Assembly: GCA_023014365.1 (NCBI GenBank)
Contig: JAEBUN010000022.1
Coordinates: forward strand, 434,001-498,000
Reading direction: 5' to 3'
DNA: 64,000 nucleotides
Source of the DNA: Lepiota brunneoincarnata
Lineage: Eukaryota; Basidiomycota; Agaricomycetes; Agaricales; Agaricaceae
Positions 1 to 64,000 of this stretch are shown here, one piece after another. Position 1 is the stretch's first letter, and each line of letters begins with the position of its first letter. Position numbers and translations under genes: made by a program. Under the pieces are notes generated by a model. The model was not told the DNA's origin and did not search any database. It was given only the letters and a program-made list of their open reading frames with translations.

Positions 1-715
1 TAGTGAAAGAGTTTGAGTGCGCGAGTACAGCCGACAGGGGAGGTTGAATGCCAAGGCCGTCGGACCCTGTCACATGTTATCACGTAGAGTACATCACACT
101 ACTAGAATCCTCCACAATTTTTTCAGACTTTTACCCATTTAGATAATTCACCTCTCGAGGGAGTCCATCTGTTGATACAGTGGGCACATATAAATGCCGA
201 ATTCAAAAAAAAAAGGAAATAAAAGACCATATCACGTGTTGTCACATTTGTGATTACTAAAACCCTCAAACTCCAAGTGGTACATGTTGTACACTACTCA
301 ACTACGTTCCTAATCATAACTAAGCAACAAGCAAAACATGGAATCCAGCCAATGCCGAATAATCATCTCCACAAAGTGGGTATATCACAACCAAGTGGTA
401 ATCACGTGAGAGGAAGGAAAATAACATCCGAGATGAGAAAGGGGGTGTAAGGGGAGAGAAATTGGATAGCGAGGGCAAAAAGTGGGGAGGGGGAAATAGT
501 TAGTAGTTGTGCTCGAAAGCTTAATTGACGACATTGTGGATTGGAAAGCATGAAATTAAGAGTCGATAATGGGAAGGAGGAGGGACTCGGTGGTATAGTA
601 AGACGGATATAAAACAATGCAGTGATCGCAGAAGAGCAAGGAAGAACTGTGCATACATAGAAGTCAACACCCAATCACTGAAGGAAGCGACAAACACAAC
701 TCACAAGATCCTCTC
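1..715. other. Intergenic region downstream of the forkhead gene
   Basis: No supported gene. The short open frames here have no family motifs and lie beyond the stop of the forkhead gene. It presumably holds the 3' UTR and terminator of that gene. Confidence 0.5.
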
Positions 716-2447
716 TTACACTCTCAAACGAGAACTGCTGGACGATGAAGATGACAGGGAATCAGGAGACAGATTCTCGATCCGTTGTCCCCGCCGTACA
801 GGCGTCCTGGAAGCCGAGTACGACCCCACCGCTAGCGTAGATGAGGGGGCGGCATTTGTTGAAGCCTGGGTCTGAGCATTCATCGGATAACCCATCGAAT
901 GAAAGTGCGTCCCCGCCACACCGAACGGAGGCACAGGTAGCGAAGATTGACCAAACTTGGGGAACGTGTCCCTCGAGGGCACAAACCCACCACCCTGAGA
1001 ATGCGGTGGGCCCACGTCCCGAGCATACTGCGAAATGTTGCCGGGAGCACCAGTGGGGGTGACAGGCGAAAGCGTCAGACCATCCATCCCACTGGTCGAT
1101 TGCGCGACACGAACACCAGAGGGCCCACTCTCAGCGTCGTCGTCATCATGTTCGGATAGGTCCAAGTGCATCGGGACGTTTCCAATTCCCCCAGGAAGAT
1201 CGCGTTTAGAGTTGTACGGCGCAGCGTTCTTCTTGTTCCTCCGGCGTTCGCGCTTGTAACCCTCCCCCTTTGAGATATCGAGCTCCCAATACCTCCCCTT
1301 ACCAGGCTCAGTGATCGGTCTTTCGCTAGATCGGAATACTTGGTTTAATGAAAGGTTATGGCGGATCGAGTTCTAGCAGCACAGGTTAGTGTGGCGCAAA
1401 ATGGATGATGGACAACGGAGTGCGCATACCTTCCATGCCTGATTCGACCGCTTTTGAAACCACTCAAACCTATCTTCCAACGCTTGGTATATCTCCTGCA
1501 ACGTCAACTTGCCCTTCTCGCTCCCGTGGATGGCTAGTTTGACCAGAATGGGGAGGGGTTGCTGTGGTTTTTGGCCGGGTGGCGGGTCCGGCAATGCCCA
1601 AAGGTCGACGCTCGTGCCTTGGGAGATGCCAATCTGGGTACGCAGATATCTCTCCGTCTCGAGCCACTTGCGGGAACGGGACTGCTGGGAGTCTGTGGAG
1701 CCCACCCGTCCTCGGGGACGGCGGGATAGGGATTGGGCAGGGGGTGGCGTAACTTGGCTCTCGTAGCTGGAGGATGAAAGCGATGGAGACTCTGTGAGGT
1801 CTCGCAAGGGTACAACGGATGGATGGAGTGGCGGGACATCGTATGGGTTCTGGTCAAGGCGGACGGGGGGTCGAAGGGGGTAGGGGTAGGTGAGGTAGAG
1901 AGGACGAGGTTGGTATCCGGGTGGAAGATAGGGCTGATCTTGCTCTGGCGAGGATTCGTAGTCGTATCCAGGTTGTAATGAGGATGAAGTGGGACGTAGC
2001 CGGGTTGCAATGGAATCTGTATAGGAGGGCTGTGGACGCGTCAGAAGTTTAAACGATGACGCGTGTTCGACAACAAAAGAAGCTCACGTAGGAGTAATCG
2101 AGCTGGGAAGGGTGTTCTGGAGCGACTGTGTAATGGAGTGGGCGACTCGGACCCGGTGTTGGGGATAGCGTGGGGGGGAGATATGGGTCGTCATGAATGT
2201 AGGCCGGGAGAGGCGCTACACCGGAGCCCGCTGAACTGTCACTCCCATATTCCCTACGAACACCCACAGAGCTAGAGTCCGAGTCGTCCGGGGACTGGTT
2301 ATAGTGTTTCGGCACCGCGTTGTTGGAGTTGACACACCAGCTGAATAAATTGGGATCGTGGAAACTAGTGGGTTGATTCGGGGCCATCGGTGTCATCTTA
2401 TTTAACGGACCCACACAGCCAAATGTCACATCATGTGCGCCGCACAT
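716..2447 (-). CDS. Forkhead (winged-helix) transcription factor, 3 exons
   Basis: Nuclear DNA-binding transcription factor. My model is complement(716..1372, 1430..2029, 2088..2447). The introns are 57 and 58 bp, GT-AG and phase 0, and give 538 residues. The forkhead domain spans about residues 278-364, across the second intron. Exon 2 ends with helix 1-2 sequence (PLPILVKLAIHGSEKGKLTL and a WFQKRSNQAWK end). Exon 3 starts with the recognition helix NSIRHNLSLNQVF, followed by GKGRYWELD and a basic wing (KRERRRNKK). The rest is Ser/Pro/Tyr-rich and probably disordered, ending in a Ser run. The start at 2447 is the first ATG of the exon. A GTAAGT donor at about 2516 and a possible acceptor just before an internal ATG near 2399 suggest a 5' UTR intron, so the true start may be that later ATG. 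The paralogue group within the fungal forkheads is not resolved. Confidence 0.88.
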
Positions 2448-3182
2448 CGGACACGAGGGTTAGGGTTGCGACGATGAGTATCAGGTTGAGGTGTGTGAGA
2501 GGGTTGTTGACTTACAGGTAGGGGTGAGAGGGGGAGCAGAGAGGGAGTGGGTGGGGGGGAGTGGACAACAAGAGCAAGCGGGCAGTAGGAGGAGATGGGA
2601 AGGGGGGAGAGAGCCCTCGCAGAGAAAGATTGTTGGGTACACACATGCCCCACCTCAGGTCCTTTTATTTCTTCGAGGCTTTACCGCCCAAACACACATG
2701 GGACCTACTGATATTTTCCATTCATGGTGATACGATCCCCGCCAGGTACCCGCTGGATTGGAGCGGACCCATTTTTTTGCGTGAGAATTTGGCGCCGAAC
2801 CTCACCCCAGCCAAAACGTTTGGCCAGAAAAGGCAAGAGCTGCCTGCTCTTACTGCACAAGGCAGGTGTTGAGACGTGGCGGTTCTGTGTGCCCTTGATG
2901 TGATCACCAATCCTCAAAAAAGGCATCTTTATCGATTGGTACGGGCCTGCGTTTAGGCGTCTATTATTCCTAATTTTCTCATTGGTTGCCCTCACATCAC
3001 CCAACCCCCGCCATCACCGCCATCCCGCCACGCCGCCGATCGCTCCCGTCCATGTACCTCCTCCCGCCCACAAGGCCAAACCACAATGAGCACGAGCGAC
3101 ATCAGATGGAATTCTGCAGCTTGTGTGGGCTTTCCTCAGTGCCCACAAATGCAATGTATCACTGATCATCTTTTACGCCGGC
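2448..3182. other. Upstream region of the forkhead gene
   Basis: Contains the likely 5' UTR and promoter of the minus-strand forkhead gene, including a strong GTAAGT donor on the minus strand near 2516. No other coding sequence is supported. Open frames on the plus strand lack motifs. Confidence 0.4.
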
Positions 3183-3598
3183 CTACGTCGCCTTCGAAGA
3201 CGTCGGGTGATAGACCAGTTTCGCAATCCCCGAGAAACCAACAGATCCGATCAATGGGTGCCCACCTTCCTTCGGCGCTCCAGTATCGGATTCTTTTTTG
3301 GCGGAGGGCGAAGGGGATTCAGCGGGCTGCCTTCCTTATTGTTCCCTTCCAGAAGACACACTGAGTACCGGATCCCAAAACATGACTGGCAGTGCACGTA
3401 GTTATTTCGAAATAAATCAGAAGTAAAACTCACGTTCACCATTCTCACCAGATTTCCGAGTCCGCCGATTGCCTCACGACGGAGCCGATTGAAGACATCA
3501 AACATCTGCTCCTTCTCATGGACCCACAATGCGGTCACTCGCGATATCAGATGACCCCATTCGTACGTATATCCCCGGGCGATCCTTTGCTTCCATAC
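3183..3598 (-). pseudogene. 3'-terminal gene fragment of unknown family (weak resemblance to Dcp1 C-terminal helix)
   Basis: Two exon-like blocks in phase 0 on the minus strand: 3434-3598 (55 codons, after a TATAG acceptor) and 3183-3326 (47 codons plus TAG). They are separated by a 107-bp GTGAGT...CAG intron. Block 1 reads a Trp-rich segment ending ALWVHEKEQMFDVFNRLRRE. Block 2 is Ser/Pro/Lys-rich and stops. No 5' exons or start codon could be found beyond 3600, so this is either a truncated gene or one whose 5' part I cannot read. The LW...M...FN spacing resembles the last helix of Dcp1 decapping proteins. I regard that as a weak match. Confidence 0.3.
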
Positions 3599-3603
3599 CT
3601 ATA

Positions 3604-5431
3604 GCTTAGATCTGGGTTGAACTCGGTTCACGAGAACCAATCATCTCTCGTTTGAGATAATACATTAAAGAATAAACTACAACACCGCCCCGCACAAATC
3701 CATTTGTGCCCCTTCTAACAGGGAGCGAGGCAAAGCAAAATCCTTTACCACTTGGCACCCTGTCCGAGACGCCAACCAGCCGTACAACTCCTGTTGTTAG
3801 TTACCGAATTTAAAAATAGTAACCATGGACATATCATTTTGCATTTACCAAATAAGGAAGACATTCCCACTGCAGCCGCTTTAGACGCTCAGTGCGACGG
3901 CGATGGGGGGGGGGGATTTGTATATCCCATAAGGCATGTGTGGGCCCGCAGCAAAAGCAAGTCTATGAACCAGAGAAGCATCAAAGTCACACCGTAGACG
4001 TCCAGTAACAACCAGGCGACAGTGACGGGGCGTCTAAATTCGTCCGATAATAGGTTGCTTGGCGCCACCGTGGCGGTAAATGGGTCGACGAATCCCTGGG
4101 GACCCGGAATCCACTGATCGCTTCCGTCGTTTGTCGCATCTCACGGCGCCACGTTATGGTAGCTTGCGAAACGTTTTGAAATTTAGGGACGGATCTTTCC
4201 TATCCCCCCGAGGTATTTTTTTTTCTCCAGTGGTTAGTGTTATTATACGATACATTCCGCAAAATTTCACCTGTGAGCGACTTTTGCCACGAATTCCTCG
4301 CTTACTTTTCGGCATTGCTGGCATCTGTTCCTTCCTCTACGTCTGGGTATTATACAACGCCAAGGAGAATAGATTAATAGATTATGGCTTTAATGAACTG
4401 AGGCTGGCACCGACGCACCCCACTGGGGCCCGGGAAATTAAAATCATCCCTGCTAGACACAAAAAGAAATGTGCACTCTTGGTACCCTTCTCGCCTAATC
4501 AGATCCAGACTTCAGGCCCAGGTTGTCGCAGAAAGCATACACAATAAAAATATTTCATAATCACCCCCGTCCACACTTTTTACTGTAGTAAGGCTCGCTC
4601 GGCACCTCGATCCGACCATCGAGTTGATCGTTTTTGACAAATGCAAGTGTGACACACCGATAAGTTGGCTCCATGAAATATTATCAGTTTTGTGCCGAGT
4701 GGCGTCATACCCAAATTACTCGGGCTCAGGTATATCCTCGGGCCTGTCGTTATCTAGTTCAACAGTTTGTAACCCTGGCGGCTTACAGCTTGTTGTGTTA
4801 AAACGGAATACCCCCGCGCTACAACTTAGATCCTGCGCGCTCTTCGGTGTAGAGCTGCAAATTTTTTTTACAGCAAGGTCTTGCTCACGAAATCCTTTAT
4901 GCTGTTGTTTGGCATGGAAAAATCGCTCATCACAGCAATATAGATAATGCGGATGGCGCTTAATGACTTCAAATGACCGCCCAAAATAAGCGCTTGAGCA
5001 TAGAGATATAAATATATTGCCGCCCAACTAAACGTGGTTTGCAAGCGTACTTTGATCAGAACGCACTCTTCGTTCGCGTGTATGAGGTCCTACAGGAATT
5101 TAGAAAGTTTCGGTCACCAAGGTGGGCGTCCATGCTCTTGGGACCTACAAACTCAACGTGAATATTCACACACAGTCAATCTCCTTTAGATGGTATGGCC
5201 TTGATAACGCCTATTGCATCGCTCTCCTTTACTCATACACATGTCATATTGTATCCGTTTACTGCGGCACTATACGGGCGCTCAACAATAACTCATAACT
5301 TGCCACAGCTTGTCTATCAACTCATCCAGTATGGTCCGCGGGTGTGAAGACAGGGACGTATAAGTGGGAGGATTTCGGTTGTCACCTGGCCTGACAACTT
5401 GGCAACCCCCTTCGCTACACACACCCACACC
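3604..5431. other. 1.8-kb stretch without recognisable genes
   Basis: Scattered open frames up to 155 codons (for example 4080-4547 plus) have no domain motifs, no consistent intron structure and random-looking composition. A short inverted repeat around GGGGCACAAATGGATTTGTG (minus strand, near 3690) hints at an old repeat. The last 100 bases presumably hold the promoter of the next gene. Confidence 0.4.
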
Positions 5432-7646
5432 ATGAGCTCTCTGAACACCATCCGTATTACCGCTGCAGACTATCCCGTCAAGTCGGTCGTCGTGCTGAAG
5501 TCGTCCAAAGCCGAAGTCGTTCGTACATTCGACGTCGCGCTAAAGGTGACCAACCCGTCTTCGCACCCCTCCAATTTGCCCGGATAACTTATCCCGCACA
5601 CCCATATGTAGGCCGGCCAGAACAAGGTTATCATATCTAAGCTTCCAAGTACAATCGATACGCAATCTGTGCGCATTTCGGGCCTCAACCCAAGTGCTTC
5701 CAAGAACAAGACCTACCTCTCTGATGTCGTGTGCTCGGTATCAGAAGCTTCTGACGAGGCACTGAACGAGGTCGTTCGTGCGTTGGAGGTGAAAAAATCC
5801 ACCCTGGAGAAGGAAAAAGAGGTATTAGCCACGAAGGGTGGGATTTTGGTCGAATACGCCAAAAGTTTGACTGGGGAACATGTGGGTCCCGATGTCATGG
5901 ATGGATTTTTGAACGCTTTCGTCGAGCATGGGAAGCAGAATGTTCAAGCGGTTCGTTCAATTAGTTATTGATATATTCAAGCGAGACATACTGACGTTGG
6001 GCCAGGTTACAAAACTTGAGGCCCAAATCGAGGAAATTGACAAGCAGATCAAAGAGGAGAAGAATAGATCCTCCCTGTTAAAGGGCTCCGTGAACACTGA
6101 GCTTACGGTCGTCATTACTGCGGATAACGATACCCTCCTTAACTTGAAACTGACATACAGTAAGCTTCTCCCCCCTTCGACCGTAGCTAATCCGTTCACA
6201 CTCCATCTAGTTGTCAACAATACAAACTGGTCGCCGACGTATGAACTCCATGCCGTCACGGGTGACAATGGCCAGCCATCTCGTACAGTCTCACTCCACT
6301 ACCGTGCCTGCATCACCCAATCTACAGGAGAAGATTGGACCGATGCCGCGCTCATCCTCAGCACAGTGGCAACCGATACCATCATCAAGCGGATCCCCAA
6401 ATTGGACCCCGTTAAGATCAGGGTATCATCCAACTACCACCCCATCGCTCGTGGTGGAAACCTGACAAATCAGGTCCAGATCCAGGCTCAGGTTCAGCAA
6501 GCGCAGTCCGCGCTGTGTAGGAACATCGGGAATGTTCTTCCTCCCCCTCCTCCCTCTCTTCCCCGCTCTTTGGCTGGAGGTCCATCGGGCCCTACAAGGC
6601 GGGTGAGAGCGGCACCCATATCTACCCCCTCGGACATCGGCGTGATTGCGCTTCCAGATGAAGATTTCGATGAGGTCGAAGGAGGAGATGATGACGATGA
6701 GACACCAGCCAAACTGGTCACACAGACGCCCATGGCGTTGACCTACGCCGTTCGTGGAAAGTCGAGTATTCCTTCAGACGGGAAGGAACATATCGTTACT
6801 ATTGCGATATTGTCGTTCGAGACGGATGTTGAATATGTGTCGGTGCCACGGGTCGATCCTCGTGTCTACCTGCAGGTGTGTACTCCTCAGAGCATCTAAT
6901 GTAAATGCAGGATATTTACTGATTGGGTTGGGTGGAATTAGTGTCAAGTGAAGAATAACAGCGAATATAGGCTTCTTCCTGGACCGGTCAGCATCATTCT
7001 TGACGACAGCTATGTCTCCAAAACCACTATCTCCGTATGTTCTTCCTTCCCTCCTGTTTTACTTTCTCCTTTCAACCCATTTTCCCCCTTTGCCCAGGAT
7101 GTTAACCGCAATGACACGTTCAACTTTACGCTTGGAGATGACCCCTCCGTTTTCATCTCTTACTCCCGCTTGTCGAAATCTACCAAAGAAGGGAGCGGGA
7201 CCTTTGCAGATGTTGTCAACATCACCACATACACCACCACTCTCGTCGTCGAAAACAAACATGGCTTCCCGATCGAGAAGCTCATCCTGAGGGATGCAGT
7301 ACCAATGTCAGATGATAGACGTGTACGGGTTGTGTTGAGGAAACCAAAGGAGCTGGTTGAAGCAAAGGAAGGGGTGCTTGTCAGGGTCAAGCAGGAAGGG
7401 GAGAGGGCGGGTGATGGTAAGGAGGACGGGAAGGATGGTGATGTGGGTAGGAGGGAGGGAGACGACAACAGGTGTTTGAAGGTGAAGTGGGAAAAGGAGA
7501 AGGATGGGCTGTATGAGTATAGATGGAGGGTGGATGCAGATGTGAAGGTTAAGCTGGAGACAATATTTGAGATAAAAGCTTCGGCGGATCTGACTTGCTC
7601 GTTTATGGAGAATTTGGCCATCCTTAGTAAAAAGGCACAGTGTTAA
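5432..7646 (+). CDS. DUF4140/DUF4139 domain protein (mucoidy inhibitor A-like), 6 exons
   Basis: Conserved protein of unknown biochemical role. The bacterial founder is MuiA and fungal homologues are common. Model: join(5432..5545, 5612..5950, 6006..6159, 6211..6875, 6942..7034, 7098..7646), 637 residues, with all introns 51-66 bp and GT-AG. The first ~70 residues match the DUF4140 strand pattern (VKSVVVLKSSKAEVVRTFDV ... NKVIISKLPSTIDTQSVRI). Residues ~85-185 form a charged coiled coil. DUF4139 follows with NNTNWSPTYELHA, EDWTDAALILST, DPRVYLQ and, across an intron, EYRLLPGPVSIILDDSYV. Between the two halves lies a low-complexity insert (poly-Pro and an acidic EGGDDDDE run). A second Lys/Glu/Gly-rich insert lies near residue 555. 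The frame is open throughout, so the gene looks functional. Confidence 0.88.
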
Positions 7647-8388
7647 TATTGGTATACTTGTGCCAGAATATAGAGGACGTATTTTATGAACTGATGGCTT
7701 GTTTCGACTTGTGTAAGAATTAAAGGTCGTATTTTAATCTCGACCAGCAGTGGGGTCTGTCCTTAGGCTCAAACTCGACTCGAGAGCCTCAGAGACCCTC
7801 TGAATTCTTGGACATGGGGTCCCCAATTCCGTCCTCTCCCTCCACTCATGGCCGACGGTGACTATGTAGAGCCGCTGATGTCACATACACCTGGATAGCA
7901 CAGCCACGATTCATGACGCCATCAGCCACACTGTTGAGAGTGCGCATCGACCATAACCACTTGCGCGTTGAAATGCACCCTGATGGTAAGTCCAGGGTTA
8001 TATCCTAGAAATCCATACTAATTTAGTGATGTTTGACGGGGCCTCGGGGGATTGGAGCGTCCTCGATGCCACGGGAGACACTGAAAATGAGATGCAATAA
8101 AAATAATCGCCGTCTTGATTCATACTCGGGTGCCTTTGAGCAGACGCTCTGTTCACGGACGGGAAGATCTGACGAGTCCAAATTATCCCGAACCACACAC
8201 CCGTACCCACGGGGCCTAACCGTAAGCCGGATTCGTGCTACCCATGACCACCGCTCGAGATAAGCAAGCAGATTCGAGATACTAAAGATAACCCTCCCAG
8301 ATACGAATTCCCAGGATGTATATGCGCGCGTGCAACAAGTGTCGGCTGAGAACATCTCTCTCTCCAGTTTCTTCCACACATCCTGGCC
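7647..8388. other. Intergenic region between the DUF4139 gene and the formamidase gene
   Basis: No supported gene. An ATG-initiated stretch at 7912-7985 followed by GTAAGT resembles a short exon, but its phase does not join to the formamidase exons. I do not include it. Confidence 0.4.
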
Positions 8389-11011
8389 ATGTTAGCTAAA
8401 TCTGCTGCAAACTCTGTTGCTCATCCTACTGTGATCAGGGGTGTGTGCTCATACGACTTACTGCATCGTGTTGGTCTTTAACCAATTGCTGTTTTTGCAA
8501 ACGTTTAGGTTGATCCCTTTGTGTAAGCAATGTCGCATATACCCTGCCTCCATTTCACTCTCACATCTTGGCTTTGGGTATAGTCCAGCGGATCAACAAA
8601 AGGTCGGAATGTTCGTTGTCTATTCTGATGAGCCCCTAACCAGGTTCACTTCAGGGCATACACAATCGCTGGCAGTAAGCACCCGCGAACAAAGCGAGCG
8701 AGCAACATAGGCTCACCAGCCTTCCGCAGCCCAGATATCCCACCTGTTGCTACCGTCAAGCCTGGGCAAGTAAGTTAATACTTAGATGTCTTTAAACAAA
8801 ATGCCCTGCTCACGTACAGAAATCCCTTAGACCTTCCATGTCGAGTGTGTCGGTGAGACTATTTGAATGCGTTCACACTGGCGAGATCCACCTCAACGCT
8901 AACCCAGACTGGACGGGGGGCCAGATTGGCAATAATGATAGTACGCCCAGTGTGGGACAGTTAGGTTTTACGTGTGCTAACTTTCCCCGGTAGCGAGTGA
9001 CGATGTCAAAGACGTGGATCTCACCAAGGTGCACAACCTCTCTGGACCGATCGCCGTCGAGGGAGCCGAGCCAGGCGACTGTCTTGTAGTTGATATTTTG
9101 GATGGTGAGCCATCCATTTGAGTCCTTGCCAACCTCAAATTCATGCCTCAGCGCAGTCAAGCCCTTCGAAAAGATGCCGTGGGGTTTCACCGTACGTGGA
9201 TCCCCTTTGTATTCAGCTCCATCTGAACCATCGTTTTTGATGTAGGGCATCTTCGAGCTCGAAAACGGCGGAGGCCTCTTTGCTCGTGAATTCAAGAGTA
9301 GGGCTGCCAAAGCTATCTGGGACCTCAACGGTACGCCCATAGTATCCATCTTCCTTCTACTGAGACCTGACTCACCCCCCTCCTTCCTTCGACAGGCGTC
9401 TTCGCATCATCACGCCACATTCCTGGCGTGCGATTCGCTGGAGTCTCACACCCAGGCCTTATCGGAACTGCTCCCTCCCACGAGCTCTTGACAACGTGGA
9501 ACAAGCGCGAACGTGGGCTTATCGCGGAACACCCTGGCGCTGTTCCTGCTGTTGCTTACCCGCCTGAGCCCCGTGGCGCCTATGTCGGTCAGGATCTCCC
9601 TGGGGAGACGCTAGAGAAGATCAAGAACGAGGGTGCGAGGACTATTCCTGGACGGGAGCATGGTGGGAACTGTGATGTGCGTTGTAGGCACACGTTATGC
9701 TCTATATTATTACTTAATCTGCTTTTGCTTGTGTGCAGATTAAGAATCTTTCCAAGTACGTCCATTTTTTTTGCTGCGCTGGATGAACAACCGAACCCAC
9801 AGTGGCTCAGGGGCTCTCGGTGTTACTTCCCGGTTTTCATCAAGGGCGCGAACTTCTCCGTTGGAGACTTGCACTTTTCCCAAGGGGATGTACGTGCCGT
9901 ACCCTTTTCGGTTGTCCGTCCTACTCACCTTTCCCTCAATAGGGCGAGGTAAGCCTGGCGGCCACCCGACGAGTTCCGCCACACTCAGCCCCAAGCTAGA
10001 TGTCATTCTGTGGAGCTATCGAGATCGTGAGCTGGCATCGATATTTAATATGTTCCCTATCGAACATTCAATCTTCGCAAGGCTGGGATCATTACATTCT
10101 CTACTAGCATTATCAAGGGTGGTGTTGAGAAGTTCGCGTTGCGGCAACCGATCTTCTTGGTACGTTCGTGCTACTTAATCTGTCCATCCCTTCTTATCTT
10201 AATCATTATTCAGCCCTCTCCCGTCGACCCTATGTACTCTGAGAAGGTCTGTCACGCTAGTTCTGGCCACCTGAATTCACATCGATCCCTGGCAAACAGT
10301 TGGTCTTCGAGGGCCTCAGCGTCGACATCCGTAAGTCTATTCCCACGTTAATATGAGCGGATTAATGAAATCCATGACGTAGACGGCGATGGAAAGCAAT
10401 ACAACATGGACGCGTACGCTCTTGCCCCTTTATCTTACCTCTCCCACCTGGACGAATAACACAGGTCCGTCGCGTACAAACAAGCTGCACTCAACGCCAT
10501 CGCATACCTCCAAAAAGTGAGTCGGTTCCCCCATGTCTTCTGCTTATCCCAATTGGTGGCATTCTAGCTTGGGTACAGTAAGTGTTCCCTCATTGGTAAT
10601 GCTCCCACTCACCAGCTCATGTACTCTCACCTCGACCACCACTAGCCCGTGAGCAGGCTTGTAAGTTATAAATGCCTCTTTCACAGACATAACTATCCTC
10701 TAACATCCCATCAGATCTCTTACTCTCCGCCGCTCCAATCGAGTCCCATGTCGGAGCCATTGTGGTACGTCAACTCCCTTAGCGACCATATACCCATGGA
10801 AGTGACTGTGTGCCCTTAGGACTCTCCAAATGCCTGCGTCACCCTTGCCGTTCCAACTGGCATCTTCGAACATGTGTGTGACACAATTTGTTCCTCTTGG
10901 ATCATCTGACTCATAAGTGAATGGCCCTTGTAGAATATCCTTCCTCAGCCAGATGGTCTCGTTAAGCATGACTATGGTCAATGTGCCATCAGGAGTGATG
11001 GGATTCTCTAA
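8389..11011 (+). CDS. Formamidase / acetamidase family amidohydrolase, about 25 exons
   Basis: Predicted to hydrolyse formamide or a similar short amide to ammonia and the acid in the cytosol, a nitrogen-scavenging step. I reconstruct 25 exons from 8389 to a TAA at 11009-11011 (1275 coding nt, 424 residues, as long as typical family members). Family landmarks in order: HNRWHPDIPPVATVKPGQ, DWTGGQIGNND, GPIAVEGAEPGDCLVVDILD, PWGFTGIFELENGGG, RHIPGVRFAGVSHPGLIGTA, PPEPRGAYVGQ, REHGGNCDIKNLSKGSR, FSVGDLHFSQGDGE, SFCGAIEI, IIKGGVEKF, SPVDPMYSEKL, and the end NACVTLAVPTGIFEHNILPQ. Introns are 50-68 bp. Two exons are tiny: 9943-9948 (6 nt, Gly-Glu) and 10568-10577 (10 nt). From 8509 on the joins are constrained by protein homology. 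The first exon (8389-8442) is the least certain. The frame is intact. Confidence 0.86.
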
Positions 11012-11404
11012 AGGAGGCAAAGAATTCTGGAAAGCTCTGAGTTATCTCTATGTATGTATATCATATGTGTGTATCCCAGAATCTTCTTTCTTGTACCCTA
11101 CTCGGGGTGACAAGTAGTTTTTCTGAATCATCAATAAATGTGCATCTCGGATCTGATATAGAGAATTACAACTTGATGTGCTCCTAGACTGGGTGAGATT
11201 CTCACATTTGATTAGTATCCTGCTGCACAATCAACACTTCCTTGGCCCACTTTATCACAGCCCAGACCAGCTTCTCTATATCTTGCCTAGTATTCCCCAC
11301 ATACAAGTACATACATAGTCTATCCTTACCCTTCAATTCATGTGATTGATCAAGTATTCATTCCATGTGCAAGCAGCTCCAACAACAGGTAGATATGTCA
11401 CATC
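11012..11404. other. Gap between the last host gene and the first repeat
   Basis: AT-rich sequence directly after the formamidase stop. It probably contains that gene's 3' UTR. No gene is seen. Confidence 0.35.
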
Positions 11405-11612
11405 TGTTATAAATAGCCCAGGAAAAGAGGAGCAAGAGCCAATGTTTAACTATGTAGGATGGATACAGGAGATAATGTACCAATTACAATGGTGCAGGAA
11501 TACCTGGACAAAGAAGAGGACAACTATAATATCATGCATTTGCAAGGTATGGCAGATAAACTTGGAATGGAGATGAGGTTGGAAAATTGTAAGAATAACA
11601 GTTAAACTACAT
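11405..11612 (+). repeat. Diverged LTR-D-like fragment
   Basis: Begins TGTTATAAATAGCCC, a diverged form of the LTR-D start TGTTATGAACAGTCC. It then keeps the order of the LTR-D reading frame: a Glu-rich opening, FNYVGWIQE, a QEYLDKEE-like stretch and LGMEM. It is much more decayed than the copies at 25632, 27239 and 54323. No 3' end (ATAACA after GGATC) was found, so its right boundary is uncertain. Confidence 0.5.
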
Positions 11613-12392
11613 TAGCATGAATATCTATAGGTAATAAGAAAATGGGTATAAGCTCACTTCACCACTCATATACATACAAATGTACAGGGACTGAGGGAAG
11701 TAGTCTCAAATGAAGGGCTTAGGTTAAGTATTACTCTATGTAGCTGAATAATGATCCAAGATGAGGAAACTAGTTTCCTCATCAATGGATAAGTTATCAA
11801 AGCACTAGATAACCTGGCCCATCTAAACCATACACTCACAAATACAGCCTTTCACCAAGACAGATAAATTTTTTCTCCCTATCCTATTCACTAGATATTC
11901 TCCTTGTACCCAATCCTTGCAAGTTTTTTTGCTCATAGGAACACATTTCAATGTTTTTTACCACTCCTATTTATTAAACATGACAGATCTCACTCTCATT
12001 CCTGGTGATGGCAGAGCATTGTGCTTGAGCTCCCAAGGAAATACTGCTGCCCATGCAGGTGTCCCAAATCACAATTTTCCTCCCAATAACACCCACCACC
12101 TGTATGATGATCATCTTCAAGCTCCACTGTGCCTCCTGAAGATCTACTGTCCTGGATTGGCTGCCCTTTTGAAGGGCCTCACTCTTGAATGCAAATTTGC
12201 TCTTAATCTTGAGATTGAGAACAAGAACAAAGTTCACCATAGGTCATGATGGGCTTGGGCTGCCAACCTCCAGGGTCCTGAGCTATTATCTGATGATGAG
12301 TGGGATCTCCTTGGTGATCTTACTGTAAGGGGAACTCTGGGTCATTGCTTGCAACCTCAAATTTGGAATTCTGAGCCTCAGACTCCCTGTGT
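11613..12392. other. Decayed repeat DNA upstream of Gypsy-4 gag
   Basis: No intact gene. Position suggests the remains of the 5' LTR and leader of the plus-strand Gypsy-4 element, but I could not define LTR ends. A fragment near 12280 reads DDEWDLLGDLT in one frame. Confidence 0.3.
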
Positions 12393-12571
12393 TCAGAAAT
12401 GCAATCCCCAACCTCCCTGCACTTAGAAATCTGATTCCCAGCCTCCTTATGCTTGGAAATCTGACTTCTGGCCCTCCTGCATCTGGAAATCAGATCCCTA
12501 GCCTTGCTGGGTCCAGAATTCTGTCTTCCAGCACCCCAGTACTTGGAATTCTCTCCTACACCCCTCCAGTG
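12393..12571 (+). repeat. 30-bp tandem repeat, six units
   Basis: Six consecutive 30-nt units, each with a core like (C/T)TTGGAAATCTGAT followed by a C/T-rich segment. Unit starts are near 12393, 12422, 12452, 12482, 12512 and 12542. Thirty bases equals ten codons, so all frames show a ten-residue periodicity. Units differ by point changes, so the array is old. Confidence 0.7.
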
Positions 12572-12772
12572 CAGATGCTAAACCCTCACTGGTACATACA
12601 ACCCTATTCTGAGCCTGTTCCCAACTATATCCACTTTAGGCATCCCTGACACCTCATGGCCTTTTATGTAGAGTAGATTACTTAACTTAGACCTTATGGC
12701 AGGTAGTATAAGTAGTGTAGGCAAGCTCAGAGAAACCTTACTTGATTCTCTAAGGTTTCTCCCTGCTCAAGT

Positions 12773-13000
12773 ATGTACTTGGATAGAAGTCTGGAAATGA
12801 CACTAAGGTTTCTTCCTGCTCAGCTGATGCAATGCAATGACCAGGTTGCCCTTATAGAAGAGTTGAGTCTATTCCCAGAGGACTGGCTGTTGACAACTCA
12901 AATGACCATTGAGGAGGCCATAGGCTCACTACTCACAGACATGACAGCTGTACAGACCCGATAAGCTGAAGCTGAATGGAACATGATGGACACAGTGAAT
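12773..13000 (+). pseudogene. Gypsy-4 gag, N-terminal part
   Basis: Helical, acidic segment (for example LPAQLMQCNDQVALIEELS and TIEEAIGSLLTDMTAVQTR) that runs, after one TGA-type stop, into AEAEWNMMDTVN. There it is cut by LTR-B1. The frame resumes at 24197-24201 with NGIHDTLQNLMDSVG. This resembles the coiled-coil N-terminus of Agaricomycete Gypsy gag proteins. The true start is unclear. Confidence 0.5.
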
Positions 13001-13242
13001 TGTTACCTGGGTTAGGGGTTCACTCTTGAGTAGCACAGCATTCGAGGCAAGATGTCTATACAGACTTGGTCTTGTCCTACTAGGCATGACTTGGAGACGA
13101 TGGAGCACTATATGTAGGTACAGCTGGTTTAAGGACAAAGAGGTATAGGAGGCAAGAACTGTATAACACTAAGATAAGGATACAAGGTATAGTATGGTAT
13201 CCTTATATACTACTATGTGTGGCTATGCTCCTACTATATAAC

Positions 13243-13837
13243 TGGGGGACAGGGTGAAGTCAGTATGTAGACTTCGGGACTGAGGTGGAGTATGTTGGGC
13301 GGAGAGTTGGACTTGCAGCCTCAGCGTATGTGCTGTGCCCTCCTACTGTCCTAGTCTGTATTTCAGGAAGTTGGGGCCAAAGCGGAGCAAGGCAGAAGAG
13401 AGGAGAGGATAGGGAACAGGGAGCTGGTCCACTGCTCAATTTGATTATCAGACTGAGGAGTACAAGCCAAGTACCTATGGTATATATACTACTGGCCTTA
13501 CAAACTATGACTTGTACTGACTATGTGTGGAGCAAAGCAGAGACCAATCTAGTTACAAATGGATTACAAATGGATTATGAATGGAATGGAAATGGATACA
13601 GGTATGGAGACTAATAACGTATCTTGACTACAGATGGGAAATGGAGACAGGGGTATGAGACACCGAGGGTCAGGTGACCACAGCATGTGTGGAGGTGGTC
13701 GTGTGATCAGGGCAGTGGGTTGCAGTCAGAGCAGGTTGGGGCTGAGTTGGAGGGCAGAGGGTTGTTGTGTGGAACACACATGGAGTCAAGAAGCTGAAGT
13801 TTAAATGATTAGACTCTGAGTTGGTATGGATATGACA
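13243..13837 (-). repeat. LTR-C1, 3' LTR of Gypsy-1
   Basis: 595 bp, TGTCATATCC...CCCCCA on the minus strand. It is aligned end to end with 23471-24065. The differences are mainly C/T and G/A changes. The exact outer end could extend four bases (TAAC is shared by both copies). Confidence 0.85.
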
Positions 13838-13852
13838 GTGCCCCCCCTTTAG
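13838..13852 (-). other. Polypurine tract of Gypsy-1
   Basis: On the minus strand TAAAGGGGGGGCAC directly precedes the LTR start TGTCATATCC. This is the standard position for plus-strand DNA priming and fixes the element's orientation. Confidence 0.75.
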
Positions 13853-13912
13853 GGCCGAGCCTTGAGGCCCAAGGTGGTCTAGGCTGGGGCCCATTGGAAA
13901 GTTCCAGCAGGG

Positions 13913-13919
13913 TATAAAA
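13913..13919 (+). promoter_or_regulatory. TATA box of the Gypsy-1 antisense gene
   Basis: TATAAAA, 56 bp upstream of the ATG at 13969, with an inverted CCAAT (CCCATTGG) about 20 bp further upstream. It lies inside the element, not in the LTR. This suggests the antisense gene has its own promoter. Confidence 0.6.
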
Positions 13920-13968
13920 ACGGTGAACTGGTTTGATTCCAAAAAACACAACTTGACTTCTTACTCCC

Positions 13969-15020
13969 ATGAGCAGACAACCCTCCTGACAACCAACCGC
14001 CGTGGAGTGTAAGGCACAATTGTTGAGGGAGAAGGCAGAGCAAGAGGAGCGAGAGCGGCTGGAAATTGAGAGGCTGGAGGAGGAGGAGCAACGAGAGGAG
14101 GAGGAGTGGCAGTGGATGATAGCGCTGCACCAGTGACAAGCAGAGGAGTGGGCAAGAGAGCATATGGTGGAAGATATCAGGCAGCAACAAGATGAGGCTG
14201 CCGAGGCAGAGCATTGGGTGATTCGGGCCCAACTTGTTGCAATGACTATGGGGGCCTCGTTGAGCCATCCATCGGAAGAACTGATGCAGGTAAATACGGA
14301 GGAGTTGGATTCTGAATACATGGATAGGGACAAGGTGAGAGATGAGGAGGAGGAGGAGGCCTCTGAGGATTCAGGGGATAAGGGTAAGGGGAAGGCAAAG
14401 GTGAGGGCGGCCCCATGACAGGGCCATGTGAACATATTTGGGGGCGAGAACCCCTGCTGGAGGTGTCAGTGAGATGAGGTCCTGTGTGAGGTTGCTGGCA
14501 GGTAAGTCATTTTGAGGGTTTCCAGGCTACATACTGATAGTTTTTTTAGTAACACCAGGAGTTGCTGTCAGTGCAGCAAAATGAAGAAACAGTGCAGGGG
14601 TCAAGAGGAGATGGAGCTGAGCGGGGCCGGGGGGATGTCGGGCCAACAATTTGAAGGTGAGTGAGAAGTCCTGTATCATGATGTACACTAATCAGTGGGT
14701 TTGTAGAATTGAAAGGGTTCATCACTGGAAAGCACCAGGAGACCATCAAGAGGGTCAACATCCTGGAGGTGCAGCTTGCACAGGCCATCACTCGATTGGG
14801 GGAGAGGGTGGACAAGGTCGAACTGATGGCTGGCTGCTATAAACAGTTGCAGCATTGGGAAGCGCAGGTGGATGGTAACTGGTCGAGTAGGGGTATTACG
14901 GAGACGGAAGAGTTGGAGGAGTTAGAGAGCATCAGAGGCATTTCGGAGGAGGAGGTGCGAGGTATGATGGAGGATGTAGTGGCACCACCCTGCACCTCTG
15001 GGAACAACACAGGCAGGTAG
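13969..15020 (+). pseudogene. Antisense accessory gene of Gypsy-1: zinc-cluster protein, 3 exons
   Basis: Encoded opposite to gag-pol, between integrase and 3' LTR. Model: 13969..14501, 14550..14656, 14707..15020 (introns 48 and 50 bp, GT-AG), 317 codons. The frame is continuous except for four TGA codons (13987, 14134, 14416, 14470), each a single C-to-T change from CGA. The N-terminus is a Glu/Arg-rich coiled coil (residues ~15-85), followed by an acidic stretch. From residue 163 the cysteines are spaced C-x2-C-x6-C-x9-C-x2-C-x6-C, the exact Zn(II)2Cys6 (GAL4-type) spacing. An extra Cys follows the fourth, and the cluster ends CSKMKKQC. Exon 3 is a second coiled coil (NILEVQLAQAITRLGERVDK) with an acidic tail. 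Likely a DNA-binding regulator once made by the element. The function is inferred. Confidence 0.7.
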
Positions 15021-15078
15021 TTTATACTTGTCCAATAAATTTTTTGTTTCTTGGTATGGTGGGTGATCAGTGGAAAAC

Positions 15079-16626
15079 TCAGAGTGAATGGAGGGGGCCA
15101 GGCTTAGCAGGGTAAGAGGAATGGAAGGCCTCTACTAAATCTATGGCATGTTCAAGCTTGGTAGCCGGTAACCATGAAGACTCTTCTTTGGTGTCTTCAT
15201 AACCTAACCAAATGACTTTGTAGAGGAGTTTGCATGCATGGCACCGATCAATCTTGGAGTCGACAATGCAAGCAATCTCGTATTCTGGTTTGCTGTCAAT
15301 AGAAACTGGTGCAGGTGGCAGGTCCGATTGGGCGGGTATGGTATTAGGTGTGGCCGGTTCAAGCATAGAAACATGGAAAACTGGGTATACTCCATGCATG
15401 GAGTCAGGAAGTCGGAGGGTGAAGGAGTGGGTACCTGCTTGGGCAATGATCTCATAGGGTCCAAGAAACTTTTCAGAGAGCTTTTTGGAGGGATGGGTGG
15501 TGCGGAAGAACTGGGCTTTAATGAACACTTTTTGCCCAACCTTGAAGTCTGGAGCCAGGAGATGGCAGGCGTTAGCGGAGGTCTGGTATTGTTGCTGGGC
15601 TAATGCTATTTCTGACTTCAAGGTGGTATGTAGGTTGTCAAGATCAACTGCAAAATGGCAGGCCTGAGCGGAGGCGAGATCGCATTCAGGATGAACTGTG
15701 ATGTTCAGATGGTATCCTTTATTAGCAAAGAATGGGGAGATACCAGTGGTGGCACTAGGGGCATTGTTGTAAGCAAACTCAGCTAGTGGTAGTAATTTGG
15801 ACCAATTGTCCTGTTGGTAGTTACAGTAGACCTGGAGGTATTGTTCTAGGGTCTGGTTGGTGTGTTCCATCTGTCCGTCGCCTTCTGGGTGGTAGCCCAA
15901 AGTGAAGTGTAGTTTCATGTTGAGGGCTTGTCCCAATGAGCGGAAGAAGTGAGAGACGAATTCGGAGCTGTGGTCAGAGGTAACATGTTCGGGTATGCTG
16001 TGCTTGGAGAAGACGTGGAGGACGAATAGGTGGGCAAGGTTGGAGGAAGTGACGGTATCATAAGTCAGGATGAATAAGGATTGTTTGGTGAATCTGTCGA
16101 CTATTACTAGGATGGCATTGTAGCCAGAGGAGGTGGGGAGTTTTTTGATGAAGTCCATGGAGATTGAATTCCAAGGTCATTTGGGGATGGGAAGTTGCTT
16201 GAGGAGACTGTAGGGGCGGTGGCACTGGGGTTTAGACCTCATACAGGTGACACAAGACTTACAGAAATCCTTGACAAAGGTGCAGACACTAGGCCAGGTG
16301 TATTCGCACCAGATGAGTTCCAATGTTTTATTCTGACCAAAGTGGCCGGCTAGGACATGATCATGCTTGTACTGGAGGACCCGAAGTTGGAGATTGTCAG
16401 CATCAGGGACGTAGATTCTGTCGTCTAGGAGGAGGAAACCTTTGTCATTAACTGACCAACAGCCCTCTGGGCTAGCAAGATGGGCGGAGGTGGTCAGATC
16501 CACTGGTAGAGCAGTGAGGATATCATGGTGTAGCTGATTGAGGTCCATGACTACAGCTGCGCAAAGGGAAGGGGCGTAAAGAGTGGTGGCATGGATGGAG
16601 GCCGCAAGCTGTTCATGAGTGAACAC
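15079..16626 (-). pseudogene. Gypsy-1 integrase with C-terminal chromodomain
   Basis: Inserts element cDNA into host DNA. ORF 16626-16177 carries the HHCC zinc-binding region (H..H...CKSCVTC). A TGA-type stop separates it from ORF 16158-15079, the rve core starting MDFIKKLPTSSGYNAILVIVDRF. The catalytic acidic residues are seen in VDRF, SDHSSEF and QMEHTNQTLE. The usual R/G of SDRGSEF is altered, consistent with decay. The end, YEIACIVDSKIDRCHACKLL through WLGYEDTKEESSWLPATKL, is a chromodomain, which targets integration to marked chromatin in chromoviruses. It belongs to one polyprotein with the upstream RT, and nonsense mutations break it. Confidence 0.85.
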
Positions 16627-16734
16627 AGGCTGGAAGTTGTGCGGGTTGACTGATGCATAGTCGCTATTCCCCCCTTTAGGGTAGACATCCCATCATCTAG
16701 TTAGGGTGTCAGGCTTGGTGCCAAGGTGGCCAGG

Positions 16735-17957
16735 TCAGAACTGGATGATGAGGTGGAATTGGGATAGGAACTTGGACCAACGAGCTTGGCGGCGAGTAAG
16801 GATTTTGGTGGTGCAGAAGTATTCGAGGTTTTTGTGGTTGGTGACTACATCAATAGTAAGAGGGGCACCCTCAAGATAGTGCCACCAGATATGAAAAGCC
16901 TCAAATATCGCCAGGAGTTCCTTGTCGTGGGTGTCATAATTAAGTTCAGCCATGTTAAAGGTGTGGGAATGGAATGCGATGGGGTGAACCTCCCCATCAT
17001 TAGTGATGATAGAGAGGATAGCTGCAAGGGCATAGTCGGAGGCGTCGGTCTCGACAATGATCTGAGTGTCAGGGGCCCAAGGAGTGAGGACAGGGGCGGA
17101 GATGAATGCTTCCTTCAGGGAGTTAAAGGCTTCATGACATTCATCAGTGAAATTCCATTTCACATCTTTGCGGGTGAGGTGAGTGAGCGGAACGATGATG
17201 TTGGAGTAACCGTGAATGAAATGACAATAGAAATTGGCAAAACCTAAGAAGGATTGGATATCCTTGACTTTCTTGGGTTCCGGCCGCTCCTGGATGGTCT
17301 TGACCTTAGATTGGTCCATTTGGAGACTGTCGGGGGAAAGAATGTAGCCAAGATATTCCACTGTGTCAGAGTGGAACTGGCATTTGTCGGGGTGGGCATA
17401 TAGACCATGTTGTCAGAGCTGCTTGAGGACCTCCTTGACTTGGTCACAATGGATACTGTGATTGTTGGAGTATATCAGAATGTCGTCAAGGTAGATAGTA
17501 ACGCAGACATTGAGCATGTCCTTTAATATATCATTCATGAACTGCTGGAAGGTGGTGGGGGCATTGGTGGGGCTGAAAGGCATAACCATCCATTTGAAGG
17601 AGCCATAGCAGGTCTGAAAGGCAGTCTTCCATTTGTCACCGTCAGCAATGCAGACTAGATGGTAAGTGTGATGGAGGTCGATTTTGGTATATATGTGAGC
17701 TTTGTGAGGGGAGTCTAAGAGGTTGGAGATGAGTGGAAGGGGGTAGCAATCCTTCTTGGTAATACGGTTGAGACCTCTAAAATCAACACATAAATGGAGG
17801 GAGCCATCCTTTTTCTTGACGAAGAGGACCGGGGCTCCATGAGGAGAAGTGGAGGGGCAAATGAAGCCAATAGATAAATGTTTGTCAATGAAATCATGTA
17901 GAGCTCCAAGCTCTGATTGTGAAAGGGAGTAAATGGTACCGACCAGAGGCTGACCGC
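16735..17957 (-). pseudogene. Gypsy-1 reverse transcriptase and RNase H
   Basis: Copies element RNA into cDNA. Starting at the LTR-A1 insertion point, the minus strand reads QPLVGTIYSLSQSELGALHD, GAPVLFVKKKDGSL, and the active site VTIYLDDILIYS near 17480-17510. A CGA-type TGA near 17410 (LKQL-stop-QHGLY) is followed by VEYLGYILSPDSLQMD and the RNase H-like domain with VETDASDYALAAILS. The 5' part of the polyprotein (protease) continues beyond LTR-A1 at 19263. The reading frame is continuous across the insertion once one TSD is removed (NLQINLEDSG to QPLVGT). Inactive because of stops and the insertion. Confidence 0.85.
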
Positions 17958-19258
17958 TGAAAAGGTAGAAACTGTCATAGGTTTTAATATAGATAGTGGG
18001 CTTGTTTTCACTAAGCTTAGCCGCAATTCGATAAGCTTAAGCTAATACAAGTGGAATGAGATAGATAATGAACAGTTTCGTCTTTTAGGGTGTTCTGGGG
18101 GTGCGTTCTGACAGCAAAATTCAAGAGAGTAGTGTTTTTAGAGGTTAACGAACAGCCATTGAAGTTATCTTAGCCATACGGTGCAACAATGAAAGGACAA
18201 TCCCTGTCAATTCAAAGTGCGGGGTCTCTGGTCTCTGGTCTCTGGTCTCTGAACTCTGGTCTCTGTCTCTGTCTCTGTCTCTAGCACTCTGGAACTCTAA
18301 ACTCTGAACTCTGGTCTCTGTCTCTGTCCCTGGGTTGGTCGATGACCGAAGAAATCACACTTAACGACGCACACTAAATAGCCCTCTGAAACCGTTCTTG
18401 ATCACGGCTTGCAGACTTGCGTGTGGAAGCGGGGGTGAGACCTCTCTCCTCTCCACGAACAAGTGCGACCGTATTTATATTGTTTAGATACATACGAGAG
18501 ATAGTAAATATGAAATAGAAAACAATAAGCTTAATTGTTACAGGCACTGTAGAACATTTTGGAAGGTTCGGCAGCATTTCTACCTCACCCTGGGTTATGG
18601 GTTTTTCTCTGATTAATGAATGGCAATCCAGCCAGACATGTTCCATGCTCATCTGCATTATTCTGCGTCCACACGAGCACGTTAAGTTTCCGGATCAATT
18701 ATGATCGGAATGTATAGCGGATGGACAATCCCTTGATCCGTTGTAATTAATCTTAGTTAAGCAGTATGCCGAAGTGCCGGGACCCACAAAGCACTTGTTA
18801 ATTAGGAGTCTTTGATATTTCTAGGGTTTTGGGCATTGGGTATTGCCTCCTGAACGTTGGACATTCTGTTCCGTGGTCCGGTCATCATTATTGAACTTGC
18901 TATAGACGTAATACGCCTGCGACAGCCGCTAGGTACATTCTTTTATGTTCAAACGCATTTGGGTTCATCAGAAAACTGCTCATAAGGTCCCTTGATGCAA
19001 CCGGGGTATACTCGATAGGCTATGTAGAGTCCTGAATCCCTCTGGAGAGCATTCTGATAGCTTGGTTCACTAAGCTTAGTGATAATGAACTGGTTTGAAC
19101 ATGTCCAAGGCTCGAGTATCCTCAATTCGGTCAAACTGGCTACTACGGGATATAGTACCAATCCTCTATAGAGTTCTTTAATGATATAGCCAATGATTCT
19201 ATGTAGAGAATCGTTCCGGAGTACGGAATTCATGTATAGGCGTGAAATTGGCATATCA
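17958..19258 (-). repeat. Solo LTR-A1 inserted in Gypsy-1 pol
   Basis: 1301 bp, TGATATGCC...CCTTTTCA on the minus strand. It is bounded by the 4-bp duplication CCGC (17954-17957 and 19259-19262, plus strand). It is almost collinear with the copies at 20290, 39449 and 52483. It contains four TAAGCTTA palindromes (18012, 18032, 18536, 19071), a GGTCTCT/GTCTCT array at 18221-18333, and a reading frame of about 95 codons at its 5' end (minus, near 19235-18949). No internal element sequence is attached, so it is a solo LTR left by LTR-LTR recombination. Confidence 0.88.
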
Positions 19259-19262
19259 CCGC

Positions 19263-19992
19263 TGTCCTCTAGGTTAATCTGGAGGTTGTAAGGGTGATGT
19301 GGAGTGAGTGTGTCAGCACGCAATATACTGAAAACATCGGTGAACTCATGGTATTCCTCAGGGATGGACAAGAGGTCAGCCAGGTCTTTGGAGACAGAAG
19401 AGGATGCGGCCAATGTGGAGGTGGTGGAGAGGTTGATTTGGAATTGTTGGGAGCCAGGGAGCTTGGCAGTGCAGATAAAGGCAGGAGCATTTATTAGGGA
19501 GATATGTGGTTTTGCAATGGGGACAGGTTGGGACGAGGTCCCGGACAGGGGTGGTGAACCTAGGTCAGGAGAGTCAGGGGTGGCCATAGGTGGGGCCGAT
19601 GCAGGTGCGATGCAGGAAGAGACAGAAGCAGGATTCTCAAGTAGGGATGGCCAGAAAGTGATACTGCCCAAAGCCCAGTCAATCAATGGATTGTAGCAGG
19701 TGAGCCAGTTGTATCCTAGGACCACAGAACAGGAAGAGTCGAGCCGGGTGACATAAGTGTCCAAGATAATAGATTCACTGGAGGGGAAAGATACAGGCAG
19801 TTGCACAAGCTCCGTAATGTAGGCATTTGAGGTCCCATCAAATAACCGAAGTTCAATAGCCGGGATGGACAAGGTTGGAATACTATGAGAATGAACAAAA
19901 GATGAGTCCACAAAACAGTGAGTAGAACCACTATCAACAAGAGCTTTGAAAGGAGAAAGAGAAGAGAAATCAGAACTAACTACATTGTCCAT
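19263..19992 (-). pseudogene. Gypsy-1 aspartic protease region
   Basis: Reads MDNVVSSDFSSLSPFKALVD then SGSTHCFVDSSFV, the LVDSGS active-site motif of retroviral-type aspartic proteases. It continues VVLGYNWLTCYNPLIDW, typical of Gypsy protease C-termini. A Pro/Ser-rich linker leads to the RT start (EYHEFTDVFS), cut by LTR-A1. The protease would process Gag and Pol. The annotated open frame runs on into LTR-A1 to 18949, which is an artefact of the insertion. Confidence 0.8.
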
Positions 19993-20289
19993 TGTAGAAA
20001 GTGGGTCTGAAGTGGAGAGTACAGGAGCGGAAACAGAAAGATAAAGAAGTAACTAAAGGAGAAGTTAATGTAATGTGAAAAGTGTTAGGGCAACCTAGAG
20101 GGTTTGGACAACTCAGGGAGCTGAAACGTCACTGCAGGGAAATCCTAAGTATTATTAATCTGTGAGCTAAGTAGGGAGTCCATACCTGCAGGGAAATCCT
20201 AAGAGAATAGGATGAGGGAACCCCTGCAGGCGAAAACTATGTATATACTTGACTTATATAATCAATATAAATTGAACAAGGCTTGACAG
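19993..20289 (-). other. Gypsy-1 gag-protease linker
   Basis: Non-coding-looking sequence between the protease start and LTR-A2. It contains a short direct repeat CCTGCAGGGAAATCCTAAG (about 20131 and 20193) and may include another small insertion. The gag frame on the other side of LTR-A2 does not rejoin cleanly here. Confidence 0.35.
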
Positions 20290-21590
20290 TGAAAAGGTAG
20301 AAACTTTCGTAGGTTTTAATATAGATAGGGGGCTCGTTTTCACTAAGCTTAGCCGCTACTCGATAAGCTTAAGCTAATACAAGTGGAATGAGATAGATAA
20401 TGAACAGTTTCGTCTTTTAGGGTGTTCTGGGGGTGCGTTCTGACAGCAAAATTCAAGAGAGTAGTGTTTTTAGAGGTTAACGAACAGCCGTTGAAGTTAT
20501 CTTAGCTGTACGGTACAACAATGAAAGGACAATCCCTGTCAATTCAAAGCGCTGGGTCTCTGGTCTCTGGTCTCTGGTCTCTGAACTCTGGTCTCTGTCT
20601 CTGTCTCTGTCTCTAGCACTCTGGAACTCTAAACTCTGAACTCTGGTCTCTGTCTCTGTCCCTGGGTTGGTCGACGACCGAAGAAATCACACTTAACGAC
20701 GCACACTAAATAGCCCTCTGAAACCGTTCTTGATCACGGCTTGCAGACTTGCGTGTGGAAGCGGGGGTGAGACCTCTCTCCTCTCCACGAACAAGTGCGA
20801 CCGTATTTATATTGTTTAGATACATACGAGAGATAGTAAATATGAAATAGAAAACAATAAGCTTAATTGTTACAGGCACTGTAGAACATTTTGGAAGGTT
20901 CGGCAGCATTTCTACCTCACCCTGGGTTATGGGTTTTTCTCTGATTAACGAATGGCAATCCAGCCAGACGTGCTCTGTGCTCGGCTGCATTATTCTGCGT
21001 CCACGCGAGCGCGTTAAGTTTCCGGATCAATTATGATCGGAATGTATAGCAGATGGACAATCCCTTGATCCGTTGTAATTAATCTCAGTTAAGCAGAATG
21101 CCGAAGTGCCGGGACCCACAAAGCACTTGTTAATTAGGAGTCTTTGATGTTTCTAGGGTTTTGGGCATCGGGTATTGCCTCCCGAACGTTGGACGTTCTG
21201 TTCCATGGTCTGGTCATCATTATTGAACTCGCTATAGACGTAATACGCCTGCGACAGCCGCTAGGTACATTCTTTTATGTTCAAACGCATTCGGGTTCAT
21301 CAGAAAACTGCTCGTAAGGTCCCTGGATGCGACCGGGGTATACTCGATAGGCTATGTAGAGTCCTGAATCCCTCCGGAGAGCGTTCTGATAGCTTGGTTC
21401 ACTAAGCTTAGTGATAATGAGCTGGTTTGAACACTTCCGAGGCTCGAATATCCTCAGTTCGGTCGAACTGGCTACTACGGGATATAGTACCAATCCTCTA
21501 TAGAGTTCTTTAATGATATAGCCAATGATTCTATGTAGAGAATCGTTCCGGAGTACGGAATTCATGTATAGGCGTGAAATCGGCGTATCA
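20290..21590 (-). repeat. Solo LTR-A2 inserted in Gypsy-1
   Basis: 1301 bp, the same length as LTR-A1 and nearly identical over its length. Flanks are ACAG (20286-20289) and ACGG (21591-21594), a 4-bp duplication differing by one CpG transition. It carries the same four TAAGCTTA sites, the GGTCTCT array (about 20552-20665) and the 5' reading frame (21281 upward on the minus strand). Confidence 0.82.
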
Positions 21591-22019
21591 ACGGTGGTGT
21601 CTGGGTGTTGCACAAGGCCAGGTGTGATTAAAATGAGTGTGGGGAGTGAAGATAACAGTCTGAAGTCTATGGGAAATGGGAGGAAGCAGGTGAGGGTTAA
21701 GGAGGGTGTAGAGGGTGAAGGGAGGGGTTTAACTGGGCAGTGAGGGGACCTCTGGTGCATTCTGGTTATGTTTGGGGTGTAAGCGTTTGAAAGGGGGGAT
21801 GTACAGTGTGCTGGGAGGCTTAGGGGTGTTTGTGGATTGTCCCCTTACAAAAAGAGTTCAGGTCAGAAAGAGCGGACACATTGAGACGGAAAATCTCTGG
21901 AGCACAGCAGAGTTCAATGCAATCCTCAGTCTGTGCAGAGGCCTGAGGACCGCTGACTATTTTTCCAAGCTTGGGAGAGCCGGCGCATCTGTCTCAGGAA
22001 GCTGAGCCTGTCAGCCTTT

Positions 22020-23210
22020 AGCCTTGGCATCAGGGAATTTCTTCTTGTCACAGTTGGCAGCCCTGTGATTGGGATCTGCGCAGACAAGGCAGAGGTTATT
22101 GTCAAAACATCATTGACGTTCCTTAGGGGTTAATTTACCATCCTTACCGAGTTTACTAGTAAGGTCGGATTTGGGCAGGGCCAATTTCTGACTGGCAGAT
22201 GGGTTGGGCAGAGTACCCTTGAAGTTGTTGTTGTTGGGGGTGCTGCCTTTGTTGTTACTGTTGGCAGGCTTGGCAGCAGGTTGGGTGTTGGATGAGGTGG
22301 ATGGGGATGGGTTGCCTCCAGGTTTCCTAGAGGCAGTCGGGTCCGAAGCAGCTTTGGTGTGGGCCTTCTCACGTTGGCGCTCCCAGTAGCAAGCGTTGAT
22401 CTTCATCACTGCTGCTTGCATCTCGATGAAGGTGTCGGGCTTGCCGTCAGGCCGATTGGACAGGATGTCCTGGATGTGGTTGGGGAGGCCTTTGTAGTAG
22501 CAGTGACAAAATACTTTGTCACCCCAGTGGAGTTGGCCAGCTAGGCGGAGAAAGTCGACATTGTAGACAGTGATCTTTTTGTCGTAGCACATTTGGAGGG
22601 AGTCAAGCTACTTAGCAGCTTCTCCGGTCGGATCCGTGGGACCGAAATTGGTCTGCAGTTCCAGGGTGAACTGGTCCCAGTCCTCGATCCAGTCGTGCAT
22701 TATTCCATGGTTGTCAGCCTCGTCAAGGCCAATTTCGAAGTGTTGCTGTACCACGCCTGTAAGGTATGTCAACACGAAGTTGACCTTGGTGGTGGGGATA
22801 GTGAACTGAGCTGGGTTAGTATGGAAGTAGAGTCGGCATTGGAAGAGGAAGGGTTTGAGTTTGGTGGGGTCAGAACCTGTAAAGATGTCAGGTTCACAAG
22901 CTTTGGTACAGGGAGTTTGGGGAGGCTGTGGGGCTTGAGAGTTCCCATGGCTGTCCATTTGATCGGCTATGCATTGGAAAACTTGGAGTAGGAGTTGATC
23001 ATGGTCATCTCAGTTGTTGCCAGGTGGAATGTTGTTGTTGTCATCACCATTGTCTGATGGTTCATCATCGCCCAGGGGCCCATCCCCATTGTGAGGGTAG
23101 TCATCAGGATCACCAGGGTTGCTGGGATCAAGATTGGGGTCAGGGCCATTGGGGGTCTGGAACAGTGAGGGTTGTATATCTTTGGAAAACCGGTCTGGAG
23201 TCGAGGGTGT
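22020..23210 (-). pseudogene. Gypsy-1 gag with CCHC zinc knuckle
   Basis: Capsid/nucleocapsid precursor. ORFs 22958-22608 and 22592-22110 are one frame interrupted by a TAG that replaces CAG (GEAAK-stop-LDSLQ). The capsid part has PDIFTGSDPTKLKPFLFQCR, typical of Gypsy gag. After a Pro/Asn-rich linker and a TGA that replaces CGA, the nucleocapsid knuckle CLVCADPNHRAANC (C-x2-C-x4-H-x4-C) follows near 22040-22085. The N-terminal acidic region extends to about 23210. The start codon is not certain. Confidence 0.78.
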
Positions 23211-23470
23211 GACCGATTGTCGGCAAGAGTGAGAAGCCCTCAGGGAGTCAGGTTGCAGTTCCTTGGAAGGAGGTTGTCAAATGATGCGTTTGCTATGGCA
23301 AGCAGCTGGAGTTACCAGAGTGCGAGTATGGGTAACTGTTCAAGAGACCATGGTTAGAAAAATTCAGAGTGTGGTGGACAGGAGGAGTGTGCAGTCTGAT
23401 AATACTGTTAGAGCCGGTGCGGGTCAGGACTGAAGTGGAGAGTTGGGGTGGTATCCTTGGTGTAGGTAAC

Positions 23471-24065
23471 TGGGGGACAGGGCAAAGTCAGTATGTAGAC
23501 TTTGGGACCAAGGTGGAGTACGTTGGGCAGGGAGTTGGACTTGTGGCCTCAGCGTATGTGCTGTGCCCTCCTACTGTCCTAGTCTGTATTTCAGAAAGTC
23601 AGGGCCAAAGCAGAGCAAGGCAGAAGAGAGGAGAGGATAGGGAACAGGGAGCTGGTCTGCTGCTCAATTTGATTATCAGACTGAGGAGTACAAGCCAAGT
23701 ACCTATGGTATATATACTACTGGCCTTACAAACTATGACTTGTACTGACTACATGTGGAGCAAAGCAGAGACCGATCTAGTTACAAACGGATTACAAACA
23801 GATTACAAATGGAATGGAAACGGGTACAGGTATGGAGACTGATAACGTATCTTGACTACAGACAGGAAATGGAGATGGGGGTATGAGACACCAAGGGTCA
23901 GGTGACCATGGCACATGTGGAGGTAGTCGCATGATTGGGGCAGTGGGTTGCGGTCGGAGCAGGTTGGGGCCAAGTTGGAGGGCAGAGGGTTGTTGTGTGG
24001 AACACACATGGAGTCGAGAAGCTGAAGTTTAAATGATTAGACTCTGAGTTGGCATGGATATGACA
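23471..24065 (-). repeat. LTR-C2, 5' LTR of Gypsy-1
   Basis: 595 bp, matching 13243-13837 from end to end. On the minus strand it is followed at 23470 by GTTACCTACACCAAGGATAC, where a primer-binding site is expected. The gag leader lies between it and about 23210. Confidence 0.85.
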
Positions 24066-24201
24066 TCTATCTAATTATAGATTGTTCTGATGTGCACTTC
24101 TGATTGTTTCAGAGTAACAGTTCTTCTATCTATTTATATACTTGGTGCTTCTGATAAGAGTTCCTTCTGGACAGGTTTCTGATTGGGGAATTCTGATAAC
24201 A

Positions 24202-25531
24202 TGAATGGCATACATGACACCCTCCAAAACCTCATGGACTCAGTAGGACATCTGCACCCAAATACCTCTCCCCCTATCTCAGCTATGTCCCTCAACAGAG
24301 GAGAGTATGAATCCCAAGCTGCCATCCATAAACCCCCTCCTCCTACTCATTACCCTCACCTACTATCACCTCTACCACATACCTTTGTTGGAATTAGTAA
24401 TTCTGGCAAACTGGCAGAATACCCATGACTGCCTCAGGGAGGCCATGTTATAGGTAGATTATATACACTTGTAGTTTACCAGTAGTACCTTGTCCATTTA
24501 CCTCCCTTCCCTTCCTCTTGTTGCCCCATCATTGTCTCTCATGAATACGCACCTTTGTCATTGTCCACCTTCTTAAGTTTATTTCAACAACCTTGACCAG
24601 GGCCAAGATAGCAACTCCACCTGAATTTGATGGAGAATGTGTCAAGGGTCATGCATTTCTGAATGCATGCCAGCTCTACATAAGGCTCTTAGCAGATCAA
24701 TTCTGCTCTGATGGACAGAAAATACTGTGGACCCTCTCTTACATGAAGTTGGGATGTGCAGTGCAGTGCAGTGGGCTGATGAGCTATTCCAATTAGAAGC
24801 CAACATTGGCAGATTTCCATTTACAGACTGGTGGGACTTCACTGAACAATTCAAGGGTTAATTTTTCCCAGTCAATGCTGAAGCTGATACACTAAATACA
24901 TTGGAGTCCACATCATACCACCAACAAGAATGTACAGTTGAGGACTATCTGGATACCTTCAAGGTCCTCATCTCTGAGTCTGGGTACTAAGATCCTCAGG
25001 TCATTGTGGTCAAATTCCACCAAGGTCTATGCCCTTCCATCCAAATGCCATTGCCATTCTCCTAGCAGGCTACCCCTTGGACTCAGACCCAGAGGTCTGG
25101 TACTCAGCAGCATAACAAGTAGATCAAGCCTAGATGGCAAATGAGGCATTCTGCTCCAATGCTTGCTTCCCACTCCCTCCTGCCTCCAAGCCTCCTGCTG
25201 GATACATTAGACTTCCCTCCTCCATGCTGATAGTCTGACCCTCAGCCCCCCTACACTCCCCTACCCACTCTAATCTTTCTCTGGGAAATCCAGTCCTCAT
25301 GGATATCAATACCTCCAAGCAGAAATCAGGACTTCCCCCAGTCTGTTACTACTACAAAACAGCCAAGACACATGAAAGCTGAGTGTCCACTCTGTTACAA
25401 CATCTGGTACATGGATCTAGAGGAATGGGATAAGCTGATGCAGAGGTGGAATTTGGAGATAGACACCCTAGCAGCAACAACTGGAATACTGAGGGTGGAA
25501 GAGGCAGAGTTGGAGCCAGAAGAGAATTTTT
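24202..25531 (+). pseudogene. Gypsy-4 gag, main part
   Basis: Plus-strand gag with several frameshifts and stops. Capsid landmarks: PPEFDGECVKGHAFLNACQL, then LYIRLLADQF, WADELFQLEAN, and VEDYLDTFKVLISESGY. A zinc-knuckle remnant (VCYYY...RHMKAECPLC) lies near 25345-25400. The frame then runs open to a TAG near 25531 (EELELEPEENF-like acidic end). The N-terminal piece is at 12773-13000, on the other side of the 11.2-kb LTR-B1/Gypsy-1 insertion. Confidence 0.7.
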
Positions 25532-25635
25532 AGTAGTGTGATGGGTAACTGGTGTGCTCCTGCCACACTCAAGTAATAGGTTCTCTGTTTTGTTGATAGA
25601 CGAAATAGAACCCATTTCTGACTCTGTACCATGTT

Positions 25636-26013
25636 ATGAACAGTCCAGACAGAGAGGAGCTGGAACAAGTATTCAATGTTACAAGATGGGTACAGGAGAC
25701 TACAGACCAGCTATGAGTGCAGGAATATGAAGACAAAGAAGGGGAATACTATCATGCCATGCAGAACCTGGTGAGAGATGCAGGGATGGAGATAACCTTG
25801 GAGGATATTCTGGAATACCCCAAGGAGGAAGGAGATAGCTATGAATCAACCAATCCAACCTCTGGTACAGATGGAAGCACCAAGAAAGTGGAGAGTGAGA
25901 ATGGAGAAGGATCTATGGAGATAGGATTGGGAGAAGAGAATTATGAGTCAGAGGAAAGTGATGGAACATCACACAGCAGTGGAATGGAGAATGAGAACAA
26001 TAGCTCATTGTAA
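25636..26013 (+). pseudogene. LTR-D-encoded acidic protein (copy in D1)
   Basis: A frame inside the LTR, starting four bases after its 5' end. It reads MNSPDREELEQVFNVTRWVQ, a TGA, then QEYEDKEGEYYHAMQN, GMEITLEDILEYPKEE and a Ser/Glu/Gly-rich tail. The same protein is encoded by LTR copies at 27239 (open for 119 codons) and 54323 (open to the truncation). No family is recognised. Position in the U3-like part of an LTR recalls accessory frames in some retroviral LTRs. Confidence 0.5.
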
Positions 26014-26125
26014 GATAGAAATAGCAGTAGGATGCCATCAGCTAGGATGTACATCATGGTCAAGGCTGCACAGGACAAAGTAGAATAGCCCAATAACCTA
26101 TAACGAGTATATGGTATCACATAGG

Positions 26126-26133
26126 TATATAAA
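26126..26133 (+). promoter_or_regulatory. TATA box of LTR-D1
   Basis: TATATAAA followed within 40 bp by the hairpin-forming sequence at 26150-26172. The same arrangement is visible, in reverse orientation, at the right end of the window (about 63935-63985). It probably marks the U3/R boundary of the LTR. Confidence 0.5.
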
Positions 26134-26409
26134 GGCTTGTACAAGTAGAGATTAAAGCCTTAAGCTTTAATCTTGTTAACAGTGGTTGTTAACCTCTCTC
26201 TGCCTTAACTTGGCATGTTCCCCCATTATCTCATTGAGCACAATCCACTAAGCTCTGCAAGGCCAACCATCTCAGACACCTTGTAGAGTGATTGAAGGCC
26301 TTCTCCAGTTATCTTCAGATACAGAAGGAGCAAGGATCATAACATACCAGCTCCCAAAGACATACCACCACCCCCCAAAACTCCAGTATGACATCCCTGC
26401 TGGGAACAC

Positions 26410-27238
26410 CACCTCCTGAAAAGACCAGTTATTGCTTACTCTGACTTAGAGTCCAAATCCCTCCAGCTGATGGTAGAACTAGAGACCACTGACTTGGTGG
26501 AGTGCAAAACAGTCAAGGTATTGGTGGATTCCAGGGCAACCAGTTCCTTCATTGACCAGGATTTTGTTTGCACTGCCCATCTCAGTACTCACTGCTTATC
26601 CAACCCCATCTCAGTGTTCAATGTAGATGGAACTCCAAATGAAGCTAGACAAATTTCCAAAGTGGTAGATGTAGTCTTGCATTACTGCAACCATGCTAAA
26701 CACATGCTGTTGGCAGTAACCAAGCTAGGAAGGCAAGAACTCTTTCTGGGATTCACATGGCTGAAGCAGCATAACCTGGACATCAACTGGCAGACTGGAG
26801 AAGTCAAATTATCATGGTGTCCCTCATGCTGTACAGAATGCCAAGATCAGTCACATACCAAGTGCCATGTGCAAAAGCTTCAAGCTAACTGCATCCATGC
26901 ATGCCAACTTGGCCCATTTCCCATCTTAGATGAAGAAGAGGAAGAGGATGAGCCAGCCCTCCCCACCTCAGAGCCCAAAGAGCCTTTGGAAGATGGGGAT
27001 CATATCTTTGTTGTGGGACTCCCCCCCCAGAGCCTACTCTGGAAGTGATTGCTGCAGGTTCCACCACCTCTCAATGCCTAGCAGAAGCATTCCTCCAGAA
27101 TTCCTGAACAGATGACCCCCAGAATTCTGGCTTCCAAGTACATGTCCCCCCATACCTTCAGGAGTACACCACTATCTTTGCCAAGAAGTCTTTTGATATG
27201 CTCCTGGATTACTGACCCTAGGATCATGTGATAGAGCT
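26410..27238 (+). pseudogene. Gypsy-4 aspartic protease and start of reverse transcriptase
   Basis: ORF 26470-27048 contains VKVLVDSRATSSFIDQDFV, a protease active site in which the Gly of LVDSGA is replaced. It continues LFLGFTWLKQHNLDINWQTG and an acidic linker. After a small frameshift the RT start is visible (EYTTIFAKKSFDMLLDY ... DHVIELV). It ends at 27238, where LTR-D2 begins in the middle of the conserved IELV-P segment. Confidence 0.75.
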
Positions 27239-27602
27239 TGTTATGAACAGTCTGGACCAAGAAGAACAAGAACAGTTATTCAACTTTACAAGATGGGTAC
27301 AGGAGACCACAGACCAACTACAAGCACAGGAATATGAAGACAAAGAAGGGGAATACTACAATGCCATGCAGGACCTGGCAAGAGAAGCAGGAATGGAGAT
27401 AACTCTGGAGGATATTCTGGAATACCCTGAGGATGAAGAAGATAGCCACGGATTGACTGATACAACCTCTGATGTGGATGGAAGCACTGAGAGAATAGAG
27501 AGTGAGAATGGAGGAGAATCCATGGAGATAGGATTGGGAGAAGAGGATTATGAGTCAGAGGAAAGCAATGGAACATCGCACAGCAGTGGAATGGACAGGT
27601 AG
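27239..27602 (+). repeat. LTR-D2, 3'-truncated, with intact acidic frame
   Basis: Starts TGTTATGAACAGTCTGG and matches LTR-D1 to about 27597, then departs from it. The LTR frame 27243-27602 is open for 119 codons (MNSLDQEEQEQLFNFTRWVQ ... ITLEDILEYPEDEEDSHG ... SSGMDR). The 3' half of the LTR and any TSD are missing, so a rearrangement or deletion happened at about 27597. Confidence 0.75.
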
Positions 27603-29885
27603 TCAACCTACACTGTATCAAGTGAATTGGTCAGCAAAGACATACATTGTATTGATCAAATGGGAGCCAGTGAGCTCTGCTGGCTCTGCCACCCCACTGT
27701 AAAGCTTCACTGGTGGGTATATAATATATGACAGTAGAGGCCAGCATTGGACAACCCTGATTAGATACAGCTTGGCTTATGATGCACAGCAATAAGGTGG
27801 CCCAAGTTCAAGGGGTGGCAATTCTTCTGGGACACACATTGCCACAACAGATGGCTGGAGTGGAAATGATTGTGCACAACACTGTGGATTATAAAGCCGA
27901 TAGGGCCAGAGACAGTGGCATAGAGAGGTGTGAATGCCACAGCATGGGATCAGGTGGCAATGCAGGGAAATGGAGGTGAACAAGTAAATAGATCTTTGAT
28001 TACTAATAGAAACAATATACACTGTTTTTAGGATTTACTGGTGGGATCGGTGACATGGTCATAGTAATGCAAATCAATATGTAAGATCTGCTTTGCAATC
28101 TCATCTTCAATAAGTTCATCAAGATGTTGGCATAAGATGATGAGCCTTTTGTGGGCTTGGTCCTGGACAGCAAGCTTTTGAGCTTCTGAATGATATAAAT
28201 GTTGTGCCATGTCCTTGTAGCTCAGGCCTTGGTGCTGCTGCAGTGCCTTAATCTCAGCATGAGTGGCAAGAAGTTCACACTCTGAGAGGCTCTGGGGGAA
28301 CAAGGCACAGGCACTGAGCATATGAAAAGGACAAAATGGGGTGGACCGTACCAGCAAAGCAGGGGCCATAATCTTGCCAGCGGCCAATTATTGCATGTGG
28401 AAGATCTTCCATTGACATTAACTATGGAATTGAAAGTGATAAGCTACCAGGCACATGGGGATATTGTAGGTACTAAATTCATTTGATCAATGTTAGGGTA
28501 CATATGCTGACACAGGGCAATGATATTGCCACAGGTAGCAAAGGATGGTGAAATGGGGCACAATGCTGGGCAGCATATCCTGTGCTGTGATCGAGCAAGC
28601 CATTCTTGAGCATGGCCACAAAGGTAAAACAATGCTGATAAGATTGGAAGTTGACATACAGTGGGATCAATATCTTGGATCTTGAACAATTCCTTCATAT
28701 CAGTGGTTCTGCAGGTGAGCTTGGCGGCATTATTGAGATAGTCAGGCACAACTTCTTGTTGCCCAGGAGTTATTGCATTTGGTGAGTGAGATGACTTTAA
28801 GAATGGTTGGACATCAGTAAGTGGTAAACTGTTCATGATGCTTAGGAGCAGACTGCAGAAAGCCAATGACAAACCAGGTAATCATACATAATCATACAAT
28901 AAAGTTTAATTATTAAGCATATTATAATATAATCACATGATACATGTTGGAAATTTTTTCACATGCATCTGTCCATACCCTTCCTGCTCTCTACATGTTC
29001 CTGTGACTATCATAAAACAGATCTTATCATCCTATTCAATTAGTAAGATACTATTTTGAGATGTCTTTTATCAGTGGAGAAGATATTTCCACAACCCTGG
29101 AAAAATATGAGGGCATTGTGTGGCAAGTACTCCATAATGGCAAAGTGAACAAAGTTATGGAAACACACCGGGAGGAAATGGTGTGTATTGTGTTTTTGAC
29201 AGCATATTTCTAACAAATGGCTGTGCCATGTATACAGCACAGGACATTTCAACTCACAAAGACAAAGGATCCAGCAATTCTTGCTGCATTTGATGAACAT
29301 CAGTTCCTACTCCATTTTGTAGTGGATTGGCATAATCACAGCACTGAGCCAACCTTCATCATGGATAAACTTGTGGCATTGGCCAAACATGACTGGAAGA
29401 GGGCAAAATGAAATGCTGCTAAGAAGGTAAGAACTGCATTGTCAGTATTGGACTTGTTAGGGAGTCAGGGTTAATTAATGTTCATTGCAGGTGGTCCCAG
29501 GTGTAGCAGGATCACCAGCAGAAACCCCTGGGCCATCAGATGGCACAGTCCATGCGAGATCAATTGGTGCAGCAATACCATCAAGTGCACAGACACATGT
29601 TGAGGTGGCAATCCCATCAAATGCATGGCCACCAGTGGAGGTGGCAATTTCAATGCTGTCCATGACAGGGGCAGGAGACAATCCACAAGCGCCAACCATA
29701 GCCTCGGCCCCAGTATACCAAGCCACAACAGACTCACTAATGGGAGGGCAAGGCATTGCCACAGCATTGCATACCCACAGGGTCGAAGATACACAGTGAA
29801 ATGCAGATTACTTTACAAGATTGAAAATGAAGTTTGTTAACAAGTTTGCTTATTCCAACTTTATAAGTTTGTGGGGGAGAGGTTG
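27603..29885. other. Undeciphered repeat DNA, probably internal region of the element ending in LTR-F
   Basis: Open frames exist on both strands: minus 28028-28387 and 28444-28872, plus 29217-29411 and 29485-29799. None shows a domain I recognise. The minus frames are Leu/His/Cys-rich with segments such as MKELFKIQDIDPTVCQLPIL. The plus frame 29485-29799 is Ala/Pro/Thr-rich. The plus-strand GTGGGGGAGAG at 29872-29882 looks like a polypurine tract ahead of LTR-F, so part of this region may be the internal sequence of a plus-strand LTR element. Confidence 0.3.
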
Positions 29886-30741
29886 TCGCAGATCTCCAGA
29901 AATATATTCAATTCTAATGTTTTTAGGGTCTTGGTAAGTTATTCTCTTAGTCTCCAACTAGACAGCTGTCCTATCTGAATACAATGGGAACTTTGACAGT
30001 TGTTACTATATAATATGTTAACTAATATCTTCATGATTCAATAAATCAGGCAAAATGCAAGCTTTCACAATCAGTGAACCTCTGTAGACCTAGCAGACAA
30101 CATGTTCTAATGGGCCCTAGCATACTACATCCTTTTCTCTTGACAATACTATAAATTTGCACTACCCAGTGAGACGGGCTTTTTGACAAGCTCCTGCAGT
30201 AAGTGTCTTTGAGCTAGTAGGCCTAGCAGACAGCATTATCTAATGGGCCCTAGTGCACTATAGCTTCTGAACAATGCAATAAAACTTTATACTACTCAGT
30301 GAGACAGGCTTCTTGTGAGCTCCTGCAGTAAGTATCTTTAAACTAGATAGACCTAGTGGACAGCGTTTTCAATGGGCCCTAGCATACTATGTTTGCTTCT
30401 CAATTAAACAGCTCTACAATTCAATGGTATACTTCTGAGGCAAGGCCTCTAAGAGGAACCCAGAGAAACAGAAGTTAGTGAACTTTCTACTTAAGAACAG
30501 AAGAGTTGTAGCAACTTGTATTCAGTTCTCAAGTCAAGCAGAAGGGTCTATCAATATCTCAATCGCTTCAAAGGGTCTGGTTTTAAAGAGTATAACTCTT
30601 TAAGTCTCTGGTAGTCTATGACCAAAGAAAATCGCGTAAAATTGCTTTATATTCCTATCCTAATCAACCATACAATCAGGGGGGGGGGAATAGGCAAGCG
30701 GTTTCTTGCCTCCCATGTAATTGACAGATGAGTTTTTATAA
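29886..30741 (+). repeat. Putative 3' or solo LTR-F containing a tandem array
   Basis: Begins TGTCGCAGATCTCCAG directly after a purine-rich GTGGGGGAGAG and ends TTTTTATAACA. Within it about 130-bp units repeat near 30087, 30214 and 30347. Each starts GTAGACCTAGCAGACA and contains AATGGGCCCTAG and a CAGTGAGAC...CTCCTGCAGTAAGT block. No second copy lies in the window, so the ends are provisional. Confidence 0.45.
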
Positions 30742-31662
30742 CAATATACAATTAACTTACTGTACCAGGTCAGGAAGTGGGCCACCCTGCCTAGTGGGCC
30801 ACTCTGTATTTACTGAACCACATAGACATTTAGAGGGTTGAGTTTGGGGGTCAATGATCAGAACCGTACCCAATGTTGACTGAAACGAAAGCTTGTAGCA
30901 TTTGCACTGACAACTTGATGAGCAACAGGTGCCTGATTGCTGCCAAACTGGCAATCTGACCAATTTGGGAAGATCGCCGTGATGTCCAAATGTGGTAGCA
31001 GTGACACCGAGGGTGTGTTTCGCAACCAATTGCTTCCAAACTTTGTGGCCGCATTCCCTCCACCCAATTGCCTCCCCTCCGCCATGCGCTATGGATGATC
31101 ATGTATCTATGGTCCATGTTGCTTGATCAATCTCCTGCAACTTGTGTTTCGCTGCATTCTGGGTGCCCTGCAATCATTCCTGCCTGGAGGTTCTAGATGA
31201 CAAGGTATGGCTTGTATCTTTGGGATTTGACATTGTACTGACCTGTTCATTCGTTTCTAGGATTCATAATATTTTTAACAAATTTATTCACATCTCAACA
31301 CACACTGTTACACCTGTACATGCTTTTTCAGCATGCTGTGCTGCGGAGATTTTTCTGGGATAATGGGGAGGAGGAATGCAAAAGCCTTGCTGCAGGTGCA
31401 TGCATTGGGCCTTTTTTTCATGTTCTGAATGATAATCACATTGCCCAGGCATGGGAACATTGTGCCAGCGCACCCCATCTGTGCCGTATTTTTGGTCTTC
31501 ACATCAATTCACCACCTCGTGTCCAGCATGTAGAATATATCAAATATACTTGTTTTAGAGGGTGTGTTGTGGCACATGGAAAGTATTTAACTGAGAAGTG
31601 AGTCTCAAGCCATCCACGGAGCGGTGGACCACCACACCAACCTTCAAACCTTGTTGCACATC
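30742..31662. other. Region upstream of the Pogo-like transposase
   Basis: No supported gene. Short frames on both strands have no motif. It probably includes the 5' end of the DNA transposon, but I could not find a terminal inverted repeat pair. Confidence 0.3.
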
Positions 31663-34195
31663 ATGTCGGCTTCTTTTTCTCTGCACCCAAATGTTTCCAT
31701 TCCCCACGATATTCTTGATTGACCATGCAAGGAGCACATTGAGCGCGCTCTTGCTGCTATTCAAGGATCAGGCACAAGACCAAACGGTGACCCATGCTAT
31801 TCTGCTTGCCAAGCAGAACAACACTTTGGTATCCTGCGATCTTCCCTCGGACGCCGCTTAAAAGGTAAGTAGTATTGAACTAAACTTTTTCATATCATTT
31901 GAGTACTTGTTAGGAGGAAAATCTCGTCACGAGGCACATGTCAATGAGCAGCTCCTCACTGAAGCCCAGGAGGAAATCTTAGTCAACTGGGTGAAAGTTC
32001 AAGGCCATCGTGGTGTACCTATGACGTATACATCTGTAGCTCTGTGCGCTGGAGCAATCTCAGGTAAACAAATTGGTGCATCATGGCCAAAACAGTTCCG
32101 GAAACATCATCTGGATTTGAAGATGAAGAAGACCGTAGGTTTGGAGAAGGCTCAGGCCAAGGCATTGAATGAAACAGCCATTAAGGAATTCTTTGATATG
32201 ATTGTGGATGTGATCAAGGAATACAATTTTCTGCCTGAGAATATGTACAATATGGATGAAAAGGGCATTCAGCTTGGCATTGGTGCGAGGATTACTGCTA
32301 TGATTGACTGAGATCAACAAACTGTTTATTCCCTTGAGGATGGAAACAGGGAGCTTGTTACAGTCATTGAAACCATCTGTGCCAATGGCTCCATTCTCCA
32401 TCCCTCTGTGATATTCCAGGGTCTGCGGCAGAACCCAGAGTGGGGTTGCAACAACCCTTGCAATGCGAGGTTTGTATTCATGTTTTTTTTTTTTTCCATT
32501 CCAGAAACAATCTTACAACTCGTTAACAGCATATCCATCTCTCCCAACAGTTGGATGGACCAAGAGCTGGGTTCCACATGACTTTGAAATGATTTTGATC
32601 CTGTGACATGAGACAAAGCTGCTGGACAGTATCGCCTTCTAATTTTGGACAGTCATAACTCCCATTGCACCTTCACATTCTGCAAGTATGCTGCAGACAA
32701 CAAGATCATTGTTGTATGTCTTCCCTCGCACATGACACATACCTTACAACCTTGCAATGTTGGTGCATTTGGACCTCTCGTGCAGTCATGGAAGCACGTG
32801 GTGACGCTTGCCTCGCAATCTCTTACTGCAATCAGAAAAGACAATCTACTTGCCTATTACCACACTGCATGTGTCGAAGCACTCAAAACTTCTACAATTC
32901 AATCAGCATTCTGAAAAACAGGGATATGGCCACTGAATCGCCATGCCATTCTGCTTTCTGCATTTGAGCCAGCAAAGAATATGACAACACAGTCTGCACA
33001 GCCTCTTCCTGCACATCTCCCATCCATCCTAGTCCTGACACCAACACAGACACCCAACCCAACACCCAACCCAACACCTGTTCCAACACCAACACCATCA
33101 GCTGCAACGGCTACCATGCTTGGCAATGACTTCAATACACCCACAGAAGCACCTCTTGATGCATCACAAGATGAGGATGAGGAACCAATGGAGCAGTATC
33201 ACATTGAGGTTCCTCCACCATTGTCAGGCACTTTGTCTCAGCAGGCATTTAGAGCCAAGAACATGATGCTACAAGACATAATAATGCAGGCTGGTATCAC
33301 TCTAGAGGAGGACTACGTGCAGATGAAGCTGATGGATCTGGAAAATGAGAGGTTGAGGAAGCAGCTTTTGGAGAAGGGAAAGCGGAAAAAGCAAAATAGG
33401 CTTACCTCAGCACATGCATGGCACATGACAGCAGCCAAAAACTTGGACTTGCTGGCTTGGCAGGACTGGGAGAGTGGGATGAAGGATGTATTCAAAGAGG
33501 CAGCACCATGATTCAGGGTCCTGAAGAAGAGTATTCTGGAATATGAGAGGGTGGTCGAGAAGGCATGGAAGGCCATGGAGTGTGATGCGAGGAAGGCGGC
33601 TGCAGCAGTAGCAAGGGCAGGGAGGGCTCGTGGTTGTGCTACAGGTAACAGAGGCCATGGGAGAGCTCGAGGCAGGGGCACAAGAGGGAGGGGGGCAGCA
33701 GGAGTAGGTGCTGTTGGTGCCGTTGCAGATGGATCAGATATGGAGGAGCTTGGGATTACGGAGTCATCTGAGGATAGCTCTGACTCTGACTCCGAGAGTG
33801 AAGCAGAGGTTCCGATCCCAAGATCGCACCAACAGTGCCCTGTTTGGGTGATTCAAGCACGCCACAAGGTGGAAGCAGTAAGTGAGGCAGATGAAGAAGT
33901 GGCAGCTAAAAGTGAGAGGAATCAATGTACCCAGAGACCATGGCCCCACCCACATATGCAGAATCGCCCTCTTGAGATTCATGACATTGGAGAGGTAGGG
34001 ACTTCTGGAAACAACAAGCGAGAAACTCTGGAAACCATAGACGAAGAAGGACATGCTGTAGGGGCTGAACCTGAGGCTAATTTGCTACCTGAGATTGGAG
34101 GAAGCAGTTTGGAGGCACAGGACAGAGGTATTGAGGTGCCATCGACAGTGCAATGTGGTGCAGATGAGCCACAGGAAGCCCCACCAAGATGTTGA
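31663..34195 (+). pseudogene. Pogo/Fot1-type DDE transposase (CENP-B-like)
   Basis: Cut-and-paste transposase of the Tc1/mariner superfamily. Exon 1 (31663-31864) encodes a psq-type helix-turn-helix (IERALAAIQGSG ... FGILRSSLGRRLKG). Exon 2 from 31914 encodes the Tc5/CENP-B helix-turn-helix (EEILVNWVKVQGHRGVPMTY) and the DDE core with LPENMYNMDEKGIQLGIG. After an intron (about 32470-32566) comes LLILDSHNSHCTF and VCLPSHMTHTLQPCNVGAFG. In-frame TGAs at 32309, 32594, 32912 and 33509 all fit CGA-to-TGA. The C-terminal extension has PT repeats, a coiled coil, an RG-rich block and an acidic Ser/Asp tract before a stop near 34195. Inactive; no terminal repeats found. Confidence 0.8.
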
Positions 34196-35111
34196 AATCC
34201 TAGGCGCAGGAAACAGTCAGATACCACAGAAATGTGAATTAGTGATATATTACACACCTATTAGTATGATTCCAAAATTTGAAGTGCGACAATGCTGCCA
34301 GTCCTTCAGGACAGCATTGAGAACTGGGTGGGTGAACCACAAGCAGGGATTCTCATGTGTGGCCCACAACACCGATTTTCCCCTTTTGGCAGTCAGCCTG
34401 TGAAAATATTCATTGAGGACCGACCACTTTCTCTAAAATTACAGTGGTCATATATCATCTGCCTAGGATCCTTGTCTGCCATCCTAGCCACTCAAACCCT
34501 TCAAAAATCATCCTCAGCCCAGGTAAAGGATTGATCTTGCTTAGGTGGCCCACTTCCTGCTTGGCTACAGTATGGGTATACCTGAAACAAGCCTTCAGCT
34601 TCATCATTTTATTGTCTCCTCATCACTTGGGAGCATCATTCTAGGAGTTCTGATATCAGCGACATCAATTTGCTCTCAGGGGCTTGCTCCCTAGGTGCCT
34701 GGCTATTTATATCACAGCCAGCCAGGTTAGTGAGTTTCCTTGCTAATGTTTATCTATTGGTTTTTATTTTATTCTTTGACTCTCCACACCTGAGTTTTCA
34801 ACCCTAATGTTCTAAAGTCCACTGCCATAGTCTTCAGGTAGTAGACTAACACTAGAATTAATTAGCTTATTCTATTCTTATCAATCTTCATTTTCTAGTT
34901 CATCATTTCTGATCTCTTTTTGTTTCTATGAGGGGGCATCCTTCCCTGAGTACCCTCTGGGATACCCCCATTTGATCCCTTAGGTTTCAATATCATCAGA
35001 ACCATTCCAAGGGGACATTCTTGTCAGGGCATTAGCTAATCCCTACATTCTTTTGTCAAGATTCACTCCCGGACCTGTTATTATGACTAGGTACCATCCA
35101 GATGACATAGG
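34196..35111. other. Gap between the transposase and LTR-E1
   Basis: AT-rich sequence without supported genes. It may include the 3' end of the DNA transposon and the flank of LTR-E1. Confidence 0.3.
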
Positions 35112-35468
35112 TGTTGCAACTTGTCCGCTTTCTAGAGCAGAGGCAAAGAAATGGGTCTTTTGTGCAGTCATGAGTATCTTAACTAATATCTTAGTTAACA
35201 CAGTATTGGATACAATGCTTGGGTACATTCATACCAGAGTCATTCTTCCATAGCCTTATCACCAATGAGTTAGTTAACATCACTTTTACTTGTCTGGGTG
35301 TTCCGGTTCTGTTTCTGAGATGTCTGCCTTCACATATTTTAGATAGTATTCTAAATCTCTTGCACCTAGTGTCTGACCATGGCCATATACTAATATTATT
35401 CAGTAACAGAGAGTTAGTTACTTTATTAGCTAGTGATTTCACAAATGAAATGATTTTGTGGTGCAACA
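35112..35468 (-). repeat. LTR-E1, 3' LTR of a TGTTG...CAACA element
   Basis: 357 bp, on the minus strand TGTTGCACCACAAAATC...AAGTTGCAACA. It is preceded there by a classic polypurine tract (AAAGAAAGGGGGAGA, 35469-35483). An inverted, truncated copy is at 54557-54896. TGTTG...CAACA ends are typical of Ty1/Copia LTRs, but no Copia domain is readable beside it. Confidence 0.75.
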
Positions 35469-36198
35469 TCTCCCCCTTTCTTTAAATGATTGTCCTCAGT
35501 CTCCAAAAGCCTCCATTTTCATCATTTTCATTGGAGTTTTATCACGCCTGTCTTTTCAGTGGTTATCAGTCACCATGACTAGTTTTTAGATTTATTATCC
35601 TTTATAGGGAATTATTGATTTCACAGCCACTCATCTTGGAACTGGCACTAGCACAGTTCCCATTGATCTGGCCTTGTAATACCAACCCTGTTCATGTGAT
35701 TATGTCTAATATTAGCCTAGGATATAGAACTCTAGGTTGTCTTTACCGGTTTTTTGTCCATCCTCATTTGTGCCTTGCCCTTGGAAATGGTATGGTAGGT
35801 CGGGCTGGCTTTTCAAATCTCATTTGATAATCACATATTTTGGTAGAGGCCACAAGTCAAGAATTTGGCAATTCCCTCCCTACTGAATGATTTTAAACTT
35901 TGATCTCTGATTTTCCAGGTATTTCCAATTCCCAGGAGTCTGTCTTAGGTAGGTGGGATTCGAATTTTGCACAGCTGGGTCCATGTGCAATCAATTACCA
36001 ATACATGTAGCTTGGTTTGCCTCTCCACTAATGCCTGGTCACTTTCTCTTCCTTTGCCACCTGGACATCTGAGCCTTAGAAGACCCTGCAATGACTGTGT
36101 TACATTGATTCTCTAAGATTCACTCCACAGTTCTACATACCTGGCTTAGCTTGGTCAGGCAATATTAGGATGGGATCAATCGCCATAGGTGTGTGAGG
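35469..36198 (-). other. 3' internal remnant belonging to LTR-E1
   Basis: Lies on the internal side of the LTR-E1 polypurine tract. The minus strand near the tract reads MKMEAFGD-stop-GQSFKERG-like codons, which could be the end of a pol frame. No domain is recognised. Its right side is cut by the KH element. Confidence 0.3.
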
Positions 36199-36509
36199 TG
36201 TTAGGGGAAGTAAGAGCACCGGAACCAAGTTGATATTTGGGTGGCGAATACAATCGACACCCACACTACTTATATACATAGAGGCCTGCGCACAGACCGG
36301 GTAGCCAAACACTACGTAGCTACTAGAACATAACGTACGCAAGCAATATACAAACAACGTCAGTCGCACGTGGGTTAGACTCGGGGATGGGGGTGGCCGA
36401 AGGCCGAGGCCGGGCTTAGGCATCGGGCATCGGCTAGAGAGGCCGAGCACGGATACCCAACCACAGACCCCTAGACGTACCTTGCGTAAGGGGATATAGT
36501 CCCCTTACA
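36199..36509 (-). repeat. 3' LTR of the KH element
   Basis: 311 bp with inverted ends TGTTAGGGG / CCCCTTACA (plus strand). Its first 68 bp recur exactly at 37791-37858. Confidence 0.75.
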
Positions 36510-36557
36510 CCAGCCCCCTCTTAAGAGTCGATGACCCGACGACTCGGTTCCTTCGTC

Positions 36558-37709
36558 CTAAGCAGCACGAGCCCAGCGACCATCCACGAGCCGAATGACA
36601 AGCCCATCCGCCAGAAGGGAACGGGCATAGTCGAGACGGGCCGGGTAGGCGACAGGCGGAAGTCCCTGGCCCCAGGTCGAGATGACACTGTCGACCTCCA
36701 TCGGGGTCAAGGCCGGGGTAGGGGTAGCGCTTCCCATCCGGACTGATGGGACTCCGGGAGTAGACGCACCGGAGGGGGTAGAGATGGGCATAGGGGAGCC
36801 GCGCGACGGTTGCCGAGAAACCGCGGGCGAGCGCATAGGGGTGGGAGTAGGTGCGGCCGTACGCATAGTAGTCGATGGGATGCCGGCCGGGGTAGAGATC
36901 ATGGGGGGAGTGGGAGCGACAGAAGAGGCCTGCGAGGAAGACCGTGCACCCGGATGCGCCCAGTCAGGGACCGGGGTAGCAGAGCCAGAGGCAGTGGGAT
37001 CCACACGAGCTGGAGCGGGAGCCTGCGCTGCTGCAGGAGCGGACGGTCTGGGGGCCGCTGGGGCGGGGCCGGAAGCCGCCGTTGTCTTCTCCTTCTTCGT
37101 CTTGGGAAGGTGGACGTGCTTGCGCGCAATCCGCTTACCTAATACCACAAGGGCATCACCGAGTTGCTGCTCGGTCCCCCTGATAGAGACATGGCGCTCG
37201 TCGGCACCATCCGTGGCCACAGAATAGACCCGGAGGTGAGCGCCACTAATGTCGGCGACCTGTTTAAGGCCGCGGCCGCCGCGACCAACCACGTGCCCAC
37301 CCATGTCGTCGGCGATGACAAGGGTGGCCTGATAGCGATCGGCCTCGTCGTCCCGTGGGTAGTGAGCCGACAGCGGGAGGGCGGTAGAGGTGCCTTTTAC
37401 CACGGGGCGAGTGGGGCCCGGGCGGTTAGAAGTGCGTGGGACATCCGCGGAGATCCGCGAGCGACCCTTCTGGGTAGTAGCTGCTTGGATGACAGCTGGA
37501 GTAGGACCGGCAGCAGCCGTCGAGGTGCGATCCTCAAGGGTGCGCAGGCGGGATGAGAGCGAACCGATCGAGCGGTTAAGCTCGCCGATCCGGGCCAGTA
37601 AGGCCTGAGTATCCTCGCCTGAACGCGAGGGTCCTGCCGAGGCAGGGGCCATTGTCGGTAGGGCGGGCACAGTCGCTTTCTGTTTGCCTGAGGACTTTCG
37701 GCGGGGCAT
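36558..37709 (-). CDS. KH-domain gag-like protein of the LTR element
   Basis: 383 residues, intact, ATG at 37709. Residues ~25-60 form a short coiled coil (ALLARIGELNRSIGSLSSRL). Residues ~125-200 match a K-homology RNA-binding domain: a first strand TLVIADDMGGHVVGRGGRGL with the GxxG loop as GRGG, then KQVADISGAHLRVYS, a strand ERHVSIRGTEQQLG and a final helix ALVVLGKRIARK. A basic patch (KTKKEK) and a long Pro/Ala/Ser-rich linker follow. The tail DYARSLLADGLVIRLVDGRWARAA is unusual and ordered-looking. Flanked by LTRs and placed where gag sits, it probably coats the element RNA, using KH rather than a zinc knuckle. Cellular origin of the gene is possible. Confidence 0.72.
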   Translation of the reverse strand: MPRRKSSGKQKATVPALPTMAPASAGPSRSGEDTQALLARIGELNRSIGSLSSRLRTLEDRTSTAAAGPTPAVIQAATTQKGRSRISADVPRTSNRPGPTRPVVKGTSTALPLSAHYPRDDEADRYQATLVIADDMGGHVVGRGGRGLKQVADISGAHLRVYSVATDGADERHVSIRGTEQQLGDALVVLGKRIARKHVHLPKTKKEKTTAASGPAPAAPRPSAPAAAQAPAPARVDPTASGSATPVPDWAHPGARSSSQASSVAPTPPMISTPAGIPSTTMRTAAPTPTPMRSPAVSRQPSRGSPMPISTPSGASTPGVPSVRMGSATPTPALTPMEVDSVISTWGQGLPPVAYPARLDYARSLLADGLVIRLVDGRWARAA

Positions 37710-37790
37710 ACTAGCGTTAGAGCTGAGAAGACAGGGTAGGTGGGGTGCAGAGGGCTAGATTGGCGAGTCTGCGTAGAGACCCAAATATTC

Positions 37791-37858
37791 TGTTAGGGGA
37801 AGTAAGAGCACCGGAACCAAGTTGATATTTGGGTGGCGAATACAATCGACACCCACAC
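37791..37858 (-). repeat. Truncated 5' LTR of the KH element
   Basis: 68 bp identical to 36199-36266. The remaining ~240 bp of the LTR are absent beyond 37858. Confidence 0.75.
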
Positions 37859-37978
37859 GGAATGAGGTGGGCACTGGGGAAGATCCAGTGCTTGTTCAGG
37901 TGGAATAAGTGCTGGCTGGGATGGTTGGTGATAAACCTGAGGCACATGGTGTAATATTGACTGGACTGGAACTGAATA

Positions 37979-39448
37979 TTAGGGGTCACCATCTGCTGGA
38001 CCATTCGACGGCACCATTGGTGAAAACCCACTGGCCACTAGAGCATCCATGAGTGGCTGAGTTAAAGTCACCATGCTTGGTGTGATTTCCTTGGCCCTCC
38101 CAGGCAATGTAACTGCACCATTGAGATCAGCTGGCACATTGTTGCCTGAAGCATTTACCCATGCTTGTTTGCTGCAGTGCTTCGCCAGTTCACCAATCCT
38201 ATTGGCCACTGCCCCACTTGTTTGCGATGACCTTGCTAGATGATATTGTCCCCTGTCATGATATGCATGGAAGGTGAATGTGTCGGTGGCCCCATGTCTC
38301 CTTTGCCATGCAATAATGTGTTCAAAAAAACGTTGGATCTTGGCTTTTTGCATATTCTGAGGATCATGGAGCTGAAGATTCTTGGGAATAAATCTGCTAT
38401 GTATCATCTTTGCCTGAGATTCTCCAAGAATTTTGAATGGCACATAGTTTGTCTTGTAGCCAGTGGCCAAGCCTGTTGAGAATGCCATGAGCTTTCCAAT
38501 GTGGTGGAAGACACAGTGAACGCACTGTAATGTAGTGTCATGTATTGCCACATCAACCCCTCAAGTGCTTGTTTCATCATTCCCCTGACATCCACGTTTG
38601 TTAGGATAGTGGGTACACCATCTTCATTTACCTCAACAATTGGGTTTGCTGCAGGTGCCGTGGCCACCAGCAATACGGCCAAATATTCCTTTTGCTGGTG
38701 GAGTTCCCCAATGTAAGCTGCAAACTCTGTTTGCAACGCATTCACCAAGGGATACTTTGTCTCAGTGAATGATGCCACTCTAATACCCATATTCTCTGCC
38801 ATCTCATCAAAACTAACATTGGTCTTTAGTATTGCCAATTTCTAAGCAAACCTGTCACTCACACACCCATTATCATCTTTCCATCTGTCCCAACATATGC
38901 AAAGTACATCATTGTGACAAGTCCCATTTCTAGCCAGCATTTGCGGGACCACTCCTTCATACACCTCTCTGAATGTTCCATTGCAACCCTATTACCCCAT
39001 GTCAACTTCCAAGAAACAATGAAAACTTGTGGCTTTCCAAATTCTGTGGACATACCTTCTTTTATGCTCAGGCTCATTCCCATTGGACTTGTATGATTTA
39101 ATATACACTGCAATCACCCCCTTTTCCAACTCATCCATGCATTCGTACACATGCTTGGTTGCCTGAGTATGAGTTTGAAAATATTCCTTTGATCCCGGAT
39201 TCAGTTCATCCACATTCAAGAGAGCTTTCATCTCCTCTTCAACCACTCCTTTGTGAGTGATCCAGACTGCTGTATTTCAGTTTATTGTGAGTCCAGTTCT
39301 TAGTGTTTGGACAGTGAGATATGGCTGCCAATTATTTGCAAGCCATTTCCCCAATGCCTGTTATGCAAATGCATCATAAAAACTGTTCTGAGTGTACTAA
39401 GTCAACACTTACATTAACACGCCAGTCCACCTCATCCCCTGCTATCGG
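37979..39448 (-). pseudogene. Uncharacterised Agaricomycete gene, 3' part (split by Gypsy-2)
   Basis: Continues the exon interrupted at 53776. After the duplicated 4 bp it reads IAGDEVDWRVN, a 55-bp GTAAGT...CAG intron (39358-39412), then ALGKWLANNWQPYLTVQTLR, one TGA (CGA expected) and a helical segment (EEEMKALLNVDELNPGSKEY). Later exons include an Ala/Leu-rich piece (38838-38530, VDVRGMMKQALEGLMWQYM) and a final one (38551-37979: NYVPFKILGESQAKM, RRHGATDTFTFHAYH) ending in TAA at 37979. The layout recalls hypothetical proteins that occur in high copy in mushroom genomes. I do not know its function. Exon joins between 39065 and 38840 are unclear. Confidence 0.5.
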
Positions 39449-41169
39449 TGAAAAGGTGGAAACGTTCATGGATTTTTAATATGGATAGAGGGCTTGTTTT
39501 CACTAAGCTTAGCCGAAATTCAATAAGCTTAAGCTAATACAAGTGATATGAGATAGATAATGAACAGTTTTGTCTTTTAGGGTGTTCTGGGGGTGCATTC
39601 TGACAGTGAAATTCAAGAGAGTAGCTTTTTAGAGGTTAACAAACAGCCATTGAAGTTATCTTAGCTGTACAGTGCAACAATGAAAGGACAATCCCTGTCA
39701 ATTCAAAGTGCAGGGTCTCTGGTCTCTGGTCTCTGGTCTCTGAACTCTGTTCTCTGTCTCTGTCTCTGTCTCTAGCACTCTGGAACTCTAAACTCTGGAC
39801 TCTGTTCTCTGTCTCTGTCTCTGGGTTGGTTGATGACTGAAGAAATCACACTTAATGATGCACACTAAATAGTCCTTTGAAACCATTCTTGATCACAGCT
39901 TGCAGACTTGCATGTGGAAGCCAGGGTGAGACCTCTCTCTTCTCCACAAACTGTTACCCGGGTTAGGGGTTCACTCTTGAGTAGCATGGGGTTCGACACA
40001 GGATGTCTATACAGACTTGGTCCTGTCCTACTGAGCATGACTTGGAGACGACGGAGCACTATAAGTCCAGCCAGTTGTGGCAAAGAGGTATAGGAGGCAA
40101 GAACTTTATAACACTAAGATAAGGATACAAGGATATGATACAGTATCCTTATATACTACTATGTGTGGCTGTGCTCCTACTATATATATCTGGACCCAGG
40201 TAAGTGAGTCATATTCTTATCTATCTGAGTATAGATTGTTCTGATGGTACTTCTGATGGTTTCAGGATGACAGGTCTTCTATCTATTTATATACTTTGGG
40301 TGCTTCTGATAAGAGTTCCTTCCGGTGAGGCTTCTGATAAGGGGGTTTAAGGGGACTTCTGATAACACAAACAAGCACAATCGTATTTATATTGTTTAGA
40401 TACATACAAGAGATAGTAAATATGAATTAGAAAACAATAAGCTTAATTGTTACAGGTACTGCAGAATATTTTGGAAGGTTTGGCAGCATTTCTACCTTGC
40501 CCTGGGTTATGGGTTTTTCTCTGATTGACAAATAGCAATCCAGCCAGATGTGTTCCATGCTTGTCTGCATTATTCTGTGTCCATGCAAGCACATTAAGCC
40601 TCCAGATCAATTATGATCAGAATGTATGGCATATGGACAATCCCTTGATCCGTTGTAATTAATCTCAGTCAGGCAATATGCTGAGGTGCCAGGACCCACA
40701 AAGCACTTGTTAATTATGAGTCTTTGATATGTCTAGGGTTTTGGGCATCAGGTGTTGCCTCCTGAACATTGGATGTTCTGTTCTGTGGTCCAGTCATCAT
40801 TATTGGGCTCGCTATGGGCGTAATACACCTGCGACAGCTGCTATGTACATTCTTTAGGTTCCAACAAATCCGAGTTCATCAGAAAACTGCTTGTAAGGTC
40901 CCTGGATGTGACCGGAGTATACTTGATAGGCTATGTAGAGTCCAGAATCCCTCTGGAGAGCGTTCTGATAGCTTGGTTCACTAAGCTTAGTGATAATGAA
41001 CTGGTTTGAACACTTCTGAGGCTCGAATATCCTCAGTTCAGTCGAACTGGCTACTATGGGACATAGTACCAATCCTCTATAGGGTTCTTTAATGATATAG
41101 CCAATGATTCTATGTAGAGAATCATTCTGGAGTATGGAATTCATGTATAGGCGTGAAATTGGCGTATCA
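39449..41169 (-). repeat. LTR-A3, 3' LTR of Gypsy-2 (contains LTR-B2)
   Basis: 1721 bp because it contains the 426-bp solo LTR-B2 plus a duplicated CAAAC. Without these it is about 1290 bp and nearly identical to LTR-A4. TAAGCTTA occurs at 39504, 39524, 40438 and 40982. The LTR reading frame is at 41144-40854. Confidence 0.88.
39952..40377 (+). repeat. Solo LTR-B2 inserted in LTR-A3
   Basis: 426 bp, TGTTACCCGGGTTAGG...TTCTGATAACA, flanked by the perfect 5-bp duplication CAAAC (39947-39951 and 40378-40382). LTR-A4 shows the uninterrupted sequence at the same place. Confidence 0.92.
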
Positions 41170-41182
41170 TCTCCCCCTAACC
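41170..41182 (-). other. Polypurine tract of Gypsy-2
   Basis: On the minus strand GGTTAGGGGGAGA immediately precedes the LTR start TGATACGCC, fixing 39449-41169 as the 3' LTR. Confidence 0.8.
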
Positions 41183-41496
41183 AATTGCTGACTGTCCTCA
41201 GTCATTATCTCCTTCAAATTTGCAGTATCTGAGTCTCTCTAATGTGCTCTATGTTCTAGAATGTTCACCAGCTTCGAGAGTAGCATACTTTCACTAAGCT
41301 TATTCCAAAATGATGTCATGTCACTGAGTTTAACTGTATAGATCAACTTCTTGTTGCTATAGCCTACATTTTTATCTTGTTATTGGGTCTTTTAAAAGTC
41401 CCAAGGTCTCATTTCCTCTCTTTCGTTCTCCCTCTCACTTCTCACTTGTCTATTTTCATCTCAACTTTCAGTCTTCTATGCCCACCCACAGCAACA

Positions 41497-43526
41497 ATGG
41501 ACAGAAACCTGCACAGCAACAAGAGAGCTCCTCATGATGAAGATTCAGATTCTTCCTCTAGTAAGCAACATTCATTTTACTGTTGTCCTTGTCTTGCTAA
41601 CACTGCCTTCAGACTACACTGAGCCAAGGAGCACTCTTATGGCTCCAGGAAACACGTCTTCTCCTTCAATTGTGCAATGTACGTTGCATTTTTCCCCCAT
41701 TCTCATTGTCATCACTCATGTTTTCTCTGCTTTTAAGTCTCACTATTCACCTACCAGTGCGTCACAACCTCCTGCCTCAATGGGAACCACCAGCACTGCA
41801 TACTAGGAGGGCTAGAGGAGGGCAAGGAGCTCGAGGAGCTTGTGGAAATTGTCAGGTGGGTGTGGCAAGGGCCCCTCCTCCACCATACTCTCCACCCTGT
41901 GAACCAACTCCTCTGCCGGCCTCTCCCTTGGCTGTTCCAGTGCCAAGACACGTGATTTCCATTGCATTGTTGTGCAATCCAACTGACAAGTGCTCTGCCA
42001 GATTTTCCACAGAATCCTTGTCAGGTATCTCCATTGGCAGGCCCTCTGGTGGATTATCCACAGAGGCTTCGTTCAATTCAATGTCGCTGCCCCCTCTCGC
42101 CATCTCTCTGCGCACCCTGGATGGGGAAGACTTGCTGGTGCTCCCTCCCCTGGGTATTGCATCAGGTTTGGAGGTGCTGGGCCCTTCAACAAACTGGCCT
42201 TCTTCCCCTGTACTCTCTTCTGCTACTTCAACATGTAAGCTTAGTTGTTTTCACGATATATTTGTTCTTTCCACTGACTTCTGCTTTAGTGCGTATACCA
42301 GCTGCCCTTAAAGGCAAACAGAAGGCGAAATCATTGACGCTGCCCCCTCTCCCCTTATTCCTGGTGGGTTCTAACTTGTCATCACATTCTCCAGTCCCTG
42401 AGGTCTCTCAAGCTGACCTCTTTAAAATCTTTAGCTGGTCCTCTTCTCTGGATGGGCAACATGTGCTGGCTTCACCTAGGTGCCCAACACCATCACCACC
42501 TTGCTTGGCTGGCACTCCAGTCGGGTCTCCTGCAAGTGCCGTGGAGATTTTACCTTCTCCAGATTTGGAGCTCCTTCTGGAGCCTTTGCCTGCCCCTCAA
42601 GAACCAACTTTTGTTTTTCAAGACACGTTCTTAGCTTCTCCGACCCCCATCTTTTCTTGTTTGCCTAGCCCAGTGGTTCCAGAGATCCCTCAAGAGTCTC
42701 CTCATGCTGGCCCATTGCATCAAAAATGCATCCTTTCATCCAAGAAGAGTTCCAACACGCAGATGAAGAAATACGTTCCCCAAGTTCGCATTCGATGCTC
42801 TGAGGCCACCATTATTCAGGACCATGGATACTGCCACCCAGTCCCACTCTTTTGTGAGGACTTTCCTAGGCTGCTGGCAGCTAGCCAGCTTTCAGTACAT
42901 TCTCCAAGTTTTTTCATGTTTCCTTACTGAAGGTTTTGACATCTACCCCAGTATGTGCCACCTCGGTCTTGGTGTCCTTTCTGCACTGCTCGTAAGTTGG
43001 AGTGTGAGCCTCTGGGCAAGGGTAAGAAGTGTTGCAGCTGCGACCTCTATAATTACCCCTGCACCTTCGCAGACCATCTGCAAGTCTCAGCTGGCATTGC
43101 AAACACCCTAGTCATGTCTTCACTGACCAGTGAATACTGTAAGTTTCTCTGTTCACTATTTTTCTCTTTTCTTATTCTCTTTATTTTCTAGATCTGGCCA
43201 CTTTCATGCATGTTGTGTCCTCCAGCTTGGTCAGCTGGGAGGCAAACCATGTCACTTACAAGGCTTCGGCATTTCACCACCATCAGGTGGTTTATCAGTT
43301 CATCCAGGAAATGCAAGCTACCAGGATGGCCTTGGAAGGTAACGACGTGGCATTTGTCAAGATGGGGATGGCCAACTCCATTGAAGACATTGAGGCATTC
43401 TTTGAGTTTGCCAACAACTTTCCGGGAGTCCCAACATACAAAGAATTTGAGAAGCTCAAATCACTTCTCTTCCTTGCTTTCCCAATGACTCAGGATCTGG
43501 AGTCTATCTTGGAGGACTTAAACTAG
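41497..43526 (+). pseudogene. Antisense accessory gene 1 of Gypsy-2: Zn(II)2Cys6-spaced protein
   Basis: Multi-exon plus-strand gene opposite to pol. The start may be 41497 (MDRNLHSNKRAPHDEDSDSS, then donor at 41561). Middle exons near 41640-41690 and 41760-42234 are Pro/Ser-rich. The main exon is 42290-43138 and the last 43192-43526 (53-bp intron). In the main exon two TGAs (42928, 42937; CGA expected) precede PPRSWCPFCTARKLEC. From 42973 the cysteines are spaced C-x2-C-x6-C-x8-C-x2-C-x6-C with an extra Cys after the fourth, as in the Gypsy-1 antisense gene. The C-terminal exon is helical (YQFIQEMQATRMALEG, ending LESILEDLN, stop 43524). A TTTTAAAAG box and a CT-rich leader precede it. Likely a DNA-binding regulator; exact 5' exon joins are uncertain. 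Confidence 0.65.
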
Positions 43527-44124
43527 CCGCTCCCCTTTTATACCTTTATCTCTTGAATGTAACATCCTATTTTGTCCTGTAGATACATTCACAATTAAAG
43601 ATTCTTGTCTCTTGGTATCTTTCTGAGTTAAGCTTGAGGCCTTTCTGAAGACCCTGGGCTAAGCTAAGGCTTCCAGCTGCTTATATGCTCATTAGATATT
43701 TCTCTGATACTTCTGTGATGCCTATTGACCCCTCAACATGCCATGATCTGCAACGCATAGCAACCCAGCTCATCCACTCCGGTTTCCTTACAAGCCCAAA
43801 CCAGCCTGTCCATGATGTTCAGAAAAGCTCTTCATGAAAAAGCTTGCGTCAAACTGTCAAACTGAAGCACCCCTTGGGACCCATCTCCCCCCAGCCAAAT
43901 TGAAATTGGTGCCCTCACCGTTCCATCAGAATCCCTGTGCACACTGATAACCACAAGACCCTGGCAACATGTTACCGAATAAGGCAACTGTGGTTCAGCA
44001 AGTCTGTTGAAGGCTGGCTACTCAAGATTACAGGTTCCCTAGGCCTCCCAGGTCATAAGCTTAGGGTGGAGGGTGCTTTTCATCCACTTGTTATGATTCA
44101 TCATCACTGCCAACGGCCTTTTCT

Positions 44125-44130
44125 TATAAA
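44125..44130 (+). promoter_or_regulatory. TATA box of the second Gypsy-2 antisense gene
   Basis: TATAAA within TTCTTATAAAAGTGAGG, 52 bp upstream of the ATG at 44177. The spacing is nearly the same as for the Gypsy-1 antisense gene. Confidence 0.55.
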
Positions 44131-44176
44131 AGTGAGGGAGCAATGTCTCATTCTAGTAGCCACCCTTCGCAAGAAA

Positions 44177-45499
44177 ATGGCTTCTTCTATCCCCCATCTC
44201 CAGGTTGAGCTTGACGATCTCATCAGCAATGCCAAAGGTTGTCTTCAGCACCTGCAAAACGGCCAAGTTGCTTGTCCCCTCGTTGAGAAGGCTCTCCTTG
44301 TGTTCGACGCCCCTGGGGTATGTCTACTCTTTCCATGCTTCTCTCGCTGTTTCTCAATCATTTCTAGTCTGCTTATATTGAAGCATTATCAGAGGATAAT
44401 GAGGCTATCAGACTTCATGTCAACCAGGACTATGTCTTCCATATCCGCAAGCTCTATGAAATTTACCAAAACAACTACCATTTGTCTTATGAGATGCCCA
44501 TGATCTATAAGGCGCTCTCTGAATGCTGTAGCCACATTAATCGCATTTGTTCTGAAGAATCCCACAAATCCAGGACCAAAGAGGCTCAGAACCCATTGTC
44601 CTTTGCCGAAGGCTCTGCTGTCCCCAAGCACATAAGCTTAGCATTCTTTTGGCTCCAATCAGCTTCTCATGTATAAGCTTAGCCTCACAAAGGTCGCAAG
44701 GCCCCTATCTCTGCTGCTGTTGTGGTAGACACCAATACCAAGCTTGCTGAGAGTATGAACAGTGCCTCCAACTCCTGAGCAACTGGTGCTGACACGGTAA
44801 TCTAGCTGCTTCTCAACCCATAACATTGGCTGAGATCATCGCTCACCTTTAGGACATGATGGTCAATGAGGAGGTTTCTCAAGCTATTGTCGAAGAGGTT
44901 TGTGTAGTTTCGCCTCATTGCAAGCATCATTTGTCTACCTCCGATGTGGTGCGCCAGCTCCACTCCCCCTAACCACTGATTCTGACTCCCTCCCTCTTTA
45001 GAAGACCATCAAAAAGTCCTCATTGTCTAAAGGCACCATCCATCTTCTTCCCTATTGTCAAGTTCCCAATATGAACACTAAACACTGCTGTTATGCCCAG
45101 GCTGAACAGGTTCTAGCCAAAGCCAATGCCAATACTGCCAAGTGTGCCCATACCAAGTCTGTTTCCAATGAGTGCACCTTTGCAGGCTTATCCAGTGGGC
45201 AATTTCTCACTTCTATTCACTAAGCTTAACGGTTCTGACACTTATCCTGGGCAGCTCGTTTGCTCCAGGAACTCCAAAACCTCCTGTCTCACTCTCGCAA
45301 CAAGTATGAGTCCAAATCTTGTGGTGATGATGCTTGGTCAGTCAAATGCAACCTCAATTCGCTCAGCTGGGACTTCATCAAGGCTATTCCCTCGCTCGAA
45401 GCCAACTTAAAGAGGTTCCAATTCCTCATTCAAGAGCACATCCATCTCAAAAGCCTTTTGTGCAACCTTTCCAATTTGGACAAGTCCTCCCCCACTTAA
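44177..45499 (+). pseudogene. Antisense accessory gene 2 of Gypsy-2, unknown helical protein
   Basis: Starts MASSIPHLQVELDDLISNAK at 44177. GTATGT near 44317 and TTTCTAG near 44369 bound the first intron. The next exon reads AYIEALSEDNEAIRLHVNQD, FHIRKLYEIYQNNYHLSYEM and CCSHINRIC, up to about 44630. A third intron appears to end in the palindrome-containing acceptor TATAAGCTTAG at 44682. Further exons carry one TGA (CGA expected), a Cys-containing segment (KHCCYAQAEQVLAKANA), and a final exon ending at 45499, whose TAA stop lies in a TAAGCTTA. No family is recognised. High helix content suggests a structural or partner protein. Exon joins are provisional. Confidence 0.5.
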
Positions 45500-45575
45500 G
45501 CTTAACACTTTTACAGTCCCCAGGATAGTTTTCCTTCAATAAGTAGATAGTTCTGTCAACAATATCAGGTTTTTT

Positions 45576-46863
45576 CTATCCCTCCAACTCTTCTGGCTCC
45601 CATCTGTCACTAGGCTCATCCTCAGTAGTCTCCTCCAGGGTCTTCAGTCCCTCTGGCAACAGATCTAACAACTCTTGTAACTCTGGCGGCAATGGCATAT
45701 GTTTTCTGGCTAAGTAGGGAATTACTCTGAATGCTGCCACTTTATTTTGCCATACAGAACCATCCAACTCTGCCAGGATATAAGATCCTCCCTTTGATCT
45801 AGATATGACCACCATGGGTCCTAGATACCTGGGTTTCATCTTCCTGTCTGCTGAGCTCTCTATAGCTGGATTTCTCACTAATACTAAATCTCCTGGGCCG
45901 AAGCAATAATCTTTTATCTTATGTGCTGCTTGTCGTTCCATCTCCCAAGCCTTGCTAAGCTTAGTGTCTGAAACATGCTGACGCACCTCCTCAACATGCC
46001 GAACATGCTTTGCCAAAGCCTGAGCTCAGTATCCTATCAACTTGGCTGTGGTCAAGTACTTATTCGGTAGCTGTACTAGCCAAGTGGCCTCTTGGACATC
46101 CAGAGGTAGCGTCGGGTGTGCTCCAGTTACCAAAAAGTATGGGGAACACCCCATTCCTTTTCTAATGGTTATCCGATCTGCCCACATAACGTGCGGTAGG
46201 TGCCAATACCACTTTTTGACATCTCCATCTGTAGCTTTGTACAACATTTGCCACACATCCCAGTGGGGTCTCAATAATCCTGTTCGCTTTGGAATTGTAA
46301 GGAGATATTGTTACTCCCTTTATCCCATATTTTTCTTCCAGCCATCAAACAGCTTTCTTAAATGGAAAACCATTGTCCATGACAATCTTCACTATACAGC
46401 CCCATCGGAAAATGATATCTTCAAATAACCACTGTGCAATCGAACTAGCATTCTCTTTTCTCAAAGCTTTTGCCTCCATCCAGGATGACAGTCCACATCT
46501 TCCATGCACAATGTAACTACACCCATTAGAACTTGGTGTCATATGTAGCATATCCACATGTAGCACTTGGAATATTGAAGGTGTGGGCATTACTATTGGC
46601 GGCGTCTCGATGATCACCTTTTGCCATTGCTGGCATAGATGGCATGATTGCACATACCAAGCTACATCTCCTTCAACTTCCAGCCACCAGAACCTCTGCA
46701 TTATAAGCTTAGTGGTTGCGTATATTCCTCTGTGCCCTAGGAAGTTGTGGCTGGCTTGCAACATATACATATGCTGCTCCTTATCCACTACTAGCTGATG
46801 TTGACCACTAGGACTTGTCCTATACAGTCTCCCCTCTTCATCCAAGAAGAAATGCTCCACCAT
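45576..46863 (-). pseudogene. Gypsy-2 integrase
   Basis: ORF 46863-46345 carries the zinc-binding HHCC region (SHNFLGHRGIYATTKLIMQR ... SCHLCQQW) and the start of the core (VLHVDMLHMTPSSNGCSYIV, with VMDNGFPFKKAV as the second catalytic segment). After a frameshift, ORF 46274-45576 follows with one TGA (CGA expected). It contains SPYFLVTGAHPTLPLDV and a C-terminal [10 protein letters not shown]...[15 protein letters not shown]3-like segment, then an acidic tail. Unlike Gypsy-1 and Gypsy-3 there is no chromodomain. Broken, hence inactive. Confidence 0.78.
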
Positions 46864-47357
46864 ATACTCAAGCTTATGCAGATCCAGCTCATCTAAGCCT
46901 TCAGCTGTGCTACTGCCTCCTGTTTTCAGGAATTCCCTGACTTTGGGTATTCTTCCATCTTGTATTCATGCTGTATCTGTCCTATGCGATTCATCATATG
47001 CTTCCTCTATCTTGGTCAACTTTTCCTCTTCAAAATCTGGCACTAGCCTGACATCTGTCATTAAGCTTAGTACTTGTTGGTGGTTTTCTGGGCATGCTGG
47101 GTCTTCTATAACCCTAAGCTTAGCCTATTGTTCATCCAAGTACTCTTCCCAAGCTTGATCCAGCTCATACTCAAAATCATACACATCACGTGCCAGACCC
47201 TGGTTGAAGCCAGAGCGACTGTTAATCTCATCACAGAAGGCTTCCAAGGGTAACAGATCTGCAGCCCCCAATCTTCTTTGACCAACTCAAACTCCTCTCC
47301 CTCATCCTTGGATCCATTGTCAAAATGACAGGCTGTCTCATCACTGGGATAGTAATG

Positions 47358-49150
47358 TCATCTGGACAGTCCATCTGGCCCAAATGTCTTCCCTTCTTTG
47401 TGTACTAGCGTGAAGTGGAACGATCTAATGAAGTCCACCCAACGGTTTACAGTAGCGTTTGGGAGTTTTCCTGGGTTGTTTAACATCCCAAAGAGAAACT
47501 TCACGTCTGTTTCCACTACTAGATTTCTCGATCCCCACAATAAATATTTCTCCTGTTCCAGCACCATTCTTAAGCCGCATAGCTCTTGCTTGGGCTGAAA
47601 ATACCTCTGCTGTCTCTCATCCAATAATATTGACCCAAATTTTGCATAATGTATAAGCTTAGCATCTTCTACATCTCTCTGATATATATAGTATCCCACC
47701 GCCCTCCATGAGGTATCCATGGCTACTACTATGGGTTGTTTACTTGGAAATTTGGGGTTCCTGGTCAGGAAACAGTGCTGAATCGCATCTTTCAGCTCCT
47801 GCTGTGCTTTCCATTCATTTTCTCCCCATTCAAACTCTTGTCCCTTCTTAAGCTTTTCGTATAGAGGTGCAGCAATGGCTATGAACTTCAGGATATGATT
47901 CCTGCAGTGCATAGCTGTTCCTAGAAAACCCCTTAGCTTGGAGACATTCTTGCAGTCCCCCATCTTAATATCTTCCCAATGGTGTCTGTGGAAGGCAACC
48001 ATCCTTTATATGAGCATTCAAAATCCACTACGGTGATTTCATCAGTGCAGATAGTCATCTTGGGCCCAGAGAAGGTTCCCTCTACATATTTCATCCTCTG
48101 TAGAATCCTATTGACCATCTGCATGTGTTCCCATACAAATTGTTGGATCCCTGGGTTCTTTTTCAACGTCTCTTCAGTGCCATCTGGCAGCTTGTATCTG
48201 GTTTTTGGTCCTCTGATAGGTACATCATCTATGTACAGCATCATGTATTCTGGTATCTCACTGGCTAGGATCACTGTTACATCCTCATGAAATATAGGCA
48301 CTGAATTGGTCCATCCCATAGGTAGCGTTACTAAGTGCAGTGCTCCAAAAGGTGTTTGGAATGTTGTTAAGTCCTGAGATGACTCAGCTAACAATCGCTT
48401 GTCATACCCAACAGACAGGTCCAGAATGCCTCTGCAAGCTCTGCCTGCAAAGTGCATTGCCAAATCTTCCATTGCTGGCAGCAGCCCTGAATGCGCTATT
48501 GTTACTCTGTTCAGTGGTTCCAAGCTGTGTACCAGTCTCAAACTTTTTCCATCTTTCTTTACCACACAGAACCATCTGGATCTATAGGATGAGTTTGATG
48601 GCTTGTATACACCAGCACTAATCTTTCTTTTTATAATGGCACAGACTTCATCATATATTGCTGGTGGAATCAGAATGGGCTTTTCAACCCACGGAGTATG
48701 TTCTACCATCGGTATCTCGATCAGCAGGAAGAAATCCTCCCCAAAACATCCCTTTTCCTCATCTGTCCATGCAAATGCTTCCTCTTGAAGCATCATGACG
48801 TGGTGCATCAGCTTTCTTTCCTCTGGCCACAAGAAATCCCCTGCATGGGCTTCGTCCAGCTTAAGCTTACGCTCCTCAGTATATCTGCCTGTTGGGACAA
48901 ACTCTGGAGGATGCATGCTAAGCTCAGGCATTTCTGCCAGTGGGTCCCCTTTTATTTCTTGTTTTATCCTGAATCTCTCTGGTAAATCACCCAACACTGG
49001 CCTCACTTTTAAGGTGACTGGTTTATATTTCTTCCCAGCCAGGCATTGTACCATATCTCCATCATCTTCTTTGGTTTTGAAGACAGTTATTCCCTGGTCC
49101 TCAGTGCCCTGCGCATTGGCTATGCAACCTAGGCACAATAACGCCATCAC
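47358..49150 (-). pseudogene. Gypsy-2 reverse transcriptase and RNase H
   Basis: ORF 49150-47933 holds the RT: FCVVKKDGKSLRLVHSLEPL, LDLSVGYDKRLLAESSQDLT, TLPMGWTNSVPIFHEDVT, and the active site EYMMLYIDDVPIRGP (YIDD). ORF 48002-47358 overlaps it in another frame and holds the connection and RNase H domain: LRGFLGTAMHCRNHILKFI, AMDTSWRAVGYYIYQ, FQPKQELCGLRMVLEQ, VVETDVKFLFGML. The overlap indicates a frameshift mutation. The divergent RT box sequences (SVGYDKR, SNSSYRS) separate this lineage from the two chromoviruses in the window. Confidence 0.82.
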
Positions 49151-49473
49151 TTTATCTTCTTGTGGACAGTCCTCATCGTGTATGACTTGGTCAAGAACAT
49201 TAGCTGTAGCTCAGCCTCTGAGAAGCTTCCTTTTGCTAAGCTTAGTGTTTGTGCAATGACAGGGCCCTTCTCATCATCATAGTCTATTATACAAGCCACC
49301 TCTCCTTGTCCCTTAGTCAACTCATTGAGGTTTCTTGAAAATTTTGACTGTTTTCTCTAAGCTTAAGAGGATTACACTCTCCTCGAGCATAAGTTGGCAA
49401 CACAGCCCTTTCTCTAGTATTTGGGTCCATAATAACCAAGGTTTGCTCACCACTGGCGCTATTCCTGACTTCA

Positions 49474-50284
49474 CTAGCCAGTCATTACATCAAATGGCCA
49501 TCCCAGGAGTACTCGATATGTGGGATTATGAACAATGTGAACTTGCAAATAGATTGTGACTCCCCTGCAGGTAAAGCCTACATTCTTTGCCAGCCCACAA
49601 GTCTTTTCAACCTGCCCATTCGCACTCTGCAAATTAATCATAGTGTCTGGGTCCCAAGAAATTTGACATGCAATCACTGCTTCCTGACTCATGGATATGA
49701 TATGTGACCCACTATCTAGCAAGGCCTCTTCCTGCCAAATCCCATTTATCAAAGTTGGAACTACTCTCAACAGGTTTGCATTCTTTAGCAATAAACACTT
49801 GCCATCCCCTGTCTCTTCTGGGAAGTGACTCCAGGTACTGCATGATTGGATCCTGAGCTACCCAGGCTTGGATTGCTGAGCCTTCTCAGAGCACTGTATC
49901 ATACTTCTGAGAACCGTCTGCCAACTCCATTATCATGACCTGTACCTGCCCACCATTAAGTTCCATATGTTCTGTATCATCTTCCAAGGGTCCAACTCCT
50001 GCTATTAAGCTTTGATTTGTGGGTACCCGTTTTCTCATAATTCGCTCTCTATAAGTGTTCCTGTATAAATGTGACAATGCCAAGAGTTCTCCATGCAATA
50101 CTGAGGCTTCTCGCTTCAATACCCTGCTGAGTACTTCCTCAATATCAACATTCCTCTCTATAGGGGCCTGGTGCTTATATGCAGGTTCCTTCTTGGATGA
50201 TTCCATCCTTCTGACAGGCAGTGGTGGTATCTCAACGACCAGGTGCAGTAGTTTTACATTCCTATATGGTAATTCCCCTGCCAC
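49474..50284 (-). pseudogene. Gypsy-2 protease and preceding linker
   Basis: ORF 49791-49474 reads LINGIWQEEALLDSGSHIIS, with the LLDSGS active site, and VHNPTYRVLLGWPFDVMTG, the expected protease end. ORF 50284-49886 upstream (YRNVKLLHLVVEIPPLPVRR) links it to gag and has no recognised domain. Stops and frame changes break it. Confidence 0.7.
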
Positions 50285-50426
50285 TGCAGGCGTTGGTTTC
50301 TCTGTTGTCTGCCCTATTTCCTCATTTTCCGATTCTTCTGATCACTTGGAATCTGATGTGTCTCAGAAGTCTGTCCTCTGGTGAAGGTGACCTTCTTCTT
50401 CAGAGCCGGCTCCTTCCTCAAACCCT

Positions 50427-52094
50427 TTAGAAACCTGACTCCAAGTTCCAAGTCTTCGTACCACTCCTGGTGTCCAAATACTGGCTTGCTGAGGGCGTAC
50501 CATCTGTCAAACCACTAAGCTTAGCCTGTATCTGGGCCAATTGCTTGGCCAAAGACTGTATTTCAACATTATCATCCTTTCTGGTCATAAGCTTAACCTT
50601 TGGGGCACTCCCAGCATGGATGGCAGCTGTTTCCAACATTTCCATGCACTGCTTCAGATGGCAGATTTCTTCTTCCACTGGCAACCTTTGGTTTTCTGAC
50701 CTCGGGAATGCTTTCTGTGCAAACACTGCTGCCACTGGCACTTGTGGTAACTCAGGCTCAACCTCCGGCAGTTCTGGTACCTGAATGAAGAGTTGTCCCT
50801 TTGTTGCATAGTACTTTGCTACTTTCTCATTAATAGGCCCTTCTCCTTGAGGGATACTCAAGCCATCTCCCATATATATTTTGTTCCCTTTGACTCTAAT
50901 TTGGCCAGCTTGTTTATCTGCCTCCATGTCTGGGCAGAATAACCAACTATGCCCCAATAACCAACAGTAGAAACACTTGTGATCGGAAAGTGACCCTGCT
51001 GGCCCACTTCTGGTATTCCTCTGAGTGTGATTATAGCTGGCATGATTATGTCCATCCCTCACCAAACTCTCTAAGTATGATTTTAAAGTATGCCCCTGGA
51101 TATTCATGAGGTCCTTAAGCTCAGCAAGACTGCCCACCATCTGCAAGACTTCCTCCTGAAACTTCTGCTTTAAGCTTTGCAGCTCTTGCTTTACTATAGG
51201 GTCATAAGTCCCTGTTCCAGACATTGTAGGTGGATGGCTCATCAATGCTGAGTTCACCGGCCTTGAATCCTGATGAAGGGATCACATAAGTGTTTTGCCA
51301 ATCAAAATTTTGACAGCTTTATCCATGACGATCCTCCAATCATAGGGGTCCTCTTCATGTAAATCCTTTGCAGTTAGTGCTGACCCATCACTTGCAGTTC
51401 TATGTGCCCTGGTGATTGCTAATCTCGCATTGAGTACATCCTGGAACACAGAGTCCAGTGTGCTTGTAAATAACTTGACTAGCTCTCAGTTTGAGACTAC
51501 CGCTGGTGACTTCAGGCACTTCTCTGCTTCTAGAATGAATCACCTTTTGAAGTCCAAGACTTTATGCTCCTCATTCATCGCAATGCCTCTACTCTCTGCA
51601 CAGAGTTCCCTCAAGCATTGCACTGAGCCCTGCTTGGCTGCCACAGTCTTGGGATATTCTTTCTTTAATCTCTCTACGAAGCCTGTCCAGCTCCCTGCTA
51701 GGAACTCTGCAAAACTCATCCACTCTTCACAGATATCCTGGTCCACATATGACACTGCCCAATTTATCCTTTCTGCATCGTCCGTTGTCTTTGTTATCAT
51801 GAAGAGCCATTCAAGCATCCAGAGATAATTTCTCAAGGTCTGTGGTTTTGATGCATCCCATCTGGGAGCATTATTGCTAAAGGGAATTGGCATATGCTCA
51901 TGTCCCATTTTACTAGCTGTAGTCATTGTAGATGGTGTAGTTTGGTTTGTCTGTACAGTTGGAGTTGACTGTGATATCTGTGGTACCATAGAGGCACCAG
52001 GGGGGTTTGTATGAAATGAGTTTTGGTTTGTAAACGCTAAGCTTAGCATAGGAACAGTCTGACCATCCTGGCTTTTGGTGTGCAGAATATGCAC
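50427..52094 (-). pseudogene. Gypsy-2 gag with CCHC zinc knuckle
   Basis: ORF 52094-51540 is the capsid region (NNAPRWDASKPQTLRNYLWM, DDAERINWAVSYVDQDICEE, a Gypsy gag pattern). Three TGAs, each where CGA fits, lead into ORF 51257-50427. That frame has a coiled coil (IVKQELQSLKQKFQEEVLQM) and the knuckle CFYCWLLGHSWLFC (C-x2-C-x4-H-x4-C), then a long spacer. The end contains the TAAGCTTA site at 50516 in the codons for Lys-Leu-Ser. Confidence 0.78.
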
Positions 52095-52462
52095 TATGTT
52101 GCGAGCTGAGGCTGGAAGCCTTATAGTAATTCTAGAAGCAGTAGAGATTGGTGGTGTGACTTCTCTTGATACTGCAACTGCTAAACTGCTCGCTGTGCTT
52201 GCAGTTATAGAACTAGTAGGGTCTTTTCACTTTCGGGAGGTACTAGCAGTGATAAGGCCTTCAGAACCTTCTGGCTGATTAGAATTCTGAGTAGTTCTCT
52301 GTTTTGGGGGTCGACCTTCCTGAGACTGTTCTCAAAGGATGTTTTGGGTGACTTTACGGTCTTTGCTTGAACCTTTTTCTGCTTCGCAGGTGAAAGGCAG
52401 GCCAGTGTCCAAGTCTTTTGGTGTTTGTCTTGTGAAATTCAACTGAAAACCCCCCTCACAGT

Positions 52463-52482
52463 GGGCTCCAGATGAAAAGGTG
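52463..52482 (-). other. Probable primer-binding site of Gypsy-2
   Basis: Directly after the 5' LTR the minus strand reads TCTGGAGCCCACTGTGAGGG, where a tRNA-complementary site is expected. I could not assign the tRNA. Confidence 0.45.
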
Positions 52483-53772
52483 GAAATGTTTGTGGATTTT
52501 TAATATGGATAGAGGGCTTGTTTTCACTAAGCTTAGCCGAAATTCAATAAGCTTAAGCTAATACAAGTGATATGAGATAGATAATGAACAGTTTGTCTTT
52601 TAGGGTGTTCTGGGGGTGCATTCTGACAGTGAAATTCAAGAGAGTAGCTTTTTAGAGGTTAACAAACAGCCATTGAAGTTATCTTAGCTGTACAGTGCAA
52701 CAATGAAAGGACAATCCCTGTCAATTCAAAGTGCAGGGTCTCTGGTCTCTGGTCTCTGGTCTCTGAACTCTGTTCTCTGTCTCTGTCTCTGTCTCTAGCA
52801 CTCTGGAACTCTAAACTCTGGACTCTGTTCTCTGTCTCTGTCTCTGGGTTGGTTGATGACTGAAGAAATCACACTTAATGATGCACACTAAATAGTCCTT
52901 TGAAACCATTCTTGATCACAGCTTGCAGACTTGCATGTGGAAGCCAGGGGTGAGACCTCTCTCTTCTCCACAAACAAGCACAACCGTATTTATATTGTTT
53001 AGATACATACAAGAGATAGTAAATATGAAATAGAAAACAATAAGCTTAATTGTTACAGGTACTGCAGAATATTTTGGAAGGTTTGGCAGCATTTCTACCT
53101 TGCCCTAGGTTATGGGTTTTTCTCTGATTGACAAATGGCAATCCAGCCAGATGTGTTCCATGCTCGTCTGCATTATTCTGCATCCACGCAAGCGCATTAA
53201 GCCTCCAGATCAATTATGATCAGAATGTATGGCATATGGACAATTCTTTGATCCGTTGTAATTAATCTCAGTCAGGCAATATGCCAAGGTGCTAGGACCC
53301 ACAAAGCACTTGTTAATTATGAGTCTTTGATATGTCTAGGGTTTTGGGCATCAGGTGTCGCCTCCTGAACATTAGACATTCTGTTCTGTGGTCTGGTCAT
53401 CATTATTGGGCTTGCTATGAACATAATACACCTGCGACAGCCGCTATGTACATTCTTTAGGTTCCAACAAATCCGAGTTCATCAGAAAACTGCTCGTAAG
53501 GTCCCTGGATGCGACTGGAGTATACTCGATTGGCTATGTAGAGTCTGGAATCCCTCCAGAGAGCATTCTGATAGCTTGGTTCACTAAGCTTAGTGATAAT
53601 GAGCTGGTTTGAACACTTCCGAGGCTTGAATATCCTCAGTTTGGTTGAACTGGCTCCTCTGGGACATAGTACCAATCCTCTATAGGGTTCTTTAATGATA
53701 TAGCCAATGATTCTATGTAGAGAATTGTTCCAGAGTATGGAATTCATGTATAGGTGTGAAATTGATGTATCA
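52483..53772 (-). repeat. LTR-A4, 5' LTR of Gypsy-2
   Basis: 1290 bp, near-identical to LTR-A3 outside the LTR-B2 insertion. TAAGCTTA occurs at 52528, 52548, 53041 and 53585, the same four relative positions as in LTR-A1 and A2. Its reading frame is at 53747-53457. Confidence 0.88.
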
Positions 53773-53776
53773 TTGG

Positions 53777-53962
53777 GTTAGCTCCATTGTTTGTCCAGTC
53801 ATTGAATATATCAGGAAGAATATCTGATTTGAATATCCTCCCTTGATGTTCTGCAGTTGTTTGTTTCCAGTAGTTCTCTTTGTATTTCTGGATAACATTG
53901 CATTCTGCAGGGGAATATTGACAGTCAGCTCTGGGCTTCCTTGCTTTTGTGATGGCTTGCAT
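53777..53962 (-). pseudogene. Uncharacterised Agaricomycete gene, 5' part (split by Gypsy-2)
   Basis: Reads MQAITKARKPRADCQYSPAE, then CNVIQKYKENYWKQTTAEHQ and SDILPDIFNDWTNNGANP, where the Gypsy-2 TSD interrupts it. The frame resumes at 39448 with IAGDEVDWRVN. Lys/Arg-rich and helical; no named domain is recognised. Upstream of 53962 the plus-strand frame 53964-54322 (WAMLEAHVLGFVEHLTTAPS) overlaps it and could instead be a neighbouring gene. I cannot decide between these. Confidence 0.45.
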
Positions 53963-54322
53963 GGTGATCAGGTACAGTAGTAGGAATGGAGGCCATGAGG
54001 GACCTGACCTTGGGTTTTGGGCCATGCTTGAGGCACATGTACTTGGCTTTGTTGAACACCTGACAACAGCCCCTTCTTCAGATCCCATGTCTTACTTGGT
54101 TGTGCCTCATAAAACATCAAAGAAATGCAAGCAAGGGAAGCAGGGTGGGCTGTTGATTCAAGCTGCTAATGACATTGTTGAATTTTGGTTCTCTGAGGAA
54201 AGAACAATGGAAACACCACAGGGGCCTGTGAAGACAAGGGTTCAGGTTCCACTCCACTCTGGGGCTGGCAAACAAGGGATCAAAGAAGACAGAGGTAGCA
54301 CCTCCAAGGCAAATGCTGTACC

Positions 54323-54556
54323 TGTTATGAACAGTCCAGATCAAGAGGAACAAGAACAATTATTCGACTTTACAAGATGGGTACAGGAGACCACAGACCA
54401 GTTGCAAGCACAGGAATATGAAGACAAAGAAGGGGAATACTACAATGCCATGCAGGACTTGGCAAGAGAAGCAGGAATGGAGATAACTCTGGAGGATATT
54501 CTGGAATACCCCGAGGATGAAGAAGATAGCCATGGATCAACCGATCCAACCTCCGA
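54323..54556 (+). repeat. LTR-D3, truncated by LTR-E2
   Basis: Begins TGTTATGAACA and carries the LTR-D frame (ATG 54327, EQLFDFTRWVQETTDQLQAQ, open to the junction). It stops at 54556, where LTR-E2 starts. Confidence 0.8.
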
Positions 54557-54896
54557 TGTTGTGCTGCAAAATCATTTCATTTGTGAAATCACTAGCTAAT
54601 AAAGTAACTAACTCTCCATTACTGAATAATATCAGTATATGGCCATGGTCAGACACTGGGTGCGAGAGATTTAGAATACTATCTAAAATATGTGAAGGCG
54701 GACAATCTCAGGAAAGCTAGACCAGAACACCCAACAAGTAAAAGTGATGTTAACTAACTTATGGGTGACAAGGCTATGGAAGAATGACTCTGGGATGAAT
54801 GTACCCAAGCATTGTATCCGATACTGTGTTAACTAAGATATTAGTTAAGATACTCATGAATGCACAAAAAAACCCATTTCTTCGCCTCTGCCCTAG
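54557..54896 (+). repeat. LTR-E2, truncated by LTR-B3
   Basis: Inverted copy of 35112-35468, starting TGTTGTGCTGCAAAATC. It ends at 54896 about 20 bp short of the LTR end, at the start of Gypsy-3. Confidence 0.8.
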
Positions 54897-55284
54897 TGTT
54901 ACCCAGGTTAGGGGTTCGCTCTTGAGTAGCACGGAGTTCGACACAGGATGTCTATACAGACTTGGTCCTGTCTTAACTTAAGCGTGACTTGGAGACAATG
55001 AAGCACTATAGTCCAGCCTGGTTATGGCAAAGAGGTATAGGAAGGCAAGAACTTTATAACACTAAGATAAGGATACAAGGTATTGTACTGTATCCTTATA
55101 TACTTCTAAGTGTGGCTGTACTCCTACTATAATAGTTCGGACCAGAGTAACTATGAGTCAGAGATAAGAAAACATGAGGCACATACTAAGAATAGTCCTT
55201 CTGATGTACACTACTGATGGTCTCATAGTGACATGGGAATGTAAACTAAAAGTAACCATCCTTCTGATGAGGCTTCTGATAACA
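54897..55284 (-). repeat. LTR-B3, 3' LTR of Gypsy-3
   Basis: 388 bp, TGTTACCCAGGTTAGGGG...CTTCTGATAACA (plus strand), nearly identical to 62699-63083. Confidence 0.87.
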
Positions 55285-55321
55285 TTAGGTCCATTTCTAG
55301 AGTTGTTTTCCATACAACTCG

Positions 55322-56290
55322 TTAGTTTCCTTCTTCCGGGTATTTGGCTAGGTAGTTTGGTTTGTAGTAATCGATCTGTGGTTGGTTGGTGGAATCTGGT
55401 CTTGGGGGAATGATGGGAGAGAAGGTGGGAGTGGGAGTTCTGTGAAGATTGAGTATAGTGGTGGTTTCTGGGGATGGGGGTTGTCCTGGATAAAAGATGT
55501 TGTATAGAAGGCGTCTGAAATGGGGACTTTCAATCCTTTCTTCTGGTGGGGTGATTGGGTTTTCTTCAGAAGGAACCGCATGGTTCTCCTGTAATGTTTG
55601 ATTCAGCCATGTCGTCGTAGCATTCCTCGTAGTAATCATCATGGGTGAGGTCAATGTATCGATGGTGAGTTGTGGGAGTGGTTGAGGGACAGGTTGTAGG
55701 ATTTCTGGAGTAAGGGGCATGTCAAGTCTTTCGACTTGGGCATTCGGTCCGTTTATGGCACGATTGGAAGACGGCACAGTGGGGGCATCTATATTTGATG
55801 CAGTCATATGAGTAATGCCCTGGGGCATATTGCTTGCATCCGAGGCAGGCAAATTGGGGGCAATCCATGGCCCAGTGTCCTGTGTGTCTGCATTAGATGC
55901 AGACTGATCTGTCAGTGGTTTGGGGGTTGGTTTGTGAGTGAACGGGGTTGGGGGAGTTCCGAATTGGGACGTTGTTATTGGCAACGGTGTGGGTGGTGTC
56001 CTTGGTGGGGGTGAGAAGTCTGAAGGGATTTCTGATACTGGTGGGCTTTCTTCCCTTGTTGGGGACAGTGGTGATGATAGTGGCAGTGGTTGTCGTGGTA
56101 GTGGTGGGGATGGTTGCGGTGGGGGACTGCGAGGTATGTACCTCATTTTGTTTGGGTAGGTTCTTTGACACCTCGGACATGAGGCCCAATCTTGAGCGGA
56201 GAAGTTGCTTGAGTGATTCTGCCCAGGCACATTGCATATTGTACGCAGTAGCGAGAGCCTTAGTCTGTCGTACATGGTGGGTATAGTCAT
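55322..56290 (-). CDS. Gypsy-3 Pro/Thr-rich frame overlapping the zinc-knuckle frame
   Basis: 322 codons without a single stop, although neighbouring frames of the element are full of decay stops. It is Pro/Ser/Thr-rich with an ordered-looking end: HFRRLLYNIFYPGQPP and YYKPNYLAKYPEEGN. It overlaps the zinc-knuckle frame (56717 to about 55560) in a different phase. Pro-rich composition can keep a frame open by chance, so coding is not proven. It could be translated by frameshift from the overlapping frame. Confidence 0.4.
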   Translation of the reverse strand: MTIPTMYDRLRLSLLRTICNVPGQNHSSNFSAQDWASCPRCQRTYPNKMRYIPRSPPPQPSPPLPRQPLPLSSPLSPTREESPPVSEIPSDFSPPPRTPPTPLPITTSQFGTPPTPFTHKPTPKPLTDQSASNADTQDTGPWIAPNLPASDASNMPQGITHMTASNIDAPTVPSSNRAINGPNAQVERLDMPLTPEILQPVPQPLPQLTIDTLTSPMMITTRNATTTWLNQTLQENHAVPSEENPITPPEERIESPHFRRLLYNIFYPGQPPSPETTTILNLHRTPTPTFSPIIPPRPDSTNQPQIDYYKPNYLAKYPEEGN

Positions 56291-56717
56291 ACCAGAGTTG
56301 TTGGTCGTATTCTGAAATTGAAGTGTGTTCCAATTTAGTCATAAAGGCTCTGTTGGTGGCAGCCTCGCGCAGATCTCCGTCAGAAGGGTGATCTGGTCCA
56401 TATGATCATACTCCAGCTGTATAGTATCTAAAGGAGGTGGCTGGGGTGGCTGTTGGTTCTGGGGTGTCATTGGGGTCGGGGGTCTCATCCCTGAGGGAGG
56501 CGTACATTGCGGCGAAGGTGTGGGAAGGGGTGTAGGGAGATGGGGCCGGAACGGGAGTTGTCTGAAGTGTAGTATGTTCGATGCTTGCATTGTTTATGAT
56601 GACGACGGAGGATGATGAGGAAGTTGGCGAAGGTGTTGTTGAAAAAGGGGGAGTAGTTTGGGGGCAAGTGAGGTCAAGGTTCATGGGCATGTTTAAGTAC
56701 ATTTGGTGTGGGAGCAA
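55560..56717 (-). pseudogene. Gypsy-3 third ORF with zinc knuckles, downstream of the chromodomain
   Basis: One frame interrupted by a TGA near 56406 (CGA expected), a TAA near 55890 (CAA expected) and a TGA near 55730. It starts MLPHQMYLNMPMNLDLTCPQ, with Ser/Pro-rich and poly-Thr parts and a helical block (EYDQQLWYDYTHHVRQTKAL). The restored Gln gives C-x2-C-RHTGHWAMDC, a CCHC knuckle. It is followed by CLGCKQYAPGHYSYDC and CPHCAVFQSCHKRTEC, three zinc-binding units in a row. The end is acidic. A nucleic-acid-binding accessory protein in sense orientation is likely. Confidence 0.55.
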
Positions 56718-58213
56718 AGTTGTCTTTGGTTGGTTCTGGTGGGTTCCTGTTCTTTCTGGAGAATTCCATGAGCTTCTTTATACTTGGTTAAGTATTCTTT
56801 GGTGTTTGCATGAAGTGTTTCATCGGTGATCCATTCGTTCTCCGTGTGGGGGTATCCTTTCCATTTGACGTAGTATTGGAGTTTTCCGCAGTGTTGGCGG
56901 TGATTTAGAATAGCTTCTATTTTGTATTCTTCTTCTTCATTGATGATGTCTGGTGGTGGTGGAGTCGGATGAGATCTGTATGCTTCTGTTTTGGTATATG
57001 GGGTTAGAAGGTTTCTGTGGAATACCGGGTGTATTTTCCATTTGATCGGAAGTTTTAGTTTGTAGGTGAGTGGCGATAAGACTTCTGAGATAAGGAAAGG
57101 TCCTAGTTGTTTTGGGGATATTTTGTTGGAAATGAAGGGGAGTTTGATGTTTTTGGCTTCTAGCCATACTTTTTGATGTGTTTCAAGGGGTTTGACAGTT
57201 CTTCTGGTTCTTTGTTTCATAATATTGGTGGAGAGTTGATGTGCCGCATGTGCTTCTTTTCTGGCATCATCAAGGAGTCTGATATGTTTGTCTACTGATG
57301 GGAAGTTTGATGTTTCCATTACCATGGGTATCGGCGGAGGGTTGTATCCCATGATTAGTTCAAATGGGGATTTCTGCCTTGAGGCATGTATTTTGGAGTT
57401 GTGTGCAAACTCGGCGATAGGGAGGGTTTCTGACCAGTCAAGAGGGTTTCTGGTGCAGTATATGGCAAGGTAGGTCTCAATTTCCTAATTGTATTGTTCG
57501 GTGGAACCATCTGTCTGGGGATAGTATGCAGTTGAGAATGCCTGTTGGATGTTTAGATGTTTGGCTAGTTGTCGGAGGGAGTTGGCAGCGAATCTGGGGT
57601 CTTGATCTGATATGATTTTATTGGGTAATCTGAATCTGGTGAAGACTTTTTCTATTAATAGTCATCCAATGTCATCGGCATTTGATCGATCTGATGTTGG
57701 GATGAAAATTACCCCCTTCATAAGGCCGTGGTCCACCACAGACAATATCGCATTATGGCTGGCACTAGGCGGTAGACCGGTGATAAGATCCCATGAGATC
57801 TGGGCAAATGGGCATTTGGAAGATGATGGTGGGATCGGTTGAGTTGGTGCGCGATCCGGTCTGTGTATGATTTTGTGTTGCTGACACTCTGGACAGCCTT
57901 TGACATAGTTCTTTATGAATGTTGACATTCCTGGCCAATATACTTCTTTCTTGGCGAGGCAGTATATTTCTTGTTTTCCAGGGTGACCACATGTAGGGTG
58001 ATCATGGTATCTTGCAATGACATCGCATCTGAGTTGGAGGTCTTCTGGAATAATGACACATTCTTGGAAGGTGAGGAGTGGACCATTCGAGGTCGGAGCT
58101 GTTCCAAAGTCTTTATTGATGGCGTTAGGGTGGGTTTCTTTTAGGAGTTTGAACGCTTCAGTGGTTCTAGCATCATATTTCGGTGATTTGGTGATTCTTT
58201 CTTGGAGTTTCAT
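56693..58213 (-). pseudogene. Gypsy-3 integrase with chromodomain
   Basis: ORF 58213-57662: zinc-binding HHCC (YHDHPTCGHPGKQEIYCLAK ... CPECQQHK) and core with VVDHGLMKGVIF as the first catalytic segment. A TGA-type stop is followed by SDQDPRFAANSLRQL and DGSTEQYN (second and third acidic residues). ORF 57352-56693 has the linker (KISPKQLGPFLISEVLSP, IHPVFHRNLLTPY) and a chromodomain: YKIEAILNHRQHCGKLQYYV then KWKGYPHTENEWITDETL. Stops break the polyprotein. Confidence 0.85.
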
Positions 58214-58441
58214 GTCAACGGTGGCGATAAAGAGATGTTCTGGGAGTATTGTGATCAGGTTTTGATCTTCTATGTCTGTGGTGGCGACAAAGAGGTTGTT
58301 TGGGAGTATAGTGACATCTTTGTTGTTGTCGTCTTCATCAGGGATGTGGTCTGGACATCTTGATAAAGCGTCTGGTGCAGGGATCTTTGATCCTGGGACA
58401 TGTTCCAGTTTGAAGTTGTAATCGACGAGGGTCTGTACCCA

Positions 58442-59968
58442 TCATGCTTGTCGGCGGTTGATTTTCTGGGGTTTGCACCAGTATGTGAGGTTCTGGTGGT
58501 CCGTTCTGATATGGATGGTATGGGGGTTGCCGAGGAGGTAATGGTGCCATTCTTTGAGGGCTCGGATAATTGCAAGGAGTTCCCTGTCATAGATGTCATA
58601 ATTGTGTTCCGCTGGTCCGAACATCTTTGAATAGAATGATATGGGTTTCCGTATTCCATTGATGTCATGTTGATACAGGACAGCTCCTAATGCGAATTTG
58701 GAAGCATCGGCTTCTATTTCAAAGGGTTTTGTGGAGTCAGGCATGAGGAGTACCAGTTCCTTTAAGAATTCATTCTTGAGCATTTCGAACGCTTTCTGTT
58801 GTTCTTCTTTCCATTCAAATTTGTTTGATTTGGAAAGGAGTTGGTTCAGGGGTTTGGTGTGGTGGGAGTAGCTGCGGATGAACTTCCGGTAGAAGTTACA
58901 GAATCCGATGAATTTTCAAATGTGTCAAACTGTTTTCGGCACTGGCCAGTCTTCTATTCCTTTGAGTTTTCTGGGATCCATTTTGATCTCATCTGGTGTG
59001 ATGATCATGCCGAGATATTTGAGTTGCTGTTTGTTGAACTTGCATTTCTCCGTTTTGAGGTAGAGGTCATTTTCTTGCAGGATCTGCAGTACTTTTTCCA
59101 TAAGTCGGTCAGTTTCTTCCTGGGTTTTACTGTAGATTAGGATATCATCCATGTAGATGATGATTCCTCCTTTCTCCATTATTTTGGAGAATAACGTGTC
59201 CATCATATGTTGGAATGTTGTGGGACTATTGCAAAGTCCGAAAAACATGACAGTTGGTTCGAAAAGACCCATGGGAGTCTTGAACGCTGCTTTCCATTGA
59301 TTGCCATCTTTGATTCTGATGTTATTGTATCCTAGGTGGACATTGAGCTTAGTGAAATACTTAGCTCCTTTGCGTTTATCCATGATAGAGGAAATCATGG
59401 GGATTGGGTATGCATTTTTGACGGTGTGATCGTTTAGATAATGATAGTCCTGGCAGGGTCGGAGGTCTCCTCCTTTCTTGGCAATGAAGAAGAATGGTGA
59501 TGCCATAGGGGATTTTGAGGGGCATATGTACCCTTTTTGGAGGTTTTCGTCTATAAATTCTTTTAGTGCTTTTTCTTTGGCAGGTGCCACTTGATAGGGT
59601 TTCATCGATTTCACTTCAAATGTTGGTTTTAGTTTGATCTTGTGGTCGAACGTCCTTGATGGTGGGAATCGTTCAGAGGCTTTCTTATTGAATATTTTAG
59701 CCCATTGGGCAAATCTCTGAGGGATCTTGGGTGATTCCTTGTTTGATTTCGGTTGTTTTCCTTTTTGGTTTGCCGATTTTGTCAGGTTGTGTTGCTTATT
59801 GTGGAGCGTTGTGGCGTGTGTCGCTTTGGTGTTTACTTCTAATGGGGTTAGAAGCATTGGGTTCATTTCTCTTTCTAGAGAGAAGGTATCGAGGTCAACA
59901 TTTGACAAGTTGACGTATTCTTTGGGGTTTTCCTTGGGTTGGGAGGTTTTTCCAGCCATTATGTCCAT
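58442..59968 (-). pseudogene. Gypsy-3 reverse transcriptase and RNase H
   Basis: ORF 59968-58925 (347 codons): ASPFFFIAKKGGDLRPCQDY, FTKLNVHLGYNNIRIKDGNQ, FGLCNSPTTFQHMMD and the active site IIIYMDDILIYSKT (YMDD). After two stops, ORF 58783-58442 gives the RNase H-like domain (EIEADASKFALGAVLYQHD, NYDIYDRELLAIIRALKEWH, HIRTDHQNLTYW). The D of FTKLDVHLGY is replaced by N, which would disable the polymerase. Confidence 0.85.
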
Positions 59969-59979
59969 GGCAATGGAGT

Positions 59980-60528
59980 TGAGTTTGACAGGTCATCGTA
60001 GGGTTCTGAGGAGTTTGGAAAAGTCCTGGTGGTCGATTTAGGGTTTCCAAGAGAATGTCTTGGTCTTCCAATTGATGTTGGGATTGTATTGTTCCAACCA
60101 GGGAAATCCAATGATGAGGTCTTTCTCACTAGTGTTCGTGACATACACTTCTAGTGTGCAGTCTCTTCCATCGATGATGGTTCTGATTTTGATGTATTCA
60201 TGGATTTTGCCATGTTGATTATCAGTTCCATCAACATTACTGAGTGGAATTGGTTGGTCCAGCCATTTGGTTTGATAACCATGTCATTCAATGACTTTGT
60301 GGGAGATGAAGTTCCCTTGGGCTCCTGAGTCTATCAGGGCGGTGATGGCCACAGGTTTTGATGTCTGTTCACTCCAAATCTCGATGGGTAAGAAAAGGGA
60401 TCATTTATTTGGGGATAGTTGTAATTGTACAGAGTTTATCGAGAAAGTGTCCTTTTGGGAGTGATAGTACGAAATGTCCTTCTGAGTTTTGGAATGTGCA
60501 GGGGCACATCTGTTGACAGCATTCCTTT
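59980..60528 (-). pseudogene. Gypsy-3 aspartic protease
   Basis: The minus strand reads KPVAITALIDSGAQGNFISH (LIDSGA active site, near 60330). After a TGA-type stop comes IIGFPWLEQYNPNINW (near 60070-60115), the usual protease end. Broken by stops, so no long frame is visible. Confidence 0.7.
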
Positions 60529-62327
60529 TTAAAAATCCTGGAATGGACACATCTCCGGGTCCTCGGCTAGCGCAGAGTGGAGTTCTTGTTGGAGTTCAGG
60601 ATCGAGATCATTGACCATTTGGCGCATCTGAGATGCGACTTCTGCGACAGCAAGGGAATACTTGCATTGCGGTGATTGTTGGGCGTTCCAGTTTGGGAAT
60701 CCGGGATGAGTGTTTTGTTGTCCAGGAAAGGGATGATTGGGGTTTCTCGCAGGGCGAGGGGGGTTGGTTCGCATTCCTGGGAAGCATCTAGCTGGTGGTG
60801 GTTGAGGGCATTTACTGACCCAATGATCTTTGGCTCCACGTTGGAAGCATTCCTGGTTTTGGTATGATTTCATTTGTTGTCCAGTAACAATGGCATCTAG
60901 CTCCAATGATTCTTGAGTGGAGTCTTCTTCAGCATATTCCGGTTGGGGTATTTCAGGATAAGGATCTTCAAATCCTTCTTCTATTGTTGCATGGTCAATT
61001 TCCATGGCATGTGGGTCTCGTGGAGTGAAGCGTGGAGTGTTACTCCTTTGATAGAATTGTGCGTAGGGCATGTTGTTGTTTGGGCGGTTCGATCTGCAGT
61101 TGGGTTGGTATTGGTGTCTTTGGGGAAACATGTTTTAGGGGTGCCATAGAGGGCATTGATTCAGCGGAAGTTATCGTCGAGTTTATTGGCTTGGGTGTAC
61201 CAGGCAGCGATAGTTGTCGGAGGATTTTCCGATTTGTTGATCTTCATGGCAATGCGGTGGTCGATTGCCTTGCGGTATAGATCGATCAGGGTGCAATCTT
61301 CATTTAGTCCGGATTGACGGACAAGTTCCTTGAACTGAGCGTTGAACTCAGTCATTGGTTTGCCTGCTTGGTGCAGGGTTTGAAGTCTGGTATGTGCGTA
61401 CGCATGTTCGTCTGCCGGGGTGAAGTTGGCTCTGAGCTGGGCAGTGAAGTTGTCCCATGACTCCATGGCTATGGGTTGCCCTTGTTGGGTTTGGCCATTT
61501 CTTTCATGAAGGTACTGTCTAGCCCAGGCTCGGGCATCTCCTGACTGCATTGTTGAAAGGATGAATAGGGTCCTAGCAAGGTCGGTGTTGTAAGTGGTCA
61601 CATTAGCAAGCATGTAAACTTCGCATTGGAAGATCCAATCTTTGAATAGTCTTCTGGTTCCATCGAAAGCAATGGGTTTGAGGAGTCCTAACTCCTTTGG
61701 GGTAGGTGCAGTGGCCATTATTTGTAATTGTCCAGGTGGTGGCGGTGGTGGTGGTGATGGGGGTTGTGTTGATCGTAGAAGGGGAGCCGGTAGGGCTAAG
61801 GGTACGGTTGGCGCGGGTAATGCAGGTGGTTGTGGATCAGGATCCAATTGGTTGTCATCTGTTATATAGACGTCGGAGTCGTTATCTGCTGGGGGAGTTC
61901 TTCCCTGATTTACTGCATATTTGTGGCATGTGAGTAGGTTTTCTTCCGATCTGGAAAGTTCTCTTGGCTGTTTGAGGGTGTATTCAAGTCTTTGAAGTTT
62001 GTAGTCGTTTAATGGATCTACTTTGGCATGGTATTCTTTGGCTTGTTTGCATCTTCTTTCTTCTTCTTTGTAGTGTTCTTTTAATTCTCTTTCCTGTTGT
62101 ATTCTTTGTTGTTCTGCTAGTTTGTCAGCAAAATCTGTTCGTGTACGTGTCAATGTTCTTGGAGTGGGTGAGTCAAATGGGGATGGAGGATAGAATGGGG
62201 ATGGTGTCTGAGTGGGGATAGGGTTTCTTCTGGGATCCGGGTTTTGGGTTCCTGATCCTGAGATTCTACTTCTCAATTTGGGGGGAGGTGATGGAGTTTC
62301 TCGGGCTGAGAACTTCTTTGGAGGCAT
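60529..62327 (-). pseudogene. Gypsy-3 gag
   Basis: ORF 62327-61161 (388 codons, ATG at 62327) is capsid: a basic Pro-rich start, coiled coil (DKLAEQQRIQQERELKEHYK), then KPIAFDGTRRLFKDWIFQCE and NFTAQLRANFTPADEHAYAH, typical of chromovirus gag. ORF 61131-60529 continues in another frame, pointing to an indel near 61140, and contains the nucleocapsid. Its knuckle reads CFQRGAKDHWVSKC, with Arg where the second zinc-binding Cys should be. That change is not of the C-to-T type. Confidence 0.78.
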
Positions 62328-62698
62328 GGTGGCAGTTGTCTAGTGATTGATTATCACTAGAAGGATGAAAAATTGTGTTGCGATGATGGATATTCCTGAG
62401 TACAGGTTCCACAATCTGACGACGCAGCAGTGACAAGGGCACGTGATACGTTTGAGTTCTAAGGTGATGATTCGGTAGGCGATGAGGGTGGCGGTGGAAG
62501 TGAAGATGAAAATGAGTAGGTAAGCCAGATCTTCTGGTGGGGAGAGGTTGAAGGACATAGCGATGGCTACACAGAGAGGTGGTTTTCTTTCATACGTTGT
62601 TTTGAACAACCAGGGTACCTCGACATGTTCAGTACATCGGCAGAGCAGAGCAGAGTGGAGGGCGAGCAAGAGATAAGCAGCAGAGTATCTTAGTGTTT
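62328..62698 (-). other. Gypsy-3 leader between 5' LTR and gag
   Basis: About 370 bp expected to hold the primer-binding site and packaging signal. The minus strand after the LTR reads AAACACTAAGATACTCTGC. The 109-codon frame here (62669-62340, hydrophobic) has no known counterpart. Confidence 0.4.
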
Positions 62699-63083
62699 TG
62701 TTACCCAGGTTAGGGGTTCACTCTTGAGTAGCATGGAGTTCGACACAGGATGTCTATACAGACTTGGTCCTGTCTTACTAAGCATGACTTGGAGATGATG
62801 AAGCACTATAAGTCCAGCCGGTTATGGCAAAGAGGTATAGGAGGCAAGAACTTTATAACACTAAGATAAGGATACAAGGTATTGTACTGCATCCTTATAT
62901 ACTTCTAAGTGTGGCTGTACTCCTACTATAATAGTTTGGACCAGAGTAACTATGAGTCAGAGATAAGAAAACATGAGGTGCATACTAAGAATAGTCCTTC
63001 TGATGTACACTACTGATGGTCTCATAGTGACATGGGAATGTAAACTAAAAGTAACCGTCCTTCTGATGAGGCTTCTGATAACA
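62699..63083 (-). repeat. LTR-B4, 5' LTR of Gypsy-3
   Basis: 385 bp, nearly identical to LTR-B3. Its outer edge at 63083 cuts into the KDZ gene fragment. Confidence 0.87.
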
Positions 63084-63763
63084 GGTGGCATGATATCCTC
63101 CAGGGGCTGCTCTCCACCCAGCAGCAAATCATCTCCAAGTGGGATATCATTGCTAGGCTGGACACCATTGCCAAGTGTCACATGAATGCCGAACAGCACT
63201 TTATCATCCCATCACGCCTTATTGCCACCCTCCTTTTCCATGTGCAGTATGTCTTGATTGCCTTCATCATTGACCTTTTGACACATTTCAAGCATGTCCA
63301 TGTGGGTTTTCAAGATCAGGCACAGGTGTTCCCCATCTCTGTGTGCCACAACCATATATAACCTGACCTCCCATGCTTCAGCTGAGCAGAAAAAATTCCC
63401 ATTCCACCATTCAAATCTGTGCAGAGGATTACTGAAATGCAAATGCCGCATGCATATGCAGCATAGTATCTTGGCACTAAAACAATTACAACATCTCCAA
63501 ATGCCCTGCCATTTGTCAGCACAATTCAAACATTTACCGCAGGCAGGCAATGCCTCTCGAGCAAGCAGTGTGGCCAGTATATCATCTCCATGCCTTACAA
63601 ATTCTTCCATCCACTCCTGTTGCTGTAGCTCAGTGATGTTAGACCTCCTCATTCTGATGACTGTAAGTGAACAACTAACTTTGTTTGGTGCCAATTCTTT
63701 CACCTTCTCTATACCGACATCACTGGTGTCATTATATCTCTCAAAGCCACCAGATAGTAGTAC
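63084..63763 (-). pseudogene. KDZ transposase fragment: CxC2 cysteine-cluster domain
   Basis: N-terminal part of a Kyakuja-Dileera-Zisupton transposase of the kind found in mushroom genomes. Open on the minus strand from the LTR-D4 junction (63763) to a stop at 63212, then KVLFGIHVTLGNGVQ-like codons up to LTR-B4. The diagnostic CxC2 pattern is clear: CGKCLNCADKWQGIWRC, then CCNCFSAKILCCICMRHLHF, then NPLHRFEWWNGNFF. The following VRLYMVVAHRDGEHLC fits the conserved segment after the cluster. Both ends are cut by LTRs (D4 and B4), and the catalytic domain is absent. The CxC2 module is thought to aid DNA or chromatin recognition. Confidence 0.75.
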
Positions 63764-64000
63764 TGTTATGATCCATGCTCCTTCTGTATCCGAGGATAAC
63801 TGGAGATGGCCCCCAATCACTCTACAAGGTGTCCGAGACGGTTGGCCTTGCAGAGCTTAGTGGATTGCACTCAATGAGATAACGAGGGAACATGCCAAGT
63901 TAAGGCAGAGAGGGTTAACGACCACTGTTAACAAGATTAAAGCTTGGGGCTTTAATCTCTACTTGTACAGGCCTTATATACCTATGAGATACTATATACT
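63764..64000 (-). repeat. LTR-D4, 3' end, runs off the window
   Basis: Reverse-complement match to the last ~240 bp of LTR-D1 (26105-26344): TGTTATGATCC at 63764 corresponds to GGATCATAACA. It includes the TTAACAGTGG block, the AAAGC palindrome and the TATA region. It is inserted into the KDZ gene. Confidence 0.85.

Follow-up and report, generated by a model that had tools for sequence, protein, structure and literature searches.

What does an 8-bp palindrome, TAAGCTTA, do along the whole length of one retrotransposon? The window (the whole stretch of DNA analyzed, 64,000 nt) contains 34 copies of it, compared with 0.63 expected, a number reached in 0 of 100 shuffles. Between positions 39504 and 53592, we recovered exactly the 26 palindromes that a preliminary description of this DNA had reported, 8 in two long terminal repeats (LTRs) and 18 in the internal part, where a first-order Markov model predicts 0.18. 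The other 8 belong to two further LTRs of the same family (family A), and the rest of the window has none; both this confinement and the chance expectation of less than one had been stated beforehand. Each of the four LTRs (39449–41169, 52473–53772, 17.9–19.3 kb, and 20.3–21.6 kb) carries four sites at matching places, also as described. When 8-mers were counted against the Markov background in five other window segments, a comparison that had likewise been proposed, no comparable palindrome was found there (best, 3 observed vs. 0.15 expected). Genome-wide, TAAGCTTA occurred 5370 times, compared with 842 for a reversed control. Equal density of the 8-mer in unrelated DNA, which had been named as counting against a special role, was not found: the first 100 sites listed, which span 0.88 Mb of contig C1, included 4 isolated ones.

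The extended form said to predominate was confirmed, with TAAGCTTAG read on the plus strand at 16 of the 26 sites and an outer G or C present on at least one side at 19 of them; the sequences flanking the sites were mutually unrelated. One-mismatch sites were few (8 observed vs. about 4.8 expected), indicating that the full 8 bp matter. AAGCTT alone was rejected as the unit, because some of its occurrences beyond the 8-mer vary. The sites are dispersed along the element with a mean gap of 632 bp, coding exons included.

The carrier element

The carrier is a Ty3/Gypsy LTR retrotransposon on the minus strand (Table 1). RT_RNaseH (E = 1.3e-10) and Integrase_H2C2 (E = 7.7e-14) were both above their cut-offs and RVT_1 (E = 5.7e-4) was below; reverse transcriptase (RT) and RNase H precede the integrase in the same direction, which is the Ty3/Gypsy order, and the RT had 1050 homologues at E ≤ 0.001. 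The two LTRs have TG..CA ends and are 4.2% apart over the aligned LTR, with the purine tract GGGGGAGA directly inside the 3' LTR. A target-site duplication is absent from this copy (ATCGG before, TTGGG after). Two spliced genes, A and B, lie between the integrase and the 3' LTR on the strand opposite to gag-pol.

The gag-pol coding sites fall in two codon phases (K-L and S-L), as had been claimed, and the stop phase is never used. The intron donor GTAAGCTTAG (42235), the acceptor ending at 44682, and the site over a stop codon (45497) were all as described. Inferred introns contain four of the sites, three of which sit at an intron boundary. In the 44633/44674 intron, the partner donor is AT in the window copy and GT in copy L037.

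Table 1. Features of the element and its palindrome sites in the window (kept, exact site present among the copies compared)
Feature	Coordinates	Strand	Remarks
Another family LTR	17958..19258		four sites: 18012, 18032, 18526, 19071
Another family LTR	20290..21590		four sites: 20344, 20364, 20858, 21403
3' LTR	39449..41169	-	TG..CA ends; ~420-bp insertion 39952-40370; sites 39504, 39524, 40438, 40982
TAAGCTTA site	41295..41302		195 bp upstream of gene A ATG; kept 5/5 copies, window included
Gene A	41497..43526	+	antisense to gag-pol, spliced (introns inferred); carries zinc cluster
TAAGCTTA site	42236..42243		gene A intron donor; kept 4/4
Zn2Cys6-like cluster of gene A	42952..43137	+	C-x2-C-x6-C-x8-C-x2-C-x6-C
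Near-site TAAGCTTG	43629..43636		3' of gene A; exact TAAGCTTA in C17 and C24 copies
TAAGCTTA site	44056..44063		114 bp upstream of gene B ATG; ~60 bp upstream of TATAAAAG (44125); kept 7/7
Gene B	44177..45499	+	antisense to gag-pol, spliced (introns inferred); stop is TAA of site 45497
TAAGCTTA site	44633..44640		donor end of gene B intron; kept 7/8
TAAGCTTA site	44674..44681		acceptor end of 44633/44674 gene B intron; kept 7/8
TAAGCTTA site	45221..45228		inside inferred gene B intron; kept 8/9
TAAGCTTA site	45497..45504		over gene B stop codon; kept 10/10
pol integrase	45576..47357	-	sites 45956, 46704, 47062, 47115; lost site 46869
TAAGCTTA site	45956..45963		integrase, K-L phase
TAAGCTTA site	46704..46711		integrase, K-L phase; kept 20/20
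Lost site CAAGCTTA	46869..46876		integrase; exact in 21 other alignable copies (21/22)
TAAGCTTA site	47062..47069		S-L phase; kept 22/22
TAAGCTTA site	47115..47122		K-L phase; kept 22/22
pol protease / RT / RNase H	47358..49857	-	frames broken in window copy; sites 47654, 48862, 49237, 49358
TAAGCTTA site	47654..47661		RNase H, K-L phase; kept 26/27
TAAGCTTA site	48862..48869		RT, K-L phase; relatives have E or D at L; kept 30/30
TAAGCTTA site	49237..49244		S-L phase; most relatives P, then K or R; kept 28/30
TAAGCTTA site	49358..49365		kept 28/30
gag, second open piece	50427..51281	-	sites 50516, 50588 in K-L phase
TAAGCTTA site	50516..50523		gag, K-L phase; kept 24/25
TAAGCTTA site	50588..50595		gag, K-L phase; kept 23/24
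gag, first open piece	51540..52226	-	site 52038 in S-L phase
TAAGCTTA site	52038..52045		gag, S-L phase
5' LTR	52473..53772	-	sites 52528, 52548, 53041, 53585

Selection on the sites

Conservation was measured among copies within this one genome. Counting the window's own copy, sites were kept in 244 of 252 site-copies of the pol region, in 48 of 51 of the accessory region (10 loci taken, of which L032 was dropped as it did not align with the element), and in 49 of 50 of the LTRs (13 LTRs); copies lacking the sites, the other outcome named beforehand as contrary, were thus not encountered. The C24 copy, 12.5% diverged from the window copy, keeps 17 of 18 sites. In comparisons that were base-matched and excluded CpG columns, only 1 of 144 motif bases had changed between C24 and the window (11.5 expected, P = 1.3e-4), and none had in C15 (0/88, 7.2 expected) or C17 (0/64, 6.6 expected). 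When only copies of a single age class were compared, the deficit was marginal, with 6 motif columns changed vs. 12.2 expected (P = 0.04), or vs. 11.8 with trinucleotide matching (P = 0.05); in the LTRs, 1 of 32 motif columns had changed vs. 3.7 expected (P = 0.12).

The sole site lost in C24 (48862) was lost by a silent change, and C24 carries an exact copy of the palindrome 57 bp from it, at 48919, a position occupied in the window by TAAGCTCA. The C24 protein retains K-L despite this loss, so this residue may since have acquired a function independent of the site. At seven pol sites, relatives had the same dipeptide (K-L or S-L) in 57 of 975 comparisons, and the residues forced by the motif matched relatives at 0.33 on average, vs. 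0.50 for other K/L/S residues (P = 0.043). The view that a nucleic acid sequence rather than a protein motif is maintained therefore held, in that the sites are kept in copies and the forced residues are mostly unlike those of relatives. DNA-level selection on the TAAGCTTA sites is well supported.

It is exceedingly unlikely that the sites are functionless, the 8-mer having been spread by biased mutation, by gene conversion, or by a very small unit inserting repeatedly and being shared among copies by descent. The copies are indeed related, and within a single age class the constraint is no more than marginal, but conservation across subfamilies is far above the base-matched, CpG-free expectation, motif-imposed residues are rare in relatives, and the flanks are unrelated. 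At all five sites that can be aligned to a sister family in the same genome, the motif is absent from the sister sequence; the alignment has a 2-base gap inside the motif at two of these, in keeping with such an origin, but is ungapped there at the other three, indicating that at least those sites were made by point changes.

The preliminary description had left DNA and RNA undivided, had offered no mechanism, and had missed the zinc-cluster gene. A role in RNA (packaging, pairing of genomic RNAs via self-complementary loops, or splicing) appears highly unlikely: a self-complementary 8-mer could pair between molecules, but with 18 sites and 200 matched 8-mer controls, unpairedness in the sense RNA was 0.47 vs. 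0.54 (P = 0.10), and in the antisense RNA the sites were more paired than controls (0.39 vs. 0.55, P = 0.004). That the sites are not unusually unpaired favors a DNA site, so that the nucleic-acid part of the claim stood and its RNA half was disfavored. Splicing would agree with the sites placed in introns, but offers no role for those in gag-pol, the LTRs, and the promoters.

Genes A and B

Gene A is under purifying selection, as indicated by changes per codon position in four exon stretches between L037 and L047 (18/19/33, 25/29/74, 6/0/12, and 6/5/35). A first look yielded 226 gene A candidates genome-wide, of which 150 were scored. All four copies compared, namely, the window copy (plus one extra Cys) and three others, have the six Cys of the cluster. 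Zn2Cys6 clusters are spaced C-x2-C-x6-C-x5to12-C-x2-C-x6to8-C, a pattern that gene A fits (x2, x6, x8, x2, x6). All four gene A members matched Pfam Zn_clus (best E = 0.0017), with scores below the curated cut-off of 21 bits where bits were given (12.5, 15.6, and 17.2, the last for member 1); zf-ChsH2 gave a better E-value (8.1e-5), although over residues 1–17 only and at 22.8 bits vs. a cut-off of 23.2. Foldseek searches with the predicted gene A model returned nine matches (seven entries, E = 1.3–8), each individually weak and all to Zn2Cys6 proteins, including 1cld and Pho7, which we take to belong to this class; all nine rows listed by a second aligner were also Zn2Cys6 proteins, e.g., GAL4, PUT3, HAP1, and AlcR. 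The model had a mean pLDDT of 48, and that of another model, covering 62 residues, was lower still (46.8). Matches in solved-structure sequences were put down to chance. A protein search with the gene A exon gave 383 candidates, none at E ≤ 0.01, and only proteins of ~107–341 aa were eligible, so relatives of other lengths may exist; scans of viral and bacterial contigs for relatives confirmed nothing.

Taken together, gene A resembles fungal Zn2Cys6 regulators (GAL4, PUT3, PPR1, HAP1, and AlcR) in Cys spacing and possibly in predicted local fold, but differs in being borne by a retrotransposon, in not reaching the Pfam cut-off, and in its presumed site. Zn2Cys6 proteins usually contact CGG triplets, whereas TAAGCTTA contains none.

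The sites might instead be read by the gene B product, alone or complexed with that of gene A, the zinc cluster serving another purpose. B adjoins A in both family A and a sister copy, with one exon conserved between them (E = 1e-6), but the scanned B exons had no known domain and no DNA-binding domain, whereas A has such a signature; we therefore consider a reading by B quite unlikely.

A proposed distributed address and its candidate reader

We put at about even odds (a probability of roughly 0.5) the reading that the palindrome is a distributed DNA address for a dimeric protein, most likely the gene A product, acting in activation, anti-silencing, or both. The exact 8-bp site would be recognized over the whole element by a dimeric DNA-binding protein, for which the predicted Zn2Cys6-type product of gene A, encoded antisense between the integrase and the 3' LTR, is the likeliest candidate. 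We infer that protein A would be bound along the LTRs, the gene A and B promoters, introns, and coding exons, and that, once bound, it would activate the promoters of the element, protect the entire copy from silencing, or both. Host genes would be left alone because they have no site clusters. CpG decay near the sites was not reduced (Spearman's rho = 0.01, P = 0.83; 227 CpG-prone positions), a measure that is indirect as to methylation. If protein A is the reader, a sharp binding optimum is expected at CTAAGCTTAG, over single-base variants and GTTAACTA.

A host DNA-binding protein could also read sites that are selected at the DNA level, whether for activation, insulation, replication, or repair, especially as the candidate reader is a prediction. 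Su(Hw) is reportedly an insulator protein on the Drosophila gypsy element. Such a host reader is unlikely, given that the 8-mer outside the family is at or below background in the 0.88 Mb spanned by the first 100 sites listed and that two sister copies examined whole lack the motif, bar one site each; for an insulator in particular, one would expect a cluster, not sites scattered into coding exons.

Relation to known systems

VANDALs are Mutator-like DNA transposons. According to published accounts, VANC of the Arabidopsis VANDALs is a transposon-encoded anti-silencing protein with effects reaching the entire transposon, in which a short motif is over-represented; VANC families differ in this motif (YAGTATTAY for VANC21 and AGTTGTCC/AC for VANC6), which forms tandem repeats in non-coding parts (PMC5735166, PMC10398659). 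The present element likewise pairs an encoded protein, the candidate reader, with an over-represented short motif, a likeness at the level of the system. It differs in having LTR retrotransposon enzymes and in that the TAAGCTTA sites are single, dispersed, and present in coding exons. Should the 8-mer prove to be read by protein A, a VANDAL-like, family-specific pairing of protein and address that serves the element with little effect on the host would have arisen independently in an LTR retrotransposon. The element would then also clearly exemplify how a signal in DNA can shape the protein that a polymerase gene encodes.

Among Ty3/Gypsy elements, two papers describe antisense additional open reading frames (aORF-3R) in Retand, Grande, RIRE2, and Boty of Botrytis, located between pol and the 3' LTR on the opposite strand and kept in most copies; the TRP28 protein of Retand is predicted there to bind DNA, with a regulatory role proposed and the function stated to be unknown (PMC7264820, PMC11963269). 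Genes A and B share this position and orientation, but gene A has a Zn2Cys6-like cluster instead of TRP28, and its candidate target is an exact 8-mer over the whole element, no counterpart of which is reported for aORF-3R elements in the literature examined (PMC7264820, PMC11963269). Such antisense genes being already known in plants and fungi, what appears new, relative to those sources, is an antisense Gypsy gene with a DNA-binding signature together with a candidate target. Among the matches listed for TAAGCTTA in the open-access literature, there was no fungal element and, by title, one transposon (LINE-1).

The sister family

Diverged versions of genes A and B persist in the sister family, where the zinc cluster is degenerate. 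Its candidate motif, GTTANCTA, occurs 16 times in 14.5 kb, compared with 2.07 expected and a maximum of 7 in 500 shuffles, and is the best one-gap 8-mer of the sister element (−log10 P = 9.2; best of 60 shuffles, 6.2; three window segments, 5.1–7.5). It likewise exceeded expectation in other DNA of the window (4, 2, and 3 vs. 1.13, 0.51, and 1.28), and EM motif models of the sister element did not converge on it. In other sister copies, it was not kept above background, with 5 of 8 testable sites kept in C36 (9% divergence) and 10 of 11 in C26 (4.5%). It is a tentative and rather doubtful proposition that the sister family has a changed reader and the candidate GTTANCTA as a new address, jointly with a whole-length self-recognition code in family A, extending over LTRs, promoters, introns, splice sites, a stop codon, and enzyme exons at the expense of residues that relatives commonly have, and de-silencing by an antisense zinc-cluster protein; if so, the changed reader and the moved address would mean that the two evolve together. 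Two GTTANCTA sites lie in inferred introns of the sister gene B' and could be splice branch points.

The palindrome TAAGCTTA was strongly over-represented in the window, with 34 copies against 0.63 expected (0 of 100 shuffles as high). All 34 belonged to one family, which agrees with the preliminary description, where no copies were reported outside family A: 8 in the LTRs and 18 in the interior of the Ty3/Gypsy element Gypsy-2 (39449-53772), giving the 26 copies previously counted, and 8 in two further LTRs. The claimed enrichment over background and other DNA was also recovered: the 11.3-kb element interior had 18 copies versus 0.18 expected, and no comparably enriched 8-mer was found in five other window segments tested. 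The next eight enriched 8-mers of the interior were words overlapping the TAAGCTTA site itself. One-mismatch sites in the interior were few (8 versus about 4.8 expected), suggesting that the exact 8 bp is the unit retained. Genome-wide, TAAGCTTA occurred 5370 times versus 842 for the reversed string, and among the first 100 sites of the listing, which span 0.88 Mb of contig C1, only 4 were isolated, with no neighbor within 3 kb. Other words frequent in the region derived from short, imperfect repeats of CTCTGG/CTCTGT within LTRs (39720-39830 and other LTRs).

Coordinates of the carrier element (window positions) and of two sister-family elements (contig positions)
Feature	Loci	Position	Strand
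5' LTR		52473-53772	minus
gag		52226-50427	minus
protease-RT-RNase H		49857-47358	minus
integrase		47357-45576	minus
3' LTR		41169-39449	minus
sister element	L041+L042	C1:680500-697000	
sister element	L043+L044	C17:772500-787500	

At the thresholds used, the carrier had 1050 RT and 136 integrase relatives; the organism names shown among the 120 listed for each were Grifola, Agaricus, Cyclocybe, and Lentinula, all mushroom-forming fungi. Its pol DNA gave 204 first-look candidates in the genome, and among the 40 scored, the 39 other than the window copy were 92-95% identical to it. A 5-bp target duplication was not found at the ends of this copy (39449/53772; flanks ATCGG and TTGGG), and therefore it may be a recombinant. 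A ~420-bp insertion (39952-40370) was present in the 3' LTR only and looks like a member of a small repeat family, because similar sequence occurred at C24:574623-575043 and adjoining the sister element on C1. Family copies (e.g., L031-L048) differed largely at CpG positions, a pattern resembling methylation damage; leaving out CpG columns lowered the overall divergence of nine compared copies from 8-15% to 3-10%. We infer that copies of the same age class differ largely through post-insertion decay.

The expectation that sites persist in other genomic copies while their flanks diverge held: of the 252 site-copies at 30 pol-region loci, one of them the window copy, 244 were exact. The minor-base frequency within the motif was 0.0037, compared with 0.021 in CpG-free 8-mers of matched composition (P = 0.0013) and 0.045 outside the motif. 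Under stricter matching the gain was marginal, with 6 changed motif columns versus 12.2 expected (P = 0.04), or 11.8 under trinucleotide matching (P = 0.05). Against other subfamilies, DNA-level constraint was clear. With the window copy as common reference, CpG columns excluded, and a base-matched expectation, the C24 copy kept 17 of 18 sites (1/144 bases changed versus 11.5 expected, P = 1.3e-4), the C15 copy 11/11 (0/88 versus 7.2, P = 7e-4), the C17 copy 8/8 (0/64 versus 6.6, P = 0.0014), and locus L037 7/7 (0/56 versus 4.5, P = 0.011); these P values are not to be multiplied because all comparisons share the window copy. Five closer copies, one of which (L034) had lost 1 of 6 sites, lacked power (P = 0.056-0.67). 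Across 13 LTRs, counting the reference LTR from the window, 49 of 50 sites were kept, and 1 of 32 motif columns had changed versus 3.7 expected (P = 0.12).

Sites turn over within the family. A silent change has turned site 48862 into TAAGCTTG in the C24 copy, which carries an exact site at 48919, 57 bp from the lost one; the window reads TAAGCTCA at 48919, and L027 (at 1786) shares the exact site there. At 43629-43636, 3' of gene A, the C17 and C24 copies carry an exact site and the window the near-site TAAGCTTG. L046 was among the loci with site turnover.

Pol and gag sites used two codon phases, as previously claimed, xxT-AAG-CTT-Axx (K-L) and xTA-AGC-TTA (S-L), and never the stop phase. 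Copy L019 has seven sites within its open frame; when these were compared with 240 collected relatives, the motif-encoded dipeptide was exact in 57 of 975 site comparisons. The 14 motif-forced residues matched relatives at a mean of 0.33, below the values for other K/L/S residues (0.50; P = 0.043) and for residues overall (0.54). The strongest case was 48862, with L here and E (113) or D (67) in 215 relatives, and at 49237, 81 of 117 relatives have P in place of the S found here. This departure is not universal, since 46869 (26/120 exact) and 46704 (L in 112/120) agreed better.

Internal sites had a mean gap of 632 bp. Each family A LTR in the window has four sites and one covers the gene B stop codon, both as initially described; others lie in inferred introns and throughout gag-pol. 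One site precedes the gene A ATG by 195 bp and another precedes that of gene B by 114 bp, the latter also lying ~60 bp ahead of a TATAAAAG. Folding of the sites did not support an RNA-loop role.

The same element carries both a DNA site under selection and a conserved gene with a zinc cluster (gene A, spliced and antisense to gag-pol, as is gene B). An economical reading would be that the element writes a putative binding site for its own regulator along its whole length. The exact palindrome would suit a dimeric DNA-binding protein, and the full-length spread, exons included, would suit a whole-copy task, such as keeping the copy active, over single-promoter control. We infer such a task by analogy with the Arabidopsis anti-silencing system VANC/VANDAL, the precedent offered by PMC5735166 and PMC10398659. 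CpG decay near sites was no lower than elsewhere, and hence this indirect test showed no local demethylation footprint.

A sister Gypsy family, with pol DNA 65-70% identical to that of family A, was examined in its C1 and C17 copies (98% alike) and partly in C36 and C26. The motif was absent there at all five alignable sites; three alignments were gap-free inside the motif, indicating that at least three sites arose by point changes, and 45956 and 49358 had 2-base gaps there. In the C17 copy, counterparts of gene A (34% identity, E = 4.6e-4) and of one gene B exon (55%, E = 1e-6) were recognizable as a like pair of antisense genes, so both genes look older than the family split and more diverged than pol. 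The zinc cluster of the gene A counterpart was degenerate in the one copy inspected, with the first Cys replaced by Tyr and a different Cys 2-3 stretch. GTTANCTA was over-represented in the sister element (16 versus 2.07 expected), mildly so in other DNA too, and was not clearly conserved in the C36 and C26 copies. Such sequence differences would fit a joint change of reader and address. The C1 and C17 sister copies each had a single TAAGCTTA outside an inserted family A LTR; the C36 stretch had seven, five of them within family A sequence.
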